64,000 nucleotides of DNA, taken from positions 2,108,001 to 2,172,000 of the forward strand of contig NZ_CP119988.1 in the NCBI RefSeq assembly GCF_029338515.1. The letters are read 5' to 3'. Within the stretch, counting starts at the first letter, position 1, and every line of letters begins with the position of its first letter. The stretch is from Haloglomus litoreum. GTDB lineage: Archaea; Halobacteriota; Halobacteria; Halobacteriales; Haloarculaceae. Positions 1 to 64,000 of the stretch are shown here, one piece after another. The position numbers and the translations under genes were made by a program. The notes under the pieces are model-generated. The model was not told the origin of the DNA, did no database searches, and saw nothing but the letters and a program-made list of their open reading frames with translations.

Positions 1-18
1 GCCCCCGAGGCGGTTCCC

Positions 19-846
19 ATGACGGACGCATCCGGCGCTGCGGCCGACCGTGCACCCGACAGCGACGTGCTGGACGTCGAGTACACCCACGAACACGTCG
101 CGCGGGTGATGTTGGCGCGCCCCGACTCGCTGAACGCGTACAACGAGGCGCTCCTGCACGACCTCGTCCCGACGCTCGACGCACTGGACGACGCCCGCGA
201 GATCAGGGCCATCGTCCTCACCGGCGAAGGGGACGGGTTCTGTGCGGGCGTCGACCTCGACGAGATGCCGCTCTCGGCGGAGCAGGACCTCGCCGAGTAC
301 GAGGCCGGCCTCGGGATGTTCCAGAACGTGGTGGTCACACTGCGCGGGATGGGCACGCCGGTCGTCGCCGCGGTCAACGGCTACGCGATGGGCGCGGGAT
401 GCGACACGGCGCTGGCCTGCGACTTCCGCATCGCCGGGGAGTCCGCGACCATGGCCGAGACGTTCGTCGATGTCGGGTTCGTCCCGGGCGACGGGGGGGC
501 CTACCTCCTGCCGCGCATCGTCGGTGAGGCGAAGGCGAAGGAGCTCATCATGACCGGCAAGCACGTCTCCGGCGCGGACCTCGTCGAGTGGGGCCTGGCC
601 CGCGAGTGCGTTCCCGACGACGAGTTGCAAGAGACCGCAACCGAGTTCGCCGCGGAACTGGCCTCGGGGCCGCCCGTCGCCCTCGCGGAGTCGAAGGCGC
701 TGGTCAACGAGGCGTTCGACGTGGACCTGGAGACGGCCCACCAGCACGCCACCCGTGCCCAGCGCATCTGCTCGCAGACCGACGACCACGAGGAGGCGGT
801 GCAGGCGTTCGCGGAGGACCGCGAGCCGGAGTTCGAGGGGCGGTGA
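19..846 (+). CDS. Enoyl-CoA hydratase/isomerase family protein
   Basis: A 275-residue crotonase-fold protein. It has the N-terminal strand leading to the motif around ARPDSLNAYN, the oxyanion-hole region GEGDGFCAGVDL (about residues 70-81) and the central block VAAVNGYAMGAGCDTALACD that binds the CoA thioester. Length matches the family. These enzymes hydrate or isomerise enoyl-CoA esters in fatty-acid or amino-acid breakdown; the exact substrate cannot be read from sequence. The ATG at 19 is chosen because the acidic linker before residue 20 is typical of haloarchaeal N-termini. It converges on the membrane-protein gene that ends 6 bp downstream, so no operon partner is visible here. Confidence 0.9.
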   Translation: MTDASGAAADRAPDSDVLDVEYTHEHVARVMLARPDSLNAYNEALLHDLVPTLDALDDAREIRAIVLTGEGDGFCAGVDLDEMPLSAEQDLAEYEAGLGMFQNVVVTLRGMGTPVVAAVNGYAMGAGCDTALACDFRIAGESATMAETFVDVGFVPGDGGAYLLPRIVGEAKAKELIMTGKHVSGADLVEWGLARECVPDDELQETATEFAAELASGPPVALAESKALVNEAFDVDLETAHQHATRAQRICSQTDDHEEAVQAFAEDREPEFEGR

Positions 847-852
847 ACGAGG

Positions 853-1386
853 TCAGCGGGGCTCCGAGCGCTCGAACGGCTCGTCGTCGGGCTCGTCGAC
901 CCCACCAGCGGGGGACGCGGTGACCGGAGTCTGCCGCTCGACGCGGAGTGCCTCGACATCGAGCGTGTACTCCACGCCGGGGAGGACGGTCTCGCCGCGG
1001 TACGTCCGGACCGCCGCGACGACGGCCAGGAAGAGGAGCACCGTGGAGAGGGGATCGAACAGCGTGCCGAGACCGACGCTGAACCCGTAGACGAGGTCGA
1101 AGAGGACGCTCTGGACGAGACCGACCCCGTACAGGGCGATGCTCCCCCATTTGACGACGGTCATGGTGGTCCCGACGGTGATGACCGCGAGGAGGACCGC
1201 GATGAGCGTCGCCTCGCCGAGGACGCCGACGACCTGCCCGCCGACGGTACGGAACGGGGTCAGGGGCGTGCCGTTCAGGAGTCGGCTCACGACGTTCACC
1301 AGTAGCTGCAGCGCGGCCAGCAGGACGGCGAGCGCCAGGGCGGGTCGTACCAGCGATTCGACGGATGGCATGTCTTCTGTGGACAT
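853..1386 (-). CDS. Uncharacterised four-helix membrane protein
   Basis: A 177-residue protein with about four hydrophobic segments (roughly residues 15-37, 50-75, 80-105 and 112-130) followed by a soluble acidic tail ending in Asp/Glu-rich sequence. I do not recognise a family. The start is set at the ATG at 1386 (MSTEDMPS) because a TATA-like sequence on the minus strand at about 1407-1415 (CTTATCATT) lies 25 bp upstream, the spacing of leaderless haloarchaeal genes. A longer reading frame upstream of this ATG is Arg/Pro-rich and unlike coding sequence. Confidence 0.75.
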   Translation of the reverse strand: MSTEDMPSVESLVRPALALAVLLAALQLLVNVVSRLLNGTPLTPFRTVGGQVVGVLGEATLIAVLLAVITVGTTMTVVKWGSIALYGVGLVQSVLFDLVYGFSVGLGTLFDPLSTVLLFLAVVAAVRTYRGETVLPGVEYTLDVEALRVERQTPVTASPAGGVDEPDDEPFERSEPR

Positions 1387-1551
1387 GTGTCCATGATTCG
1401 CTCTGAGAATGATAAGCAAGGCCACCGTACCGCCGGTGCAACGGGACGATGAGTCCGAACGCCGGTCATCGGTGGGCCTCCGTGGCCGCAGGTGGTCCGG
1501 AGACCGTGGTGGCCCGGTCCTCACCCTGGGGTCTGCGTGCCGTGGCTGGCC

Positions 1552-1743
1552 TCAATCGTCGCCCGGCCGGCCGCGCGAGGCGACCACGACCATGGCGACG
1601 ACCGCCATGACGGCGGCGACCGCGGGGTAGCTGACGACCGCCATCGCGGCGAAGGGGGCGACCGTGAAGGCGACCACGTATCGGACGGGCGGGGCCCGTC
1701 GGTGCTGTGCGCGTGCTGCTTCGTAGTGTGCGTCTGCTTGCAT
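1552..1743 (-). CDS. Small membrane protein
   Basis: A 63-residue protein with a short charged N-terminus, then two closely spaced hydrophobic stretches rich in Ala and Val (about residues 22-36 and 39-56), and a charged C-terminus. It lies 39 bp downstream of the gene at 1783-2187 on the same strand and is probably cotranscribed with it. No family is recognised. The case rests on haloarchaeal amino-acid composition, the clear hydrophobic core and the operon-like position. Confidence 0.5.
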   Translation of the reverse strand: MQADAHYEAARAQHRRAPPVRYVVAFTVAPFAAMAVVSYPAVAAVMAVVAMVVVASRGRPGDD

Positions 1744-1782
1744 CGGTGGAGGGTGTCAGCGGGGACTGGACTCCCGGGCCAG

Positions 1783-2187
1783 TCAGCCGTGGTCTCGGGG
1801 TGGGTCGGTGCCCTCGTCCGCCGTCTCGGTATCGCGCTTCTCGTCGTCGCGCTCGCGTTCGTACTCGACGGCGACGGCGTGGACCGCCTCGACGCCGAAG
1901 GCGTCGGCGACGTGGGCGGTCATGGCGTCGGCGTCGCGGGCGCCGAACGCGCCCTCGATGCGGGCGGTCACGTCGACGTAGATGTCGAGCGAGCCCGGGC
2001 GGACCAGGTCGATCTCGCCGACGTCGACGACCGCCGCGCCGTCGATGCCGGCGAGGACGTCGGCGACGCCGGCCGGGAGGTCCCCCATCTCGCCGCGGGG
2101 GACCCGGACCTGGGCGTCGACCTCGACCGCGACCGCGTCGTGTTCGTGCGTCGATTCGTGCTCGGGGTGGGTACCGTACAGTGCCAT
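1783..2187 (-). CDS. Acidic hypothetical protein
   Basis: A 134-residue soluble protein, strongly acidic and rich in Val, Ala and Asp, with a disordered Asp/Glu/Thr C-terminal tail. The central part alternates short beta-type segments (around VDVGEIDLV and SLDIYVDVTARIEG) with a helix. I do not recognise a domain. The ATG at 2187 is chosen because the frame upstream runs through the tRNA-like sequence at 2191-2244 and is Arg/Pro-rich there. The start codon is only 3 bp from that sequence, which is odd if the tRNA-like sequence is processed. The downstream membrane ORF at 1552-1743 is a likely operon partner. Confidence 0.6.
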   Translation of the reverse strand: MALYGTHPEHESTHEHDAVAVEVDAQVRVPRGEMGDLPAGVADVLAGIDGAAVVDVGEIDLVRPGSLDIYVDVTARIEGAFGARDADAMTAHVADAFGVEAVHAVAVEYERERDDEKRDTETADEGTDPPRDHG

Positions 2188-2190
2188 AAG

Positions 2191-2244
2191 GGGACCGTGC
2201 GGGAGTCGAACCCGCGGCGCCGGCGCGCTCCACCGGGCGGTCCC
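2191..2244 (-). other. tRNA-like sequence lacking an anticodon arm
   Basis: On the minus strand a perfect T-arm can be drawn: stem GCGGG/CCCGC around the loop TTCGACT. The 5' heptamer GGGACCG (2244-2238) pairs with CGGTCCC (2197-2191) like an acceptor stem. Only 54 nt lie between the two ends, too few for a cloverleaf, and there is no anticodon arm. An A is left between the T-stem and the acceptor strand, so the fit is not perfect. An 8-bp hairpin (CGTGGGCG/CGCCCACG, 2249-2267) adjoins it. It could be a decayed tRNA, a tRNA-derived attachment remnant, or chance. Confidence 0.35.
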
Positions 2245-2566
2245 TGACCGTGGGCGACGCGCCCACGCATCTGGTGTCGGGGTAACGTGCTTCGGGTGTC
2301 GGCGGACACCGCCGGAGTCGCCCACCGGGTAGATGGGGACCCCGTTCGGGCGGGCCGCCGGACGGCGATGCCTCTCGGCGAGCGGCGGCCCGACGGCTGG
2401 TCGGCCCGACGACCGGTCCCCGCCATCGAAGACGGGATTCCGGGCGACGGGTGTCGGTCGTGCAGTCGATACCTGCTGCCAGCTGGACGGTGAGAGGCGC
2501 GAAGGAGAGCGTCGCGGTCGGACCCTCGCGCCCCAGGGGCGCGCCGGGTCCGGAAGACCCGGCGGC
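2245..2566. other. Intergenic stretch without a convincing gene
   Basis: About 320 bp of GC-rich sequence between the tRNA-like element and the small ORF at 2567-2731. Apart from the 8-bp hairpin at 2249-2267 I see no promoter-like AT-rich segment and no reading frame with haloarchaeal protein composition. The open frames here are Arg/Pro-rich. Confidence 0.5.
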
Positions 2567-2731
2567 CTACGTCAGCTGGGTCGCGAGGGGGTCGCGACGG
2601 GTGGCCACATACGACCACACGCCCTCGCCCTCAGCAGCCGTCGCCACGTCGATAGCGGCGCGTCCCCCGATGGGGGCGAACGCGGCGCTGTCGACGGGAG
2701 CGGACAGCGATGGGCGATTGCGGATGGTCAT
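2567..2731 (-). CDS. Small hypothetical protein (54 aa)
   Basis: A 54-residue frame starting at the ATG at 2731 (MTIRNRPSLSAP) with an acidic, Ala-rich composition that its other frames lack. The middle contains IDVATAAEGEGVW, resembling the beta-rich small proteins common in haloarchaea; no family can be named. The upstream DNA is AT-rich. The segment TATTAATAG at about 2789-2797 could serve as a TATA box for this gene, implying a 5' untranslated region of about 30 nt. It may instead be unexpressed sequence. Confidence 0.4.
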   Translation of the reverse strand: MTIRNRPSLSAPVDSAAFAPIGGRAAIDVATAAEGEGVWSYVATRRDPLATQLT

Positions 2732-2907
2732 GGTGTGGGGCCGGTCGTTCGGGTCTGATGCGAACGTATCCGTTCGTGTGGGAGGATGTGTATTAATAGT
2801 TTCTCCGCCGTGTGAGGCCCTAACACTCGAAGATATCGAGATATCCGGGACTCTGTGGGGGAAGTTGTGGCGTAGTGTACGAGTCTGTCGGGTTGGTGGG
2901 GAGCGCG

Positions 2908-4137
2908 CTACCGGTAGCTGGTCGGGTCCCGGAACAGCTGCCGCTCGTCGACGACGAGCGACCGGTCGATGTCGGCCGCGCGCGTCCGGCCGGTCAGACC
3001 CATCGTCAGGTCCATGTCCGCGACGAAGTTCTCGCAGACTGCCTCGACCCCGTTCGCCCCGTCGATGGCGAGCCCGTAGATGTACGGCCGCCCCAGGCAG
3101 ACGGCGTCGGCACCGAGTGCGAGCGCCTTCAGCGCCTCGGCTCCCCGGCGGACGCCCGAGTCGAACAGCACGTCGGCGTCCGTATCGTCGAGTTCGGCGG
3201 CGATCCGCGGGAGTGCCTCGATGGCGGCGATGGCGCCGTCTACCTGTCGGCCGCCGTGGTTCGAGACGATGACGCCGTCCGCGCCATGTTCGACCGCACG
3301 CCGAGCGTCCGCGGGATGCAGGAGCCCCTTCACCACGACGGGGAGGTCGGTCTGCTCGCGGAGCCAGTCGAGGTCCGCCCACGTCAGCGACGGGTCCCCG
3401 AACACGTCGAGGAAGGTCTGGATCGCGCCGAACTCGTTCTCCTCGGGCGGCTGGTCCAGCAGGTCCAGGAACGTCCCGTCGGCGAGGTAGTTCGCCATGC
3501 CCTCGCCGTCCAGTTGTGGGACGTACCCCCGCGAGAGGTCGCGCTCCTTCCAGCCCGGGACCGGTGTGTCCACGGTGACGACGATGGCGTCGTAGCCGGC
3601 GTCCTCGGCGCGCTCGATGAAGCTCGTGGCGAAGTCGCGCTCGGAGGACCAGTAGAGCTGGAACCACTTCGGCGTCTCCCCCAGCTCGTCGGCCACGTCC
3701 TCCAGGGTCTCCGAGGCCACCGATGAGAGGATGACGGGCATCCCGGCCTCGCGGGCCCCCTCGGCGGTCGCCAGTTCGGCGTCCTCGTGGGCGATGGACT
3801 GGATGCCGATGGGGGCGAGCATGACGGGGAACGGCAGTTCCTGCCCGCAGACCTCGACCGAGAGGTCGCGCTCGCCCACGTCACGGAGGAAGCGCGGGAC
3901 GATGCGCCAGCGGTCGAACGCCCGCCGGTTGCGACCGACCGTGTTCTCGCCGCCGGCGCCGCCGGCCACGTAGCCGGCCGCGGCCTCGTCCATCACCTCC
4001 AGGGCGGCCTCCTCCAGTTCCTCGAAACGGATGGGGACGTCGGGCTCGATGCCCGCGTGCCCGCTGACGAAGATCTCGCGCTGGCGCTGCTCGCCGATGT
4101 TCTCGGGCATGGTCGGGTGTGCGGCTGGCTCCCCCAT
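2908..4137 (-). CDS. FMN-dependent alpha-hydroxy-acid oxidase (lactate 2-monooxygenase-like)
   Basis: A 409-residue TIM-barrel flavoenzyme of the glycolate oxidase/lactate dehydrogenase family. Visible family features are the FMN-binding PVMLAPIGIQSIAH block, the Lys in VVVKGLLHPADA, the catalytic base in SNHGGRQVDGA and the phosphate-binding region FDSGVRRGAEALKALALGA. The sequence around TVDTPVPGWKERDL and the overall length are closest to lactate 2-monooxygenase, so it probably oxidises a 2-hydroxy acid such as lactate. Three ATGs are possible (4155, 4137, 4110). I chose 4137 as giving an acidic N-terminus; the choice is not firm. Upstream lies the composite repeat element at 4275-4442. 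Confidence 0.85.
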   Translation of the reverse strand: MGEPAAHPTMPENIGEQRQREIFVSGHAGIEPDVPIRFEELEEAALEVMDEAAAGYVAGGAGGENTVGRNRRAFDRWRIVPRFLRDVGERDLSVEVCGQELPFPVMLAPIGIQSIAHEDAELATAEGAREAGMPVILSSVASETLEDVADELGETPKWFQLYWSSERDFATSFIERAEDAGYDAIVVTVDTPVPGWKERDLSRGYVPQLDGEGMANYLADGTFLDLLDQPPEENEFGAIQTFLDVFGDPSLTWADLDWLREQTDLPVVVKGLLHPADARRAVEHGADGVIVSNHGGRQVDGAIAAIEALPRIAAELDDTDADVLFDSGVRRGAEALKALALGADAVCLGRPYIYGLAIDGANGVEAVCENFVADMDLTMGLTGRTRAADIDRSLVVDERQLFRDPTSYR

Positions 4138-4274
4138 AACTGTGGGCGGGCCCATGACAACCGACTCACTCTCCGGCCACAGAACGCCCTTGATCCGGTC
4201 CTTCGACCGAAAATACACTGCGCCCGCCACACTATCCAACATTCCCCCTGCATCGGCGCGCCATAGGCGCGCCG

Positions 4275-4442
4275 TTCACCGGCCCGAACGGAGTGAGGGC
4301 CGGCCCTTTTTTCCGAACGTTTTTTGCGCAAGCGGATTGCCGGCTACGCCGGCAATCTATTCGCTGGCCGGCAAAGCCGGCCAGCCGGTGACCGATGACG
4401 GCCGGCGAAGCCGGCCGTTGAGGTCACCCGCAGCGGAAAAAA
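4275..4442 (-). repeat. Composite intergenic element, copy 1 (downstream of mvaD)
   Basis: Read on the minus strand from just after the mvaD stop codon. It starts with a T-tract running into CCGCTGCGGGTG (4442-4425), then three short hairpins (see 4335-4418), then CTTGCGCAAAAAACGTTCGG running into an A-tract (4332-4307), then the palindrome GGGCCGGCCC (4306-4297), and finally GGGCCGGTGAA (4285-4275). The same order of blocks occurs at 25703-25863 after nuoI. The leading T-tract may act as an archaeal terminator for the preceding gene. Function of the rest is unknown. Confidence 0.7.
4335..4418. repeat. Three tandem hairpins with GCCGGC cores
   Basis: Three perfect inverted repeats follow one another, each with a 3-nt loop and a GCCGGC core on both sides. 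The first has 10-bp arms GATTGCCGGC/GCCGGCAATC with loop TAC (4335-4357). The second has 10-bp arms starting GCTGGCCGGC with loop AAA (4363-4385). The third has 9-bp arms ACGGCCGGC/GCCGGCCGT with loop GAA (4398-4418). They lie inside the composite element and resemble REP-type extragenic palindromes. Confidence 0.8.
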
Positions 4443-4448
4443 GCTCGT

Positions 4449-5411
4449 TCAGAACAGCGGGTCGTCCACGATGCGGGCGGGGCCCCCGACCTCCCAGACC
4501 CGGGTCGGGACGCCGAGGTCATCGATGGCCGCCTGCACCCGGTCGACATCCTCGCGGGTCGTGTTGACGTACACGGAGGCGCCGGTGTCGGTCGAGTAGT
4601 AGGCGTCGACACCCTCCTCGCGGAGGTCACGGACCGTCTCGAAGATCTCCAGCGTCTCGGGCTGCCAGTAGACCCAGCCCGCGGGCCCCGTCATCGTGGT
4701 GGCGGCCAGCGAGAGCGAGTCCTGCTCGGCCAGTTCGAACGCGCGATGGAAGTCACCCCCGCGGAGCGCATCCCGCATCGTCTGGAGCTGCTCGTGGACG
4801 TGCGCGAGCCGGGCCTCGAACATGTGGCTCTCCTCGGCCTCGTCGTGGGCCGCCTGGGTGTGCTTGAACGCCGGTACCTCGCAGCCGACGATGCGTAGCT
4901 CCGTCTCGAGCTCCGTCTCGAGTCGGTGCGAGCGGCAGTCCTCGTCGTTGTGGCCCGCCGAGAGGTCCGAGAACGCCCCCGTCACGGAGCGGGCGGCCGA
5001 GGCCGACCCGCGGCGTGCGATGGCCGACATCGACGGGTGGTCGAGGTCCAGGCCGGCGGCCCCGCACGCGGCGACCGCGAGCGCCGCGAACCCGGAGGCC
5101 GAGGAGCCGAAGCCGATGTTGGTGGGGAAGTTCGACTCGCTCTCCATCCGAACCCGTCTGTCCTCGTCGGCCAACTCGCGGACCCGGTCGACGACCGAGC
5201 GGATGCGCTCGGCGCCCTGACCCTCGACGGTTTCGCCGTCCACGACGTAGCGGTCCGCCTCCCGGTCCTCGAATTCGACGGTCGTCCGGGTTCGGGAGGG
5301 TGCCGTGCAGACGCTGATGGAATCGTGGTACGGATATCGGAGTTCGTGGTCGCTCATCCCGTGGTACTTGACCAGCCCCTCGATGGGGTGGGCGACGGCG
5401 GTGGCCTTCAT
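4449..5411 (-). CDS. mvaD: Phosphomevalonate decarboxylase, archaeal type
   Basis: A 320-residue GHMP-superfamily protein. It starts MKATAVAHPIEGLVKYHGM, followed by the substrate region CTAPSRTRT and the glycine-rich phosphate loop NIGFGSSASGFAALA (about residues 98-112). The C-terminal DTGASVYV segment is typical of mevalonate diphosphate decarboxylase relatives. In haloarchaea this family decarboxylates mevalonate 5-phosphate to isopentenyl phosphate in the modified mevalonate pathway, so it would serve isoprenoid lipid synthesis in the cytosol. The ATG at 5411 gives the normal family N-terminus; longer frames upstream are not coding-like. The HMG-CoA reductase of the same pathway lies at 17902-19521. 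Confidence 0.88.
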   Translation of the reverse strand: MKATAVAHPIEGLVKYHGMSDHELRYPYHDSISVCTAPSRTRTTVEFEDREADRYVVDGETVEGQGAERIRSVVDRVRELADEDRRVRMESESNFPTNIGFGSSASGFAALAVAACGAAGLDLDHPSMSAIARRGSASAARSVTGAFSDLSAGHNDEDCRSHRLETELETELRIVGCEVPAFKHTQAAHDEAEESHMFEARLAHVHEQLQTMRDALRGGDFHRAFELAEQDSLSLAATTMTGPAGWVYWQPETLEIFETVRDLREEGVDAYYSTDTGASVYVNTTREDVDRVQAAIDDLGVPTRVWEVGGPARIVDDPLF

Positions 5412-5466
5412 ACCCACCCCGGGGCACGGCGGTCGCTTCAGGCTTCGGGTCCCGGGCTGCCGGCGG

Positions 5467-5946
5467 CTACGCCACCGGGCCGACGGCCGTCTCGGCCTCG
5501 CCCCCATCCGCCTCTCGCCGGTGCGTGCGCCAGCCGGCGACGCCGGCGGTGACGAGGAGGAGTGCGCCCCCGGCGAGCAGGAAGGGTTCGGCCCCGAGGA
5601 CGAATCTGGTCGTGGTCCCGTCGTGGAGCCGGACCTCGGTGTAGAGCCCCGGTCGCTGCGCGTACTGGCCGACCGCACGGAGCGTGAACAGCAACACGAC
5701 ACTCCCGGCAGCGACCGGAATCGCCCCGAGTCTCCGCCAGCGGATCGCTCCGGCGGCGCCCACGAGGCCCATGCCTCCGAGCACCGCAAGCAGTCGCTCC
5801 TCGTGGCTGAGACTCCGGTCCCAGCCGGTCACGATGCGGCCGTCGAACCCGGGTGCCACCTCGACCAGGCTCTGGTGGACGCCCACGACGATGGCCAGGA
5901 GCCCGGCGGCCGCGACGCCGACGATAAACAGGTTCCGGCGGTCCAT
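5467..5946 (-). CDS. Uncharacterised membrane protein
   Basis: A 159-residue protein with four predicted membrane segments (about residues 6-24, 52-68, 75-95 and 120-138) and a hydrophilic loop containing a His/Arg-rich stretch between the third and fourth. The C-terminus is short, acidic and cytoplasmic-looking. No family is recognised. The ATG at 5946 (MDRRNLF) is preferred because the minus-strand TATA-like sequence GTTATG lies about 25 bp upstream, the spacing of a leaderless message. Confidence 0.7.
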   Translation of the reverse strand: MDRRNLFIVGVAAAGLLAIVVGVHQSLVEVAPGFDGRIVTGWDRSLSHEERLLAVLGGMGLVGAAGAIRWRRLGAIPVAAGSVVLLFTLRAVGQYAQRPGLYTEVRLHDGTTTRFVLGAEPFLLAGGALLLVTAGVAGWRTHRREADGGEAETAVGPVA

Positions 5947-6018
5947 ACGTCTCCGACCAGTGCCAGGCACATAACGCTCACGTCGACCGTCCACCGTCCG
6001 GGGGTCGCGCTCCCCATC

Positions 6019-6699
6019 TCAGAGGTCGTCGCGGCGGTAGAGACAGAGCGCGTAGTCCTCGACGACATCGTCGAGTGCGTCACCCAGGGCATCGACGGTC
6101 GCGTCGGCGGTCGTCGGGCTCGGTTCCGCGAAGCAGGCGATGCCGGGGTACGAGAGCGGCCGCGGGTCGGCCTGGTCCGTCGGCTCCCCGAGGAAGTCCC
6201 AGTCGCTGGTGAGTCGGGTCCCGTAGACGTATGCGCCGCCGGCGTCCGCGAACGCCTCCTCGATGGCCGCGAAGTCACCCTCGTCCACCCGGCCGGTCCG
6301 GGGCTCGAAGTGGACCGTCAGGAGGAAGTCGTGCCGGCCCAGCGGCTCGTCGGTGACGGGCGTCGTGAAGCCCGCCTGGAAGTGGGAGATGCCGCGCTCG
6401 CGGAGTCCGTTGATCAGCGCATAGTACGGGTTGCCGATCATGAGGAGGAACCGCCGATGCGAGGGGTACTCGACCAGTCCGAACTCCTCGCACTGTCGCT
6501 CGCCGTGGTAGGTCCGCTCGTGACGGCCGAACCAGCGTGTCCGCCCCCCGACCGCGCGGATGAGGGGGTACACCGCGGCCGCGTAGCGGCGGTACCACGT
6601 CCGGCTCGAGAAGCTCAGCAGGTTCGGGACGTGGACCGGCTCCGGGAGGTCACGCTCGTACGCAGCCGCGAGGGGCCCCGGCAGGAGACGCTCGAGCAT
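6019..6699 (-). CDS. Hypothetical soluble protein (226 aa)
   Basis: A cytosolic-looking protein without signal or membrane segments. The N-terminal half has an aromatic-rich region (SSRTWYRRYAAAVYPLI) and the block LMIGNPYYALINGLRERGIS. The second half has an HFEPRTGRVDEGDF segment and acidic C-terminus. I do not recognise a family; the alternation of strands and helices could fit a ferredoxin-like fold, which is only a guess. The start at 6699 is supported by a TATA-like TTTTATC on the minus strand about 25 bp upstream. Confidence 0.65.
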   Translation of the reverse strand: MLERLLPGPLAAAYERDLPEPVHVPNLLSFSSRTWYRRYAAAVYPLIRAVGGRTRWFGRHERTYHGERQCEEFGLVEYPSHRRFLLMIGNPYYALINGLRERGISHFQAGFTTPVTDEPLGRHDFLLTVHFEPRTGRVDEGDFAAIEEAFADAGGAYVYGTRLTSDWDFLGEPTDQADPRPLSYPGIACFAEPSPTTADATVDALGDALDDVVEDYALCLYRRDDL

Positions 6700-6816
6700 G
6701 GTTGCGGGGTCGGCGGCGGACGATAAAACGCTACGGGCTTCGGGCCGAGCGAGGCGGCAGGGGTCCGCGGGATGACGAGGGGACATCCCGGGCCTGCGTG
6801 GAACGGGGTGGAGGTG

Positions 6817-8076
6817 TCAGGGCCAGCTCCCGCCCTCGCGGTAGGTCTTGAGGACGCGGTTGATGGCGACGACGTAGGCCGCCGTGCGGAAGTCCGGGAT
6901 GTCGTAGGACTCGTATGCGTCGATGAGCCCCTCGAAGGCGTCGACGATGTGGCGCTCCAGCTCGTCGTTGACCTTCTCCTCGGACCAGTAGAACCGCTGG
7001 CGGTTCTGCACCCACTCGAAGTACGACACCGTCACGCCGCCGGCGTTGGCGAGGATGTCCGGGAGGACGTGGATGCCACGCTCGGTGAGCACGTCATCGG
7101 CGTCGGGGGTCAGCGGGCCGTTCGCCGCCTCGACGACGACGTCGGCCTGCACGTCGTGGGCCAGGTCGCCGTCGATGGCGTTCTCCAGCGCCGCCGGGAT
7201 GAGCAGGTCGACGTCCAGCGTCAGCAGTTCCTCGTTGGTCAGCTCCTCGCTGGCCTCCGAGTAGCCGGTCACGGTGCCCGTCTCGTCCTTGTGGTCCCGG
7301 ACGGCGGCCGCGTCGAGACCGGCTCCGTCGTAGACGGCGCCCGACGAGTCGGAGACGGCGACGACGTTCGCACCGAGGTCGGACTCGAGGAGCTGAGCGG
7401 CGACCGACCCCGCGTTCCCGTAGCCCTGGACCGCGACCGACGCGCCCTCGATGCGCTTGCCGAGGTAGTCGAACGCCTCGCGCGAGGTGAGCATCACCGA
7501 CCGACCGGTCGCCTCGACGCGCCCCTCGCTCCCACCCGACTCGATGGCCTTGCCCGTGATGACGCCCGGCGCGGTGGTGTTCTCCAGCGTCTCGTAGGTG
7601 TCCTTGATCCAGTTCATCTCGCGCTGTCCGGTGTTGACGTCCGGCGCGGGGATGTCCTGATCCTCGCCGATGATGGGGCGGAGCTCCTTCGCGAACGAGC
7701 GCGTGAGCCGCTCCAGCTCGTCCATCGACAGGTCGCGGGGGTCGACCGCGATCCCGCCCTTCCCCCCGCCGTAGGGGATATCGACAACGGCGGTCTTGTA
7801 CACCATCCACCCGGAGAGGGCCTTCACCTCGTCCGCGTCGACGCCCGGGTGGTAGCGGATGCCGCCCTTGTACGGGCCGCGGTCACCGTTGAACTGCGAG
7901 CGATAGGCCTTGAACGTGTCCAGGGACCCGTCGTCGAGCTCGATGGTGAGGTTCGTCTCCAGCAGCCGCTCCGGCCGCGAGAGCCGCTGGAGCTCGCCGT
8001 CGTCCGCGTCGACGTACTCGGCCGCGTCGCGGATCTGCTCCTGCAGGGACTCGAAGGGGTTCGTCTCCTCGGACAT
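6817..8076 (-). CDS. gdhB: Glutamate dehydrogenase
   Basis: A 419-residue hexameric-type glutamate dehydrogenase that interconverts glutamate and 2-oxoglutarate plus ammonium. Visible are the substrate lysine region [13 protein letters not shown], the catalytic [17 protein letters not shown], the [17 protein letters not shown] stretch and the nucleotide-binding [10 protein letters not shown] Rossmann motif. The N-terminus [15 protein letters not shown] and C-terminus match the haloarchaeal GdhB form. NAD or NADP preference is not obvious. A strong TATA-like box (about 8099-8106 on the minus strand) sits 27 bp before the ATG at 8076. The next gene upstream, a CitE-type lyase, has its own promoter region. 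Confidence 0.95.
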
Positions 8077-8098
8077 ACCACGGCTCTCATCGGGTCGG

Positions 8099-8106
8099 AG
8101 TATAAG
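8099..8106 (-). promoter_or_regulatory. TATA box for glutamate dehydrogenase
   Basis: The minus strand reads CGCTTATAC here, centred about 27 bp before the gdhB ATG at 8076. This spacing fits a leaderless transcript. The AT-rich segment 8095-8165 contains further possible boxes upstream. Confidence 0.55.
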
Positions 8107-8246
8107 CGTGCTGGATTGATAGCACACCCAAGATTCCATATGTGTATTAGGGGCACGATATATCCGGCCCGGCGGGGCGATCCAGCGCCCCGGTCCGAGG
8201 TCGACGCCACGGCTCCGTCCGAGGCCCGTCTCGGCCCCTGACCCCG

Positions 8247-9119
8247 TCAGGCCTCGCCGGGCCAGACGCCGCCGGCCACCGCTCGCTCCCTGACCTGCTC
8301 GGCTCGCGCGATGAGCGGCGCGTCGATCATCTCGTCGTCGACGCGGAAGACTCCCACGCCGTCGGCCTCTGCCTCGGCAGCCGCCTCCAGAACGCGCTGG
8401 GCCCACTCGATCTGCTCCTCGTCCGGCGTGAAGGCGTCGTTGACGACCGGCACCTGCGCCGGGTGGATGCACATCTTCCCGTCGTAACCGAGGCCGAGCG
8501 CGAACGCCGTCTCCTCGGCCAGGGCGTCGTGTTCCCCGATACCGGTGAAGACCGTGTCGAGCGCGTCCACGTCGGCCGCGGCCGCCGCGAGGACGACGTG
8601 CTCGCGGGCGTGGAGCACCTCCGTCCCCTCAGGCGTGCGGGTGGCGCCGATGTCGGCCGAGAGGTCCTCGGCGCCGAACGCCACCGCCTCGACGGGGTCG
8701 GTGGCGGCGATGGCCTCGGCGTGCAGGACGCCCGCGGCCGACTCGCAGAGCGCGAGGATGGGTACGTCGGCGCGACGCGCCCCCAGCAGGTTGTCCAGGA
8801 TGCGGACGTCCTCGGCGCGCTCGGCCTTGGGGAGCATCACCGAATCGAGGCGCGGGTCGCCGTCGAGGACGGCCTTCAGGTCCGTCGCCGCGGTGTCGCG
8901 GTCCGGCTGGACGGGGTTCACCCGCACACAGACCTCGCAGGACGGGTCGAAGTCGGGGTCGGTCAGCACCTCGTTGACGGCCTCGCGTCCGTCGGCCTTC
9001 GCCTCGGGCGCGACGCCGTCCTCCAGGTCGAAGACGACGACGTCGGCGCCCGATTCGGGGGCCTTTCGCATGAGGTCCGGCTGGTCGCCGGGCGAGAACA
9101 GGACGCTGCGTCGTGCCAT
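8247..9119 (-). CDS. HpcH/HpaI aldolase/citrate lyase family protein (CoA ester lyase)
   Basis: A 290-residue CitE-like TIM-barrel protein. It has the N-terminal [18 protein letters not shown] block, the metal and substrate region [11 protein letters not shown], the Arg in CVRVNP, the acidic ligand in [11 protein letters not shown], and the KMCIHPAQV motif. Family members cleave or form malyl-CoA, beta-methylmalyl-CoA or citramalyl-CoA. In haloarchaea, relatives act in the methylaspartate cycle of acetate assimilation. The neighbouring glutamate dehydrogenase would fit such metabolism, but this is inference and the substrate is not determined. The ATG at 9119 gives the usual [11 protein letters not shown] start. 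Confidence 0.85.
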
Positions 9120-9271
9120 GTCCCGGGCGTCGCCGCGTGACCACTTCAATGCCGCCACCGCTCCCTGGACGGGCGCCCCCGCCATCAACCACAACCGGCC
9201 GACCACTCGGATCGGCCACCGACAGAGCGGGTCCCGGAGGAGGTTAGTGGGCGGGGGGCCAACGCCTGGCC

Positions 9272-10360
9272 ATGACGCGCCGGGTCGGGGTCGTGGTCAA
9301 CCCCATCGCGGGTATGGGTGGACGGGTCGGCCTGAAGGGAACGGACAACAAGGTCGAGGAGGCCCGCCGCCGCGGTGCCGAGCCCCGGGCCTCCGACCGG
9401 GCGGCGGAGGCCCTCGAACACCTCCGGCGGCAGGGTGCCGACCTCGAACTCGTCGTCTGGGGCGGGCGGATGGGCGAGGAGCCGGCACTCGCTGCTGGCT
9501 TCGACGCCGCGGACCTGACCATCGCCGGCCGGCCCCGCGACCCCGACGAGACGAGCGCCGAGGACACCCGGGCCGCGACCCGCGAGTTCGTCGCCCGAGA
9601 CGTCGACCTGGTGCTGTTCGTCGGCGGGGACGGGACCGCGGTCGATGTCGCGGAGACCCTGGACGACCTCGGCAGCGAGACGCCGATGCTCGGGGTGCCG
9701 GCGGGCGTGAAGGTCTACTCCTCCGTGTTCGCTGTCACGCCCCGGGCGGCCGGCCGCCTTGCGGCGACCTTCGACCGCGTGGAGACCCGTGAGGTCAACG
9801 ACATCGACGAGGACGCGTACCGCGGTGGCGACGTCCGGACGGACCTGAAGGCGCTCGCCCACGTCCCCGTGGGCGAGGAACTGCAGTCCTCGAAGCAGAT
9901 CGGCGGCGGCTCCGTCGAGGCGCTGGCCCAGGCCGTCGCGGCCGAGATCCGCGACGACGAGGGCACGACGTACGTCCTCGGTCCGGGGTCGACCGTGGAC
10001 GCGATCAAGACGGAACTGGGCTTCGACGGCTCGCCGCTGGGCGTCGACGTCTGGCGTGACGGGGAGCTCCTGGTGCGCGATGCCGGCGAGTCCGACATCC
10101 TCGAGAACCTCGGCGAGGAGAACGTCATCGTGGTCTCGCCCATCGGGGGCCAGGGGTTCGTCTTCGGCCGCGGGAACGACCAGATCTCGCCGCCGGTCAT
10201 CCGGCAGTGCGAGGTGACGGTCGTCGCCTCCTCGCGGAAGCTGGAGGAGACGGGAATCCTCCGCGTGGACACGGGCGATACGGACCTGGACGAGGAGCTC
10301 CGTGGCTGGCAGCGGGTTCGGGTCGGGAAGTTCGAGCGCCGGCTGATGGAGGTGGTCTGA
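9272..10360 (+). CDS. ATP-NAD kinase family protein (AcoX-like)
   Basis: A 362-residue protein with the NAD-kinase-type N-terminus VGVVVNPIAGMGGRVGLKGTD and the diagnostic VGGDGTAVDVAE motif (about residues 113-124). A C-terminal beta-rich region includes SPIGGQGFVFGRGN. It belongs to the longer ATP-NAD kinase-like group related to AcoX rather than classical short NadK, so the real substrate is uncertain. Phosphorylation of NAD or a related nucleotide is the family expectation. The ATG at 9272 is preceded by a weak TATA-like GTTAGTGG 26 bp upstream. Confidence 0.8.
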   Translation: MTRRVGVVVNPIAGMGGRVGLKGTDNKVEEARRRGAEPRASDRAAEALEHLRRQGADLELVVWGGRMGEEPALAAGFDAADLTIAGRPRDPDETSAEDTRAATREFVARDVDLVLFVGGDGTAVDVAETLDDLGSETPMLGVPAGVKVYSSVFAVTPRAAGRLAATFDRVETREVNDIDEDAYRGGDVRTDLKALAHVPVGEELQSSKQIGGGSVEALAQAVAAEIRDDEGTTYVLGPGSTVDAIKTELGFDGSPLGVDVWRDGELLVRDAGESDILENLGEENVIVVSPIGGQGFVFGRGNDQISPPVIRQCEVTVVASSRKLEETGILRVDTGDTDLDEELRGWQRVRVGKFERRLMEVV

Positions 10361-10490
10361 GGAGTGGGGGGACGGAGGGATGCCCCGTGTCCCGCTCCGG
10401 ACGGGGCCCGTTCCTTAGTCACACCCTGCAGTGACGTCCGGCATATAATCGTAACCAAAGACCGGCCAGGATATCCATACGGTAGGGTGA

Positions 10491-10499
10491 AGATTAAGG
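10491..10499 (+). promoter_or_regulatory. TATA box for the PhoU-type gene
   Basis: AGATTAAGG is centred 27 bp before the ATG at 10522. The region upstream (10440-10485) is unusually AT-rich for this genome and contains CATATAATC, so a second promoter element or regulator site is possible. Confidence 0.5.
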
Positions 10500-10521
10500 T
10501 GTCTGAGCGCGGAGTAGGTCC

Positions 10522-11556
10522 ATGGAAACCCGGAAAGTGCAACGGCTGGGCCCCTCGACGCTGGCGATGACGCTGCCAGCGGAGTGGGCCAAGGCCCAGG
10601 ACGTCGAGAAGGGCGACGAGGTGTCGCTGCGCATCGGTTCGAAGGGGACGCTGACGGTGATGCCCGAGTCGCTGCAGCAGGAGGAGTCCGAGGCCGTCAT
10701 CCACGCCGGCGAACTCGACGCCGACGCCGTCGAGCGGGCCATCCTCGCACAGTACGTCCTCGGGCGGCGTGTCATCCACGTCGAGGTCGAGGAGGGCGGC
10801 ACGCTGGACTCGGCGACCATCAACGCCGTCTACAACGCCGAGACGCAGCTCATGGGGCTGGGCGTCATCGAGGAGACGCCAGAGCGCATCGCCATCCGCT
10901 GCTCGGTCGACCCCGAGGACTTCACGCTGGACAACCTCCTCACGCGACTCGAATCGACGGGCAGCACGATGCGCAACGAGGCCATCAAGGCGCTCGCCCA
11001 CGGCAACCCGGACCTCGCCCAGCGCGCCCTCAACCGGGAGCGGCAGGCCAACAAGATCTTCGTCCTCCTGCTCCGTCTCATCTTCACCGCCTACCAGAAC
11101 CCGAACCTCGCCCGCGCGGTCGGGCTGGAGGGCGGCTTCCCGCTCATCGGCTACCGTTCCATCGCGAAGAACCTCGAACTGACCGCGGACAACGCCGAGG
11201 ACATCGCCGAGATCGTCCTCGAGGCGGAGGGCCACTCCCTCAACGTCGACGACAAGACGATGCGGCGCATCCGTGATTTCACGGACGACGTCAACGAGAT
11301 CACCGAGAAGGGCGTCGAGGCCGCGGTCCAGCGCGACTACGACATCGCCATCGAGGTCCGCGAACTGTTCCGCCAGATCGAGGACCGCGAGCGCGAGATC
11401 CTCAACGACCTCGACGAGATGCCCAACGAGGACCTCCTGCAGGTCCGCGAGGTGCTGGTGTCGCTGGGCCAGACCGCCCAGTACGCGGTGCGGAACGCAG
11501 AGATCGCGACGAACCTCGCGCTCAACAAGGACTCCGAGTACGTCACGATATCGTAA
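10522..11556 (+). CDS. PhoU-type phosphate regulator with N-terminal AbrB domain
   Basis: A 344-residue protein. The first 50 residues (METRKVQRLGPSTLAMTLPA) form a SpoVT/AbrB-like swapped-hairpin DNA-binding domain. The remainder holds two three-helix PhoU domains (roughly residues 120-210 and 225-325), with acidic DNEAIKALAHG- and DVNEITEKGVEAA-like metal-binding helices. Archaeal proteins of this build regulate phosphate uptake or phosphate-starvation genes. No pst transporter genes are adjacent. A TATA-like AGATTAAGG lies 27 bp before the ATG, consistent with a leaderless message. Confidence 0.88.
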   Translation: METRKVQRLGPSTLAMTLPAEWAKAQDVEKGDEVSLRIGSKGTLTVMPESLQQEESEAVIHAGELDADAVERAILAQYVLGRRVIHVEVEEGGTLDSATINAVYNAETQLMGLGVIEETPERIAIRCSVDPEDFTLDNLLTRLESTGSTMRNEAIKALAHGNPDLAQRALNRERQANKIFVLLLRLIFTAYQNPNLARAVGLEGGFPLIGYRSIAKNLELTADNAEDIAEIVLEAEGHSLNVDDKTMRRIRDFTDDVNEITEKGVEAAVQRDYDIAIEVRELFRQIEDREREILNDLDEMPNEDLLQVREVLVSLGQTAQYAVRNAEIATNLALNKDSEYVTIS

Positions 11557-11811
11557 GATACGTCCATAGATACAGTTTCTCACAGTCCATCGTCGGAATC
11601 CGGTAGTTGTACGGCGGTTCCTGCCAGATGCATCGTTGCCTCCGGGGCCCGCTGAACGCCCCGCTCGGGGAAGGCGGCCGACGTGGGGACCGCAGGCCAT
11701 CCCCGGCGCCCGAGGTCCACGCCGAGCCCCCGAGTCGGGGGTGTGAGGGTTTCGTACCCGCCCCCCACGGACCGTCGAAAGTGGCATGACCGTCGCCGAG
11801 GACGGTTCCGT

Positions 11812-12402
11812 ATGCGCGACCTCGACGACACCGACCGGCAGATCCTCCGGCTCCTGCTGGAGGACGCCCGTCGGCCGTACGCCGACATCGCCGAGCGGGT
11901 GGACCTCTCGCCGCCCGCCGTCTCCGACCGCGTGGAGCGCCTGCAGGAGCTGGGCGTCATCGAACGGTTCACCGTCGATATCGACCGGTCGACGCTACGG
12001 GACGGGGTGCAGGTCCTGGTCACGCTCCGGCCGACGCCGGCCGCCGTCTCGGCGGTCCGGGCGGAACTGGCGGGGCTCGATGGCGTCGAGCACCTGTTCG
12101 AGACGGCCGATGGCCGCATCGTCGCCTCGATGGCGGCCCCCGACGGCGAGGTGCGCAACTACCTCGCCGGGGCCCTGGACTTCGACGTCGTCGAGGACCT
12201 GTCGGTCGATCTCCTCTCCGACAGCGAGTGGACCCCCGCGCTCGGGGACGCCACCATCGGCATCGACTGTGTCGAGTGCAGCAACACGGTCACTGGCGAG
12301 GGCGTCCTCGCGGAGGTCGGCGGCGAGCAACGTGCCTTCTGCTGTGAGTCCTGCGAGGCGGCGTTCCGCCAGCGGTACGAGGAGCTGGAGCAGGGCGCCT
12401 GA
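11812..12402 (+). CDS. Lrp/AsnC-type regulator with TRASH metal-sensing domain
   Basis: A 196-residue transcription factor. Residues 1-60 form an AsnC winged helix (DDTDRQILRLLLEDAR, then the recognition helix around LSPPAVSDRVERL). The middle is a short ligand-like region. The last 50 residues form a TRASH domain with Cys residues in CVEC and CCESCEAAF, which binds heavy metals. Its position beside the DUF4396 protein and the CopA ATPase suggests that it controls copper export. I chose the ATG at 11812, where the winged helix begins; the longer frame upstream is not haloarchaeal-like. Confidence 0.88.
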   Translation: MRDLDDTDRQILRLLLEDARRPYADIAERVDLSPPAVSDRVERLQELGVIERFTVDIDRSTLRDGVQVLVTLRPTPAAVSAVRAELAGLDGVEHLFETADGRIVASMAAPDGEVRNYLAGALDFDVVEDLSVDLLSDSEWTPALGDATIGIDCVECSNTVTGEGVLAEVGGEQRAFCCESCEAAFRQRYEELEQGA

Positions 12403-12438
12403 ACGGCCTGGAGCGGTCGACGGCCCGCCGGAGCGCGC

Positions 12439-13104
12439 TCACGCGGCGGCGTCCTTCGGGTTCTGCATCCCCTCCTTCACGCCCCGTGTGACGAGGAGGT
12501 AGTTGACCGGGTAGGCCACGGCCAGGCCGATGGTCAGCGAGACCAGCAGCGCCGACCAGAACAGGGGTTCGCCCATGGTCGCCTCGCCCGCCAGCCACAC
12601 GTCGACGCTGATGGCCGTGACCTCCATCACGGTGATGGATGGCGTCTCGGTGAGGAGGGCGTCGCGCGCGGCCTCGACGAAGCCGACGCCCTCCTGCATC
12701 AGGGGGCCGACGGTCAACGCGTAGCCGAGAGCGTACGCGCACGCGAACGTCCCCGCGATGACGAACGGCGTCTCCAGCGCGAGGATGCCGGCGGTGACGA
12801 CGACGCCGATGACCTCGCCGGCGCCACAGCCGGAGTAGCAGTGCGCGACCGACCGGAAGGCCCGCCGCGCATCGGTGTCCTCCGGGATGGAGGGCCGCCC
12901 CGAGTACCAGTAGATGGCGAGCCCGAGTGGCCCCGAGTAGCAGACCGTCAGGCCCCAGACGAACTTCATCAGGGGCGCGATGCCGCTGTTGTTCCGGCGG
13001 ATATCGACGGCCAGTGTGGTCAGCGATGCGACCACGAGGACGGCCCAGGCAGCGAGGAGGGCCGGGTTGGTGAGCACGTCCTGCAACGCGGTGTGGAAGG
13101 TCAC
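12439..13104 (-). CDS. DUF4396 membrane protein
   Basis: A 221-residue integral membrane protein with about six hydrophobic helices. It contains the family signature HCYSGCGAGEVIG (about residues 90-102), where Cys and His could bind metal, and a basic, hydrophilic C-terminus. DUF4396 proteins often occur with copper ATPases or multicopper proteins, and here the gene sits between a TRASH regulator and CopA. A role in copper or cation handling is inferred from this context only. It is divergent from copA, with the shared control region at 13105-13269. Confidence 0.8.
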   Translation of the reverse strand: MTFHTALQDVLTNPALLAAWAVLVVASLTTLAVDIRRNNSGIAPLMKFVWGLTVCYSGPLGLAIYWYSGRPSIPEDTDARRAFRSVAHCYSGCGAGEVIGVVVTAGILALETPFVIAGTFACAYALGYALTVGPLMQEGVGFVEAARDALLTETPSITVMEVTAISVDVWLAGEATMGEPLFWSALLVSLTIGLAVAYPVNYLLVTRGVKEGMQNPKDAAA

Positions 13105-13204
13105 ACCAGGTCGTAATGCGGTCCCGTTCTTGTGGATTTCCGCTGTCGATACAATGTTCAGGACTCCACCTGACTTTCGATTCCAATTCCAAAACGCGGT
13201 CGGA

Positions 13205-13218
13205 GTTCGGTTCCGAAC
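13205..13218. promoter_or_regulatory. Inverted repeat in the copA upstream region
   Basis: The arms GTTCGG and CCGAAC are perfect and separated by 2 bp. The repeat lies about 30 bp upstream of a TATA-like CCTACAAA (13244-13251) that is itself about 25 bp before the copA GTG start. The position fits an activator or metal-regulator site, plausibly for the TRASH regulator. Confidence 0.45.
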
Positions 13219-13269
13219 GGGAAAGTCGCTTGAACTGTGGGGCCCTACAAACGAACAAGGTGATCACGC

Positions 13270-15906
13270 GTGTCTGACCCGCGCCGGGAACGGATGGGTA
13301 TCGGGGGGATGAGCTGTGCCAACTGCTCGGCGACCATCGAGGAGACGGTCGGCGAACTCGACGGCGTCGAGTCGGTCGACGTGAACTTCGCGACGGACGA
13401 GGGGTCGGTGACCTACGACCCCGATGTCGTGACGCTCGGCGCGGTCTTCGATGCCGTCGAGCGCGCGGGCTACGAACCGCGGACGGCCTCGGCGACCATC
13501 GCCATCACGGATATGACGTGTGCGAACTGCTCGGAGACCGTCGCCGGGGCGCTCCGTGACGTGCCCGGCGTCGTCGAGGCCACCGCGAACTTCGCGGCCG
13601 ACGAGGCCCGGGTCACGTACAATCCGGAGACGGCCACGCTCGGGGACCTGTACGAGGCCATCGAGTCGGTCGGCTACAGCCCGGTCCGGGAGGACGGGGA
13701 CGCCGAGAACGAGGGGAGTACCGAGGAGCGGCGCGATGCCGCCCGCGCGGCCGAGACCGAGCGGTTGCGGGACCTCACACTCCTCGGCGCCGCCCTCTCG
13801 CTCCCGCTCCTGGCACTGATGACCGTGGAGCTGCTCGCGCCCGGGGTGGTCCCCGAGACGGTCCCCGGAACCGAACTCCCGTTCGGCTGGGTCGCGTTCG
13901 CGTTCGCGACGCCCGTGCAGGTGCTCCTCGGGAAGGACTTCTACGTCAACGCCGCGAAGGCCATCCGCAACGGGAGCGCCAACATGGACGTGCTGGTGGC
14001 GCTGGGCGCCAGCACCGCCTACGTCTACTCGGTCATCACGCTGCTGGACGTGCTCGCGGGCGGTCTCTACTTCGACACGGCCGCGTTCATCCTGACGTTC
14101 ATCACGCTCGGCAACTACCTCGAGGCCCGCTCGAAGGGGCAGGCCGGTGATGCCATCCGCGAACTGCTGGAGCTGGAGGCCGACACCGCCACCCGCCTGG
14201 TCGAGCGCGACGGCGAGACTGTCGAGGAGGAGGTCCCCATCGACGAGGTGGCGGTCGGGGACCGCCTGAAGGTGCGTCCTGGGGAGAGGATCCCCACGGA
14301 CGCGGCGGTCGTGGACGGCGAGTCCGCCGTCGACGAGTCGATGGTCACCGGCGAGTCCGTGCCCGTCGAGAAGGGCCCCGGCGACGAGGTGGTCGGCGGC
14401 ACCGTCAACGAGAACGGCGTGCTCGTGGTCGAGGCCACGAAGGTCGGTGCGGAGACTGCCGTCCGGCAGATCGTCGAGACCGTCCGGGAGGCCCAGTCCC
14501 GCCAGCCCGACGTCCAGCGCGTCGCCGACCGCATCTCGGCGTACTTCGTCCCGGCGGTCATCGTCAACGCCGTCCTCTGGGCGGTCGTCTGGTACCTGTT
14601 CCCCCAGGCGCTCGCGGGCTTCGTCGATGCGCTCCCGACCTGGGGGCTCGTCGCTGGCGGCCCGGCCGTCGCCGGCGGCACCGTCTCGCTACTGGAGTTC
14701 TCAATCGTCGTCTTCGCCAGCGCCGTCCTCATCGCCTGCCCCTGTGCGCTCGGACTGGCGACGCCCGCGGCCACGATGGTCGGCACGACTATCGGCGCAC
14801 GTAACGGCGTGCTGTTCCGCGGCGGTGACATCCTCGAGCGCGTGCGCGACGCGGACGCCGTCGTCTTCGACAAGACCGGCACGCTGACCGAGGGCGAGAT
14901 GACCCTGACCGACGTGGTGGCGCTGGACGCGGCCGCCGACGGTGGCGATGTCGCCGCCGACGGGGGGGCCCTGGAGGCCGATGCCGACACGGGTGCGCCG
15001 GCCGCGCCGCTTGACGAGGACGCCGTCCTCCGCCTGGCTGCGGCCGCCGAGACGGGGAGCGAGCACCCGCTCGCCGAGGCCGTCGTCGAGGGTGCCCGCG
15101 AGCGTGGGCTCGACATCCCCGACGCGGAGTCCTTCGAGAACGTCCCCGGGAAGGGGGTGCGCGCGACCGTCGCCGGCCGCGAGGTGCTCGTCGGGAACCG
15201 CGCGCTCCTCCGTGACAGCGACGTGGACCCGTCACCCGCCGACGAGGCGATGGAGCGACTCGAGAGCGAGGGGAAGACGGCGATGCTGGTCGCTGTGGAT
15301 GGCCGCGTGGCGGGTGTCGTCGCCGACGCGGACACCGTCAAGGAGTCCGCCCGGGAGGCCGTCTCGGCACTCCGCGAGCGCGGCACCGCGGTCCACATGC
15401 TCACCGGCGACAACGAGCGGACCGCGCGCGCCGTCGCCGAGGCGGTGGGAATCGACCCCGAGAACGTCCGCGCCGGCGTGCTCCCCGAGGAGAAGGCCGA
15501 CGCCATCGAGGACCTCCAGTCCGACGGCACCCGGGCGCTGATGGTCGGTGACGGCGTCAACGACGCCCCCGCGCTGGCCACCGCGTTCGTCGGTATCGCC
15601 ATCGGGAGCGGGACCGACGTGGCCATCGAGGCCGCCGACGTGACGCTGATGCGCTCGGACCCGGCGGACGTGATGAAGGCCGTCCGGGTCAGCGAGGGGA
15701 CCCTCGCGAAGGTCCGCCAGAACCTGTTCTGGGCGCTGGGTTACAACACCGCGATGATCCCGCTCGCCTCGCTGGGGCTGCTCCAGCCCGTCCTGGCTGC
15801 GGGTGCGATGGCCCTCTCGTCGGTGTCGGTACTGACGAATACGCTGGTGTTCCGGCGGTACACGCCCACCGAGGACTACCGTCTGCTGGACGGACTCCGG
15901 CGGTAA
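13270..15906 (+). CDS. copA: Copper-exporting P-type ATPase, two N-terminal HMA domains
   Basis: An 878-residue heavy-metal P1B ATPase that should pump Cu(I) out of the cell. Two heavy-metal-associated domains carry GMSCANC (Cys16, Cys19) and DMTCANC (Cys84, Cys87). The membrane ion-site motif is CPC in [11 protein letters not shown]. The TGES actuator loop, the DKTGT phosphorylation site, the SEHPL nucleotide-binding motif and the [10 protein letters not shown] hinge are all present. YNTAMIP and MALSS in the last two helices match the Cu(I)-specific class. An Ala/Asp-rich insert lies after DKTGT. The start is GTG at 13270, about 25 bp after a TATA-like box. Confidence 0.95.
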
Positions 15907-16320
15907 GGCCCTGGTCGCGTGCCGGCAGGTCACCTGTCACCGCGTCCCGGGTAACCCGCATCGAGGAATGGGGTCCATGTACTGCGAGCGGTCCCCGTCT
16001 CTCCTGCCCCGGTTGGCGGTCACGCACGGGGGGTATCACCGAGACGGCGAGCGGCGGTGGTCACCCCCTCGTGCCCCTGTTTGGCGGGCCGTTCGTGGTG
16101 TTCCCCTCGGCATCGCGCTCGCTGGTGTCGTCATCACCGTACTGGCCTCGACCGCCTCGCTGGCCGGCGGAGCGCGCTCGGGCCGGTGCTGATCCCCGGC
16201 AGTCCTGCCGCAGGCCGGGAATCTCCCGGCCGACGAGGACGGTGGCGGCCCGTACCGCCGTGTGAGGCCTGAACGGGTCCGCCTTCGTGACGGGAACGGG
16301 ACCCACGCGAGGGCGGGTCG
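15907..16320. other. Intergenic stretch without a convincing gene
   Basis: About 410 bp downstream of copA. A 74-codon frame from 15968 to 16192 on the plus strand has one hydrophobic stretch near its end, but its first half is Arg/Pro-rich and it lacks a promoter-like sequence, so I do not call it. A GC-rich imperfect hairpin occurs near 16193-16225. Confidence 0.45.
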
Positions 16321-16440
16321 TCAGTCGGCTCCCTGGAGGAGCGGCTGGTACCGTCGGTCGTCCAGGGTCCGCCGGACCTGCTCGACCGCGGCCTCGGCCG
16401 CCGCTCGGCGGGAACTGAGGGGTGGAGGGCTCGAGGGCAT
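16321..16440 (-). CDS. Very small hypothetical protein (39 aa)
   Basis: A 39-residue frame starting at ATG 16440 (MPSSPPPLSSRRAAAEAAVE) that would form a single Ala/Glu-rich amphipathic helix followed by a short basic/acidic tail (about residues 9-35). Support comes from a TATA-like sequence on the minus strand at about 16463-16470 (CACTTATCC), 26 bp before the ATG, the leaderless spacing seen throughout this window. No family is recognised. Confidence 0.45.
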   Translation of the reverse strand: MPSSPPPLSSRRAAAEAAVEQVRRTLDDRRYQPLLQGAD

Positions 16441-16717
16441 ACCCGCAACGATGGACCGCAGGGATAAGTGCTTCCTGGGGGTGGGCCCCACCTCCCCCCG
16501 GTGAAACGGCGTCACTGCACCCACCACGTCAGGGGCCGGCGTCTCGGGGGAGCGCTACGGCCCCGGCCCGGTGACGGGCGACCCGACCGGGACGCGGAAG
16601 CGGCCGTCCCCACGTCGGCAGGGGCCCTGCCCAGGGCACCGCGCGTTCCGGGCACTCGGCCCTCGTGGGTTCTGCCGCTAGACCACGATTTAGGTCGGTG
16701 GTCCGATTGCGGTCGGT
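16441..16717. other. Intergenic region between divergent genes
   Basis: About 280 bp. It holds the promoter of the 39-aa ORF and, at 16689-16694 (TTTAGG), a weak TATA-like box about 25 bp before the lipoprotein gene at 16718. I see no further gene. Confidence 0.4.
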
Positions 16718-17824
16718 ATGCACGGGGGGAGCTTCAGTCGACGAGCGCTGCTTGGGGCCGCCGCCACGACCGCACTCACCGGATGCTCCGAGGTCACCGA
16801 GCGGGTCCCTGAGGAGCTCGATGCCGGCGGTGACGGCGGTGCCGGTGACGGCGGGGCGACGGGCGACGACACGTCGGACCGCGCCATCGTGACACCGATA
16901 TTCCGGCTCATCACGGCGTACAACCGCAACCTCATGAGTATGGCCGAGGGCTTCCTCACGCCGGCGTCCCCCGTCCGCGAGCAGGTGACACCGAGGCTCC
17001 TGGAGGCCTACGAGGTGACCGGTATCGAGGTGCTGTCGGTCGACAGACGGGACGAGACCAGCGCCAGCGTCCGAGCGACACTCTCCTACCGGTCGGTCGT
17101 GGAGGACGGCGCCTCGTTCACCACCCGGTTCGAGAACCGCCAGGGTGAGGACCACTGGCTGGTCCACGACATCGACGACCCGGCACCGATCCTCTCGCTC
17201 GACGGCATCCCGACGGCGACCCCCGAGCCGACGCCCGCTTCCGAGCCGCTCGATGGGTTCGAGGGCTCGCTGGCGCCGTGGACGCCGACCATCGCCAGGT
17301 TCGGACAGCGCGAGGACGAGGTCTACGCGGGCTCGTACAGCGGCGGCATCACGGCCGACAGCGACGACGTCGGGGCCCGGTTCGGCGTTCTGGCGCGGGC
17401 CCGCCCACCATCGCTCGCCGGCGGCCGGCGCCCACGGCGGCTCTCGTACTACTGGCTGGAGCGCGAGGAGAACACCGGCGGCGGGCTCCGGGTCCGCAAC
17501 AGCAAGGGGGCGCCTGAACTCGGCGTGGCCACCGCCAACCCGGGGTGGGTCGTCGATGCGGCCATGGGCCGGAACGTGGTCTACGAGGGCGATGGCTACG
17601 ACCGCTGGGTGAAGGTCGACGTGACCTTCGACTGGGAGGGTAGCAGGGTCGAGGTGGCGTTCGAGGACCTCGAATCGGGGACCACCGCGTCCAGGCGGAC
17701 GGCGCTGGGCGATGGCCTCGACGCGGAGATCATCCAGGTGGACGGGTTCACGAAGGGCGAGGGCTGGGTCACCGACGCCTGCCACATGTTCTGGGACGAG
17801 GTATCTCTCGAATTCGACGAATAG
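16718..17824 (+). CDS. Tat-type lipoprotein of unknown function
   Basis: A 368-residue exported protein. The N-terminus has a twin-arginine signal (FSRRALLGAAATTALTGC) ending in a lipobox, with Cys23 as the likely lipid anchor, then a Gly/Asp linker (about residues 32-55). Residues 60-160 look like a small alpha/beta domain. After a Pro/Thr linker (TPEPTPAS), residues 180-368 form a beta-rich region reminiscent of a jelly-roll or concanavalin-like domain (LERENTG-like and VKVDVTFDWEGSRVEVAFEDLESG). Function is unknown; it would sit on the outer face of the membrane. Its neighbour at 17902-19521 is convergent. Confidence 0.75.
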   Translation: MHGGSFSRRALLGAAATTALTGCSEVTERVPEELDAGGDGGAGDGGATGDDTSDRAIVTPIFRLITAYNRNLMSMAEGFLTPASPVREQVTPRLLEAYEVTGIEVLSVDRRDETSASVRATLSYRSVVEDGASFTTRFENRQGEDHWLVHDIDDPAPILSLDGIPTATPEPTPASEPLDGFEGSLAPWTPTIARFGQREDEVYAGSYSGGITADSDDVGARFGVLARARPPSLAGGRRPRRLSYYWLEREENTGGGLRVRNSKGAPELGVATANPGWVVDAAMGRNVVYEGDGYDRWVKVDVTFDWEGSRVEVAFEDLESGTTASRRTALGDGLDAEIIQVDGFTKGEGWVTDACHMFWDEVSLEFDE

Positions 17825-17901
17825 GCTCTGGATGCGACCTCTTCGGTTCGAAAAAGAGACAAAGGCCGGGAGAAGCCTCGATTATCGCGAAATCGGCGCC
17901 G

Positions 17902-19521
17902 TTACCGGTTCCGACCGAGTTCGTCGTGGCTCGTGACCCAGTCCGACGCCGAGATGGCCGAGGCCAGCGACAGTTCGCCCGCGAGGACGGTCGCGGCGGC
18001 GATCTCGGCGAACTTCTGGACGTTGCCCGGACCGTTACAGTCCAGCATGGAGAGGCACTCCTCCTGCGTCGGCAGGCCCGTCCCGCCGCCGTACGTCGCG
18101 ACGATGAGCGACGGGATGGTGACCGAGACGTGGAGCGAGTTGTCGTCCAGGAGGGTGGTGTTCACCATCGCGGCCGACGATTCGGCGACGTTGGCCTCGT
18201 CCTGCCCACAGGCGATGAACAGCGACGCCAGCCCGTTGGCCGGGTGCGCACCGTTCGTGTTCGCCCCCGAGAAGAAGGAGCCGAGCGTCGCGACCTGCCC
18301 GTGGTGGTGGATGGCGCTGGGCTCGACGCCGAGGTGGTGGAGCATCGTCTGCTCCGAGAGCGTCGTCTCGGCGGTGACGCGCTTGCCACGGGTCTGCAGG
18401 TCGTTGATCTTGGAGGCCTTCTTGTCCGTCGCGAAGTTGCCCTCCAGGTAGAAGTTCTCGACGTAGCCCGAGTACTCCGAGAGGATCCAGTTACACGCCG
18501 CGAACGTCGCCTTCCCGACCATGTTCTGGCCGGCGGCGTCGCCGGTCGTGTAGTCGAACCGGAGGTGGACGTGGTTGTTCGTCAGGTAGTCCTCGATGCG
18601 GACGAGCTGGGCGACCGAGGAGGTGGCTTCGGCCTTCTCCCGGATGGTGTCCATGTGCTCGAAGACCCAGTCGCGGAAGTCACGCGCGTTGCGGGCGTCC
18701 TCGAAGACGAACACCGGCGCACGGTTCATGTTGTCGTCCACGACCGTCGTCTTCGCGCCACCCGAGAGGTTGATGGCCTTCATCCCGCGAGAGTAGGAGG
18801 CGACGAGCGTCCCCTCCGTCGTCGCGAGCGGGATGGGGTACTCGCCGTCGGCGTGCTCGCCGTTGACCTGGACCGGGCCGGCGACGCCGAGGGGCATCTG
18901 TGCGACGCCGATGAAGTTCTCGACGTTGCCCTCGGTCACGTGCGGATCGAAGGAGTTCTCCGGGACGTGTTCGAGGTCGACGCCCGTCTCCTCCTCGAGG
19001 TACTCGTGCCGTGCGGCGATGGCCTCCTCGGAGTAGTTGTCCTCGTCGTCGCGCGGGATGCCCCCGACCATCTCCTCGTCGCGGATGGTGTCGGTGACCT
19101 CCAGCGTCAGTTCGCCGAACGGGTCGGCGGTGAAGTCGATCTCGATCTCGTGCTCGCCCGTGCTCAGGTCCACGCCCTCGACGACGATGACGACCGTCCG
19201 GCCGACGGGGAAGTTGATGGGCCGGTCCTCGTCGACATCGTCGAGCGTGTACTCCTTCTCGTCGGCGGTCACGATGCGGACGTCCTCGAGGGCGATGCGC
19301 TGGCGGTTGACCACGACCCGCGAGACGCCCGTCACCTTCGCGTCCTGCAAGCGGTTCTTGATCTCGAACTCCGCCCCGCGGTCGGTATCCTTCAGGCTCC
19401 CGTACGTGTAGAGCCGCTGCAGGATGCGATCCGGAATGTCCAGGGAGAACCGCCCGCCGGAGCCGACCAGGTTCGCGTAGATGCGCTTCAGCACACCGCT
19501 GTCTGGCGTCGGAATGACCAT
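17902..19521 (-). CDS. HMG-CoA reductase, class I, with N-terminal extension
   Basis: A 539-residue protein. Residues 190-539 are the catalytic region of hydroxymethylglutaryl-CoA reductase, which makes mevalonate from HMG-CoA. Catalytic positions can be seen: Glu in TTEGTLVAS (236), Lys in ATDKKAS (367/368), Asp in ACGQDEAN (441) and His in TSHDELGR (532). The NADPH loop reads DAAGQNM instead of the archaeal DAMGMNM. About 190 residues precede this and include a beta-rich domain (around 24-145) that ordinary haloarchaeal HmgA (about 400 residues) lacks. It may therefore be a transferred or specialised paralogue. A TATA-like GGTTTAATCC lies about 30 bp before the ATG. Confidence 0.85.
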   Translation of the reverse strand: MVIPTPDSGVLKRIYANLVGSGGRFSLDIPDRILQRLYTYGSLKDTDRGAEFEIKNRLQDAKVTGVSRVVVNRQRIALEDVRIVTADEKEYTLDDVDEDRPINFPVGRTVVIVVEGVDLSTGEHEIEIDFTADPFGELTLEVTDTIRDEEMVGGIPRDDEDNYSEEAIAARHEYLEEETGVDLEHVPENSFDPHVTEGNVENFIGVAQMPLGVAGPVQVNGEHADGEYPIPLATTEGTLVASYSRGMKAINLSGGAKTTVVDDNMNRAPVFVFEDARNARDFRDWVFEHMDTIREKAEATSSVAQLVRIEDYLTNNHVHLRFDYTTGDAAGQNMVGKATFAACNWILSEYSGYVENFYLEGNFATDKKASKINDLQTRGKRVTAETTLSEQTMLHHLGVEPSAIHHHGQVATLGSFFSGANTNGAHPANGLASLFIACGQDEANVAESSAAMVNTTLLDDNSLHVSVTIPSLIVATYGGGTGLPTQEECLSMLDCNGPGNVQKFAEIAAATVLAGELSLASAISASDWVTSHDELGRNR

Positions 19522-19648
19522 GTAACGTCCCGCAATCTGACGCGTCGGGATTAAACCTTGTGTCAGCGACAGCCGCCTGAATGTTTCTCGACGGTTCGTT
19601 CAGCCGTCTCGACGGTTCGTTCAGCCGTCCCCCAGGTTCCCGGCCGGG

Positions 19649-20461
19649 TCATCGTCGGGCGAGGCGGTCCCGGGCGGCGTCGACTGCCTCCCGGACGCGC
19701 TCGCGCACCGACGGGTCCGCGCCCATCTCCGCGATGGAGTCCCGGCGTTCCAGCGTCCCTCTGACGAACGGCCGGACCGGGAACACGCCGAGGTGCAGAC
19801 GCTCCATCTCGGCGAGCACGAAGGCCTCGTGGTCGTCGAACAGCTCGCCGGTCCGGCGGGTGAGTCGACACCCGCCGGCGACCCGGCTCCAGAGCGGTCC
19901 GAGCGCGCGCTGGGCCAGCCGGCGCCATCCCTCCTCGGTGACGTGCTCGAGGAACCGGAACTCACCCCCCGGCCTGAGGACGCGTGCCACCTCGTCGAGT
20001 GCGGCCTCCGGGTCCGGGATGGTGCAGAACACCATCGACGCGACGACAACGTCGAACGAGTCGTCCGGGAATGGGAGTGATTCCGCCCGCGCGTCGCTCA
20101 CGGTCACCTCGATGCCGTCCTCTCGCGCCGCGGCGACGGCCTGCTCGCGCATATGCGGGTCGGGTTCCAGCATCGTCACCTCGGCCGCACCCGACCGGAT
20201 GGCCTCCTCGTAGTAGGGGAGCATCGCGCCGGTCCCGGCACCGAGGTCCAGTACGTCCCCGGCGAGGTCACGGGCCAGGTACTCCCGGTGGGGCGGGAAC
20301 AGCTTCGCCTCGGACGCTCGCATCACCGGGTCGTACAGTCGCGCGAACCACGGGTGGGCGGGCCCGTCCTCCTCGCTCGCATCGCCGTGATCGTGACTCG
20401 TCCCCTCACCCACCACCCCACTTTCGACGTGTTCGTCCTCCTCAGCGGTGGTGGTTCCCAT
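19649..20461 (-). CDS. Class I SAM-dependent methyltransferase
   Basis: A 270-residue protein with a UbiE/Coq5-like Rossmann methyltransferase core. It has motif I DVLDLGAGTGAMLPYY (about residues 70-85), the acidic loop at MLEPDPHMREQA, and the post-motif block FDVVVASMVFCTIPDP followed by VLRPGGEFRFLEHV. The first 30 residues are acidic and His-containing. Substrate unknown; relatives methylate lipoquinones, phospholipids or small molecules. It is divergent from purE and is separated by about 180 bp from the HMG-CoA reductase gene with no sign of cotranscription. Confidence 0.82.
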   Translation of the reverse strand: MGTTTAEEDEHVESGVVGEGTSHDHGDASEEDGPAHPWFARLYDPVMRASEAKLFPPHREYLARDLAGDVLDLGAGTGAMLPYYEEAIRSGAAEVTMLEPDPHMREQAVAAAREDGIEVTVSDARAESLPFPDDSFDVVVASMVFCTIPDPEAALDEVARVLRPGGEFRFLEHVTEEGWRRLAQRALGPLWSRVAGGCRLTRRTGELFDDHEAFVLAEMERLHLGVFPVRPFVRGTLERRDSIAEMGADPSVRERVREAVDAARDRLARR

Positions 20462-20620
20462 GCCATCGGCTACTCGCGCCAGTAGTATATCTCCGGGGGC
20501 GGCGTCCGACGCCCGTCAGCCGGCGCGCGGACGCCGGGCGGTCGCTTGGGGGGTCGCACCGGGCCCGTCACTCGCGGACGGACCGCAAACGACAGGGGGG
20601 ACCCGGTCGCTGGGGCGCGT

Positions 20621-21247
20621 ATGACCGACACCGCCGACTCCGTCCAGTCGCTCGTCGACGAGCTTCACGCCGAGGCCGAACGGGACCGTCCGACCGAGGC
20701 GACGCCCGAGGTGGGCATCGTGATGGGGTCGGATTCCGACCTGGACACGATGTACGGGGCGTACGAGGCGCTGACCGAACTCGACTTCGAGGAGGTGACC
20801 GACATCGAGAACCCACCGGCCGCCCGCTACACCTTCGAGACTTACGTGGTGAGTGCCCACCGGACGCCGGAGCTGATGTACGCCTACGCCGAGACCGCGG
20901 AGGCTCGTGGCCTCGATGTCATCATCGCCGGGGCCGGCGGCAAGAGCGCCGACCTGCCGAACATGACCGCCAGCCTCGCCTACCCTCTCCCCGTCATCGG
21001 GGTCCCGGTGCAGGAGAAGTCCGTGAGCAGCGTACTCGGGATGCCGACGGGAGCGCCCATCGTCGCCGTCGACGCGGGCAAGTCGTTCAACGCGGGGCTG
21101 TCGGCGGTCCAGACCCTCGCTCGGGAACACGACGAGTTGCGCGAGCGTCTCGTGGCGTACCACGACGACCTCCAGCAGGGCGTCGGCGAGGTCTCGCGGG
21201 ACCTCCACGAGTCGGGGACTGCACGCTTCCGGGCCGAACGGGAGTGA
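20621..21247 (+). CDS. purE: N5-carboxyaminoimidazole ribonucleotide mutase (PurE)
   Basis: A 208-residue class I PurE, which converts N5-CAIR to CAIR in purine synthesis. The N-terminal phosphate-binding motif is GIVMGSDSDLDTM. The VSAHRTPELM block carries the catalytic His, and the haloarchaeal variant loop is AGAGGKSADLPNMTAS. A 25-residue acidic leader precedes the domain and about 35 residues of helix follow it. The usual partner purK is not beside it. The ATG at 20621 is used; the in-frame sequence upstream is Arg/Pro-rich. Confidence 0.92.
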   Translation: MTDTADSVQSLVDELHAEAERDRPTEATPEVGIVMGSDSDLDTMYGAYEALTELDFEEVTDIENPPAARYTFETYVVSAHRTPELMYAYAETAEARGLDVIIAGAGGKSADLPNMTASLAYPLPVIGVPVQEKSVSSVLGMPTGAPIVAVDAGKSFNAGLSAVQTLAREHDELRERLVAYHDDLQQGVGEVSRDLHESGTARFRAERE

Positions 21248-21341
21248 GGCGGTCGTTCCCGGCGGTGGAGGGTCGCTCTCTCGCGAACTCGGATTCGGGG
21301 GTTGAGGGCCGTGATTCCGCCGAAGGCGGCGTTATCAACTC

Positions 21342-21348
21342 TTATGTA
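21342..21348 (+). promoter_or_regulatory. Probable promoter of the first nuo operon
   Basis: TTATGTA lies about 30 bp before the nuoA GTG start at 21378, and a second AT-rich box (GTTATCAAC) lies at about 21331-21339. A short GC-rich inverted repeat (CCGCC/GGCGG) precedes both at about 21317-21329. Confidence 0.45.
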
Positions 21349-21377
21349 CGGGGGTTCCTTAGCCGCTAGCGATAGTC

Positions 21378-21785
21378 GTGAGCAATCCATGGATCGCTAT
21401 CGGGGCGCTAGCGGTCGTGGGGGTGGCGATCCCCCTGACGATGATCGCCGTCTCCGCACTCCTCCGCCCGAGTGTCCCCGAGCAGGGAAAACGAGCCGTC
21501 TACGAGTCCGGCGAGGTACCGACGGGCAACACGCGCATCCGCTTCAACATCCAGTACTACATGGTCGCGCTGCTGTTCGTCATCTTCGACATCGAGACCG
21601 TCCTCATCTTCCCGTGGACGGTCATCTACCGGGACGCCGTGAGCCAGTTCGGGCTGGCGAGCGCGCTGCTGCCGATGCTGGTCTTCATCGGCGTCCTGGT
21701 CGTCGGCCTCGCCTGGGCGTGGCGCAACGGTGCCGTCCGCTGGGTTGCGAGCCCACGGGGCGAAACCGGACAATCAGCTGACTAG
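21378..21785 (+). CDS. nuoA: NADH-quinone oxidoreductase-like subunit A
   Basis: A 135-residue membrane subunit of complex I with three helices. The conserved loop between helices 1 and 2 reads KRAVYESGEVPTGNTRIRFN, followed by the acidic membrane segment VIFDIETVLIFPW. It starts the first of two nuo blocks, with GTG at 21378, and is followed after 3 bp by nuoB. The complex transfers electrons to menaquinone in the cytoplasmic membrane. Without NuoEFG it probably uses ferredoxin or another donor rather than NADH. Confidence 0.95.
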   Translation: MSNPWIAIGALAVVGVAIPLTMIAVSALLRPSVPEQGKRAVYESGEVPTGNTRIRFNIQYYMVALLFVIFDIETVLIFPWTVIYRDAVSQFGLASALLPMLVFIGVLVVGLAWAWRNGAVRWVASPRGETGQSAD

Positions 21786-21788
21786 ATC

Positions 21789-22472
21789 ATGAGTTCCGAC
21801 AACACCACACCGACAGAGTCGACGCAGGAAGCCCGCATGGGTGACGGCGTCGACTCACGCTTCAACTCGAAGCTCCGCGAGGCGTTCGGCTCCACCCCGT
21901 TCATCCTCACCAAGTTCGACAAGTTCATGAACTGGGTTCGGGGCTCCTCGATGTTCATGCTGCAGTTCGGCATCGCCTGCTGCAGCATCGAGATGATGCA
22001 CACGTACGCGGTCAAGCACGACCTCGACCGCTTCGGGGCCGGCGTGCCGCGTGCCTCCCCCCGACAGGCCGACGTCATCATCGTCCCGGGGACCATCGTC
22101 TCGAAGTTCGCCCCGCGGATGAAGCGCGTCTACGACCAGATGCCCGAGCCGAAGTTCGTCGTCGGGATGGGCTCCTGTACCATCTCCGGGGGCCCCTTCC
22201 AGGAGGGCTACAACGTCATCAAGGGTGCCGAGGAGGTCATCCCGGTGGACATCCACGTCCCCGGCTGCCCGCCCCGCCCGGAGGCGCTGGTCTACGGCGT
22301 CGCCAAGCTCCAGGAGCGCATCGCCAACGGCGAGAGCGCGCCCGTCACCGTGAAGCCGTACGAACTGGAGCAGTTCGGCGACCTGGAGGGCGACGAGCTC
22401 GTACAGCACCTCGCCGACCAGATCGACGAGGACGACCTCGTCATGCGGTACAACTGGGCGGACTCGCCCTGA
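21789..22472 (+). CDS. nuoB: NADH-quinone oxidoreductase-like subunit B
   Basis: A 227-residue peripheral-arm subunit that holds the N2 iron-sulfur cluster. The four expected Cys ligands are visible in FGIACCSIEMM, VVGMGSCTISGG and HVPGCPPRPEAL. An acidic N-terminal extension of about 30 residues and an acidic C-terminus are haloarchaeal features. It lies 3 bp after nuoA and 4 bp before nuoCD. Confidence 0.96.
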   Translation: MSSDNTTPTESTQEARMGDGVDSRFNSKLREAFGSTPFILTKFDKFMNWVRGSSMFMLQFGIACCSIEMMHTYAVKHDLDRFGAGVPRASPRQADVIIVPGTIVSKFAPRMKRVYDQMPEPKFVVGMGSCTISGGPFQEGYNVIKGAEEVIPVDIHVPGCPPRPEALVYGVAKLQERIANGESAPVTVKPYELEQFGDLEGDELVQHLADQIDEDDLVMRYNWADSP

Positions 22473-22476
22473 TACC

Positions 22477-24165
22477 ATGAGCCTGGAAGACCCATCCAGA
22501 CCCGAGGCCGAGGCGGCACCGGTCGGCGAGACCGCCGACGGCCTCGACTACGACGCGCTGGAGGCACTGCTGGGCGACCTGGCCATCGGCCGCGAGTCCC
22601 ACATCAACGCCGAGGCGTTCGTGGTCCGGCCGGACCAGGTCGAGGAGGCGCTCCTCACCCTCCGCGACGAGGCCGGCTTCGACCACTGTTCCTGTGTCAC
22701 CGCACAGGAGTACGAGGACCGCTACGAGTCCATCTACCACCTCCGGAAGTACGACGACCCGACCCAGGAGGTCGGCGTCGTCGTGCCCACCTCGCGGGAC
22801 AACCCCGTCAGCCAGTCCGGCAACGAGGCCTACCGGACCGCCGACTGGCACGAGCGCGAGGCGTACGACCTCGTCGGCATCGAGTACGACGACCACCCGG
22901 ACCTGCGGCGCATCCTCCTGCCCGAGACCTGGCAGGGCCACCCGCTCCGCAAGGACTACAACCAGGAGCAGCCCCAGGTCGTCACGCTCCGCGAGCACGC
23001 CAACCCGCTGCAGGACGACCACCGCGGCGGCGAGGACTCGGACACGATGTTCCTCAACATCGGTCCCCACCACCCCGCCACGCACGGTGTCCTGCACCTG
23101 AAGACGACGCTGGACGGGGAGACGGTGGCCGACGTCGAATCCGACATCGGCTACCTCCACCGCTGCGAGGAACAGCTCTGCCAGCAGGGGAACTACCGGC
23201 ACCAGATCATGCCGTACCCCGACCGCTGGGACTACATCTCGGCCGGCATCCTCAACGAGTGGGCGTACGCCCGCACCGCCGAGGACCTCGCGGACCTGGA
23301 GGTCCCGGAGTACGCGCAGGTCATCCGGACCATGTCCGCGGAGATGTGCCGTATCGCGAGCCACATGCTCGCGGTCGCGACGTTCGCGCTGGACGTCTAC
23401 GGCGACTTCACGGCCATCTTCATGTACGCGATGCAGGACCGCGAGAACATGCAGAACCTGCTGGAGGACCTCACGGGCCAGCGGCTCATGTTCAACTACC
23501 TCCGGCTGGGCGGCGTCGCGTGGGACCTGCCCGAGCCCCGCGAGGAGTTCTTCGAGAAGACCCGCGACCTGCTCGACGACCTTCCGGAGCGCCTGGAGGA
23601 GTACCACAACCTCATCACGTCGAACGAGATCTTCCAGATGCGGTGTGTCGACACCGGCGTCCTCGAGCCCGAGGTCGCGAAGTCCTACGGCGCGACCGGT
23701 CCGGTCGCCCGTGGCTCCGGCGTCGACTACGACCTCCGGCGCGACGACCCGTACGGCTACTACGACGAGCTGGACTGGGACGTCGTCACCGAGGACGGCT
23801 GCGACAACTACGCGCGCGTCCTCGTCCGGATGCAGGAGGTCGAGGAGTCCGCGAAGATCATCCAGCAGTGCGTCGACCTGCTCGAGGACTGGCCCGAGGA
23901 GGAGCGCACCATCCAGTCGAACGTCCCCCGGACGCTCAAGCCCGAGCCCGATACCGAGATCTACCGCTCGGTCGAGGCCGCGAAGGGTGAACTCGGCATC
24001 TACATCCGAAGCGACGGCACCAGCAAGCCGGGCCGGTTCAAGATCCGGTCGCCGTGCTTCTCGAACCTGCAGACCCTGCCCGAGATGAGCCAGGGCGAGT
24101 ACATCCCCGACCTCATCGCGTCGCTGGGCTCGCTGGACATCGTCCTCGGGGAGGTGGACCGGTGA
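22477..24165 (+). CDS. nuoCD: NADH-quinone oxidoreductase-like fused subunit C/D
   Basis: A 562-residue natural fusion. Residues 1-175 are the 30-kDa NuoC domain, with the HEREAYDLVGIEYDDHPDLRRIL signature (shown in part: YDLVGIEYDDHP). Residues 190-562 are the 49-kDa NuoD domain with NIGPHHPATHG (about 192-202), which lines the quinone site, and the C-terminal IASLGSLDIVLGEVDR. The fusion is normal for haloarchaea. The stop overlaps the nuoH start as GTGA. Confidence 0.96.
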   Translation: MSLEDPSRPEAEAAPVGETADGLDYDALEALLGDLAIGRESHINAEAFVVRPDQVEEALLTLRDEAGFDHCSCVTAQEYEDRYESIYHLRKYDDPTQEVGVVVPTSRDNPVSQSGNEAYRTADWHEREAYDLVGIEYDDHPDLRRILLPETWQGHPLRKDYNQEQPQVVTLREHANPLQDDHRGGEDSDTMFLNIGPHHPATHGVLHLKTTLDGETVADVESDIGYLHRCEEQLCQQGNYRHQIMPYPDRWDYISAGILNEWAYARTAEDLADLEVPEYAQVIRTMSAEMCRIASHMLAVATFALDVYGDFTAIFMYAMQDRENMQNLLEDLTGQRLMFNYLRLGGVAWDLPEPREEFFEKTRDLLDDLPERLEEYHNLITSNEIFQMRCVDTGVLEPEVAKSYGATGPVARGSGVDYDLRRDDPYGYYDELDWDVVTEDGCDNYARVLVRMQEVEESAKIIQQCVDLLEDWPEEERTIQSNVPRTLKPEPDTEIYRSVEAAKGELGIYIRSDGTSKPGRFKIRSPCFSNLQTLPEMSQGEYIPDLIASLGSLDIVLGEVDR

Positions 24166-25232
24166 GCTTCCCGGTCCTCCAGAGCGGCGGCACGCCCCTG
24201 CCGACGATGCTCAAGAACCTGCTGGGCCTGCCCGACGGTCCGGCGTTCGAGTTCCTCGCGGCGCTCATCGCCTCGTCGGTCGTCGCGGCCGCCCTCCTGG
24301 GCCTGGTCGCGGTGTCCGGCATCTGGGGCAAGCGGAAGATCACGGCCGCGTTCACCGACCGCATCGCCGTCAACCGGCACGGCCCGTTCGGCCTGCTCAT
24401 CATCGTGGCCGACGCGGTCCGGCTCCTCTCGAAGGAGCTCATCGTCCCCGAGGGCGTCGACCGCCCGGCGTGGGACATCGCACCCATCGTCATGGCCGGC
24501 TCCGCGCTGCTCGGCTTCGCGGTCATCCCGATGGGGAACGGCCTGCAGATCGCCGACCCCGAGGTCGGCCTCGCCTACGTGTTCGCCGTGGCCTCCATCG
24601 CGAGCGTCGGGCTGGTGATGGCCGGCTACTCCTCGAACAACAAGTACTCGCTGCTGGGCGGCCTGCGTGCGGTCGCGCAGAACCTCGCCTACGAGATCCC
24701 GCTCATCATCACGGCGGCGTCGGTCGTCATCTTCGCCGGCACGCTCCAGATGAGCGGCATCGTCGAGGCACAGACCGCGACGCTCGTCTCCGTCGCGGGC
24801 ATCAACATCCCCTCCTGGTACGCCTTCGTCAACCCGTTCGCGTTCGTGCTGTTCATGGCCGCGAACCTGGCCGAGGTGGGTCGCAACCCCTTCGACATCC
24901 CGGAGGCGCCCACGGAGATCGTCGCCGGGTGGCAGACGGAGTACTCCTCCGTCTACTTCGTGCTCTGCTACCTCTCGGAGTTCATCCACATCTTCCTCGG
25001 CGGCGCCATCATCGCCACCATCTTCCTCGGCGGCCCGGCCGGCCCGGTCCTCCCGGGCGTGCTCTGGTTCGTCATCAAGATGGTCGCGGTCTACCTGTTC
25101 ACCCAGTGGGCCCGCTCGGCGGTGCCCCGGGTGCGCATCGACCAGCTGATCGAGATCGGCTGGAAGGGGATGCTCGTGCTGTCGTTCGCCAACCTCGTCC
25201 TCACGGCCGTCATCGTGGGAATCACCGTCTAA
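24162..25232 (+). CDS. nuoH: NADH-quinone oxidoreductase-like subunit H
   Basis: A 356-residue membrane subunit with about eight helices that joins the peripheral arm to the proton-pumping arm. Conserved loops include GPFGLL with the charged ADAVRLLSKE, and ANLAEVGRNPFDIPEAPTE, whose acidic residues form part of the quinone chamber. The start is GTG at 24162, overlapping the nuoCD stop by four bases, which implies translational coupling. Confidence 0.95.
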   Translation: MSFPVLQSGGTPLPTMLKNLLGLPDGPAFEFLAALIASSVVAAALLGLVAVSGIWGKRKITAAFTDRIAVNRHGPFGLLIIVADAVRLLSKELIVPEGVDRPAWDIAPIVMAGSALLGFAVIPMGNGLQIADPEVGLAYVFAVASIASVGLVMAGYSSNNKYSLLGGLRAVAQNLAYEIPLIITAASVVIFAGTLQMSGIVEAQTATLVSVAGINIPSWYAFVNPFAFVLFMAANLAEVGRNPFDIPEAPTEIVAGWQTEYSSVYFVLCYLSEFIHIFLGGAIIATIFLGGPAGPVLPGVLWFVIKMVAVYLFTQWARSAVPRVRIDQLIEIGWKGMLVLSFANLVLTAVIVGITV

Positions 25233-25236
25233 GACA

Positions 25237-25698
25237 ATGATCGGCGTCCTCAAATCCATGGCCACGACGATGAAGCACGCGCTCGACGGCGAGACGTTCA
25301 CCGTCGAGTACCCCGAAGAGACACCCGAGGTCTCGCCGCGCTTCCGCGGCGTCCACAAGTTCTCCCAGGAGCGGTGCATCTGGTGCCGCCAGTGCGAGAA
25401 CGTCTGTCCGAACGACACCATCCAGATCGTCACGGACGAGCAGCGCAACGGCGAGCAGTACAACCTCCACATCGGGCAGTGCATCTACTGCCGGCTCTGC
25501 GAGGAGGTCTGTCCCGTCGACGCCATCCTGCTCACGCAGAACTTCGAGTTCACGGGCGACACCAAGGACGACCTCGCCTACTCGATGGAGGAACTGAAGA
25601 ACGTCCCCTGGTACAAGGACATCGACCCGCTCGCCTCCCGCGAACCGGACCGCGGCGCGTGGATCGGCGAGGGCGAGGGCGAAGTCGACTACCAGTAG
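25237..25698 (+). CDS. nuoI: NADH-quinone oxidoreductase-like subunit I
   Basis: A 153-residue ferredoxin-type subunit with two [4Fe-4S] motifs: CIWCRQCENVCPND (about residues 46-59) and CIYCRLCEEVCPVD (about 85-98). It passes electrons from the donor to NuoB. It is the last gene of the first nuo block; the expected next gene nuoJ is 4.5 kb away. The composite repeat element begins 5 bp after its stop codon. Confidence 0.96.
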   Translation: MIGVLKSMATTMKHALDGETFTVEYPEETPEVSPRFRGVHKFSQERCIWCRQCENVCPNDTIQIVTDEQRNGEQYNLHIGQCIYCRLCEEVCPVDAILLTQNFEFTGDTKDDLAYSMEELKNVPWYKDIDPLASREPDRGAWIGEGEGEVDYQ

Positions 25699-25702
25699 CG
25701 CG

Positions 25703-25863
25703 TTTTCCCGCTGCGGGTGCTCTCGTCGGCCGGCCTGACGGCCGGCCGTCTCCGAGCACCACTTGTGCAAAAGACGTTCAGAAAAACGGCCGGCCCTCGC
25801 TTCGTCGTCGGACTACGTCCGACTGCAAGCGGGACGAAGTCCCGCCCTGCTCGGGCCGGTGAA
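25703..25863 (+). repeat. Composite intergenic element, copy 2 (downstream of nuoI)
   Basis: The block order matches copy 1 read in its own orientation: TTTTCCCGCTGCGGGTG (25703-25719), a GCCGGC-rich palindromic part including GACGGCCGGCCGTC (25737-25750), CTTGTGCAAAAGACGTTCAG plus an A-tract (25762-25786), GGCCGGCCCTCGC, and finally GGGCCGGTGAA (25853-25863). Between the last two blocks it carries two extra 3-nt-loop hairpins (25807-25823 and 25829-25845) absent from copy 1. The T-tract directly after the nuoI stop may end transcription of the first nuo block. Confidence 0.7.
25807..25845. repeat. Two tandem 7-bp hairpins with 3-nt loops
   Basis: GTCGGAC/GTCCGAC with loop TAC (25807-25823) and GCGGGAC/GTCCCGC with loop GAA (25829-25845). 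The loops TAC and GAA are the same as in the hairpin cluster at 4335-4418, though the stems differ. Confidence 0.75.
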
Positions 25864-26130
25864 ACCACGCCTTCGGCGCGGGAAGCCGCTGAGTCCTGCG
25901 GAGACTTCGTGCTCGCTTCGCTCGCACGGCCTGTCCCTAGATCCATCGGATATTGGGCACGAAAGGAGAGACTATCGGCATTAAATTTCGAAAGAGAACT
26001 GCAGCTTCTTTACTTCTATATTTTGAAGAATATGGGGCAAGTGCGGGACCGAGTGGCGCGAATCGCGTGGCTGCGTCGGCGATTCCAGACCGTGACTCGT
26101 AAGGTGGACAGGTGAATTGTCCCCTGAACG
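25864..26130. other. AT-rich intergenic region
   Basis: The part from about 25960 to 26040 is among the most AT-rich sequence in the window (ATTAAATTTCG, CTATATTTTG). It contains an inverted repeat ATATT/AATAT near 26019-26034. A second pair, GAATCGC (26060-26066) and GCGATTC (26079-26085), is spaced 12 bp apart. No protein frame is convincing. It may hold the promoter of the hydrolase gene at 26131. Confidence 0.45.
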
Positions 26131-26976
26131 ATGCCCTCCGTCCAGACCAACGACATCGAGACGCACTACGAGCGCACCGGCGACGGACCACCGGTCGTGA
26201 TGGCCCACGGCGCGGGCTACGACCACCGCTGGTGGGAGCCACAGGTCGAGGCACTCGCCGAGCAGTACGAGGTGATCACGTACGACCTCCGCGGGCACGG
26301 GCGCACCGGCGGCGGGGGCGACTGGCACCAGTACGAGATGGGGCTGTACGCGCTGGACCTGTACCGGCTCGTCGAGCGGCTCGAACTCGACGAGCCGCTC
26401 GTCGTCGGCCACTCGCTCGGCGGGATGTTCCTGCCGGAGTTCGCGGCGCGCTATCCCGACTCGGTCCGCGGGCTGGTGCTCGCGGACGCGCAGGTCACGC
26501 CCGGCGAGGGGGTCGGAAACTGGTTCTTCGGCAACGTAGTCCACCCCGCGGTCATCATGGTCAACCGCGTGTTCGGGCTGGACCGGGCGGAGGCCCTCCA
26601 GGAGGCCATCGGGAGGCTGCTCGCTGACGACGATGACGAGGAACGCCCGGCGGACGAGGACGCGGAGCTGGCGGCGTACCAGGAGTCGGTCTCCGAGCGC
26701 CACGAGCGCGAGGAGGTGACCCGGGTGCAGCGCGGGCTCCGGCGCTTCGCGGGCGGGCCGGTCGATGAGGTCACGGTCCCGACGCTCGGCGTCTACGGGA
26801 GTCTGGAGCGGAAGATGATGGCCCGGAACGCCGAGGCCCTGTCCCTCCAGCACGGGACGGCGACGATCGAGGAGATCGCCGACGCGGGCCACCTCCTGAC
26901 CTGGACGCACGCGAAAGCGTTCAACGAGGAACTGGTCGCGTTCGCCGACCGGGTGTTCGACGGGGCGGACCAGTAG
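26131..26976 (+). CDS. Alpha/beta-hydrolase
   Basis: A 281-residue alpha/beta-hydrolase-fold protein. Visible are the oxyanion region VVMAHGAGYDHRWW, the nucleophile elbow VVGHSLGGMFLPEF (Ser about residue 94), and the C-terminal ADAGHLLTWTH with the catalytic His. A lid-like charged insertion occupies about residues 150-200. The substrate could be an ester, lactone or haloalkane; nothing in the context decides. It is the first of five genes that separate the two nuo blocks. Confidence 0.85.
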   Translation: MPSVQTNDIETHYERTGDGPPVVMAHGAGYDHRWWEPQVEALAEQYEVITYDLRGHGRTGGGGDWHQYEMGLYALDLYRLVERLELDEPLVVGHSLGGMFLPEFAARYPDSVRGLVLADAQVTPGEGVGNWFFGNVVHPAVIMVNRVFGLDRAEALQEAIGRLLADDDDEERPADEDAELAAYQESVSERHEREEVTRVQRGLRRFAGGPVDEVTVPTLGVYGSLERKMMARNAEALSLQHGTATIEEIADAGHLLTWTHAKAFNEELVAFADRVFDGADQ

Positions 26977-26987
26977 GCCGCCCGTAC

Positions 26988-27656
26988 TCAGGCCCGCTCG
27001 AAGACGAGCACGTAGCTGTGGTCGTAGCCGTAGCCGTACACCCCCACCTCGGCGTCGTCGCCGTTCTCCCACGAGACGACGTGTTCACCGGCGAAGCGAA
27101 AGCCCGGCAGCTCGCGGAGCGACCCGGCGAGGTCCCAGGCGAACGTGGTCGTCCGGCCGTCGTGTTTCAGGTTCGCGACCTCGACCAGGAGCGTGCCGTC
27201 CCGGTGGAAGCGGTGTCCAATGTCCGAGAACACCCTGGAGAGCTCCTCGAGGTAGGTCCCGTAGTCGCTCTCGCCGTCGTAGTTCTGGAGGGGGTCACGG
27301 GTGTCGGACTCGTGCATATACGGCGGCGAGGTCAGTACGCAGTCCAGGGTCGGGACGTCCGCGGGGATGTCGGTGGCCGTGCCGTGGTGGAGGCGGTCGG
27401 GGTCGCGGAGGCGGTCGCGGGCGTACCCGACGCGGTCGGCATCGTACTCGACGCCCCAGGCCCTGCGGTCGAGCCCCTCCGCGACGGCCAGCGTGGTTCC
27501 GAACCCGGCGAACGGGTCGAGGAGCCGGTCGTCACGGTCCGTGTACTCGCTGAGCAGCCGCCGCACGAGCACCGGTGGCATCCGGACGTCTGCACCGTCG
27601 AATCCGTCGGGGAGTGGTTCGCCGTGATCGTACACCAGGGAGAGGGCGGTTCGCAC
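26988..27656 (-). CDS. N4/N6-type DNA (or RNA) methyltransferase, solitary
   Basis: A 222-residue SAM-dependent methyltransferase. Motif I is DPFAGFGTTLAVAEG (about residues 47-61) and motif IV is the TSPPY tetrad (about 109-113), which flips and methylates an exocyclic amino group. Such proteins are N4-cytosine/N6-adenine DNA methylases or TRM11-like tRNA enzymes. There is no recognisable target-recognition domain and no adjacent restriction enzyme. Convergent with the hydrolase gene 11 bp away. Confidence 0.75.
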   Translation of the reverse strand: MRTALSLVYDHGEPLPDGFDGADVRMPPVLVRRLLSEYTDRDDRLLDPFAGFGTTLAVAEGLDRRAWGVEYDADRVGYARDRLRDPDRLHHGTATDIPADVPTLDCVLTSPPYMHESDTRDPLQNYDGESDYGTYLEELSRVFSDIGHRFHRDGTLLVEVANLKHDGRTTTFAWDLAGSLRELPGFRFAGEHVVSWENGDDAEVGVYGYGYDHSYVLVFERA

Positions 27657-27743
27657 GAGGGAGGGTCACAGGGCCAGTCGCAAAGAGTCTGCCCACCACC
27701 GGTCGCCGGGAGGTTTACGCCCGCGCGTTCCCAGGTCCGCCGC

Positions 27744-28667
27744 ATGGCCCTCCGCGCCGCCTACCGACTGCTCGTGTCACGACTCGACGACCACCCCGGC
27801 GTCTGGCTGGTCGGCCTCGCCTTCGGCCTGGTCCTCGGTGGTGGCTACGCGCTCCTGTTCGTCCTCGACGGGGTCCTCGCCAGCCCCGTGGCGTACGCCG
27901 GGTTCGTCCTCGTCGTGGCTCCGCTGTTCGGTGCCGCGCTGTGGCCGTACGCTGCCGGCGACCCACCCGAGTCGGTCCGGGAACTCCCCCGGGTCGCGGC
28001 CCGGGGCTACCCCGGACTGCTCGTCGCGCGGCTGGGTTACGTGGCGCTGCTCGGGCTGCTCGCGGGCGCGGTGCTGGCGGTGCCGACGGTCCTCGGGACG
28101 CTCGCCTCGCTGGTGAACTACCTGGCCGGCGGCGGTGCGACGACGCTGGGGCCGGAGCACGCGCGCGACCTCGCGGCCCTCGTCCTCGGGCTCGTGGCGC
28201 TGGTGGGTCTCGTCGCGGCCCGCCTGCTGTTCGGGTTCGTCGACGTCGCCGCGCTCTCGGCGGGGCCGCGCGAGGCCGTCCCGGAGGCCTTCGAGACCGC
28301 GCTCGGGGCACCCGGGCGCACGGCCGCGGTCGCGCTCGCGCTGGTCCCGTACCGGCTCGGACTCCCTGCAGTGGCGCTGTTCGTCTCGGGCATGGCCGCC
28401 GAGACGCGGGGCGTGGTGGACGCGTTCGTCGCCTCGCCGCGGCTGGCGGTGCTCCCCTCGGGGGCGCCGTCGTACGCCACGGTCCCGGAGCCCTCGCTGG
28501 CGCCGGAACTGCTCGCCGTGTTCGTCGTCGCCGACGTGGTCGTCACGACGCTCGTCTGGCCCGTCGCGTTCGGGTTCCACGTGGCCGCATTCGAGACGCT
28601 CCGCGAGCAGCGCGGTGACGGGGCTCCCGGCGCGACGGCCGCCCCGGGGGACCCGGCCGGTCAGTAG
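27744..28667 (+). CDS. Uncharacterised polytopic membrane protein
   Basis: A 307-residue protein with about six membrane segments (near residues 20-42, 50-70, 88-115, 142-170, 190-215 and 258-285) rich in Ala, Leu, Gly and Val, and a Pro/Gly-rich C-terminal tail. I do not recognise the family. The ATG at 27744 is chosen where the haloarchaeal composition begins (MALRAAYRLLVSRLDDH). Its end overlaps the convergent gene at 28661 by 7 bp. Confidence 0.7.
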   Translation: MALRAAYRLLVSRLDDHPGVWLVGLAFGLVLGGGYALLFVLDGVLASPVAYAGFVLVVAPLFGAALWPYAAGDPPESVRELPRVAARGYPGLLVARLGYVALLGLLAGAVLAVPTVLGTLASLVNYLAGGGATTLGPEHARDLAALVLGLVALVGLVAARLLFGFVDVAALSAGPREAVPEAFETALGAPGRTAAVALALVPYRLGLPAVALFVSGMAAETRGVVDAFVASPRLAVLPSGAPSYATVPEPSLAPELLAVFVVADVVVTTLVWPVAFGFHVAAFETLREQRGDGAPGATAAPGDPAGQ

Positions 28668-29581
28668 TGGAGGACGTCCGCGAGCACCTGCTGCCAGGTC
28701 GGGTTCGTTCCAGACGGTCTGTCGACATCGACGGTGCCGTACCGGTCGACCTCGGTCACCACCCGGAAGTCGAGCCGACGGTCGACGGCCCGCTCGCCGT
28801 CGGCCGTCCTGACGACGTCCTCGTAGACCAGCACCCGCCGCTCCTCGATGCGTTCCAGGCGGCCGGTCGCCGCGTCGACCGTGACGCGGATCCGGCTCCC
28901 GTTCTCGATGTCGCCGACGCCCCAGGTCGGCCTGACCTCGAACTGCCGGTAGGGGTCGTCGATGCCGTAGGTGATGGACTCGTCCGTCGTGTCGACCACG
29001 CGCCAGCGGGCGTCGTGCGGGAGGAACGGGTCGCCGAACACCTCGTGGCTGTCGGCCAGTTCGAAGCTGGCGCCGCGCTGTGGGGCCTCGAACGCCGGGA
29101 CCCCGGCTCCCGGGTCCGTACTCGCACCGTCGATGCCGAACTCCGAGACGATGCCGCCGTCGGTCGCGTAGACGACGCTGGTCCCGGGCCGGCGGACCGT
29201 CCCGGTGTGGAGGAACGCGCCGAACGAGTGGAACTGGGTCGGGACGAACCGGTCGTCGGTCTCCAGGATGCGGCGGTGGGTCCGGTAGACGGCGAGGTGC
29301 TGGCGGTCGGTGAACGACCGGACGTGGCGGTAGGTCGCGCGGTGATACCGGTCGCCGTCGGTGTCGGCGTCGCGGACGTAGACGCGCGTGACGAGCCGAT
29401 GGTCCATCACCGAGAGCACGCGGCCGGCGTCGTGGATGACCGCGCGCGGCGGCTGGTCGGTGTCGACCGTCGGCTCGGCGGCCGGCGTTCCGATATCTGC
29501 GACGCGGACGCCCGCGGCGACCCCGCCGAGCGCGACCAGCACGAGCGCGACCGCGAGGACTGCCCGGAGGCGGCGACTCAT
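28661..29581 (-). CDS. Exported or membrane-anchored hypothetical protein
   Basis: A 306-residue protein with one N-terminal hydrophobic helix (about residues 4-27, preceded by SRRLR) and a long extracellular part rich in charged beta-type sequence, Tyr and His. No known domain is seen. The ATG at 29581 overlaps the stop of the upstream lipoprotein gene (TGATG), so the two are translationally coupled. They probably act together at the cell surface. Confidence 0.7.
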   Translation of the reverse strand: MSRRLRAVLAVALVLVALGGVAAGVRVADIGTPAAEPTVDTDQPPRAVIHDAGRVLSVMDHRLVTRVYVRDADTDGDRYHRATYRHVRSFTDRQHLAVYRTHRRILETDDRFVPTQFHSFGAFLHTGTVRRPGTSVVYATDGGIVSEFGIDGASTDPGAGVPAFEAPQRGASFELADSHEVFGDPFLPHDARWRVVDTTDESITYGIDDPYRQFEVRPTWGVGDIENGSRIRVTVDAATGRLERIEERRVLVYEDVVRTADGERAVDRRLDFRVVTEVDRYGTVDVDRPSGTNPTWQQVLADVLHY

Positions 29582-30048
29582 CACTCGCCGCCTCCGTCCT
29601 GCGGGTCACTCGTCGCCCGAGAGGTCGGCGTGGCAGTCGGCTGGGCCGCCCGGTCGAGCGTGTCGAGCGCGACGGACCGGTCGCCCTCGGGCGACTCCCA
29701 CACGACCCTGACGGTCCCACGCTCCGCCGACGGGACGACCAGTTCGTCGCCGACATCGAGCGGGAACGACTGCGCCGGGGTCGAGACCTCCCCTGCACTC
29801 CCGACCCACGCGACCCGGCGGTAGTCCTGGGCGTCGACGACGACCGTGACGGCCCCCGTGTTGTCGGGGGTGAAGCGGTTGCCGGCGGTCATCCGGACGC
29901 GGTACCCCGGTTCGTCGGGAAGCCACTCGATGGTCGCCAGCATCCGGGGGTAGTTCGCGTTCGGCGGCGGCGGCGCGGGCTCGCCACGCAGTGGGAGACA
30001 GCCGGCGAGCAGGGTCGCACCACCGGCGAGGAGGGCACGGCGGTCCAT
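29581..30048 (-). CDS. Small Tat-type lipoprotein
   Basis: A 155-residue protein with signal MDRRALLAGGATLLAGC (lipobox Cys17), a Pro-rich spacer and a compact beta-rich domain (about residues 35-125), followed by a Thr/Ser/Asp tail. Function unknown. The ATG at 30048 begins the signal peptide. It is cotranscribed with the downstream gene at 28661-29581 and is the last gene of the insert between the nuo blocks. Confidence 0.72.
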   Translation of the reverse strand: MDRRALLAGGATLLAGCLPLRGEPAPPPPNANYPRMLATIEWLPDEPGYRVRMTAGNRFTPDNTGAVTVVVDAQDYRRVAWVGSAGEVSTPAQSFPLDVGDELVVPSAERGTVRVVWESPEGDRSVALDTLDRAAQPTATPTSRATSDPQDGGGE

Positions 30049-30182
30049 GCGTCGGGATGTGTCAGGAGCGATAAAACCCTGGGGGTCACCCCGGAGAGAT
30101 GCCGCCGCCACCTGGCGACGACCACGTACGCACGCGCCCGCGGATGGCAAGTTTCAAAGCCGTTCTGGATAACGGGTCCACA

Positions 30183-30455
30183 ATGGCACTAGCAGAGACA
30201 CTGGCGTTCGCGCTGTTCGCCCTCGTCACCGTGGGGAGCGCGCTGGGCGTCGTGTTGGTCCGCGACATCTGGCACGCGGCACTCCTCCTCGGGGTGGCGC
30301 TGGTCAGCGTCGCGGTCCACTTCGTCATGCTGCGCGCCGAGTTCCTCGCGGCGATGCAGATCCTGGTGTACGTCGGTGGGGTACTGGTCCTCATCACGTT
30401 CGCCGTGATGCTGGTCCGCGAGCAAGGGGCCGACACGGAGGTGGTCGGCCAATGA
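30183..30455 (+). CDS. nuoJ1: NADH-quinone oxidoreductase-like subunit J, N-terminal part
   Basis: A 90-residue protein with three helices corresponding to the first half of NuoJ, including the family pattern AEFLAAMQILVYVGGVLVLITFAVML. (Key residues: Glu in RAEF and Tyr-Val-Gly-Gly.) NuoJ is split into two genes in haloarchaea. It opens the second nuo block, and the start at 30183 follows the sequence AACGGGTCCACA. The stop overlaps nuoJ2 as ATGA. Confidence 0.92.
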   Translation: MALAETLAFALFALVTVGSALGVVLVRDIWHAALLLGVALVSVAVHFVMLRAEFLAAMQILVYVGGVLVLITFAVMLVREQGADTEVVGQ

Positions 30456-30811
30456 CCTCACGCCCGCGGATGGAACGGAACAGCCGACAGGTCATCGGGG
30501 TCCTGTCGCTGGCGCTGTTCGCCGTCCTCGCCGCGGTCTTCCTCACGGCCGAGTTCGGCGACGCCGCCGGCTTCGGCGAGGGTTCGATCACCGCCGCCAT
30601 CGGCTATGCGATGTTCAACCTCGACGCCGGGGCGTTCCCCTCCGAGGGGTTCCTCGTCACGTTCGAGATCATCGACCTCGTGCTGGTGGCGGCCCTGGCC
30701 GCCGCTGTCATGCTCGCCCGCCGCGAGGGCGAGGGCAGCGTCCTCCCGCTCCGAACGGACGGGAGCGGCGAGGAGCGAACCGGCCGCGACGAGGACGGGG
30801 GTGACCGGTGA
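30452..30811 (+). CDS. nuoJ2: NADH-quinone oxidoreductase-like subunit J, C-terminal part
   Basis: A 119-residue protein with helices at about residues 14-34 and 68-88, matching the second half of NuoJ (FLVTFEIIDLVLVAALAAAV), and a charged Glu/Arg/Asp tail. It overlaps nuoJ1 by four bases and nuoK by one to four bases, so the three are coupled. Confidence 0.88.
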   Translation: MTSRPRMERNSRQVIGVLSLALFAVLAAVFLTAEFGDAAGFGEGSITAAIGYAMFNLDAGAFPSEGFLVTFEIIDLVLVAALAAAVMLARREGEGSVLPLRTDGSGEERTGRDEDGGDR

Positions 30812-31116
30812 TGGCGGTCCCGGTCGAGTACTACATGGTCCTCTCGGCGGCGGTGTTCTGTATCGGCCTGTTCGGCATCCTGACGCGTCGGAACGCGCTG
30901 ATGTTCCTGATGAGCGTCGAGCTGATGCTGAACGCAGCGAACATCAACTTCGTCGCGTTCTCGTTCTACCACGGGAACCTGACCGGGCAGGTGTTCAGCC
31001 TGTTCACGATGGCGCTGGCGGCCGCCGAGGTGGCGGTCGGCATCGGCATCATCCTGGTCCTGTACCGCAACTTCTCGGACGTGGACGTGACGAAGGCGAC
31101 GACCCTGAGGTGGTAA
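30811..31116 (+). CDS. nuoK: NADH-quinone oxidoreductase-like subunit K
   Basis: A 101-residue subunit with three helices. The membrane glutamates needed for proton transfer are in FLMSVELMLNAANIN and in ALAAAEVAVGIGI. The start is ATG at 30811, overlapping the nuoJ2 stop as TGATG; a GTG three bases earlier is an alternative. One base separates its stop from nuoL. Confidence 0.95.
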   Translation: MAVPVEYYMVLSAAVFCIGLFGILTRRNALMFLMSVELMLNAANINFVAFSFYHGNLTGQVFSLFTMALAAAEVAVGIGIILVLYRNFSDVDVTKATTLRW

Positions 31117-31117
31117 C

Positions 31118-33190
31118 ATGGCTGCAGAAGGAGGAATATTCACGTTCGCGCCGGCCATCGCGGTGCTGCCGTTCGTATCGTTCCTGGTCGCCCTGTTCTT
31201 CGGCGACCGGATGCCGAAGAAGGGGGCGTTCGCCGGAATCGCGGCGACCGCCGGGTCGCTGCTGCTGTCGCTGGTCATGCTCGCGCAGGTCGCGAGCGGC
31301 CACGCCTACCACATGGAGCTGTACACGTGGGTCGGCGGCGAGGGCGTGCCGTTCGAGCTGACCTTCGGCATCCTGCTCGACCAGCTCTCGACGCTGATGC
31401 TGGTCATCGTATCGACCATCGCGTTCCTGGTCCACGTCTTCTCGCTGGGCTACATGAACGACGAGGGCGAGACGGGCCTGCCCCGCTACTACGCCGAGCT
31501 GGGCCTGTTCACGGCGAGCATGCTCGCCTTCGTCTTCTCGGACAACATCCTGATGGCGTTCATGTTCTTCGAGCTGGTGGGCCTCTGCTCGTACCTGCTC
31601 ATCGGCTTCTGGTTCCGCCGCTCGGGGCCGCCGAGCGCGGCCAAGAAGGCGTTCCTGGTCACCCGCTTCGGTGACTACTTCTTCCTCATCGGCGTCGTCG
31701 GCATCTTCGCCACCTTCGGCACGGGGATGTTCGGCGGTCCCGGCATCGAGGAGTCGTTCCCCGGGCTGGCCGAGGCGGCCATCGCCGGCAACGCGACGGT
31801 CAACACGTTCTTCGGCCTCTCACCGCAGGCCTGGTTCGGCGTCCTCGGCCTGCTCGTGCTTGGCGGCGTGATGGGCAAGTCCGCCCAGTTCCCGTTCCAC
31901 ACGTGGCTCCCGGACGCGATGGAGGGCCCGACGCCCGTCTCCGCGCTCATCCACGCCGCGACGATGGTCGCCGCGGGCGTCTACCTCGTCGCGCGGATGT
32001 ACGGCTTCTACGCCCTGCTCCCGACCGTCCTCGCGATCATCGCCTTCGTCGGCGGCTTCACCGCGCTGTTCGCCGCGACGATGGGCGTCGTCAAGGACGA
32101 GATCAAGCAGGTGCTCGCCTACTCCACCATCTCCCAGTACGGCTACATCATGCTCGCGCTGGGCGGCGGTGGCTACGTCGCGGGCGTCTTCCACCTGACC
32201 ACGCACGCGTTCTTCAAGGCGCTCCTGTTCCTCGGCGCCGGCTCGGTCATCATCGCGATGCACCACAACGAGGACATGTGGGACATGGGCGGTCTGAAGG
32301 AGGAGATGCCCGTGACCTACTACGCGTTCCTCTCGGGCTCGCTGGCGCTGGCCGGCATCGTCCCGTTCTCCGGCTTCTGGTCGAAGGACGAGGTGCTGTA
32401 CGAGACGCTGGTCCACGGCCTCGGCGGGAGCCCGCTCCTGCTGGGCGCCTACGCGATGGGCCTGCTGGCCGTGTTCTTCACCGGCTTCTACACCTTCCGG
32501 ATGGTGCTGCTGACGTTCCACGGGGAGCCGCGCTCGGATATCGCGGAGGACCCAGAACCGGTGCGCTGGAACGTGAAGGTGCCGCTGGCGGTTCTCGGCG
32601 TGCTCGCCGCGGTCATCGGCGTCATCAACCTCGTGCCGGTCCACAAGGCCGTCCCCGCCGTTCCCGAGTTCCTCCACGACTGGCTCTACCACGGCCCGGA
32701 GGGGCTCAACGGGGAGTACTACGCGACGCTGCTCCACGACGTGGCGGGCTACACGGCCAACGCGACGTTCGCTGGCGGTGAGCTCGTCTCGGTGCTCGTC
32801 TCGGCGGTGCTCTCGCTGAGCCTGGCACTCGCCGGTGCGGGCGTCGCCCTGGCGCTCTACCGCGGCGCCGACCCCGAGGAGCACACCGCGAAACTCGGCT
32901 CCATCAAGACCTTGCTCTACAACAACTACTACCAGGACGAGTACCAGGTCTGGCTCGCGCAGGACCTCACGGAGGAGACCGTCGCGAAGAACGCCAAGCG
33001 GTTCGACGACGGCATCGTCGACGGTGCGGTCAACCGCGTCTCCGACGTGAGTCTCGTCTCCGGACACTTCCTGCGGCGCATCCAGACGGGCATCGTCTCC
33101 AACTACGCGGCCCTCATCACGCTCGGACTGGTGGTGCTGCTGGTCGCGTTCGGCATCGCTGGCGGCTGGTTCGGAGGTGTCTTCGCATGA
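31118..33190 (+). CDS. nuoL: NADH-quinone oxidoreductase-like subunit L
   Basis: A 690-residue antiporter-like proton-pumping subunit with at least 14 helices. Typical motifs are ELVGLCSYLLIGFWF (key Glu), the discontinuous-helix lysine region, FHTWLPDAMEGPTPVSALIHAATMV (in part: PTPVSALIHAATMV), and STISQYGYI. The long amphipathic C-terminal helix region follows, with LLYNNYYQDEY near residue 605. It overlaps nuoM by four bases. Confidence 0.96.
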   Translation: MAAEGGIFTFAPAIAVLPFVSFLVALFFGDRMPKKGAFAGIAATAGSLLLSLVMLAQVASGHAYHMELYTWVGGEGVPFELTFGILLDQLSTLMLVIVSTIAFLVHVFSLGYMNDEGETGLPRYYAELGLFTASMLAFVFSDNILMAFMFFELVGLCSYLLIGFWFRRSGPPSAAKKAFLVTRFGDYFFLIGVVGIFATFGTGMFGGPGIEESFPGLAEAAIAGNATVNTFFGLSPQAWFGVLGLLVLGGVMGKSAQFPFHTWLPDAMEGPTPVSALIHAATMVAAGVYLVARMYGFYALLPTVLAIIAFVGGFTALFAATMGVVKDEIKQVLAYSTISQYGYIMLALGGGGYVAGVFHLTTHAFFKALLFLGAGSVIIAMHHNEDMWDMGGLKEEMPVTYYAFLSGSLALAGIVPFSGFWSKDEVLYETLVHGLGGSPLLLGAYAMGLLAVFFTGFYTFRMVLLTFHGEPRSDIAEDPEPVRWNVKVPLAVLGVLAAVIGVINLVPVHKAVPAVPEFLHDWLYHGPEGLNGEYYATLLHDVAGYTANATFAGGELVSVLVSAVLSLSLALAGAGVALALYRGADPEEHTAKLGSIKTLLYNNYYQDEYQVWLAQDLTEETVAKNAKRFDDGIVDGAVNRVSDVSLVSGHFLRRIQTGIVSNYAALITLGLVVLLVAFGIAGGWFGGVFA

Positions 33191-34761
33191 TGATCGAGGC
33201 CCTCATCGGGCTCTGCCTGCTGGGCGCGGTCCTCGTGCTGTTCGCACCCGACGAGTACGCCGGGAAGCTCGCGTTCGGCTGGTCGCTCCTGCCGCTCGCG
33301 CTCTCGGCGCTGATGTACCTGCAGTTCGACGCAAGCGGGAACGCGCTGCTGGGTGGCTCGCTCGCCTTCGAGGAGCAGTTCACCTGGATCACCCTCGGCC
33401 CGTACGACCTGACGTGGTACATGGGTCTCGACGGCATCTCGATGCCGCTGGTGGTCCTGTCGACGCTGCTGACCACGCTGGCCATCATGTCGGCGTGGAC
33501 GCCCATCGACGAGCGCCAGAACCAGTTCTACGGGCTGGTCCTGTTCCTGGAGGCCAGCCTCATCGGCGTCTTCGGCGCGCTGGACTTCTTCGTCTGGTTC
33601 GTCTTCTGGGAGGCCGTCCTCATCCCGATGTACTTCCTCGTCGGCATCTGGGGCGGCGCCCGACGGAAGTACGCCGCCATCAAGTTCTTCGTCTACACGA
33701 ACATCGCCAGCCTGGTCCTGTTCATCGGGTTCTTCGGGCTGGTGTTCGGGCTGGGCAACAGCATCGATTCGCTCGCGCTGCCGGAGATCGCGCAGGCGCT
33801 GCGGGCCGGTGAACTCGGGTCGCTCGCCGGTGGGCTCATCGGCCCCGAGCAGCTGGCACTGCTCGCGTTCGTCGCGATGTTCATCGGCTTCGGCGTGAAG
33901 GTGCCCATCGTCCCGTTCCACACGTGGCTGCCGGACGCCCACGTCGAGGCCCCGACGCCCATCTCCGTGCTGCTGGCGGGCGTCCTGCTGAAGATGGGGA
34001 CGTACGCAATGTTGCGGTTCAACTTCACGATGCTCCCGGAGGTTGCGCGCGACCTCGCGGTGCCCATCGCCGCGGTCGCCGTGATCAGCGTCATCTACGG
34101 GGCGCTGCTGGCGCTCGCGCAGTCCGACCTCAAGCGCATCGTCGCGTACTCGTCGGTCTCGTCGATGGGCTACGTCATCCTCGGCCTGGTCGCCTACACC
34201 GCGTACGGCGTCGGTGGTGCGACGTTCCAGATGGTGAGCCACGGCCTCATCTCGGGCCTGATGTTCGCCTGCGTCGGCGTCATCTACAACATCTCGCACA
34301 CGCGCGAGATCGGCGACATGAAGGGACTCGCCGAGCGGATGCCACTCACCGTCGGCGCGTTCGTCGCCGGCGCGTTCGCCTACGCCGGCCTGCCGCTGAT
34401 GGCCGGCTTCGCCGCGGAGTTCTTCATCTTCGTCGGTGCGTTCCAGTCGACCGTCATCGCGGGCAACGGCATGGCCGTGATGACCGGGCTGGCGATGTTC
34501 GGCATCGTCATCGTCGCCGGCTACCTGCTGTGGGCGATGCAGCGCTCGCTGTTCGGGCCGTTCGAGTTCGACGGCGACTACGAGATCACCCGTGCGGCCC
34601 GGCACGACGTCGTGCCGCTGGTCGTCCTCATCGTCGTCATCATCGCGCTCGGGACCTTCCCGAACGACACGTTCTTCCGGATGATCACGGACGCGGTCGG
34701 GCCGCTGGTCGACGGCGCGACGGCTGAAGCCGCCATCGGCCTCGGAGGTGGTTCCCCATGA
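33187..34761 (+). CDS. nuoM: NADH-quinone oxidoreductase-like subunit M
   Basis: A 524-residue antiporter-like subunit. The family pattern is clear: the FWEAVLIPMYFLVGIWGG helix with its pumping Glu, VPFHTWLPDAHVEAPTPISV (key His and Pro residues), and YSSVSSMGYVILG. The start overlaps nuoL and the stop overlaps nuoN, showing a tightly packed operon. Confidence 0.96.
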   Translation: MMIEALIGLCLLGAVLVLFAPDEYAGKLAFGWSLLPLALSALMYLQFDASGNALLGGSLAFEEQFTWITLGPYDLTWYMGLDGISMPLVVLSTLLTTLAIMSAWTPIDERQNQFYGLVLFLEASLIGVFGALDFFVWFVFWEAVLIPMYFLVGIWGGARRKYAAIKFFVYTNIASLVLFIGFFGLVFGLGNSIDSLALPEIAQALRAGELGSLAGGLIGPEQLALLAFVAMFIGFGVKVPIVPFHTWLPDAHVEAPTPISVLLAGVLLKMGTYAMLRFNFTMLPEVARDLAVPIAAVAVISVIYGALLALAQSDLKRIVAYSSVSSMGYVILGLVAYTAYGVGGATFQMVSHGLISGLMFACVGVIYNISHTREIGDMKGLAERMPLTVGAFVAGAFAYAGLPLMAGFAAEFFIFVGAFQSTVIAGNGMAVMTGLAMFGIVIVAGYLLWAMQRSLFGPFEFDGDYEITRAARHDVVPLVVLIVVIIALGTFPNDTFFRMITDAVGPLVDGATAEAAIGLGGGSP

Positions 34762-36290
34762 TGCCCCTACAGTCCACGACCCTCTCGCCGGACTGGGCGG
34801 CGCTCACGCCGGCGCTCGTGCTGGCCGTGTTCGCCCTGCTCCTGTTCGTCCTCGACAGCATCGACCCGGACGAGTCCAACAGCGGCCTCCTGGCCGGTAC
34901 CGCGACGGTCGGGACCGTCACCGCCATGATCGTCTCCGGGGCCTTCCTGCTGCTCGGCGTCGGCGCCGACGGCGGAGCCGCCCTGTACGGCGGCCAGCTG
35001 GTCGTCGACTCCATGGCGCTGTTCTTCATGTTCATCTTCACCAGCGTCGCCACGCTGGTCTGCCTCGCGAGTCTGGACTACCTCGAGGGGCGCCAGTACC
35101 AGGCCGAGTACTACATCCTGGTCATGCTGGCGACGACCGGGATGGCCCTGATGGCGGCGTCGAACTCGCTGGCGACGGTCTTCGTCTCGCTGGAGCTGCT
35201 GTCGCTCCCCTCGTACGCGCTCGTGGCGTTCCTCAAGAACGACCGCGGCAGCGTCGAGGCCGGGATGAAGTACTTCCTCGTCGGGGCGCTCTCCTCGGCG
35301 GTGTTCGCCTACGGCGTCTCGCTGGTCTACGGTGTCACCGGCAGCCTCCTGCTGGAGGAGGTCGCCGCGGCACTCCAGAGCGCCGGTGCCCTGTCGGGGC
35401 TCGGCGGCGTCTTCGGCGTCGGCGTCCTGATGGTCGCCGGCGGCTTCGCGTTCAAGACCGCCTCCGTCCCGTTCCACTTCTGGGCGCCGGAGGCCTACGA
35501 GGGCGCACCCGCTCCCGTCAGTGCGTTCCTCTCGTCGGCGTCGAAGGCGGCCGGGTTCGTGGTCGCCTTCCGCGTCTTCGTGGTCGCGTTCCCCATCGAG
35601 GCGGTCGCGCCGGCCATCGACTGGGTGCTCCTGTTCCAGGTGCTCGCGGTCGTGACGATGACGCTGGGCAACTTCGCCGCCGCCACGCAGGAGAACGTCA
35701 AGCGGATGCTGGCCTACTCGTCGGTCGGGCACGCCGGCTACGTGCTCATCGGCCTCGCGGCCCTGACGGGCGCGGGTAACGGCGAGATCGTCCTCGGCGC
35801 GGGCATGATCCACCTCCTCGTCTACGGCTTCATGAACACGGGTGCGTTCCTGTTCGTGGCCATGGTCGAGTACTGGGGCGTCGGCCGTACCTTCGAGGAC
35901 TACAACGGCCTCGCGACGAAGGCACCGGTCGCCTGCGTCGCGATGACCGTCTTCATGTTCTCGCTGGCGGGCCTCCCCATCGGCGGGGGCTTCCTCTCGA
36001 AGTACTACCTGCTCGCCGGCGCGGTCGGCGCGGGTGTCTGGTGGCTCGCTCTCGTCGCGGCCATCAACAGCGCGCTCAGCCTGTTCTACTACTCCCGTGT
36101 CGTCAAGGCGATGTGGATCGAGGAGCCCAACGGCAACCTCGAACAGATCGACACACGCGGCTACCCGACGGGCCTGTACGCGGCGGTCGTCATCGCGGCC
36201 CTCGTGACGGTCCTGCTGCTCCCGGCCATCGGCGTCTTCTCCGGCGTCGCCTTCGAGGCCGCCGACGCCGTCCTGCAGCTCGGGCCCTGA
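34758..36290 (+). CDS. nuoN: NADH-quinone oxidoreductase-like subunit N
   Basis: A 510-residue antiporter-like subunit, the third of the membrane arm. Conserved blocks include SLELLSLPSYALVAF, PFHFWAPEAYEGAPAPVSAF and YSSVGHAGYVLIG. Two ATGs in a row (34758 and 34761) are possible; the first overlaps the nuoM stop as ATGA. It ends the second nuo block. Confidence 0.96.
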   Translation: MMPLQSTTLSPDWAALTPALVLAVFALLLFVLDSIDPDESNSGLLAGTATVGTVTAMIVSGAFLLLGVGADGGAALYGGQLVVDSMALFFMFIFTSVATLVCLASLDYLEGRQYQAEYYILVMLATTGMALMAASNSLATVFVSLELLSLPSYALVAFLKNDRGSVEAGMKYFLVGALSSAVFAYGVSLVYGVTGSLLLEEVAAALQSAGALSGLGGVFGVGVLMVAGGFAFKTASVPFHFWAPEAYEGAPAPVSAFLSSASKAAGFVVAFRVFVVAFPIEAVAPAIDWVLLFQVLAVVTMTLGNFAAATQENVKRMLAYSSVGHAGYVLIGLAALTGAGNGEIVLGAGMIHLLVYGFMNTGAFLFVAMVEYWGVGRTFEDYNGLATKAPVACVAMTVFMFSLAGLPIGGGFLSKYYLLAGAVGAGVWWLALVAAINSALSLFYYSRVVKAMWIEEPNGNLEQIDTRGYPTGLYAAVVIAALVTVLLLPAIGVFSGVAFEAADAVLQLGP

Positions 36291-36547
36291 ATCAGGGCCA
36301 GTTCCCTTCTCGCGCTTTCGCCGGCGCTCCCGTCTTCGATGGACCCGAGCAAGCGGTCCGCGACCGCCAGTAGGGAGGGCGCCCGGAGGTGGGTCACGGC
36401 GGCTCACCGGAGGGACAGCGGGTGAGCGTGGAGCGGTCCCGTTCTCCCGTGGAGCGAGCTCACAGACGGCGACCCCGGTACCTCTGGTTCCCAGAACCGG
36501 AGGAACTGGCTCCGGCTTTATTGCGCTCCCTCTCGCAGCCGTGAGTG
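36291..36547. promoter_or_regulatory. Intergenic region with promoter and inverted repeat before uspA
   Basis: About 257 bp between nuoN and the UspA gene. The sequence TTTATTG at 36517-36523 lies 28 bp before the ATG at 36548. Fourteen bp upstream of it is a 23-bp inverted repeat (36481-36503): arms CCTCTGGTTC and GAACCGGAGG, 9 of 10 paired, with a 3-bp centre. It could be an operator or stress-regulator site. I see no gene in the first 190 bp. Confidence 0.5.
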
Positions 36548-36997
36548 ATGTACGATCGGATCCTGCTCTCGACGGACGGGACGAGTGCCTCTGCAGAGGC
36601 CGAATCGCACGCCATCGAACTCGCGGCGGCTCACGATGCCGTACTGCACGTGCTCTACGTGGTCGACGAGGACGTCGTGACCGCGTACAGCGGCGACGAG
36701 TACGTCGACGAGGCCGAAGGGCCGGAACACGGGCTCGAGGAGCTCGGGGAGGAGACACTCGCGGCCATCCGACGTGATGCGGACGCTGCCGGGGTCGAAG
36801 TCGCCGAGGCGATGCAGCACGGTCGACCCGCCGAGCGGATCGTCGAGTACGCCGACGATACCGACGCGGACCTGATCGTCCTCGGGACGAAACGCCGCCC
36901 GGAGGAGTACCGCGCGCTGCTCGGCAGCGTCACCGACCGGGTCCTTCGATTGACGACCCGTCCGGCGACCGTGGTGAAGACCGAAGTTCGGGCCTGA
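36548..36997 (+). CDS. Universal stress protein (UspA family)
   Basis: A 149-residue single Usp domain. The N-terminus MYDRILLSTDGTSASAEA and the C-terminal ATP-binding pattern GTKRRPEEYRALLGSVTDRV are typical. Such proteins bind nucleotides and accumulate under stress, but the precise role is unknown. The ATG at 36548 is preferred to the GTG just before it, because the TATA box is 28 bp upstream. Confidence 0.9.
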   Translation: MYDRILLSTDGTSASAEAESHAIELAAAHDAVLHVLYVVDEDVVTAYSGDEYVDEAEGPEHGLEELGEETLAAIRRDADAAGVEVAEAMQHGRPAERIVEYADDTDADLIVLGTKRRPEEYRALLGSVTDRVLRLTTRPATVVKTEVRA

Positions 36998-37039
36998 ATC
37001 GCCATCCGGAACGGATGGGCCCACACCCGACACCGCTTC

Positions 37040-38665
37040 TCATGTCGGGTTCGCGGGCGTGAATCTGACGTGGATGTCGCGGTCGGGCTGGAGATTGATG
37101 GCGGAGTCGAGGCCGACGGTCGGGGGCTCGTGGGGGTCGAACTCGTCGTCCTCGCCGGTGGGCCGTGCGAACTCGATGTCGTAGGTCGCGCAGATGGCCG
37201 CGAGGACGGCCGTCGCCTCCGTGGTCGCGATGGACTCGCCGAGACAGGCGTGTCGACCGACCGAGAACGGCAGGTAGGCGAGCTCGTGCCGGTCGGCCAC
37301 GGCGTCGGGCTCGAACCGGGAGGGGTCGAACGTGTCGGGGTCGTCCCAGAACTCCGGGTCGTGGTGGGTGACGTAGGGACTGATGAGCACGTGCGACCCC
37401 TCGGCGATGGGCTGGCCCCCGACCTCGGTATCGGCCGTCACCGTCCGGCCGAACACGGGCAGGGGCGGGTAGAGCCGGATGGCCTCCTGCCAGACCCGCC
37501 GCGTGTAGGGCAGGCCCTCGAGGAACCGCTGGCCGGTCTCGGGGTCCGGCTCGGACTCGGTCATCGCGACAGAGCAGTACGCCTCGCTGAACGGGGCAAG
37601 TAACTCCGTCTCGCGTGCCTCCTCGCGGATGCGCTGTTGCACCTCGGGTCGGGCGGCCAGCAGGTAGCACGACCACGTCAGGCCGGCGGTGACGGTGGCG
37701 TGGCCGGCGATGAGGAGCCCCAGCACCTCCTGGCGGAGGGTCGCGGGGTCGAGCGCCGCACCGTCGACGGGGTCGGCCCGACACAGCCACGTCCCGAGCG
37801 CGTCGTCGTACGCGCGGGGCGTGCGCTGCCGGCGCTCGACGATGGCGTCCGCGGCGCCGACGAGCTGGTCGACGTAGGCTTCGATCTGGCGTTCCTGGCG
37901 GCCCGTCAGTTCCACGTACGGGTCGGCGCCCAGCGGCCCCTGCAGCCAGCCCGGGAGGTGGAGTTCCTCGGGCAGATGCCTGGTGACGTGGCTCGTGACC
38001 ATGTGGAGCTGGCGGCGCTTGAACAGGTCACGCAGCCCGTCCACCGCCTCGATGATCTCGGTCTCGTGAGCACGGATATCCGGGCCGAACAGCGAGACAC
38101 CGAGCAGCCGGAGCGTCAGGCGCTGCATCGCGGGCATCAGGCGGATACCGTCGTGGCCGGGTGCGTACACGCGGACGGCGTCGGGCACGGTCCGTGGATC
38201 GCCGGCCGACGTTCCGCCGTCCGGCCCCTCGAACTCGGCCATCGCGGCCAGCGTGGTCTCGACGATCTCCGGGACCTTCCTCGCGACCGCGCGTTCGGTG
38301 AACTCCGGGCTGAGGAGCCGGGTCCGCCGGGACCACGATCCCTCCTCGCTGTCCTCGTGGAGGCTCACGATGCTGTTCCGGACCACGCGCCCGAAGTCAC
38401 GGGAGCCGGGCACGTCCAGCGCACCGAAGTCGCGGGGATGTGTCTGGAGGACGTACTGCAGGTCGTCCGGGTGTGTCAGCAGGAACACGTCCGAGTCCAG
38501 CGCCGGATGGATCGGCGGGATGCGGACCGTGTGCCCGTACTGGTCACGGAGGTACCGACCCACGACGAGCGGGTCCTCGTTCACCAGTCGCGGGACCAGC
38601 TCCATCAGCGTGCCCAGCGACGGCCCACCCGGGAGCCCCGACGGATCGATGTCCCTGATTCCCAT
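37040..38665 (-). CDS. Cytochrome P450
   Basis: A 541-residue P450 monooxygenase. The I-helix oxygen-activation motif is AGHAT (residues 320-324), the K-helix EAIR is at 394-397, and the heme loop PFSVGRHACLGESIA has the axial Cys at 474. It is longer than average bacterial P450s because of an acidic insertion before the I helix and an N-terminal extension. No ferredoxin or reductase partner is next to it, so its redox chain and substrate are unknown. The ATG at 38665 is chosen because a TATA-like TCATTACC lies about 25 bp upstream on the minus strand. Confidence 0.92.
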   Translation of the reverse strand: MGIRDIDPSGLPGGPSLGTLMELVPRLVNEDPLVVGRYLRDQYGHTVRIPPIHPALDSDVFLLTHPDDLQYVLQTHPRDFGALDVPGSRDFGRVVRNSIVSLHEDSEEGSWSRRTRLLSPEFTERAVARKVPEIVETTLAAMAEFEGPDGGTSAGDPRTVPDAVRVYAPGHDGIRLMPAMQRLTLRLLGVSLFGPDIRAHETEIIEAVDGLRDLFKRRQLHMVTSHVTRHLPEELHLPGWLQGPLGADPYVELTGRQERQIEAYVDQLVGAADAIVERRQRTPRAYDDALGTWLCRADPVDGAALDPATLRQEVLGLLIAGHATVTAGLTWSCYLLAARPEVQQRIREEARETELLAPFSEAYCSVAMTESEPDPETGQRFLEGLPYTRRVWQEAIRLYPPLPVFGRTVTADTEVGGQPIAEGSHVLISPYVTHHDPEFWDDPDTFDPSRFEPDAVADRHELAYLPFSVGRHACLGESIATTEATAVLAAICATYDIEFARPTGEDDEFDPHEPPTVGLDSAINLQPDRDIHVRFTPANPT

Positions 38666-38849
38666 TACACCCTGCAATTGTTGCCGGAAGGTAATGAGTG
38701 TCGTGGCCATAGTGAGCGAATCCCACGAATGGAGAGTGCCGACGGCTACCACCTGTAGTGGGTCGATGGAGACAGGGCGCCTCCGGGAGTGGGATGGGGA
38801 GTACGGAAAAATCGCGGAGGGTCAGCCCCCGTCGGCTTGGCGAGGGGTC

Positions 38850-40238
38850 TTAGCGGTTCCGGCCGCGTGCGAGCCCGTTGCCCTTGCCGGTCGCCTTGCC
38901 GCGCCCGTAGGCGTGGCCGCGGCCGTTGTTGCCGCCGCTTCCGGAGGAATCACTGGTGGTCAGCGTTTCACCCGTGCGAGCGTCGCGGTCGGGCCGGCCG
39001 CCTCCACGGCCGCGGGAGGGGAAGTTCTCCGCGTACGCCTGCGCCGCCTCCGGGGTGCAGAAGAACGCGACGAAGCTGATCGCGTACGGTGCGATGTAGT
39101 CGACCGTGACGTCGCCGTTCCCGTCGGCCGTCACCTCGACGACAGCGAACTCCTGGCCCGCCTTCACGACGGCCCAGGCGCTGCAGAGGTCGCCCAGGTT
39201 GAACGTGGCGGACATGGGGTCGTACATCGAGCCGTCCTTGTCCTCGTCGCTGACGTAGGTGATTCCGCCGTCGTACTCACCGTCGAGGACGAAGCCGTCG
39301 AAGACGACCTCGTCGTCCTCGTACTCGACCTCGTACTCGTACTTGACCATCCCGGCGAGCTCGCACTCCTCACACTCGGGCTCGCAGACCTCGCTGATGA
39401 GGGCCTCGAGTTCGGTCCCCAGGTTGGCCGCGTCGGTGACCGGGACGAAGTCGTCGGGGGTGCTCGCGATCTCGTCGCGGAGGTAGTCGTCGAACCCGGC
39501 GACGTTCTCGCCGATGCCGACCGCGATGATGCGCCGACCGGCGCTGTCGATGTCGTCTGCGACGCCGCTGGTCTCCGTCAGCTCCCCGGGCTCGCCGGCG
39601 ATACCGTTCTCGCCACCGGTCGTGCCACCCGTGAACTCGAACGTCCCGTACGGGAACGCCGTCGTGTCGTCGGCCGGCGGTGTCACGCCGTCACCGACGA
39701 CGCCGTTCTGGTAGTTCGGGCCACCGTCCGTGATGAGGACGACGATCTCCTTCCCGTCGCGGCCCTCCTCTTCGAGGATCGCGTTGGCGTACGCCAGTGC
39801 GCCCGGCATGTGGGTCGCGTTCTCGCCCGGCGGGGTCGTCGTGGGGACGCCCGCCTTGAGGGCCGTCACGTTGGCGGCGGTCGCCAGGTCGAGGAGGTTG
39901 TTCGGGCCGTACTGGAACGCGTCCGGGGCGTCACCGAAGGTGACGAGTCCCAGCTGGATGTCCTCGGGCACGACGTCCAGGAAACTGTCCACGCCACTCT
40001 CGATGTCCGGCCAGGTGCCAGCGTTCCGGATGGACCCGGAGTAGTCGAGGGCGATGACGATGTCGACGTCACCGCCACAGGTCTCGATTACGGTGTGCTC
40101 GTCCGCGCGGACGGTGGGGAACATGGTTGTCGCGGCCCCACCGACGGTCGCGGCCCCGGCGACGAAGGCGGCGGTCCGCATCATGTCGCGGCGGGTGAGG
40201 GGATACAGCTGGGTCGTCTCTGTGTTGTTGTTCGTCAT
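38850..40238 (-). CDS. Tat-exported von Willebrand factor A domain protein
   Basis: A 462-residue exported protein. The twin-arginine signal is LTRRDMMRTAAFVAGAAT. A von Willebrand A domain occupies about residues 58-260, with the MIDAS motif DYSGS (Asp65, Ser67, Ser69) and the later VLITDGGP. A Cys-rich link (CEPECEECELAG) leads to a beta-rich acidic domain. The last 55 residues are unusual for a halophile: Gly/Arg/Lys/Asn-rich repeats such as RGRGGG and GRGKATGKG. The domain probably binds a metal and a partner protein at the cell surface. The ATG at 40238 is used; a TATA-like segment (TTTTAATATC) lies about 100 bp upstream. Confidence 0.85.
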   Translation of the reverse strand: MTNNNTETTQLYPLTRRDMMRTAAFVAGAATVGGAATTMFPTVRADEHTVIETCGGDVDIVIALDYSGSIRNAGTWPDIESGVDSFLDVVPEDIQLGLVTFGDAPDAFQYGPNNLLDLATAANVTALKAGVPTTTPPGENATHMPGALAYANAILEEEGRDGKEIVVLITDGGPNYQNGVVGDGVTPPADDTTAFPYGTFEFTGGTTGGENGIAGEPGELTETSGVADDIDSAGRRIIAVGIGENVAGFDDYLRDEIASTPDDFVPVTDAANLGTELEALISEVCEPECEECELAGMVKYEYEVEYEDDEVVFDGFVLDGEYDGGITYVSDEDKDGSMYDPMSATFNLGDLCSAWAVVKAGQEFAVVEVTADGNGDVTVDYIAPYAISFVAFFCTPEAAQAYAENFPSRGRGGGRPDRDARTGETLTTSDSSGSGGNNGRGHAYGRGKATGKGNGLARGRNR

Positions 40239-40375
40239 GGATGTCACGTTCTTCGTTCGGGTGGCCCACCGGACAGCAGCGGCCTGCAGGTCGGTGCCCG
40301 CCTCTCTCGAAGTGTAGCAGCATATGGGATGGATGAGATATTAAAACGAGACGAACGTCGTGAGGTCACGGAACG

Positions 40376-40385
40376 GTTCTAGAAC
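40376..40385. promoter_or_regulatory. Inverted repeat upstream of the von Willebrand A gene
   Basis: The perfect palindrome GTTCTAGAAC is flanked by AACG on the left and GTT on the right, extending the symmetry with one bulged base. It lies about 30-35 bp upstream of the minus-strand AT-rich box at 40337-40345. Confidence 0.4.
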
Positions 40386-40556
40386 GTTTCTCGACGGCCC
40401 CTGTGGGTGGTATGGATATCCTACCATCCCTGTCGGGTCTCACACTTTCCGACGGCGTGATCCCCGATAGGGTCACGGAGGTCCAGTGTCGGCACGTGAC
40501 ACACGGAATCCGCAATCGATCCGTCGTGGTGACGGTGTGAGCCGTGCGGTTCGGCG
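40386..40556. other. Intergenic region, nothing else recognised
   Basis: This part of the 318-bp gap between the von Willebrand A gene and the next gene contains short inverted repeats such as GGATATCC at 40413-40420 but no coding frame with haloarchaeal composition. Confidence 0.4.
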
Positions 40557-40979
40557 TCAGTCGTCGGCGGGCGCGGCGGCGGTCCGGCCGCCACCGCTCG
40601 ACTTCTCGCTGGTGGCGGCGACGTACGCCATCAGGAGCATCGAGACGAGCAGACAGGCACCCCACAGGAAGGCCGTGGCGTGCAGCGGGCCGATCTCCAG
40701 CCCCGAGGCCGTCCAGACCGTGAGCGGGAGCGCCCACTGTCCGACCACGAACAGCCCCGAGACGGCCGACCGGAGCCGCCCGGTGACGCCCAGCGCCGGC
40801 ACCGCGAACCCCATCACGATGGCGAGGATGGAGAGTACGCCCAGGTGAGCGTGCCCGCCGACCATCCATGGCGGCACGTTCGCCGGTCCCCCCTGCATGA
40901 TGAGGAAGTTCTGGTACAGCCCCACGCCCATCATCGTCGCCAGGCCGAGGAAGCCCGACGTCTTCAGCAGTCGCGTCAT
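40557..40979 (-). CDS. Small four-helix membrane protein
   Basis: A 140-residue protein with four predicted helices (about residues 4-20, 40-60, 66-86 and 96-118). A GGHAHLGVLSILAIV segment has two His near a membrane boundary, and the C-terminus is disordered. The His pattern is loosely like hydroxylaminobenzene mutase/styrene oxide isomerase relatives, but I cannot assign it. The ATG at 40979 has a TATA-like TTAATG about 28 bp upstream on the minus strand. Confidence 0.65.
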   Translation of the reverse strand: MTRLLKTSGFLGLATMMGVGLYQNFLIMQGGPANVPPWMVGGHAHLGVLSILAIVMGFAVPALGVTGRLRSAVSGLFVVGQWALPLTVWTASGLEIGPLHATAFLWGACLLVSMLLMAYVAATSEKSSGGGRTAAAPADD

Positions 40980-41147
40980 ACGTGGAACCGGGTGACGCCA
41001 CCCGACATTAATCCACCGACCGAACTGATGGTCCATCGTCTCGACGGCCGGTATCATCGCCACGGCTGGCAGCGTCGACACTCCGACTCCGCCCTCGACG
41101 GCCACGGAACCGCGGACGGTTGCGCCCGGGCAGGCGCGTGGTTCCGC

Positions 41148-42347
41148 TCAGTTCGTCGTCACGACCTCCAGCACCGCGCGATGGTCGAGGTCCGTGTCGC
41201 CGCCGACCTGCATATCCGACCGGCAGTCGATGCCGTGGAGGAAGCCGTCGCCGATGTCCGAGTGGAGGTGGTAGGCGAACTCCTCGGCGGTCGCGTCACC
41301 GGGCATGAGGAAGCAGTCGCGGAACGGCCCCTTCGACCAGTCGCCGCTCGCGGAACCGGGGAAGACGGCCTTCAGGCCGAGTTCGTCGAACAATGCCCGT
41401 TCGAGGGCCGTCTGGACGCCGGTCCCGCCGTACTCGGCCACGAACTCGCGGATGGACTCCAGGCCGGCGCGCTGGTCCTCGGAGATATCGCCGACGATGT
41501 CGAACTCGTCGTCGCCGGGACGGTACTCCACCGCACCCGACTCGTCGGCCCTCTTGAGGGCCTTCTCCGCGTGCGCGCTCGTCGGGACGATGGTGAGGTG
41601 GTCGTACGCCGGGTCGTCGGTGATGGCCGCGTAGTTCTCGCGCGCCTCGGGCGTGTCCATCTTGTTGGCCGCGATGACCATCGGCTTCGTCCGCTTGCGG
41701 GTCTCGCGGGCGACGGCCTCGCGCTCTTCGGTCCCCCACTCGGTCGGTTCGAGCGCGAGGTCCAGCGACCGGACGACGCGCTTGACGCCGTCGTCGGTGA
41801 TGCCGAACGCCGAGAGCTGCTCGGCGAGGATGCGGGCGGGCTTGACCTCGTCGTCGGGCGTCGGCCGGTCGTAGGCGCTCGCGACCTTCTCGATACCCTT
41901 CTCCAGGACGCCGAGGTACCACATATCCAGCTCGCGCTCCAGGAAGTCGATGTCCTCGCGGGGGTCGTGGCCCTCCGTCGGTTCGCCCTCGGCGTCCGTC
42001 GTGCCCGAGAAGTCGACGACGTGGACCAGGACGTCCGTCTCGTTGAGGTCCGTCAGGAACTGGTTACCCATCCCCTTCCCCTCGTGGGCGTCCGGCACGA
42101 GCCCCGCAACGTCGACGAGCTTGACGGGGACGTAGCGCCGGCCGTCGCGACAGACGCCGACGCTCGGCTCGCAGTCCTCGTCGAACTCCGGCGCGGCACA
42201 CTCGACCCCGACGTACGCCTCGCCGAGGCTGGGGTCGATGGTCGTGAAAGGGTAGGCCCCCTCGGGCACGTCGTTCATCGTCGCGGCGTTGAAGAACGTC
42301 GACTTGCCCACCGAGGGCTTGCCGACAAGACCGATGCGATAGCTCAT
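41148..42347 (-). CDS. ychF: YchF-type GTPase/ATPase
   Basis: A 399-residue OBG-family P-loop protein. Walker A is GLVGKPSVGKSTFFNAAT (about residues 6-23), switch II is DVAGLVPDAHEGKGMGNQF and the base-recognition motif is ANKMD. A coiled region lies in the middle, and the C-terminus is a TGS-like domain ending VLEVVTTN. YchF proteins bind ribosomes and hydrolyse ATP or GTP. The archaeal form is single-copy and housekeeping. The ATG at 42347 begins directly at the G domain. Confidence 0.93.
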   Translation of the reverse strand: MSYRIGLVGKPSVGKSTFFNAATMNDVPEGAYPFTTIDPSLGEAYVGVECAAPEFDEDCEPSVGVCRDGRRYVPVKLVDVAGLVPDAHEGKGMGNQFLTDLNETDVLVHVVDFSGTTDAEGEPTEGHDPREDIDFLERELDMWYLGVLEKGIEKVASAYDRPTPDDEVKPARILAEQLSAFGITDDGVKRVVRSLDLALEPTEWGTEEREAVARETRKRTKPMVIAANKMDTPEARENYAAITDDPAYDHLTIVPTSAHAEKALKRADESGAVEYRPGDDEFDIVGDISEDQRAGLESIREFVAEYGGTGVQTALERALFDELGLKAVFPGSASGDWSKGPFRDCFLMPGDATAEEFAYHLHSDIGDGFLHGIDCRSDMQVGGDTDLDHRAVLEVVTTN

Positions 42348-42454
42348 TGTCGGCACGGAGCGACGGCCAGGGATAGCGGTTTCCACTCGATCGCCGTGTG
42401 CGACGTGACGGCGTCACACGGGGGGTTTTCAGCGTCCGGACCCTACCGGATGCC

Positions 42455-42934
42455 GTGACCGCCGGCCGCGACGCCGACACCGACGGGGGACCTGCCGACG
42501 CCTCGGGGGACACGAGCGTGTGCGTGGTGGCTACCCGACCGGACACCTTCGAGGCCTGCAGGGTGGGCCTCTACCCGGCCCCGCGCTCGTACGACCGGAC
42601 GCGCCGCGAGTTCGACGCGATGGCGTTCTACCGGACCGCGCCCGTCTCGGCCATCACCCACTACGCTCGGGTGACGGGCCGTACCGAGGAGACGCGGGCC
42701 GCAGCGCACGGGGGCGGTGCCACGCACATGACCCCGGAGCGGTGGGAGACGCTCATCGCCCCGTTCTCCGAGGAACGGACCGTCCTCGTGTTCGAACTCG
42801 ACGACCTCGTTCCGCTCTCGGACCCGGTGGCGAACGACGGCACCGGCGTCCGGGGCGCCTGGTACTGCACGCTCCGCGACCTCCGGGCCGCATCCGCACT
42901 GAGCGACCTTCGCGAGCGCACGGCCTCCGGATGA
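42455..42934 (+). CDS. Hypothetical protein, possible EVE/PUA-like
   Basis: A 159-residue protein starting at GTG 42455 (VTAGRDADTDGG). After an acidic leader, the sequence FYRTAPVSAITHYARVTGR and the later VLVFELDDLVPLSD recall the beta-strands of EVE/PUA-type RNA-binding folds. This is only a resemblance. Its gene is divergent from ychF. The GTG was preferred because the in-frame sequence upstream lacks acidic haloarchaeal character. Confidence 0.6.
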   Translation: MTAGRDADTDGGPADASGDTSVCVVATRPDTFEACRVGLYPAPRSYDRTRREFDAMAFYRTAPVSAITHYARVTGRTEETRAAAHGGGATHMTPERWETLIAPFSEERTVLVFELDDLVPLSDPVANDGTGVRGAWYCTLRDLRAASALSDLRERTASG

Positions 42935-43035
42935 GCGGGGCGGGTGCCACCCACCCCGCCCGGGTCAACCTTCCGACGAACGGCCCTGATTCGTGGGTTA
43001 CGAGGGCCGATATCCGACGTGAACGGTCCACATCC

Positions 43036-43043
43036 TATAAATA
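43036..43043 (+). promoter_or_regulatory. TATA box for the zinc-ribbon gene
   Basis: TATAAATA is centred about 26 bp before the ATG at 43066. It is one of the clearest TATA boxes in the window and fixes that start as leaderless. Confidence 0.65.
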
Positions 43044-43065
43044 CGTGACCTGCTAGCATGGCTCC

Positions 43066-43518
43066 ATGAGCGCCGTCCGCGAACCCTGCCCGAACTGCCA
43101 GCTCCCGTTCTACACGGACCGGAACGACGACTGCCCCTACTGCGGGACCGGCGTGGGGGGCGGCCCCGCCGACACGTCCAGGTCGGTCTCGGACGACGGC
43201 GCGTCCAGCAGCGGAGCCGGCGGCGTGTCGCCCGTCGACACCGCGCCGGCCGGGTCGCTGGCGGGCGGGGCCTCCCCGTCACGCCCCCGCGTCGCCTGCT
43301 CGAACTGTGGCCTCCCACACTACGCCGACGACGACAACGGCTGTCCGTACTGCGCCGCCGCCGGCGTCGAGCCAGACGACACCGAGCCAGCACCAGAGCG
43401 CTCGGAGTCACCGGCGGAGTCGGCGTCGGCCACGGACACCGCCGGGGCGGCCGAACCGACGACCGGGGAGCGATCCGGGGGCCTCCTGTCACGTATCCGG
43501 GGGCTGTTCGGCGGCTGA
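43066..43518 (+). CDS. Double zinc-ribbon protein
   Basis: A 150-residue protein with two zinc ribbons: CPNC with CPYC at about residues 8-26, and CSNC with CPYC at about residues 77-95. They are joined by a Gly/Ser/Ala-rich acidic linker and followed by another acidic linker and a short Gly-rich C-terminus (LLSRIRGLFGG). The two ribbons look like internal duplicates. Binding to nucleic acid or protein is plausible, but no function is known. Confidence 0.72.
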   Translation: MSAVREPCPNCQLPFYTDRNDDCPYCGTGVGGGPADTSRSVSDDGASSSGAGGVSPVDTAPAGSLAGGASPSRPRVACSNCGLPHYADDDNGCPYCAAAGVEPDDTEPAPERSESPAESASATDTAGAAEPTTGERSGGLLSRIRGLFGG

Positions 43519-43586
43519 GGGGCGTCGAGGGCGGGCCGCGCTCGCCCCACCGATACGCTTGATACCTTGCTCGGCGTATCCGGAGC

Positions 43587-44018
43587 ATGAACGAAGGCGT
43601 GTACAACTGCGGAATCGAGGCCGCGCGCGCCGACGAACTCGTCAGCGCGGCCCGGACCAGCCTCGGCGACACACTCCGGAGCCTCGTCTACTTCACGCCC
43701 GGCGCGTACGATGTCCTCTACGTCCGGAGCGACCTGTACGAGGACCGGGAGACGGCGTACCGGGCGAAGGCGGAGCTCGTCGACATGGAGCGGGTGGGGT
43801 TCGCGGAGATGCCCGTCCGCAGCAGCATCGCCCGCCGTGGCCGGCGGTCGGAACTCGGCGACTACGAGTTCACCGTCCGGTTCCATGAGGAGGGTTTCGT
43901 GGTCCGTGTCATCCGGGGGTACTGTGGCGTCCTGCTGACGGTCGATCGGATGGACGTGGAGGCGTTCGAGGATGCGGTGACCGCCATCCGGGCCATCCTC
44001 GCCGAGACGACGCACTGA
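43587..44018 (+). CDS. Haloarchaeal hypothetical protein, DUF7522-like
   Basis: A 143-residue soluble protein with an alpha/beta pattern: LRSLVYFTPGAYDVLYVRSDL, a charged helix, FTVRFHEEGFVVRVI and a C-terminal helix. The layout resembles small haloarchaeal DUF7522-type proteins, which I state tentatively. Short spacing (68 bp) from the zinc-ribbon gene leaves open whether they share a transcript. Confidence 0.62.
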   Translation: MNEGVYNCGIEAARADELVSAARTSLGDTLRSLVYFTPGAYDVLYVRSDLYEDRETAYRAKAELVDMERVGFAEMPVRSSIARRGRRSELGDYEFTVRFHEEGFVVRVIRGYCGVLLTVDRMDVEAFEDAVTAIRAILAETTH

Positions 44019-44025
44019 GTCCTCG

Positions 44026-44874
44026 CTAGGCCAGGACGACGTCCAGCGTCAGCATCACCGCGAGGCCGATCATCAGCCCCATCGTGGCGACGTGCTCGTT
44101 CCCACGGGCGTGGGTGCTGGGCACGATCTCGTGGCTGATGACGAACAGCATCCCGCCGGCAGCGAACCCCATCGCGTACGGGAGCAGGGGTGCGGCGACC
44201 GTGACGGCGACGGCCCCGAACACCGCCAGCGGGATCTCGACGACGCCGGCGCGGATGCCAGCGACGACGGCGTAGAACGACGACCCGAGGCCGGCGTCCC
44301 GGGCGCTGATGGAGACGGCGAGTCCCTCGGGGATGTTCTGGATGCCGATGGCGAGCATCAGTGCGATGCCGTCGCCGACGTTGCCCGACCCGAAGCCGAC
44401 GCCGACTGCGAGTCCCTCGGGCATGTTGTGGAGCGTGATGGCGAGGATGAACAGGACGGTCGCGCTGACACGGGCCTGGTCGAGGTCCGCGTCACGGCCC
44501 ATGCGACCGGTGATGACCTCGCCGATCTCCGGGGCGATCTCCTCGCCGCGGTCCAGCAGGACGACCCCGAGCGTGAACCCGATCAGGACCGGGACGACGC
44601 CGCCGAGCGTGACGCCGGCGATGCTGGCCTGGTAGGCTGGCTGCTCGGCGAAGTCGATACCGGGCAGCAGGAGGCTGGTGAACGAGGCCGACAGCATCAC
44701 CCCGGCGGCGAACCCCATCAGGCCGTCCAGGGTGCGCTCGGAGGGGTCGCGGACGACGAGGATGCCCGCCGCGCCGACCGTGTTGAGGACGGCGATGACG
44801 AGGCCGCCGACCAGCCCCAGCATGAGCGGATCGCTCCCGACCAACGAGACGAGCGTCTCCGACGGCGTGGCCAT
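44026..44874 (-). CDS. ZIP family divalent metal transporter
   Basis: A 282-residue membrane protein with eight helices, which imports zinc or another divalent cation. The metal-binding helices are visible as HNMPEGLAVGVGFG and IGIQNIPEGLAVSI. A His/Asp-poor loop separates helices 3 and 4, and the C-terminal MGFAAGGMLFVISHEIVP carries the last conserved His-Glu pair. It converges on the gene at 43587-44018. Confidence 0.92.
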   Translation of the reverse strand: MATPSETLVSLVGSDPLMLGLVGGLVIAVLNTVGAAGILVVRDPSERTLDGLMGFAAGVMLSASFTSLLLPGIDFAEQPAYQASIAGVTLGGVVPVLIGFTLGVVLLDRGEEIAPEIGEVITGRMGRDADLDQARVSATVLFILAITLHNMPEGLAVGVGFGSGNVGDGIALMLAIGIQNIPEGLAVSISARDAGLGSSFYAVVAGIRAGVVEIPLAVFGAVAVTVAAPLLPYAMGFAAGGMLFVISHEIVPSTHARGNEHVATMGLMIGLAVMLTLDVVLA

Positions 44875-44952
44875 GCGGCGGCCCTCTCGCGGGTCCGTAC
44901 TGAACGTGTCGGTGGGGCCCAGGTGGACGCCGACGGGTCCCCGACGCTGCGC

Positions 44953-46083
44953 CTACTCCTCGCGCAGCAGCGCGTCCGCCCCGTGGCGGTCGAGCAGGTC
45001 CTCCAGGTACGCCCGCGCCTCCTCGACCCGCGGGGTCGGCTCGGCGTAGGCGTCCGTGAACAGGTCCATCGGATCACCGTCGCCGCCCTCGGCCTCGTCG
45101 ATGGCGTCGGCGACCGTCGCACGGACCTCCGCCTCGATGGCGTCGTCGCGCTCGTCGTCCAGGCGGCCCGTCTCCCGGAGGTAGGCCGCCATCCGGTCGA
45201 TGGGGTCCTTCTCGCGCCACTCCTCGACCTCGCTCTCGTCGCGGTAGGCGTCCGGGTCGTCGGCGGTCGTGTGGGCGCCGTAGCGGTAGCAGATAGTCTC
45301 GACGAGCGTCGGCCGGGGGCGCCACTCCTCGCGGCCGGGGCCCCGGGCGGCCGTCGCGGCGGCCTCGGTCACCGCGTACACCGCGAGCGGGTCCATCCCG
45401 TCCACGCGGACGCCGTCGATGCCGTACGCGCTGGCCTTCCCAGCGTAGGTCTCGCTGGCGGTCTGCTCGCTGGCCGGCGTGGAGATGGCCCAGCCGTTGT
45501 TGTGGCACATGAACAGCGCCGGGGCATCGAAGACGCCGGCGAAGTTGACGCCCTCGTGGAAGTCACCCTCGCTCGTGGCGCCGTCGCCGAAGTGGCAGGC
45601 CACCACCTCGTCGCTCCCCGAGAGCCGGGCGGCCCACGCGTAGCCCGTCGCGTGCGGGATGTGGCCGGCGATGGAGATGTTGAGCGGGAAGACGTTCACG
45701 TCCGCCAGCGCGGCGTTGCCGGATTCGTGGCCCATCCAGTACCGGACGTAGCCCGGTGTGAACCCGCGCGAGGCGACCGCGCCGTGCTCGCGGTACTGGT
45801 AGGAGATGGTGTCCGAATCCCGGAGCGCGTGGGTGGAGCCGACCTGCGTGGCCTCCTGCCCGGCCGCCGGAGCGTACGTTCCGACCCGGCCCTGTCGCTG
45901 GAGGCTGACCATCCGCTCGTCGAAGTGGCGCACCAGGCGCATGTCCCGGTAGAGCCCGAGCAGCTCGTCGTCACTGATGGCGGGCAGCAGGTCCGGCGCG
46001 ACCACCTCGCCGTCCTCGTCGAGGACCTGGACGGTGTCGGTGGGCTCGCGGTCCAGCAGCGCGTCGACGCGGTCGCGGTCCAT
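44953..46083 (-). CDS. Thiamine-pyrophosphate dehydrogenase E1 component, alpha subunit
   Basis: A 376-residue E1-alpha of the pyruvate or branched-chain 2-oxoacid dehydrogenase type. The TPP motif runs from GDGATSEGDFHEG to NNGWAIST (about residues 172-208). The regulatory-loop region RYGAHTTADDPDAYRDE is present. The usual E1-beta, E2 and E3 genes are not beside it, so it is an orphan in this window. It begins 3 bp after the stop of the upstream UspA gene and is probably cotranscribed. Substrate is not known. Confidence 0.88.
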   Translation of the reverse strand: MDRDRVDALLDREPTDTVQVLDEDGEVVAPDLLPAISDDELLGLYRDMRLVRHFDERMVSLQRQGRVGTYAPAAGQEATQVGSTHALRDSDTISYQYREHGAVASRGFTPGYVRYWMGHESGNAALADVNVFPLNISIAGHIPHATGYAWAARLSGSDEVVACHFGDGATSEGDFHEGVNFAGVFDAPALFMCHNNGWAISTPASEQTASETYAGKASAYGIDGVRVDGMDPLAVYAVTEAAATAARGPGREEWRPRPTLVETICYRYGAHTTADDPDAYRDESEVEEWREKDPIDRMAAYLRETGRLDDERDDAIEAEVRATVADAIDEAEGGDGDPMDLFTDAYAEPTPRVEEARAYLEDLLDRHGADALLREE

Positions 46084-46086
46084 CGG

Positions 46087-46566
46087 TCAGGCCTCCCTCC
46101 GTGGCTGGTCGTCCTCCCGGGGATGCCGGACGATGTGCACGTCGTAGCGCGGGTCCTCGGAGACGGGCGACCCGACGCTGGTCAGCGGCCGCGAGACGCG
46201 CCCGGCGTTCTCCGACCCGACGAAGAGGACGCTGACGTCCTCCTCGGCGGCGACCTCGCGGATGCGCCGCGTGATGTCGGTCGTGACGGTCGCGAGGAGG
46301 TTCGACTCGTCGGACTCGAGCATCTCCACGCGGAACCGCGCGTCCGGGGCGACCTCGCGGACCCGTGCTCGCAGGTCGGCGGCCACGTCCTCCGGGTCGT
46401 ACGGCTCGTCCGCCTCGACCCAGCCGCGGGTCCGGGCGAACTCCTCGTCGTCCGGAAGCACCGTCAGTACGACGACCTCCTCGTCGGCGAACAGCGAGAA
46501 CTCCTCCGCCCGTTCGAGGGCGGCCGCCGCGAGCGGTGACCCGTCGTACGGGACTAGCAGGACCAT
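46087..46566 (-). CDS. Universal stress protein-like protein
   Basis: A 159-residue Usp-fold protein starting MVLLVPYDGSPLAAAALERA, with the C-terminal nucleotide loop around VGSENAGRVSRPLTSVGSPVS. It is followed 3 bp later by the orphan E1-alpha gene, an unusual pairing. A minus-strand TATA-like TTATAC lies about 26 bp before the ATG at 46566. Confidence 0.85.
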   Translation of the reverse strand: MVLLVPYDGSPLAAAALERAEEFSLFADEEVVVLTVLPDDEEFARTRGWVEADEPYDPEDVAADLRARVREVAPDARFRVEMLESDESNLLATVTTDITRRIREVAAEEDVSVLFVGSENAGRVSRPLTSVGSPVSEDPRYDVHIVRHPREDDQPRREA

Positions 46567-46655
46567 GTGACGGCCCACTCCCGGGGCCAGTATAACTCCT
46601 TGTCCGGGGGCAGATTGCGCCCGACGCCCCCCTCGGTGCTCAGTTGGCCGTGCCA

Positions 46656-46679
46656 GCCGACGGTTCGCCCGAACCGTCG
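46656..46679. promoter_or_regulatory. 24-bp inverted repeat
   Basis: The 11-bp arms CCGACGGTTCG and CGAACCGTCGG are perfectly complementary with only 2 bp between them. It lies about 65 bp upstream of the UspA TATA box and about 330 bp upstream of queD. The tight centre favours a dimeric protein-binding site over a transcription terminator. Confidence 0.55.
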
Positions 46680-46994
46680 GGCCCGGCCACGCCCACCTGC
46701 CGACCGTGCCCACGACCTCGACCGGACGAGCGGCGCTCGCTCCCCGGGCCGTCTCCGAGGCGGTCCGCTCGGCACTCGACTCGTGATCGAAAGGTCCGTG
46801 GATGTCGAGTATTCTTGAAATGTCTTTCATAAAGTGCCAATGGGACAGTATCAATCTATGAGGGTGGCCTCTTCGAGATATATCTGGGTTTATTGTGTTG
46901 GTGCCCCCGCTTGTGTCTACCCGTTACACCGCTCCGCGCCGACGACGGCGCGAGAAGCGGGCAGACTCAAGTGCCTCGACAGTAATCTCGAGGT
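46680..46994. other. Intergenic region upstream of queD
   Basis: The segment 46810-46905 is AT-rich (CTTTCATAAAGTG, GATATATC, GTTTATTG) and probably holds one or more promoters. Just before queD is a 6-bp inverted repeat CCTCGA/TCGAGG with an 8-bp spacer (about 46974-46993). No gene is seen. Confidence 0.45.
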
Positions 46995-47450
46995 ATGACC
47001 GGGAGAACACTCGGGGAACAACCCGACGCCCTCGCCGAGGCGGGCGAACGGGTCCTCCACGTCGGGGCCGACCGCCCGATCCGCATCAGCACGGGCCACC
47101 GCATCCAGCATCACGACGGGAAGTGCTCGCGGCCGCACGGCCACAACTACGAGGTGACCGTCCGCGTGACGGGCGAACTCCGCGAGGAGGGCTGGGTCGT
47201 CGACAAGGGCGACGTGACCGCCGTCATCGACGAGTGGGACCACCGGTTCCTGCTGGAGCGTGGGGACCCGCTCGTCGAGGCCTTCGAGGCGGCAGGCGAC
47301 GGGGAGGCCGTCGTCGTGCTGGACCACCCGCCGACGGCGGAGGTGATGGCCGTGGTCCTGGAGGAGCGGATGCTCGAGCGGTTCCCGGACAGCGTCTCGG
47401 CCGTGGACGTCGAGGTGGCCGAGACCCGCGAACTCCGGGCCGGGTACTGA
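46995..47450 (+). CDS. queD: 6-carboxytetrahydropterin synthase (QueD)
   Basis: A 151-residue protein of the 6-pyruvoyl-tetrahydropterin synthase fold. Zinc ligands and the catalytic Cys are in GHRIQHHDGKCSRPHGHNYE (key residues His, Cys, His-Gly-His). DEWDHRFLLERGDP and a C-terminal Glu complete the family pattern. It makes the pterin precursor of preQ0, which is inserted into tRNA as archaeosine in archaea. It heads the queD-queE-queC cluster, with 1 bp to queE. Confidence 0.9.
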   Translation: MTGRTLGEQPDALAEAGERVLHVGADRPIRISTGHRIQHHDGKCSRPHGHNYEVTVRVTGELREEGWVVDKGDVTAVIDEWDHRFLLERGDPLVEAFEAAGDGEAVVVLDHPPTAEVMAVVLEERMLERFPDSVSAVDVEVAETRELRAGY

Positions 47451-47451
47451 G

Positions 47452-48276
47452 ATGCCCGTCAACGAGGCGGTCGACGACTCCGGTCGCGAGGTCCCCGAGG
47501 ATGTCGACGCCAGCGAGGCACTCCCGGTGAACGAGCTGTTCCACTCCCTCCAGGGCGAGGGGAAACTCGCGGGCGTGCCCAGCACGTTCGTCCGGACGTC
47601 GGGCTGCAACCTCCGCTGCTGGTTCTGTGACTCCTACCACACCTCCTGGGAACCAACGGGGGCGTGGCGCTCGCTGGACGACATCGTCGCCGCCGTCGAG
47701 GAACGCCCCGGCGACCACGTCGTCCTCACTGGCGGCGAGCCGACGGTCCACGAGGCCAGTGTCGACCTGCTCGACCGGCTCTCGGCCCGGGGCTACCACA
47801 CGACCGTCGAGACCAACGGCACCGTGTTCCGGGACGCCGCCATCGACCTGGCGTCGCTCTCGCCGAAGCTCGCATCCTCGACGCCGACAGAGGCGCGGCC
47901 GCCGGCGGGTGGCGACGCGACCGACGGCGACGACCCGGACGCCGACCTCGACGTGGCCGGCTGGGCCGACCGCCACGAGGACCGCCGGCTGGACTACGAC
48001 GCGATGGCCCGCTACGTCGAGGCGTACGAGACCCAGCTCAAGTTCGTGGTCACCGGCCCGGACGATATGCCGGAGGTGGAGCGCGTGGTCGAGCGCCTGC
48101 GCGAGCGGACCGACGCGACCATCACCGACGACGACGTGCTCCTGATGCCGGAGGGCACCACGCGCGAGGCACTGGCCTCGACCCGCCGGGTCGTCGCCGA
48201 CCTCGCGCTGGAGCACGGCTACCGCTATACGCCACGCATCCACGTCGACGTCTGGAACGACGCGCCGGGGACCTGA
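47452..48276 (+). CDS. queE: 7-carboxy-7-deazaguanine synthase (QueE)
   Basis: A 274-residue radical-SAM enzyme. The cluster motif is CNLRCWFCD (CX3CX2C) at about residues 46-54, preceded by SLQGEGKLAGVPSTFVRTSG. LTGGEPTVH follows at about 87-95. It is longer than many QueE proteins because of an acidic insertion near residues 145-175 between SPKLASS and the later LKFVV strand. It converts QueD's product to 7-carboxy-7-deazaguanine. Confidence 0.92.
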   Translation: MPVNEAVDDSGREVPEDVDASEALPVNELFHSLQGEGKLAGVPSTFVRTSGCNLRCWFCDSYHTSWEPTGAWRSLDDIVAAVEERPGDHVVLTGGEPTVHEASVDLLDRLSARGYHTTVETNGTVFRDAAIDLASLSPKLASSTPTEARPPAGGDATDGDDPDADLDVAGWADRHEDRRLDYDAMARYVEAYETQLKFVVTGPDDMPEVERVVERLRERTDATITDDDVLLMPEGTTREALASTRRVVADLALEHGYRYTPRIHVDVWNDAPGT

Positions 48277-48313
48277 GACGCGACGGACCGAGCGACGACT
48301 GCCACGATGACCC

Positions 48314-49102
48314 ATGAGCGACTCCGAGAACTCCCCCACCGACGACAGCGGCACCGAGAGCACAGATAGCCCATCCAGCGGCGCCCCGGCGAGCGACCGT
48401 GGCCTGGACGACAGCGAGGTCGTCGACCGCGCCGTCGTCCTCGTCTCCGGCGGGATGGACAGCGCCACGGCCGTCTACGAGGCGATGGACCGGGGTTACG
48501 AACCCCACTTCCTCCACGCCTCCTACGGCCAGCGCACGGCCGACCGCGAGTTCGAGTGTGCCCGGGAACTGGCCGAGACGGTCGGTTCCGAGTTCCTGCA
48601 CGTCGAAACCGAGCACCTCGCGCGCATCGGCGCCTCCTCGCTCACCGACGAGGAGCTGGAGGTGTCGGAGGCCGACCTCGATAGCGACGAGGTCCCGAGT
48701 TCGTACGTCCCGTTCCGGAACGCGAACCTGCTGTCGATGGCCGTCTCGTACGCCGAAGCCAACGACTGCACGGCGGTCTTCGTCGGCGCCCATGCCGAGG
48801 ACTTCTCGGGCTACCCGGACTGCCGCCCGGAGTTCTTCGAGGCGTTCGAGCGGGTGGTCGAGGTCGGGACGAGACCGGAGACCGACATCAGCATCGAGGC
48901 GCCGTTCGTCGAGTGGTCCAAGACCGATATCGCCGAGCGCGGCCTCGAACTGGCGGTCCCGTACGGACAGACGTGGTCGTGCTACCGCTCGGAGGCGCCC
49001 GCGTGTGGCACCTGCGACGCCTGTGCGTTCCGCCTGCAGGCGTTCCAGCGGCTCGGCGTCCGTGACCCCATCGACTACGCCGAGCGGCCCGACTACACCT
49101 GA
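48314..49102 (+). CDS. queC: 7-cyano-7-deazaguanine (preQ0) synthase (QueC)
   Basis: A 262-residue ATP-dependent enzyme. The PP-loop is VLVSGGMDSATAVYEAM (about residues 44-60). The C-terminal zinc-binding Cys set is in CYRSEAPACGTCDACAFR (Cys residues near 226-241). A 35-residue acidic, disordered N-terminus precedes the domain. With queD and queE it completes preQ0 synthesis from 6-carboxytetrahydropterin; the tRNA transglycosylase is not in the window. Confidence 0.92.
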   Translation: MSDSENSPTDDSGTESTDSPSSGAPASDRGLDDSEVVDRAVVLVSGGMDSATAVYEAMDRGYEPHFLHASYGQRTADREFECARELAETVGSEFLHVETEHLARIGASSLTDEELEVSEADLDSDEVPSSYVPFRNANLLSMAVSYAEANDCTAVFVGAHAEDFSGYPDCRPEFFEAFERVVEVGTRPETDISIEAPFVEWSKTDIAERGLELAVPYGQTWSCYRSEAPACGTCDACAFRLQAFQRLGVRDPIDYAERPDYT

Positions 49103-49176
49103 GGGGTGACGAGGGTCCCGACCAGCCCCGGGCCGTCGGGGGCCGTGGCCGTGGCCTGGCGAGGCCGAGCCGCGGG

Positions 49177-49383
49177 TCAGTCCAACAGCCGTTCCGAGAC
49201 CCCACTGAAGACGAGGATTCCCCCGAGAGCGAGCAGTGCGGCCGGGGCCACGTACGCGAGGATGTAGGTGAGCGGTTCCTCGGGGAGCGTCCGGTAGAAC
49301 TGGACCGTCGTCGCGGCCCCCACGAGCACCATGACCGCTCCCAGGACGCGCAGCCGCGGGTCGGGGTGCAGTTCGAATCCCAC
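49177..49383 (-). CDS. Small two-helix membrane protein
   Basis: A 68-residue protein starting at GTG 49383 (VGFELHPDPRLRVLG) with helices at about residues 11-27 and 39-60. The region upstream of the GTG is not coding-like, and a minus-strand CAAACGG lies about 25 bp before it. The sequence LRVLGAVMVLVGAATTVQFYRTL is a plausible first helix. No family is recognised. Confidence 0.6.
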   Translation of the reverse strand: MGFELHPDPRLRVLGAVMVLVGAATTVQFYRTLPEEPLTYILAYVAPAALLALGGILVFSGVSERLLD

Positions 49384-49483
49384 ACACCCTGTCTGCGGCG
49401 CCGCTGTCAAACCGTTTGCGCCGGGCAGTGGGCCCCTGGCCACCTCGGCAACCTTTTTGTCCGTGTCGGGCGCGCTCGTCCAC

Positions 49484-49525
49484 ATGGCCGACGACCCCGA
49501 ACCGGGAGGTGAGCGACGTGGGTGA
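49484..49525 (+). CDS. Mini-ORF (13 codons) overlapping the ACT regulator start
   Basis: ATG GCC ... TGA encodes 13 residues, MADDPEPGGERRG. A TATA-like CCTTTTTGT is about 29 bp upstream, so this ATG is where a leaderless transcript would begin. It contains GGAGGTGA (49505-49512), a perfect Shine-Dalgarno sequence 5 bp before the regulator's GTG at 49518, and its stop overlaps the regulator by 8 bp. It may be a coupling or leader peptide, or the remnant of an N-terminal extension after a frameshift. Confidence 0.4.
   Translation: MADDPEPGGERRG
49505..49512 (+). promoter_or_regulatory. Shine-Dalgarno sequence deciding the ACT regulator start
   Basis: GGAGGTGA matches the anti-Shine-Dalgarno of archaeal 16S rRNA in full and sits 5 bp before GTG 49518. 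Strong sites like this are uncommon among the mostly leaderless genes of this window. Confidence 0.6.
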
Positions 49526-50030
49526 CACGTTCGCCTCCATCATGGAGAAGTTCGAGGACAGCCCCAGCCAGCAGGCGGTCGTCCGGCTGCTGCTGGAGCG
49601 GGGCTTCTCCGTCAACGACGAGGGACGGGTCGTCTCGGGCGGCATCGAGATCCCCAACACCGGCATCGCCCGCGAGATCGGCGTCGACCGCCGGGTCGTC
49701 GATGCCACGACCGACGCCATCCTCGGTGACCCCGAACTGGAGCCCATCTTCCGCAACATCACCGCCATCCCGTCGCTGATGGATCTGGCGCCGGTGCTGG
49801 ACCTGACGGTCCTCACGGTCGCGGTGTCGGACCCGGAGGCCTCGGGCATCGTCGCGGCCGTCACCGGCATCCTCGCCGACCACGACATCTCCATCCGCCA
49901 GACCATCTCCGAGGACCCCGAGTTCACGGACGACCCCGTCCTGTACGTCATCACGGAGGGCGACCTCGCCGGCGAGGTCATCAACGAGATTCGTGCGCTG
50001 GAGTTCGTCCGCCGCATCGAACTGGAGTAG
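49518..50030 (+). CDS. Regulator of amino-acid metabolism with ACT domain
   Basis: A 170-residue protein starting at GTG 49518 (VGDTFASIMEKFEDSPSQQA). Residues 1-90 look like a winged-helix region (RLLLERGFSVNDEGRVVSGG, then IPNTGIAREIGVDRRVVDATT). Residues 95-170 form an ACT domain (LTVLTVAVSDPEASGIVAAVTGIL). Haloarchaeal homologues are annotated as ACT-domain regulators of amino-acid metabolism; the bound amino acid is unknown. GTG 49509 is an alternative start but overlaps the Shine-Dalgarno sequence. Confidence 0.82.
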   Translation: MGDTFASIMEKFEDSPSQQAVVRLLLERGFSVNDEGRVVSGGIEIPNTGIAREIGVDRRVVDATTDAILGDPELEPIFRNITAIPSLMDLAPVLDLTVLTVAVSDPEASGIVAAVTGILADHDISIRQTISEDPEFTDDPVLYVITEGDLAGEVINEIRALEFVRRIELE

Positions 50031-50127
50031 CGACGCCACGGCCTCCCGCACCGCCGCGTCAGTCCATCCTCAAACGTCTCTTTGAGCCTCTGGGAGGCTT
50101 ATGCCGGTCCTCCGTCGATGCCCGCCC

Positions 50128-51474
50128 ATGCGACGACGACCCCTCCTGGCAGCGCTCGGTACCGGTCTCGCGACCGGGCTGGCCGGCTGCTTCTCGAACG
50201 ACGGCTCCGGGTCACCCGACTCCCCGAGCGACACGCCGACCGACGACGCGACACCCACCCCGACGGACAGCGAGGCGCCGGGCGACGACACACCCGACGA
50301 CGGCGAGACGCCGACCGGTCCCGTCCGCTGGACAATCGGAGTCGAGGGCACGCCGGCAGACCCGGTCCACACGGCCGCCGGGCTCCGCCACGTCGACGGC
50401 GACGGCCCCGCCCGCGACCGGTGGCTGTTCGTGCCCACGGAGTCCGGGACGCTCTACGCGCTCGACCCGGCGACCGGCGAGGAGCGGTGGACCGCCGACC
50501 TCGGGAAACGCGTCCGGGATGTCGTGGTCGCGGCCGGCGCGGGCCTCGTCCTGGCGCACGCCGGCGACAACACCCTCGGCGACGACCACCTCGTCCGTGC
50601 CTTCGACGCCGACGGCACCGCCAGGTGGACCTTCCCGGGGAGCGCCGGCGCGAACCCCTGGGGACCGCTGGAGCTGCTGGCTGCCGACGGGGAGCGCGTC
50701 TTCGTGGCGAGCCGCGACGATCAACCCATGAGCAGCGGTGAGACGGTCTGGTCGCTCGATGCGACCGACGGGACCGCGGCCTGGACGGGCGAGGTCGGCG
50801 ACCCGTACAGCGCGGCCGTCTCCGAGGATGCCGTCTTCGTCGCCAGCCGCCGGGCGGTCGACGCGTTCGCGCGGCCGAACGGGGAGCGGCTGTGGCGCTT
50901 CTTCGAGGACGGCGTCGAGTACCAGTTCGACACGCTCCGGGCCGACGGCCGGACGGCCCTCTTCGCCACGACCACCGGGATGGACACCGGGCGGATGCGG
51001 GCCATCGGCCCCGACGGGAGCCACGCCTGGCAGCGGGACCGCTTCACGACCTCGGTGACGCTCGCCGATGCCCTCTACCTCGGTGGCGGTCCCGTGACGG
51101 CGGTCGACCCCACGACCGGGGACGAGCGGTGGGAGACGCAGGGGGAGTCGTTCCTGGCCGGCGGGCCGGTCGCGGACGGCCGCCTCTTCGCCGGCGGCGG
51201 CGGCATCGCCGCGTACGACACGGCGGGCGGGGAACGGCTCTGGACCTGGACCGCCGACGCAGACATCGTCACCGCGCAGGCAGCCACCGGGACCGCGGTC
51301 TACGCCGGCACGGGCGGCGGCAACGACGCGCCGAACGTCGTCTACGGCCGGAACGCGAGCGACGGCAGCGAGCGCTGGACCTTCGAGACCGACAGCGGGC
51401 TCTCGGAACTCGCGCTCGGTGAGTACGTCTACGTCGGCGCCGCCGACGGCACCGTCTACGCGCTCCGGCGCTGA
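50128..51474 (+). CDS. PQQ-type beta-propeller lipoprotein
   Basis: A 448-residue exported protein. It starts MRRRPLLAALGTGLATGLAGC (lipobox Cys21), then a Ser/Pro/Asp/Thr linker (about residues 25-65). The rest is built from repeats of the PQQ-binding beta-propeller type: LYALDPATGEERWTADLG, VWSLDATDGTAAWTGEVG, AYDTAGGERLWTWTAD and NASDGSERWTFETDSG. Relatives serve as scaffolds (BamB-like) or enzymes; no catalytic residues are evident. The ATG at 50128 begins the signal peptide. Confidence 0.85.
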   Translation: MRRRPLLAALGTGLATGLAGCFSNDGSGSPDSPSDTPTDDATPTPTDSEAPGDDTPDDGETPTGPVRWTIGVEGTPADPVHTAAGLRHVDGDGPARDRWLFVPTESGTLYALDPATGEERWTADLGKRVRDVVVAAGAGLVLAHAGDNTLGDDHLVRAFDADGTARWTFPGSAGANPWGPLELLAADGERVFVASRDDQPMSSGETVWSLDATDGTAAWTGEVGDPYSAAVSEDAVFVASRRAVDAFARPNGERLWRFFEDGVEYQFDTLRADGRTALFATTTGMDTGRMRAIGPDGSHAWQRDRFTTSVTLADALYLGGGPVTAVDPTTGDERWETQGESFLAGGPVADGRLFAGGGGIAAYDTAGGERLWTWTADADIVTAQAATGTAVYAGTGGGNDAPNVVYGRNASDGSERWTFETDSGLSELALGEYVYVGAADGTVYALRR

Positions 51475-51543
51475 CCGGGCCTGGGCGCCGGCAGCCCACA
51501 CGCGGGTCGCACCGCTTTTGCGCCGTCCCTGCGTGGTCCGCCC

Positions 51544-52191
51544 GTGAGCGACAACGACGGTGACGCGGCCGATGCCCCGGGGGAGCCGCCCGAGGACCCG
51601 GACGCCTACCGGACACTGGCAGGGCGCGGGCGCGCGGAGTTCACCGTCAACGGCTCGGAGTTCATCGGCCACGCGGCGCCCGCCGGGGGTGTCGAGGCGG
51701 CCGAGGATTTCGTCACGGAGATTCGAGAGGCGTTCCCGGACGCCACCCACAACGTCCCGGCGTACCGCGTCAACGCCGACCCGTTCCGCGAGTACAGCAG
51801 CGACGACGGCGAGCCCTCGGGGTCGGCCGGCAAGCCCATCCTGAACGTGTTGCAGGGGCGCGAGGTGGAGGACGCTGTCGTCGTGGTCACGCGGTACTAC
51901 GGCGGGACCAACCTCGGAGTGGGTGGGCTGGTGCGGTCGTACTCGCGGGCGGCGAAGGAGGCCATCACCGACGCTGGGGTGACGTGGACGCGGCCCCACG
52001 AGCGCCTCGTCGCGACCGTGGACTACGACGACAGCGGCACCGTCAGAGGGGTTCTGGAGTCGGCGGGCGTCGAGTTCGACGCCTCGTACGAGGCCGCGGT
52101 CCGATTCGACGCGCGCGTGCCGACCCGCGAGGCAACGGCCCTGCGCGACCGGTTGCTCTCGGCGACGAGCGGCCGCGTCGACCTGGAGTGA
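51544..52191 (+). CDS. YigZ/IMPACT family protein
   Basis: A 215-residue protein starting at GTG 51544. After an acidic 25-residue leader comes an IMPACT/YigZ N-terminal domain: FTVNGSEFIGHAAP, then THNVPAYRVN, then SDDGEPSGSAGKPILNVLQG and VVVTRYYGGTNLGVGGLVRSY. A C-terminal EF-G domain IV-like part follows. The family is linked to translation or proline peptidase regulation, and its molecular role is not settled. It converges on the TRAP permease gene. Confidence 0.9.
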   Translation: MSDNDGDAADAPGEPPEDPDAYRTLAGRGRAEFTVNGSEFIGHAAPAGGVEAAEDFVTEIREAFPDATHNVPAYRVNADPFREYSSDDGEPSGSAGKPILNVLQGREVEDAVVVVTRYYGGTNLGVGGLVRSYSRAAKEAITDAGVTWTRPHERLVATVDYDDSGTVRGVLESAGVEFDASYEAAVRFDARVPTREATALRDRLLSATSGRVDLE

Positions 52192-52268
52192 CCGAGGCGC
52201 GGGTGACCGGGAGCCAGCCGACCGAGAGACGGTCGGCGGAGGGGCGACCGGCGGCGCCGTGCCCCGCG

Positions 52269-54956
52269 TCAGCCCGCGCCCGCGGGTTCCGCCTGTGCCC
52301 CCGCCTCGACCCGGTTGAAGAACGCGAGCGCCGCGAACAGCACCGCCCCCGCGATGCGGCTGCCGAGGTCGATGGTCAGCGTGTCCAGCCCCAGCGGCGT
52401 GAGGACGAGGCCGGGCGCCATCAGGAACAGCGCGGCGACGGCGAACCCGGCGCGCGTCAGCGTGTCGAGTTTCGCGTAGAGGAACCCGATGACGGTCGCC
52501 GCGAGCGCCACCACGCCGAGGAACACCCCGAGGACGGGGACGAGCACCTCCGGGATGACGAACGACGGGGTCGTGAGATCCGCGACGCTGACGATCTCCG
52601 GCGACCCGTCGACGATGCGCAACAGCAACAGCCCGGGGGTGAACACGAACGCGAACGGGACGATGGCCTTGTTGAGCGAGAGCGAGAAGGCCGACAGCCC
52701 GGTCTTGAACGGGTCCGACTGCGCGACCCCGCTGGCCGCGTAGGCCGCGACGGCGACCGGAGGCGTGATGTCTGCGATGACGCCGAAGTAGAGGATGAAC
52801 AGGTCACTCACCAGCCGTGGGATGCCGAGCTGCGTGAGCGCCGGCCCCAGCATCGAGATGAGGATGATGTACGTGACCGTCGTCGGCATCCCCATCCCGA
52901 GGATGATACAGGAGATGGCCGTCACGACCAGCAGGAGGACGAGCGACCCGCCCGCGATGTCGACGATGAGCGCCGTCAGGTTCGGGCCCAGCCCCGTCGT
53001 CGCCACGACGCCCGGGATGATGCCCGCGGCGGCGACGGCGACCACGACCGGGGTGGCCGTCCGGGCGCCCCCGTCGAGCGACTGCGTGATGAACGCGAGG
53101 AACCGGCCCGGGCGACTCCGGAGCGCGTCCTCGCGGTTCAGCCCACGGCCCATCCGCTCGGCCGTGCGGTCCACGGCGTCGTCGTACTCGAGCAGGGGGG
53201 CCTCGCCCCGCGGGTAGACGAGCATCGTCACCACCCCGGCGCCGAGGACGAGCCAGCCGAGCGACCCGAGCACCGTCGCCAGGACGGGGTTGCCACCGAG
53301 GAACGCCAGGCCCGCCCGGAGCGCGACCAGGCTGATGAGTGCCGCTGCCAGTATCGCGCGGTCCTCCGGGTCGTAGGACGCGACGATGGCGATGAGCGCG
53401 ACGATGGCCAGGAGCGAGAAGTACGCCGAGCGGGCGACCGTCAGGCGCTCGACCAGCAGGTAGAACAGCAACAGCCCCAGCGGGACGAGGTAGAACCACC
53501 CCGTCGAGAGGTGGTCGCGAACGTCGACGAGCGCCACGTCGTCGAGCCCGCCGATGCCTGCCCGCGACGCCTCGAGGTGGACCATCACCCAGACGCCGAA
53601 GAAGAAGACGACCGCGGGGATGGCCGCGGCGATGATGACCTCGGCGTACGGGATGCCGGTGAACTCGACGATGAGGAACGCCGCGGCCCCCATGACCGGC
53701 GGGAGGATCTGGCCGCCCGACGACGCGGAGGCCTCGACACCCCCCGCGAACTCCGCCCGGTACCCGGAGCGCTTCATCAGCGGGATGGTGAACGCTCCCG
53801 TCGTGACGGTGTTGGCGATGGAGGAGCCGGAGATGGTCCCCATGAAGCCCGAGGCGAGGATGGACGCCTTCGCCGGGCCACCCTTCCGGCGCCCGGTCGC
53901 GGCGTACGCCAGGTCGATGAACCACTGGCCCGCACCCGACGCCTCGAGGAACGCACCGAACAGGATGAAGATGTAGATGAACTGCACCGAGACCAGCACC
54001 GGCACTCCGAGGATGCCCTGGTCCGTGTACCAGAGGTTCGTGACGATGGTGCTCCACGAGCCCTCGCTCGTCGACAGGACGCCGATGTAGGGGGCGTCGA
54101 GCGGGATGAGGTAGCCGTACTTCGCGTAGACGATGAACGACCCCACGATGACGACCAGCGGGAGCCCGAGCGTCCGCCGGGTCGCCTCCAGCACGAGGAG
54201 GAAGGCGACCACGCCGAGCAGGTAGGCGAACGAGGCGTCGGCGAACGGCAGGACGACGGTCAGGACCGACTCCAGCGGGGCGAGCACCGTGTATATCTCG
54301 CCGAACGAGCGCCCGGCGTCCAGGCCGAGCGCGCGGAGCCGGAGGATCTCCTCGAACTCGTTCAGGTAGTAGTACGAGGCCGTCAGGATGCCGAACATGA
54401 GCACGAAGTCGAACGGCGTGATGCGCTCCATCTTCGCGTCGACGAACCCCCACCGGACGACCGCCCGGAGCCGCTCGGCGGCCACGGTGACGGGACTCCC
54501 CTCACCGAACCGCTCTCGGAGTCCGGGCACGACACGCGCGAGCCGCCGCGAGAGGAAGCCGTCGCCGGTCGTCGGTGGGTAGAGCGCGAACGCGAGGACG
54601 AGCGCGAAGGTGACGTGGAAGGCGTTGATCTGGAGCTGCTGGAGCTTCGCGATGACCACCTCGCCCACGAAGGGGAGGGTGAAGACGAACTCGAAGCCGC
54701 GCGCGGCGAGCCAGATCTGGAACACCGAGAAGACGATGCCGACGACGGCCACCCCGACGGCGAAGATTCCCGTCAGGGTCCGGCGGCTCTCGAGTTCCTT
54801 GATCAGCTCCTCCTGGTCGGCCTCGCTCAACCCCTCCTGCTCGGTGGGCGTGGCTGCCGACCCGAACGGTTCGGCGGGGTCGGCGTCGGAGCCGTCCTCC
54901 GGGTCGGGCGCGGGCGATTCGGCCTCGTCGCTGTGGTCGTCGCTGTCGTCGGTCAT
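52269..54956 (-). CDS. TRAP transporter fused permease (DctQM type)
   Basis: An 895-residue membrane protein combining the small four-helix DctQ-like region (about residues 60-260) and the large DctM-like permease. The permease includes GSSIANTVTTGAFTIPLMKR and GSFIVYAKYGYLIPL-type pore helices and a repeat with ILGMGMPTTVTYIIL. It imports an unknown organic solute with the TAXI binding protein encoded upstream, driven by an ion gradient. The first 55 residues are acidic and cytoplasmic. The start overlaps the DUF1850 stop by four bases. Confidence 0.94.
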   Translation of the reverse strand: MTDDSDDHSDEAESPAPDPEDGSDADPAEPFGSAATPTEQEGLSEADQEELIKELESRRTLTGIFAVGVAVVGIVFSVFQIWLAARGFEFVFTLPFVGEVVIAKLQQLQINAFHVTFALVLAFALYPPTTGDGFLSRRLARVVPGLRERFGEGSPVTVAAERLRAVVRWGFVDAKMERITPFDFVLMFGILTASYYYLNEFEEILRLRALGLDAGRSFGEIYTVLAPLESVLTVVLPFADASFAYLLGVVAFLLVLEATRRTLGLPLVVIVGSFIVYAKYGYLIPLDAPYIGVLSTSEGSWSTIVTNLWYTDQGILGVPVLVSVQFIYIFILFGAFLEASGAGQWFIDLAYAATGRRKGGPAKASILASGFMGTISGSSIANTVTTGAFTIPLMKRSGYRAEFAGGVEASASSGGQILPPVMGAAAFLIVEFTGIPYAEVIIAAAIPAVVFFFGVWVMVHLEASRAGIGGLDDVALVDVRDHLSTGWFYLVPLGLLLFYLLVERLTVARSAYFSLLAIVALIAIVASYDPEDRAILAAALISLVALRAGLAFLGGNPVLATVLGSLGWLVLGAGVVTMLVYPRGEAPLLEYDDAVDRTAERMGRGLNREDALRSRPGRFLAFITQSLDGGARTATPVVVAVAAAGIIPGVVATTGLGPNLTALIVDIAGGSLVLLLVVTAISCIILGMGMPTTVTYIILISMLGPALTQLGIPRLVSDLFILYFGVIADITPPVAVAAYAASGVAQSDPFKTGLSAFSLSLNKAIVPFAFVFTPGLLLLRIVDGSPEIVSVADLTTPSFVIPEVLVPVLGVFLGVVALAATVIGFLYAKLDTLTRAGFAVAALFLMAPGLVLTPLGLDTLTIDLGSRIAGAVLFAALAFFNRVEAGAQAEPAGAG

Positions 54957-55426
54957 TGTGGTGTGTGTCCCCCGAGAACCGGCCGCCGTTCGATGCTGAT
55001 ACGAACCGGGTCGTCGGAGCGGGCGACCAGGTCGTACGGTTCACCGTCGACGTAGAGACGGTGCCCAGCGACAGCCGCGGGCTGGAGGTTGAACGCCTCG
55101 TACCGCCGGTCGGGATCGAAGACGAACCAGCCGTCCTCGAGGCGGACCGCCTCGCGCGCCGGGAGCCCCCAGCCGTAGGACCGGAAGCGCATCTCCGTGT
55201 TGTCCAGCGCCGTCCCGGTCACCGTGTAGATGTCGCGGACGGGTGTCTTCTCGACACTGTGCGTGTACGCGAGGGTTACGTTCGAGCCCTCGTGGACGTC
55301 GACCGTCAGCAAGGCGGCGCCGCTGTCGGCGTCCCGGACGACGAGCGTCCGGTCGACGGGTGCCGCGACCGCGGCCCCCGCCAGGACGAGCGAACAGGCG
55401 ACGAGGACGGCGACGGACCCCCGCAT
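54953..55426 (-). CDS. DUF1850 protein of a TAXI-TRAP operon
   Basis: A 157-residue protein with an N-terminal hydrophobic signal (about residues 3-22) and a beta-rich domain. The family pattern is LAYTHSVEKTPVRDIYTV and EMRFRSYGWGLPA. DUF1850 genes are commonly placed between TAXI binding protein and permease genes, as here. It is probably an accessory extracytoplasmic part of the transporter, but its role is not known. Confidence 0.85.
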   Translation of the reverse strand: MRGSVAVLVACSLVLAGAAVAAPVDRTLVVRDADSGAALLTVDVHEGSNVTLAYTHSVEKTPVRDIYTVTGTALDNTEMRFRSYGWGLPAREAVRLEDGWFVFDPDRRYEAFNLQPAAVAGHRLYVDGEPYDLVARSDDPVRISIERRPVLGGHTPQ

Positions 55427-55432
55427 CGGCGG

Positions 55433-56440
55433 TCAGCCGAAGTACGCCTGGGCGCCCTCGTGCAGGTCGATGGACATCCCCTCCTGGGCGGAGTCCCTGG
55501 TGATGAACTGCGTCTTGATGGTGAGGTCGCCAAGGTTGTCGAAGATGGCGGCCGTCACCTCCTCGACGGTGCTGGCCCCGAGTTCGGCGCGGGTGGCGAT
55601 CATCGCCTGGACCGACACCGTCTCGCGGGCCTCCGAGATGCCGCTGTAGGTCCCGCCGGGGATGGTGTCCTGGGCGTAGAACGGTGCCGAATCGAGGACG
55701 GCCTGTCGGTTCTCGCCCGCGATGGGGACGATCTCGGCGTCGTTGGTCGTCGCGAGGTCCGAGATGGCACCCACGGGCCAGCCGCCGACGACGAACGCCG
55801 CGTCGATGTCGCCGTTCTTGAGCTGGTCGGCCGCCGTCGAGAAGCCCGCGTTCTGTTCCGTGTACTCCTCGATGCCGAGCGCCTCGAGGATCTGGGTGGC
55901 GTTGACCTGCGTCCCGGAGCCGAGGTCGCCCGTGTTGATGACCTTCCCCTCGAGGTCGGCGGGCTGTGAGATCCCCGTCGAGGCCAGCGTCACGATGGTG
56001 ATGGTCTCCGGGTAGAGGGTGGCGACGCCCCGGAGGTTCTCAACGGCGTTGTCGATGAACGCCTCGATACCGGTGCCGTTGGCGGCGAAGTAGGCCACGT
56101 CGTTCTGGATGAGCGCGAAGTCGGCGCTCCCGTTGGACAGCGACCCGACGTTCGCGACGGAGGCGCCGGTCGACTGGACCTGCAGGCGGAAGTCGGTGTT
56201 CCCCTCGACGACCTGCTTGAACTCGTTGGAGAGCGGGAAGTACGTCCCGCCGGTCCCGCCCGCGTGCCAGGAGAGCCGGGTCGTACCGCCACCGCCATCG
56301 CCGCCGTCGCCCCCATCGCCCCCGTCGCTGCCGCCGTCCCCGCCACCGTCCCCGCCGTCCCCGGTACAGCCGGCCACGAGGGACACACCAGCTGCTCCCG
56401 CACCGGCCACGAACCGCCGACGATTCATGTGGTCCGTCAT
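55433..56440 (-). CDS. TAXI-type TRAP transporter solute-binding protein
   Basis: A 335-residue lipoprotein. Tat-like signal NRRRFVAGAGAAGVSLVAGC (Cys25), then an extreme Gly/Asp linker (about residues 26-52). The mature domain follows with the TAXI signature GTGGTYFPLSNEFKQVV and the later NTGDLGSGTQVNATQILEALG (in part: GDLGSGTQVNATQ). It would bind the solute outside the cell for the permease encoded 0.5 kb downstream. The ATG at 56440 is preferred because TATA-like TACTTTTGT lies about 28 bp upstream on the minus strand. Confidence 0.9.
   Translation of the reverse strand: MTDHMNRRRFVAGAGAAGVSLVAGCTGDGGDGGGDGGSDGGDGGDGGDGGGGTTRLSWHAGGTGGTYFPLSNEFKQVVEGNTDFRLQVQSTGASVANVGSLSNGSADFALIQNDVAYFAANGTGIEAFIDNAVENLRGVATLYPETITIVTLASTGISQPADLEGKVINTGDLGSGTQVNATQILEALGIEEYTEQNAGFSTAADQLKNGDIDAAFVVGGWPVGAISDLATTNDAEIVPIAGENRQAVLDSAPFYAQDTIPGGTYSGISEARETVSVQAMIATRAELGASTVEEVTAAIFDNLGDLTIKTQFITRDSAQEGMSIDLHEGAQAYFG
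56275..56370. repeat. Low-complexity Gly/Asp codon repeat
   Basis: Irregular repetition of codons for Gly and Asp (GDGG and SDGG units) within the binding-protein gene. It encodes the spacer between the lipid anchor and the binding domain. Such tracts change length easily by slippage. Confidence 0.7.
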
Positions 56441-56567
56441 GGCCGTCGGGAGACGGTGGCGAGACAAAAGTAGTCAGTCGCTGAACGGCCCAGAAAGCTG
56501 GTATATCGCGGCTTTATGGCAAGTAGGGGCGATATTACTACACGGCAGCCGAGAGTTCCGGGGCCCC

Positions 56568-57242
56568 CTACTTGGTGCCGAACGCCCGGTCGCCGGCATC
56601 CCCGAGGCCGGGGACGATGTAGCCGTCGTCGTCGAGTCGCTCGTCGACCGCGACGGTGAGCAGGTCCGCCTTGGGGACGGACTCGCGGACGTGGACCAGT
56701 CCCGCGGGGGCGGCGACGGCCGAGAGCGCGAGCAGTCGCTCGGGTGCGGCCCCCTCCGTGACCTCCTCGAGCACCGCCGCCATCGTCGACCCCGTCGCGA
56801 GCATCGGGTCCGCGACGATGACCGTGTCCTCGGGGGTCAGCTCGGGGAGCTTCACGTAGTCGACGGAGATCGGGAAGTTGCCGTCCGCGTCCATGCCGGC
56901 CGACTCGTCGCGCCCGGCGCTGACGATCCCCTGCCGGGCCTGCGGGAACGCCTTCAGCAGCCCCTCGACGAACGGCGTCGCGGCCCGGAGGACGTTCACG
57001 ATGACCACGTCGTCGAGCCCCTTCACGCGCTCGCCGGTCGTGTCGGCCAGCGGGGTCGTGATGGAGACGTACTCCGTGTCCATCATGCCGTCGATGATCT
57101 CGTAGCCACAGATGCGCCCCAGCTTGACGAGCCCGTTCCGGAACGCCACCTGTTCGGTCTCCGCCGAGCGGAGGTCGCTCAGCGTGTGCTTCGCGAGCGC
57201 GTGGGTAATGACGTACGCGTCGTCGCGGTCCTCGATTGGCAT
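56568..57242 (-). CDS. upp: Uracil phosphoribosyltransferase
   Basis: A 224-residue enzyme that makes UMP from uracil and PRPP. The PRPP loop is [18 protein letters not shown] (about residues 131-148). The earlier [17 protein letters not shown] and the C-terminal [15 protein letters not shown], which binds uracil, are clear. The ATG at 57242 ([12 protein letters not shown]) is supported by a minus-strand TGTATGTTAAG sequence about 26 bp upstream. Confidence 0.95.
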
Positions 57243-57414
57243 GTGCGAACGGGCACGCGCCGAGGGCTTAACATACAGGGTCGCGGCGGCCCCTGGCGCG
57301 ACGAGTCGCTCGGAATCGACGGCCGGGAGTGGGGGTGACGGGCGAGGGCGCCGTGACCGACGGGCGTCGGACCACCGGCAACACGTATTAGGCAGGGAGC
57401 CGAAACGGGGACCG

Positions 57415-58119
57415 ATGGAAGAGAGCGTCTCCGGGTTCAGTGAGCGTGGGACCTGGAGCGACATCGTCGAACACGGTGAGCGAATCACCCGTGCGCTTCG
57501 GGACCTGGCCGGCGGGGGCGAGGTCGAGGTGGACGAATCGGCCCTGGCCGAGTGGGACGAGTGGCGCCCCAAACACGACGAGCGACTCGACGAGCACGTC
57601 AACGAGAAGACCGCCGAGCAGGCCAGCGTCGGCGAGGGCGCCGGCGAGAAGGCCGGCAAGGACCCCGACGAGGACATCCAGCAGGCGGGCGAGCAGCTCG
57701 CCGAGTCCTACGAGAGACTGGACGACCCGGACGAGGCCGTCGAGAAGGCGGCCGACTCCGTGAGCTACATCGCCCGCGCGGCCGACTCGGCCAGCCGGAA
57801 GGCCATCCGCCGGGTCGAGGGGGCCGTCTACAAGAACGTGATGACCCGCATCGCGCCGTACTACTTCGACAACGAGCTCGTCAGCGCGAACGTCTCGCGC
57901 GCGAGCCGGGGCGACGACCCGGACTACGAGCTGGAGGTCAACGTCAACGACGACGACCTGAAGATCCACGTCTCGAACCGCCTCGCCGACCTCGAGAGCG
58001 ACGTCGACCGCTGGCACGTCGACACCCCCAAGGAGACCGAATCGGTCGCCGCGGCCGAGGGGGTCGAGCCGCCGACCGACGAGGAGACCGAGGGTCGCTC
58101 GCGCCCGGACACGAACTGA
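57415..58119 (+). CDS. DUF5828 family haloarchaeal protein
   Basis: A 234-residue acidic, helix-rich protein. The sequence [20 protein letters not shown] and the middle [23 protein letters not shown] and [20 protein letters not shown] match the haloarchaeal DUF5828 family as I recall it (only short parts are quoted). The C-terminal tail is disordered. Function is unknown. ATG 57415 has a TATA-like GTATTAGG about 28 bp upstream; it is divergent from upp. Confidence 0.78.
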
Positions 58120-58165
58120 GCCACCCGCCGAAAGGTTCTCGCCGACGCCACCGCTACCGGTGGGT

Positions 58166-58381
58166 ATGGACGATGCCCTCCGGCTCCGGCTCGATATCGG
58201 CCTCGTGTTGCTCGCGATCACCGCTGCGAGTACCGCGGTCGCCGCCTCCGGCCTCACCGACGCCGCGACCGTCGCCACGGCGGTACTCGCCCTGCTGGTC
58301 CTGCTCGGCGTCGTGCTGTTCCTGAGGACGACCCCGGAGTGGGCCCGCGAGGGCGGTACCGAAGCCGGTGACACCGACTGA
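58166..58381 (+). CDS. Small two-helix membrane protein
   Basis: A 71-residue protein with two hydrophobic segments (about residues 9-29 and 33-52) and an acidic C-terminal tail. The ATG at 58166 is used; a GTG six bases earlier is possible. It converges on the gene ending at 58391. No family is recognised. Confidence 0.6.
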   Translation: MDDALRLRLDIGLVLLAITAASTAVAASGLTDAATVATAVLALLVLLGVVLFLRTTPEWAREGGTEAGDTD

Positions 58382-58390
58382 CCGGCCGCC

Positions 58391-58882
58391 TCAGAGCCCC
58401 AGCAGGACCGCTCCCGCGTAGACGAGGCCGGTCAGCAGCGCTCCCGCGGCGAGTCCGATGAGGGTCAGCTGCAGCGCGTACCGGCGATCCTCGCTCCGGG
58501 CAGCCTCGTCGGGAACCGTCCCCTGTCCCTGGTCCGTCTCTCCCCCGTCGGTGCGGGGCTCGCGGAAGTCGTAGCGCCCCTGGAGCGCCAGGGTCACACA
58601 GAACGAGCGCCGGGCCTGGAGGCCCCACTCGATGCCCAGCGAGAGCGGGACGAACAGCCCCAGCAGGAGCAGCGTCGGGAGGTCGCTCACGAGTACGAAG
58701 GCGGCGTAGCCGCCCGCACCGACGAGGCTGACCAGCGCGACCAGCCCGCGCTGGCGGCGGGCGGAACGCCCGATGTTGCAGGCACCGGGTCGGTAGGCGG
58801 AGGGGACCGTCACGGCGAGGCGTACGGGCTGGACGAACTTGACTCCCCGAGTGACCCGGAGGTAATCGCCACCCGCTACCAC
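58391..58882 (-). CDS. Membrane protein, paralogue of its upstream neighbour
   Basis: A 163-residue protein with about three membrane segments (near residues 45-62, 66-84 and 137-160) and a soluble acidic loop (about 100-132). It shares the hydrophobic pattern LLLGLFVPLSLGIEW with LLAGLFVPLSLGAES of the gene just upstream, suggesting tandem duplication. It starts 3 bp after that gene's stop and should be cotranscribed. The exact start is uncertain. Function is unknown. Confidence 0.65.
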   Translation of the reverse strand: MVAGGDYLRVTRGVKFVQPVRLAVTVPSAYRPGACNIGRSARRQRGLVALVSLVGAGGYAAFVLVSDLPTLLLLGLFVPLSLGIEWGLQARRSFCVTLALQGRYDFREPRTDGGETDQGQGTVPDEAARSEDRRYALQLTLIGLAAGALLTGLVYAGAVLLGL

Positions 58883-58885
58883 GCC

Positions 58886-59200
58886 TCAGACTCCGAGTGC
58901 GCCCGCTGCGAAGATGACCATCGCCGTGGCCACGGCACCGGCGAGGACCCCGAGCCCCGTCGCCAGCGCCTCGGCCCGGTGATCCAGTGGGTCCGTGCGA
59001 GCCGCGCGGAAGGCGGACTCGGCGCCGAGCGAGAGCGGGACGAACAGGCCGGCCAGGAGCGCCACCGGCGACCCGCTCACCGCAACGGCCGCCGCGTAGG
59101 CCACGCCGGCGGCGAGTGCCGCCGCGCCGCGATGATGGTGTACACTGTAGAGGGGGTTGACTGCTCGATTCAGGATGTTCTTCGAACTACTCGTGGACAT
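58886..59200 (-). CDS. Small membrane protein, paralogue of its downstream neighbour
   Basis: A 104-residue protein with about three hydrophobic segments (near residues 27-42, 45-62 and 80-102). The FVPLSLG segment is shared with the downstream gene. The ATG at 59200 has the minus-strand TATA-like TACTGTAA about 24 bp upstream. It probably forms a two-gene operon with 58391-58882. Confidence 0.62.
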   Translation of the reverse strand: MSTSSSKNILNRAVNPLYSVHHHRGAAALAAGVAYAAAVAVSGSPVALLAGLFVPLSLGAESAFRAARTDPLDHRAEALATGLGVLAGAVATAMVIFAAGALGV

Positions 59201-59374
59201 ACATGGCTCGTCGAGTCGTTACAGTATCAACCTGTCCAGGTACGCGAGTATTGCATCGGAGAGGTATCGACCCGTCATATGCCCAGTAATCCGGCGTCGA
59301 ACTGCACCCCGGGGGATCTCGGCATGCTCGTCGCGGACCGCAACGCCTTCCGCACCGGGGCCACGAGCGCCGCT

Positions 59375-60193
59375 ATGGTACTTCCCTCGGGGTTCGCGCT
59401 CCCCCCGCTCCCCTACCTGCTGGCCCTCCTCGCCGGGGTCGCCGTCGCGGGCGCCGCCCTCTACCGGACCCGGCCGCGCGTCACGCCGCGGGTCGTCCTG
59501 GCGTTCACGCCCTGGATGGTCGTCGGCGCGTCGCTGTACGCGCTCTTCCAGATCGAGGCCGTCCCCGCGGCCGTCCGGCCGCTGCTGGGCACGCCCGCGG
59601 TCTACCTCGCGACGTTCGCCGTCGCCGGGCTGGTGTGGGCCGCTGCCAGCCCGTTCGGCGCCGACGAGTGGGACCTGCCCTCGACGCCGGGCCTCCTCCT
59701 GCTCATCGGCACGCTGACCGCCGGCGGGGTGGTGGGCTCGGCGCTCCGCATCGGGCTGAACCGCGGGGGCCTGTTGCTCGGCCCGCCGCTCGCCGCACTC
59801 GTCGCCTCCCTCGTCGTGGCGACGGGTGTCTGGCTGCTGACCGTCACGAACAGCGAGGACGCGTCCGCCGCCTCCAGCGTGGGGTGGCTGGTCCTGCTCG
59901 GCCACACCCTCGACGGCATCTCGACGGCCGTCGGCTCCACGCTGGGCTTCGGCGAACAGACCCCGCTCTCCAGGCTCATCATCGAACTGGGCGGCGAACT
60001 CGTGTCGCTCCCGTTCCTGGGCCCGGCGTGGCTGTTCGTCGTGGTGAAGGTGGCGCTGGCGACGTTCCTCGTGGTCTTCGTCGGTGAGTACGCGGCCGAG
60101 GAGCCACAGCGGGGCTACCTGCTGCTCGGGGGTGTCGCAGCTGTAGGCCTCGGCCCCGGCGCGCACAATCTCGTGCTGTTCGCCATCGCCTGA
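59375..60193 (+). CDS. DUF63 family membrane protein
   Basis: A 272-residue archaeal membrane protein with about eight helices. The sequence RPRVTPRVVLAFTPWMVVGA and the later LLGHTLDGISTAVG match the DUF63 family. The ATG at 59375 (MVLPSGFALPPLPYLL) gives the usual N-terminus. An in-frame ATG at 59279 would add 32 residues and is less likely. The function of the family is unknown. Confidence 0.78.
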   Translation: MVLPSGFALPPLPYLLALLAGVAVAGAALYRTRPRVTPRVVLAFTPWMVVGASLYALFQIEAVPAAVRPLLGTPAVYLATFAVAGLVWAAASPFGADEWDLPSTPGLLLLIGTLTAGGVVGSALRIGLNRGGLLLGPPLAALVASLVVATGVWLLTVTNSEDASAASSVGWLVLLGHTLDGISTAVGSTLGFGEQTPLSRLIIELGGELVSLPFLGPAWLFVVVKVALATFLVVFVGEYAAEEPQRGYLLLGGVAAVGLGPGAHNLVLFAIA

Positions 60194-60265
60194 GCGGTCC
60201 GGCGCACGGCTCCACCGTTCTCCTGGACCGGGAGAGTCAAACTGGCGGCGCGCGCAGGGACGCTC

Positions 60266-61357
60266 GTGTCGACATCCACTCGGCTGGACGCGCTCGCCGA
60301 CCGGACGCCGCCGCTGCTTGCGCTCGTCGTCGCCGTCGCGGCCGTCTCCACGAGCGCCGTCCTCGTCCGGTGGACGAGCGCACCGTCGGCCGTGACGGCG
60401 TTCTACCGGGTGCTGTTCACGACGCTGCTGCTGGTGCCGCTGGCGGCCACGCGCTACGGCGCGGCGTTCCGCCGACTCGCGCCCCGGGACGGCCTCATCG
60501 CCGCGGTGACCGGTGTCGCCCTGGCGATACACTTCGCCGCCTGGTTCGAGTCGCTGCGGTGGACCTCCATCGCCGCCTCCGTGACGCTCGTCCAGGCTCA
60601 GCCCGCGTTCGTCGCGGTCGGGGCGTGGCTCCTCCTCGACGAGCGGGTCGACGCCCGGACCGCGCTGGGGGTGGCCGTCGCGCTGGGCGGGATGGCGCTG
60701 CTCTCGGCGGGTGACCTCGTGTCCGGCGCGGTCGTGACGGGCCGCCGGCCGCTGTACGGGATGGCGCTGCTCTCGGCGGGTGACCTCGTGTCCGGCGCGG
60801 TCGTGACGGGCCGCCGGCCGCTGTACGGCAACGCGCTGGCGGTCCTCGGGGCGGCCGCGGCCGCGGCCTACGTCCTCGTCGGGCGGTCGCTCCGGCAGCG
60901 GGTCCCGCTGCTGCCCTACGTGACGGTCGTGTACGCGGCCTGTACGCTGGCGCTGCTCGTGTTCGTGGTGGCGGGCGCACTCGGCGACGCGGCCGGGGGC
61001 GGGACGGCTGCCGGGCGCATCGCCGCCAGCCTCTTCGACCATCCGCCGCAGGACTGGGTCCTGTTCCTCGCGATGGCCGTCGGGCCGGGACTGCTGGGCC
61101 ACACGGTCGTCAACTGGGCCCTGGCCCACGTCGAGTCGTCGGTCGTCAGCGTCTCGCTGCTGGGTGAACCTGTCGGTGCGACCCTGCTCGGGGTCGTCCT
61201 CCTCGACGAGCGCGTCGGCGCCGTGACGCTGGTGGGTGGCGCCATCATCCTGGCGGGGGTCGCCCTCACGGCGCAGGCGCGGGAGACGGACGCTGGCGCC
61301 GACGGCGAGCCTGCGGGCCCCCACGGGGACGAGCCGCCGGACGCCGTCGAGCGGTAG
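60266..61357 (+). CDS. EamA/DMT family transporter with internal duplication
   Basis: A 363-residue drug/metabolite transporter with two EamA repeats (about residues 14-150 and 195-340), each of five helices. Near the middle a 23-residue unit beginning MALLSAGDLVSGAVV occurs twice in tandem (60692-60829), adding a copy after the fourth helix of the first repeat. Without it the protein would be about 340 residues. The start is GTG 60266. Substrate is unknown. Confidence 0.88.
   Translation: MSTSTRLDALADRTPPLLALVVAVAAVSTSAVLVRWTSAPSAVTAFYRVLFTTLLLVPLAATRYGAAFRRLAPRDGLIAAVTGVALAIHFAAWFESLRWTSIAASVTLVQAQPAFVAVGAWLLLDERVDARTALGVAVALGGMALLSAGDLVSGAVVTGRRPLYGMALLSAGDLVSGAVVTGRRPLYGNALAVLGAAAAAAYVLVGRSLRQRVPLLPYVTVVYAACTLALLVFVVAGALGDAAGGGTAAGRIAASLFDHPPQDWVLFLAMAVGPGLLGHTVVNWALAHVESSVVSVSLLGEPVGATLLGVVLLDERVGAVTLVGGAIILAGVALTAQARETDAGADGEPAGPHGDEPPDAVER
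60692..60829 (+). repeat. 69-bp exact tandem duplication inside the EamA gene
   Basis: Two head-to-tail 69-bp units (60692-60760 and 60761-60829) differ only at the last base. The shared GGG before each ATG extends the match. Reading frame is kept, since 69 is 23 codons. The lack of divergence shows that the event is recent or an assembly error. Confidence 0.9.
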
Positions 61358-61370
61358 CGGGGAGTCGTTC

Positions 61371-61832
61371 TCAGTCCCGTGCTGCTGGACGGTCGCTCGC
61401 GGCCCCGTGGGCCTCGCGGACCGTCGACTCGGCCGTCGGGCCGTCCTCGAAGCGGGCCAGGTGGCTCCCGCAATCGCAATCCGAGGCACCGAAGCCGTCG
61501 ACGGGGCCGTCCGGGAGCCGCCGGGCGACGGCGCACTCGATGTCGTCGCCGTGCGAGCGGACGACGGTGCGCAGCGTCGTATCGGGGTGGCCGAGCAGGT
61601 AGTCGACGTGCCAGTGGCAGGTGTCGCGCTCGCCGGCCGCGAGGTCGCGGTGGCGCTCGACGCGAGCGAAGCCGCCGCTCCCGAGCGCGCTCCCGGTGTA
61701 GGCGTACCAGCCCGCGGGGAACCGGTGGGTGCCGAGAGCACCCACCTCGATGGTGGCGTCGGCCGCGAGTTCGACCAGCAGTGTGTAGGTCCCGCCCCTG
61801 TCCCGGTCGTCACGAGCGTCCGCTGGGGTCAC
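61371..61832 (-). CDS. DUF123/GIY-YIG-like protein
   Basis: A 153-residue protein of the DUF123 family, related to GIY-YIG endonucleases. Visible are YTLLVELAAD, FPAGWYAYTGSALG (the GIY-YIG-like strand), HWHVDYLLGH and a C-terminal Cys/His set (ASDCDCGSHLARF). DNA repair activity is suggested for the family but is not proven. The start is GTG 61832; it converges on the EamA gene 13 bp away. Confidence 0.82.
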   Translation of the reverse strand: MTPADARDDRDRGGTYTLLVELAADATIEVGALGTHRFPAGWYAYTGSALGSGGFARVERHRDLAAGERDTCHWHVDYLLGHPDTTLRTVVRSHGDDIECAVARRLPDGPVDGFGASDCDCGSHLARFEDGPTAESTVREAHGAASDRPAARD

Positions 61833-61903
61833 GGATGGTGGTTCGGGGGCGGGCCTTTTCAGGGTCCCACTCCCGGAACCCCACCCGGCGACACAACTAA
61901 ACG

Positions 61904-61911
61904 GCATAATA
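61904..61911 (+). promoter_or_regulatory. TATA-like box upstream of the carboxylase genes
   Basis: GCATAATA is about 30 bp before the mini-ORF ATG at 61939 and 75 bp before the carboxylase ATG at 61986. If the message starts leaderless, translation would first meet the mini-ORF. Confidence 0.45.
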
Positions 61912-61938
61912 CTGAAGCCGTCGATAGGTGGCCAAGTT

Positions 61939-61989
61939 ATGAATCGACCTTCCGGCCCCGCTGTCACCCCGGCGGGGGGTGGACGATGA
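61939..61989 (+). CDS. Mini-ORF (16 codons) overlapping the carboxylase start
   Basis: ATG AAT CGA ... TGA encodes 16 residues, [16 protein letters not shown], and its stop overlaps the carboxylase ATG at 61986 as ATGA. A Gly/Thr Shine-Dalgarno-like run (GGGGGTGG, 61975-61982) lies within it, 3 bp before the carboxylase start. The layout mirrors that at 49484-49525. Translation is not shown by sequence alone. Confidence 0.35.
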   Translation: MNRPSGPAVTPAGGGR

Positions 61990-63617
61990 ACGGGGCGGAC
62001 GACACACCGTCCGACGACGAGCGCGTCGCGGACGGCGGGGCAGAGGCGAGCGATGGGGCGACCCAGGGGACCACGCCCGGGGGTGAGGCGGACCCGCTGG
62101 CCGACCTCCGGGCGCGCAAGCGGCGGGCCCGTGGCGAGGACCGGGCCCACCGCCAGCACGACCGCGGGAAACTGACAGCCCGCGAGCGCGTCGACTACCT
62201 CCTCGACGAGGACACCTTCCGCGAGATCGACACGCTGGTCGAGCACCGGTCGACCGCGTTCGACCTGGCCGACCGGCACACCCCCGGGGACGCCGTCGTG
62301 ACGGGGTTCGGGCAGGTGGACGGACGGCAGGTCGCCATCTACGCCCACGACTTCACGTTCCTCGGCGGCTCGGTCGGGGAGGTGGTCGGCGAGAAGATCG
62401 CGGGGGTGATGGACCGAGCCATCGAGACCGGCATCCCCATCGTCGGACTGAACGACTCGGGCGGCGCGCGCATCCAGGAGGGTGTCGACTCGCTGGCCGG
62501 TTTCGGGAAGATCTTCGAGCGCGCCACGAGGGCCTCGGGGCTGGTGCCACAGATCTCGGCCATCATGGGCCCCTGCGCGGGCGGGGCGACGTACGCCCCC
62601 GCACTCACGGACTTCGTCTACATGGTCGAGGACACCTCCTACGCGTTCATCACCGGTCCGGACATCGTCCGGACGGTGACCGGCGAGGAGGTCACGAAGG
62701 AACGGCTCGGCGGTCCCCGCGCCCACGCCGTCGACTCGGGGTTCGCCCACCAGGCCTGCCCGAGCGAGGAGGCCGCGCTCGACGAGATCCACGAACTGCT
62801 CTCGTACCTCCCGCAGAACAACATGGAGGACCCGCCGGACGCCCGGCCCGACGACGACCCCGACCGGGAGTGCGATGCTGGCGACATCGTCCCCGCGGCG
62901 CCACAGAAACCCTACGACGCCACCGACGTGGTCGCAGAGGTCCTCGACCGGGAGACGTTCTACGAGGTCCACGGCGGCTACGCCACGAACGTCGTCGTCG
63001 GGTTCGGCCGGCTGGACGGCCGGCCGGTCGGGATCGTCGCCAACCAGCCCCGCATCGCCGCGGGCACGCTGGACATCGAGGCCTCGCAGAAGGCCTCCCG
63101 GTTCGTCCGGTTCTGCGACGCGTTCAACCTCCCAATCCTCACGTTCGTCGATGTCCCGGGGTTCCTGCCGGGCACGGACCAGGAGCATCGGGGCATCATC
63201 CGCCACGGCGCCAAGCTCATCTACGCCTACGCCGAGGCGACGGTCCCGCTGCTGACCGTCATCACGCGGAAGGCCTACGGCGGCGCCTACATCGTGATGG
63301 GGTCGTCGGAACTCGGTGCCGATGCCACCTACGCCTGGCCCGGCGCCGAACTCGCCGTGGTCGGTCCCCGTGGGGCCATCGACATCCTCTACCGGGACGA
63401 GCTGGAGGCCGCCGAGGACACCGAAGCTCGACGGGCCGAGCTGGAGGACCGGTTCCGCGAGGAGTTCGCCAACCCGTACGGACCGGCGAAGCACGGCCAC
63501 ATCGACGACGTCATCGAGCCGGGCGAGACGCGCCAGCGGCTCGTGGCGGACCTCCGACTGCTCGAACGCAAGCGCACGGACACACCACCGAAGGACCACG
63601 GCAACATCCCGCTATGA
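61986..63617 (+). CDS. pccB: Acyl-CoA carboxylase carboxyltransferase subunit (propionyl-CoA type)
   Basis: A 543-residue biotin-dependent carboxyltransferase. After a 40-residue acidic leader come two crotonase-like domains. The first has [13 protein letters not shown] and [13 protein letters not shown] (acyl-CoA oxyanion). The second has GILPN-like [20 protein letters not shown] and [15 protein letters not shown] (biotin side). It carries out transfer of CO2 to propionyl- or acetyl-CoA together with a biotin carboxylase/carrier subunit, not seen here. It overlaps the small downstream subunit by four bases. Substrate assignment to propionyl-CoA is inferred from haloarchaeal relatives. Confidence 0.93.
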
Positions 63618-63976
63618 CGCCGCAACGGTTCCAGCAGTCCGGCGACGAACCCGACGACACATCCCACACGTTTACGCCCCCGGCGGACGGCGGGTCGGAC
63701 ATGGCGCCAGAGTCGGCGGACGAGGGCGGAAGCCTCCCGGTTCCGGGCGGGAGGCTCCTGCTCCCCGATACCGCCAGCGAGGAGGAGGCCGCGGCGCTCG
63801 TTGCGGCGGTCGCCAGCCACCTGCGCGACCAGCAGGCGGCGGCCGCTGAGGACGAGCGCGAGACCGTCGAGCCGTGGGCGTTCGCGGGCCGTGTCGGGAG
63901 CCGGACCCGGGCCGACCTGCCGACCCCCGTCGAGCGCGGCGACGAGTGGAAGATGGCGGCGCGGGTGCGGCGGTAG
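63614..63976 (+). CDS. Small acyl-CoA carboxylase subunit (epsilon/PccX-like)
   Basis: A 120-residue protein overlapping the carboxyltransferase stop by four bases. The N-terminal 50 residues are acidic and disordered. The rest has the epsilon-type pattern: [19 protein letters not shown], then [13 protein letters not shown], then a basic C-terminus ([10 protein letters not shown]). In haloarchaeal propionyl-CoA carboxylase a third small subunit is called PccX; this is likely its counterpart. Confidence 0.78.
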
Positions 63977-64000
63977 GGCCGTATCTTCCGATAACATCTC

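Follow-up and report, generated by a model that had tools for sequence, protein, structure and literature searches.

Transcription termination in archaea is usually described as resting on a bare T-stretch and the factor aCPSF1/FttA, with hairpins as an optional addition. In Haloferax volcanii, intergenic termination is signalled mainly by a T-stretch close to the end of the gene, and this signal gave 95% termination in a reporter; the motif there is the T-stretch alone, a subset of sites having hairpins upstream of the transcript end (Berkemer et al., 2020; PMC7237163). Bacterial Rho-independent terminators set a GC-rich hairpin beside a T-tract, and their two-way forms present A-tract, hairpin and T-tract on both strands. 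Another group comprises the REP and BIME palindromes and the haloarchaeal PATE and MITE elements, which are small, intergenic and multi-copy, with shared modules (PATEs are mentioned in PMC3119063).

Two composite intergenic elements in a 64,000-nucleotide stretch of the Haloglomus litoreum chromosome (NZ_CP119988.1; the window hereafter), one behind mvaD and the other behind nuoI, resemble each of these systems in part. As in Haloferax, a T-stretch lies shortly downstream of the gene end, but here it is followed by C or G and is itself the 5′ arm of a long hairpin located downstream, which is completed by a fixed A-rich 3′ block and followed by a second hairpin (compare PMC7237163). The GC hairpin beside a T-tract recalls bacterial terminators, yet on the strand of the upstream gene the order is T-tract, hairpin, A-tract rather than hairpin and then T-tract, and hairpin 1 reads T-tract, hairpin, A-tract on both strands; it is the complementary strand, with hairpin 2 and then T5 or T6, that has the bacterial order, which makes the arrangement two-sided in principle. 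Like REP and MITE elements, this is a multi-copy intergenic palindrome (26-30 sites in the genome), but instead of being scattered regardless of orthology or orientation it stands right behind stop codons, on the same strand as the upstream gene in 84 of 87 family copies, is kept at orthologous genes (nuoI, cdc48, phoU and engB), and has arms that differ between copies yet stay complementary. An earlier, sequence-only reading of this DNA had matched the element to no described family, which agrees with what was found: Rfam 15 gave no matches above the gathering score in the window and only sub-threshold, chance-like ones for both copies at a relaxed threshold, and no earlier description turned up in the literature searched, a body of papers with most subscription journals outside it.

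The two copies in the window

The claim that the element occurs twice, directly after stop codons, holds for both places, and folding compared with shuffled sequences gave z-scores of -7.4 for copy 1 and -4.9 for copy 2. Exact matches to the CTTGYGCAAAARACGTTC block are confined to these two places, with 0.02 matches at three or fewer mismatches expected by chance per window; the TTTTCCGCTGCGGGTG block, for which 0.54 are expected by chance, is weaker evidence by itself.

Copy 1 lies on the minus strand behind mvaD (4449-5345), a gene of the diphosphomevalonate decarboxylase family (Pfam MVD-like_N, E=1.4e-42), and extends from the mvaD stop codon (TGA, 4451-4449), that is from 4446, to about 4254. 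Its 5′ arm GAGC (4443-4446), right behind the stop, pairs in the RNA fold with CGUUCG, the complementary arm lying in the linker CGTTCGG with one G-U pair. Then comes a T6 tract (4437-4442), the putative termination tract of mvaD in the light of the Haloferax signal (PMC7237163), which in the folded strand is paired with A6. The hairpin 1 region (4335-4436) has an inner stem GGTGACC/GGTCACC that encloses a hairpin, CGGCCGGC-TTC-GCCGGCCG, and 3′ of the latter a nested two-hairpin module, module B (about 4385-4363 and 4357-4335). The 3′ arm of hairpin 1, CGCTTGCGC with A6 at 4325-4320, occupies 4320-4334 and is followed at 4307-4319 by the linker CGTTCGG (4319-4313) and a second A6 (4312-4307). 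The remainder (4254-4306) consists of hairpin 2, CCGGCCC/GGGCCGG (about 4304-4279), a GGTGAA linker and hairpin 3, CGGCGCGCC-TAT-GGCGCGCCG (about 4274-4254), a tail also found in other copies of the genus.

Copy 2, on the plus strand, extends from the nuoI stop (TAG, 25696-25698), at 25699, to about 25863. The gene ahead of it (25237-25698) encodes a NuoI-like 4Fe-4S subunit, recognised by its Fer4 domains and operon context; in the interval 21423-26976 the nuo operon ends with nuoI, which is followed on that strand not by nuoJ but by an alpha/beta hydrolase gene. Right behind the stop stand CGCG and T4 (25699-25706, T4 at 25703-25706), followed by hairpin 1 with its A4 tract (25707-25772, A4 at 25769-25772), in which outer arms CCGCTGC and ACTTGTG surround an inner stem GGTGCTC/GAGCACC and an inner GGCCGGCC hairpin. 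The linker GACGTTCAG with A5 (25773-25786) contains CGTTCAG at 25775-25781 and A5 at 25782-25786, and hairpin 2, again CCGGCCC/GGGCCGG (about 25788-25859), ends in GGTGAA (25788-25863 in all) and holds in its loop the two hairpins of module C (about 25804-25849), which occurs elsewhere in the genome as well.

The ordered blocks described in the sequence-only reading are present, but its start and CTTG blocks turn out to be the two arms of one long hairpin, T-tract facing A-tract; likewise, the core of copy 1 does lie at 4442-4275, but the unit continues beyond 4275 into the third hairpin.

A family with paired arms

In the window's own chromosome (4.70 Mb) the core AAAAAACGTTCAGAAAAA occurs at 26 sites with at most one mismatch and at 30 with at most two, against no sites for its reversed control. 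The two blocks by which the element had been defined mark only the subtype seen in the window, CCGCTGCGGGT/CTTGCGC, which accounts for 4 of the genome's copies. Sister species hold many copies (named matches include H. halophilum and H. irregulare), and a strict 18-letter pattern for the CGTTCA family matches in 24 of 392 haloarchaeal genomes, from three families, where the corresponding control has no matches.

The anatomy, as read from 115 copies, is a stop codon, a short arm (GAACC or GAGC), T5 or T6, hairpin 1, A5 or A6, C(G), the complementary arm, TG, A5 or A6, and hairpin 2, such that the block between the A-tracts reads CGTTCA(T)G with A5 or A6 on either side; the linker between hairpins is fixed within the family. 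The T-tract is 5 or 6 long in 109 of the 115 copies, and T and A tracts agree in length within an element (5/5 in 57 copies, 6/6 in 48). Across hairpin 1, the distance from T-tract to A-tract ranges from 26 to 172 nt, often with nested hairpins. The opposite strand reads hairpin 2 and then T5 or T6 in nearly all 115, and in Haloglomus copies hairpin 2 is followed by GGTGAA and a third hairpin ending near ATGCA. T5 tracts are rare, with 10 overlapping matches in the 64 kb window, 7 of these in the two elements. The word GAGCTTTTT, considered as a general terminator of the genus, was rejected in that role, most of its 28 sites in the genome being inside such elements.

Across the class the letters change but the base-paired layout is kept. 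At engB, whose 3′ ends were sampled regardless of motif, arms are complementary in 15 of 18 T..A..A frames, compared with a mean of 5.1 and a maximum of 11 over 300 permutations of the arms, and such a frame almost never arises in Markov-resampled DNA. About nine arm types occur at this gene alone: GAAC/GTTC, GCA/TGC, CGAA/TTCG, CGAAA/TTTCG, CAAA/TTTG, CCA(C)/(G)TGG, ACTA/TAGT, GCAA/TTGC and CGA/TCG. A generic pattern for the 3′ half, AAAAACN(4-6)TGAAAAAG, finds matches in 165 of the 392 haloarchaeal genomes, or by genus in 56 of 85, against about 11 matches overall for its reversed control; among loci picked by this half and having an upstream T-tract, 22 of 25 have arms with at least 4 complementary bases (permuted 8.5, maximum 14). 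The arm duplex of hairpin 1 reaches -17.0 kcal/mol, and -11.7 when arms are swapped between elements (permutation sd 0.27). These permutations ignore relatedness, yet compensatory changes turn up repeatedly, in different letters, across many genera. Arm-swap permutation was used because the subtypes have shifted registers, and a MAFFT alignment of 20 copies given to RNAalifold left the arms unaligned. A fixed CGTTCA as a protein-binding word required everywhere was rejected, since different arms are found in other lineages and in further families of the same genome.

Taken as a whole, this is very probably a real gene-end structure under selection throughout the class, and the proposal of an extragenic haloarchaeal element behind stop codons, with a T-tract coupled to structured nucleic acid, is borne out. 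The outcomes named at the outset as speaking against such an element were just two copies, or copies without covariation; what was found is dozens of copies with strong compensatory change.

Gene context and orthologous sites

Genes were called with a simple caller, trained on codon usage in the window; gene names at the family loci were read from C-terminal sequences, that of engB from the full sequence. The T-tract starts mostly 2-9 nt behind the upstream stop among the 87 copies, and in two of the three exceptions to the same-strand rule it lies 5-6 nt behind a tRNA-Arg gene, so the link is to transcript ends and not to translation. Of 86 next genes, 50 are convergent and 36 lie on the same strand, the latter number having led to rejection of the element as a mere spacer between convergent genes.

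Only some genes carry the element. Both nuoI and engB do so in Haloglomus and in genus g10, phoU in Haloglomus and in family f5, and a cdc48-type ATPase gene in Haloglomus, genus g16 and family f10. Orthologues of engB with the next gene very close are mostly without it, as is engB of the window's own genome, whose flank is not cleanly comparable; at one locus (L239, genome G010) the element belonging to engB is accompanied by another, with different arms, on the opposite strand.

Two other sequence families, GTCGA and GTGGG, often place the element behind a convergent gene, with hairpin 2 adjoining the end of that gene. The idea that a structural RNA gene precedes every GTCGA locus that has no protein gene upstream was rejected, Rfam finding a tRNA in 2 of 16 loci and directly before the element in one (L276). 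At some loci of these two families (L262, L265, L268, L270, L284, L287 and L291) a second copy of the final part of the adjacent convergent gene is present on the element's T-tract side, sometimes in tandem, with 149 bp units in L287 and three 163-bp units in L291. At two other loci (L033 and L174) the element stands behind a second, partial tRNA 3′ end, with an intact tRNA-Arg lying over 100 bp away, in a layout resembling the attachment site of an integrated element. Two contigs labelled DPANN/Aenigmatarchaeota, with 45% GC (L088 and L122), hold a minimal form, GAACCTTTTTACTC(C/T)CTTCGGTCGCAAAAACGTTCATGAAAAA, directly behind a sequence that looks like a tRNA with an intron and a terminal CCACCA; neither ARAGORN nor Rfam called it as a tRNA.

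Proposed role, rival explanations and nested modules

Judged from sequence, the element probably serves as a transcription terminator at gene ends, a cassette built around a base-paired core, with termination as its main job. The upstream gene would terminate at T5 or T6, 2-9 nt behind its stop, as suggested by the Haloferax T-stretch signal (PMC7237163) and by the rarity of T5 tracts and their concentration in the elements. On the opposite strand, a polymerase would meet hairpin 2, T5 or T6, the arm and a second T5 or T6, an order that should stop opposing or antisense transcription too; the placement of the GTCGA and GTGGG elements behind a convergent gene is consistent with such two-way use. 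Against this reading stand the limited set of genes that carry the element and the expectation that an archaeal terminator can do with a T-tract alone, which leaves the arms and the fixed TGAAAAA block to be explained by some further role; a strand comparison of G-T with A-C mismatches, drawing on few mismatches among related copies, pointed clearly neither way. The T-tract and the A-tract are the 5′ and 3′ arms of one long hairpin whose base is clamped by the short complementary arm pair. This hairpin would act as RNA rather than DNA, concealing the U-tract and closing off or protecting the 3′ ends of read-through transcripts; this is the likeliest reason for the arms, DNA-level roles being possible. 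More tentatively, the class as a whole may use structure-dependent 3′-end formation, in which folding would switch the U-tract between an exposed state, leading to termination or cleavage, and a hidden one, leading to read-through, the arms being free to change if they stay paired.

Some of the observations that favour a terminator would also suit a 3′-UTR element for stability or processing, in which transcription passes through hairpin 1, the folded end protects the mRNA or is cut to a small RNA, and the T-tract serves for pairing, not for termination. That the arms beyond the T and A tracts are complementary and change together, which implies that both are needed in one molecule, speaks for it, as do the strong folding of both copies and the fixed inter-hairpin linker; it is nevertheless unlikely, because T5 or T6 immediately after the stop is the main known intergenic signal in a haloarchaeon (PMC7237163), by which most transcripts should end before the hairpin, because the two copies behind tRNA genes have no mRNA to stabilise, and because families placed behind convergent genes use the other strand. 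Slightly less probable is a mobile origin, in which a REP-like or otherwise non-autonomous repeat would insert itself behind genes and multiply through transposition or gene conversion, its structure and position reflecting target choice. It would account for the multiple copies with a family-specific sequence in each lineage, the nested repeat modules, the differing hairpin 1 subtypes at orthologous sites in sister species, and the duplicated gene ends with tandem 163-bp units of some families. The sequence-only reading had entertained a mobile element, and this has lost ground: the same orthologous genes carry the unit across genera and families, orientation to the upstream gene is almost fixed, no common target-site duplication was seen in the Haloglomus family, and arms vary within a genome yet are compensated inside each element. 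Copying between sites may occur, but it explains neither position nor covariation.

GC-rich hairpins are common in haloarchaeal intergenic DNA, and correction of quasi-palindromes can mimic covariation. Some of the covariation could come from such palindrome-correcting mutation, which counts against the terminator reading, and on this ground the elements might be inverted repeats of the ordinary kind, maintained as palindromes by template switching during replication next to unremarkable T-tract terminators, with no selection for structure. That explanation is very improbable. Simple palindrome correction is disfavoured by a C mismatch beside the T/A tracts that is often kept, this mismatch and the TGAAAAA block recur across lineages, and the generic 3′ half far outnumbers its reversed-control matches. 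That a conserved, covarying design of T-tract, hairpin and A-tract recurs at the same genes in different families points to a structure selected at many archaeal gene ends, for which the arm types at engB provide natural variants for testing the role of the hairpin, and which might furnish insulated two-way terminators for haloarchaeal genetics.

The middle of the element had been thought modular, and its extra hairpins are indeed separate two-hairpin repeats nested in loops, in either orientation. Module A (TTCTGATGGGCTGCG) has 10 sites in the genome and module C (GTCCGACTGCAAGCGGGAC) has 7 at two or fewer mismatches; module B of copy 1 (4385-4335) recurs in L001, L066, L067, L014 and L024. 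The cdc48 gene carries differing hairpin 1 subtypes in sister species (L009, L050 and L085), which points to exchange of modules between copies. Modules, including those at 4385-4335 and 25804-25849 in the window, are also common to the element and to other long structured repeats with GACTGAAAGGGG ... GACGCAAGCACCGCAGGG (L194, L195 and L200-L203).
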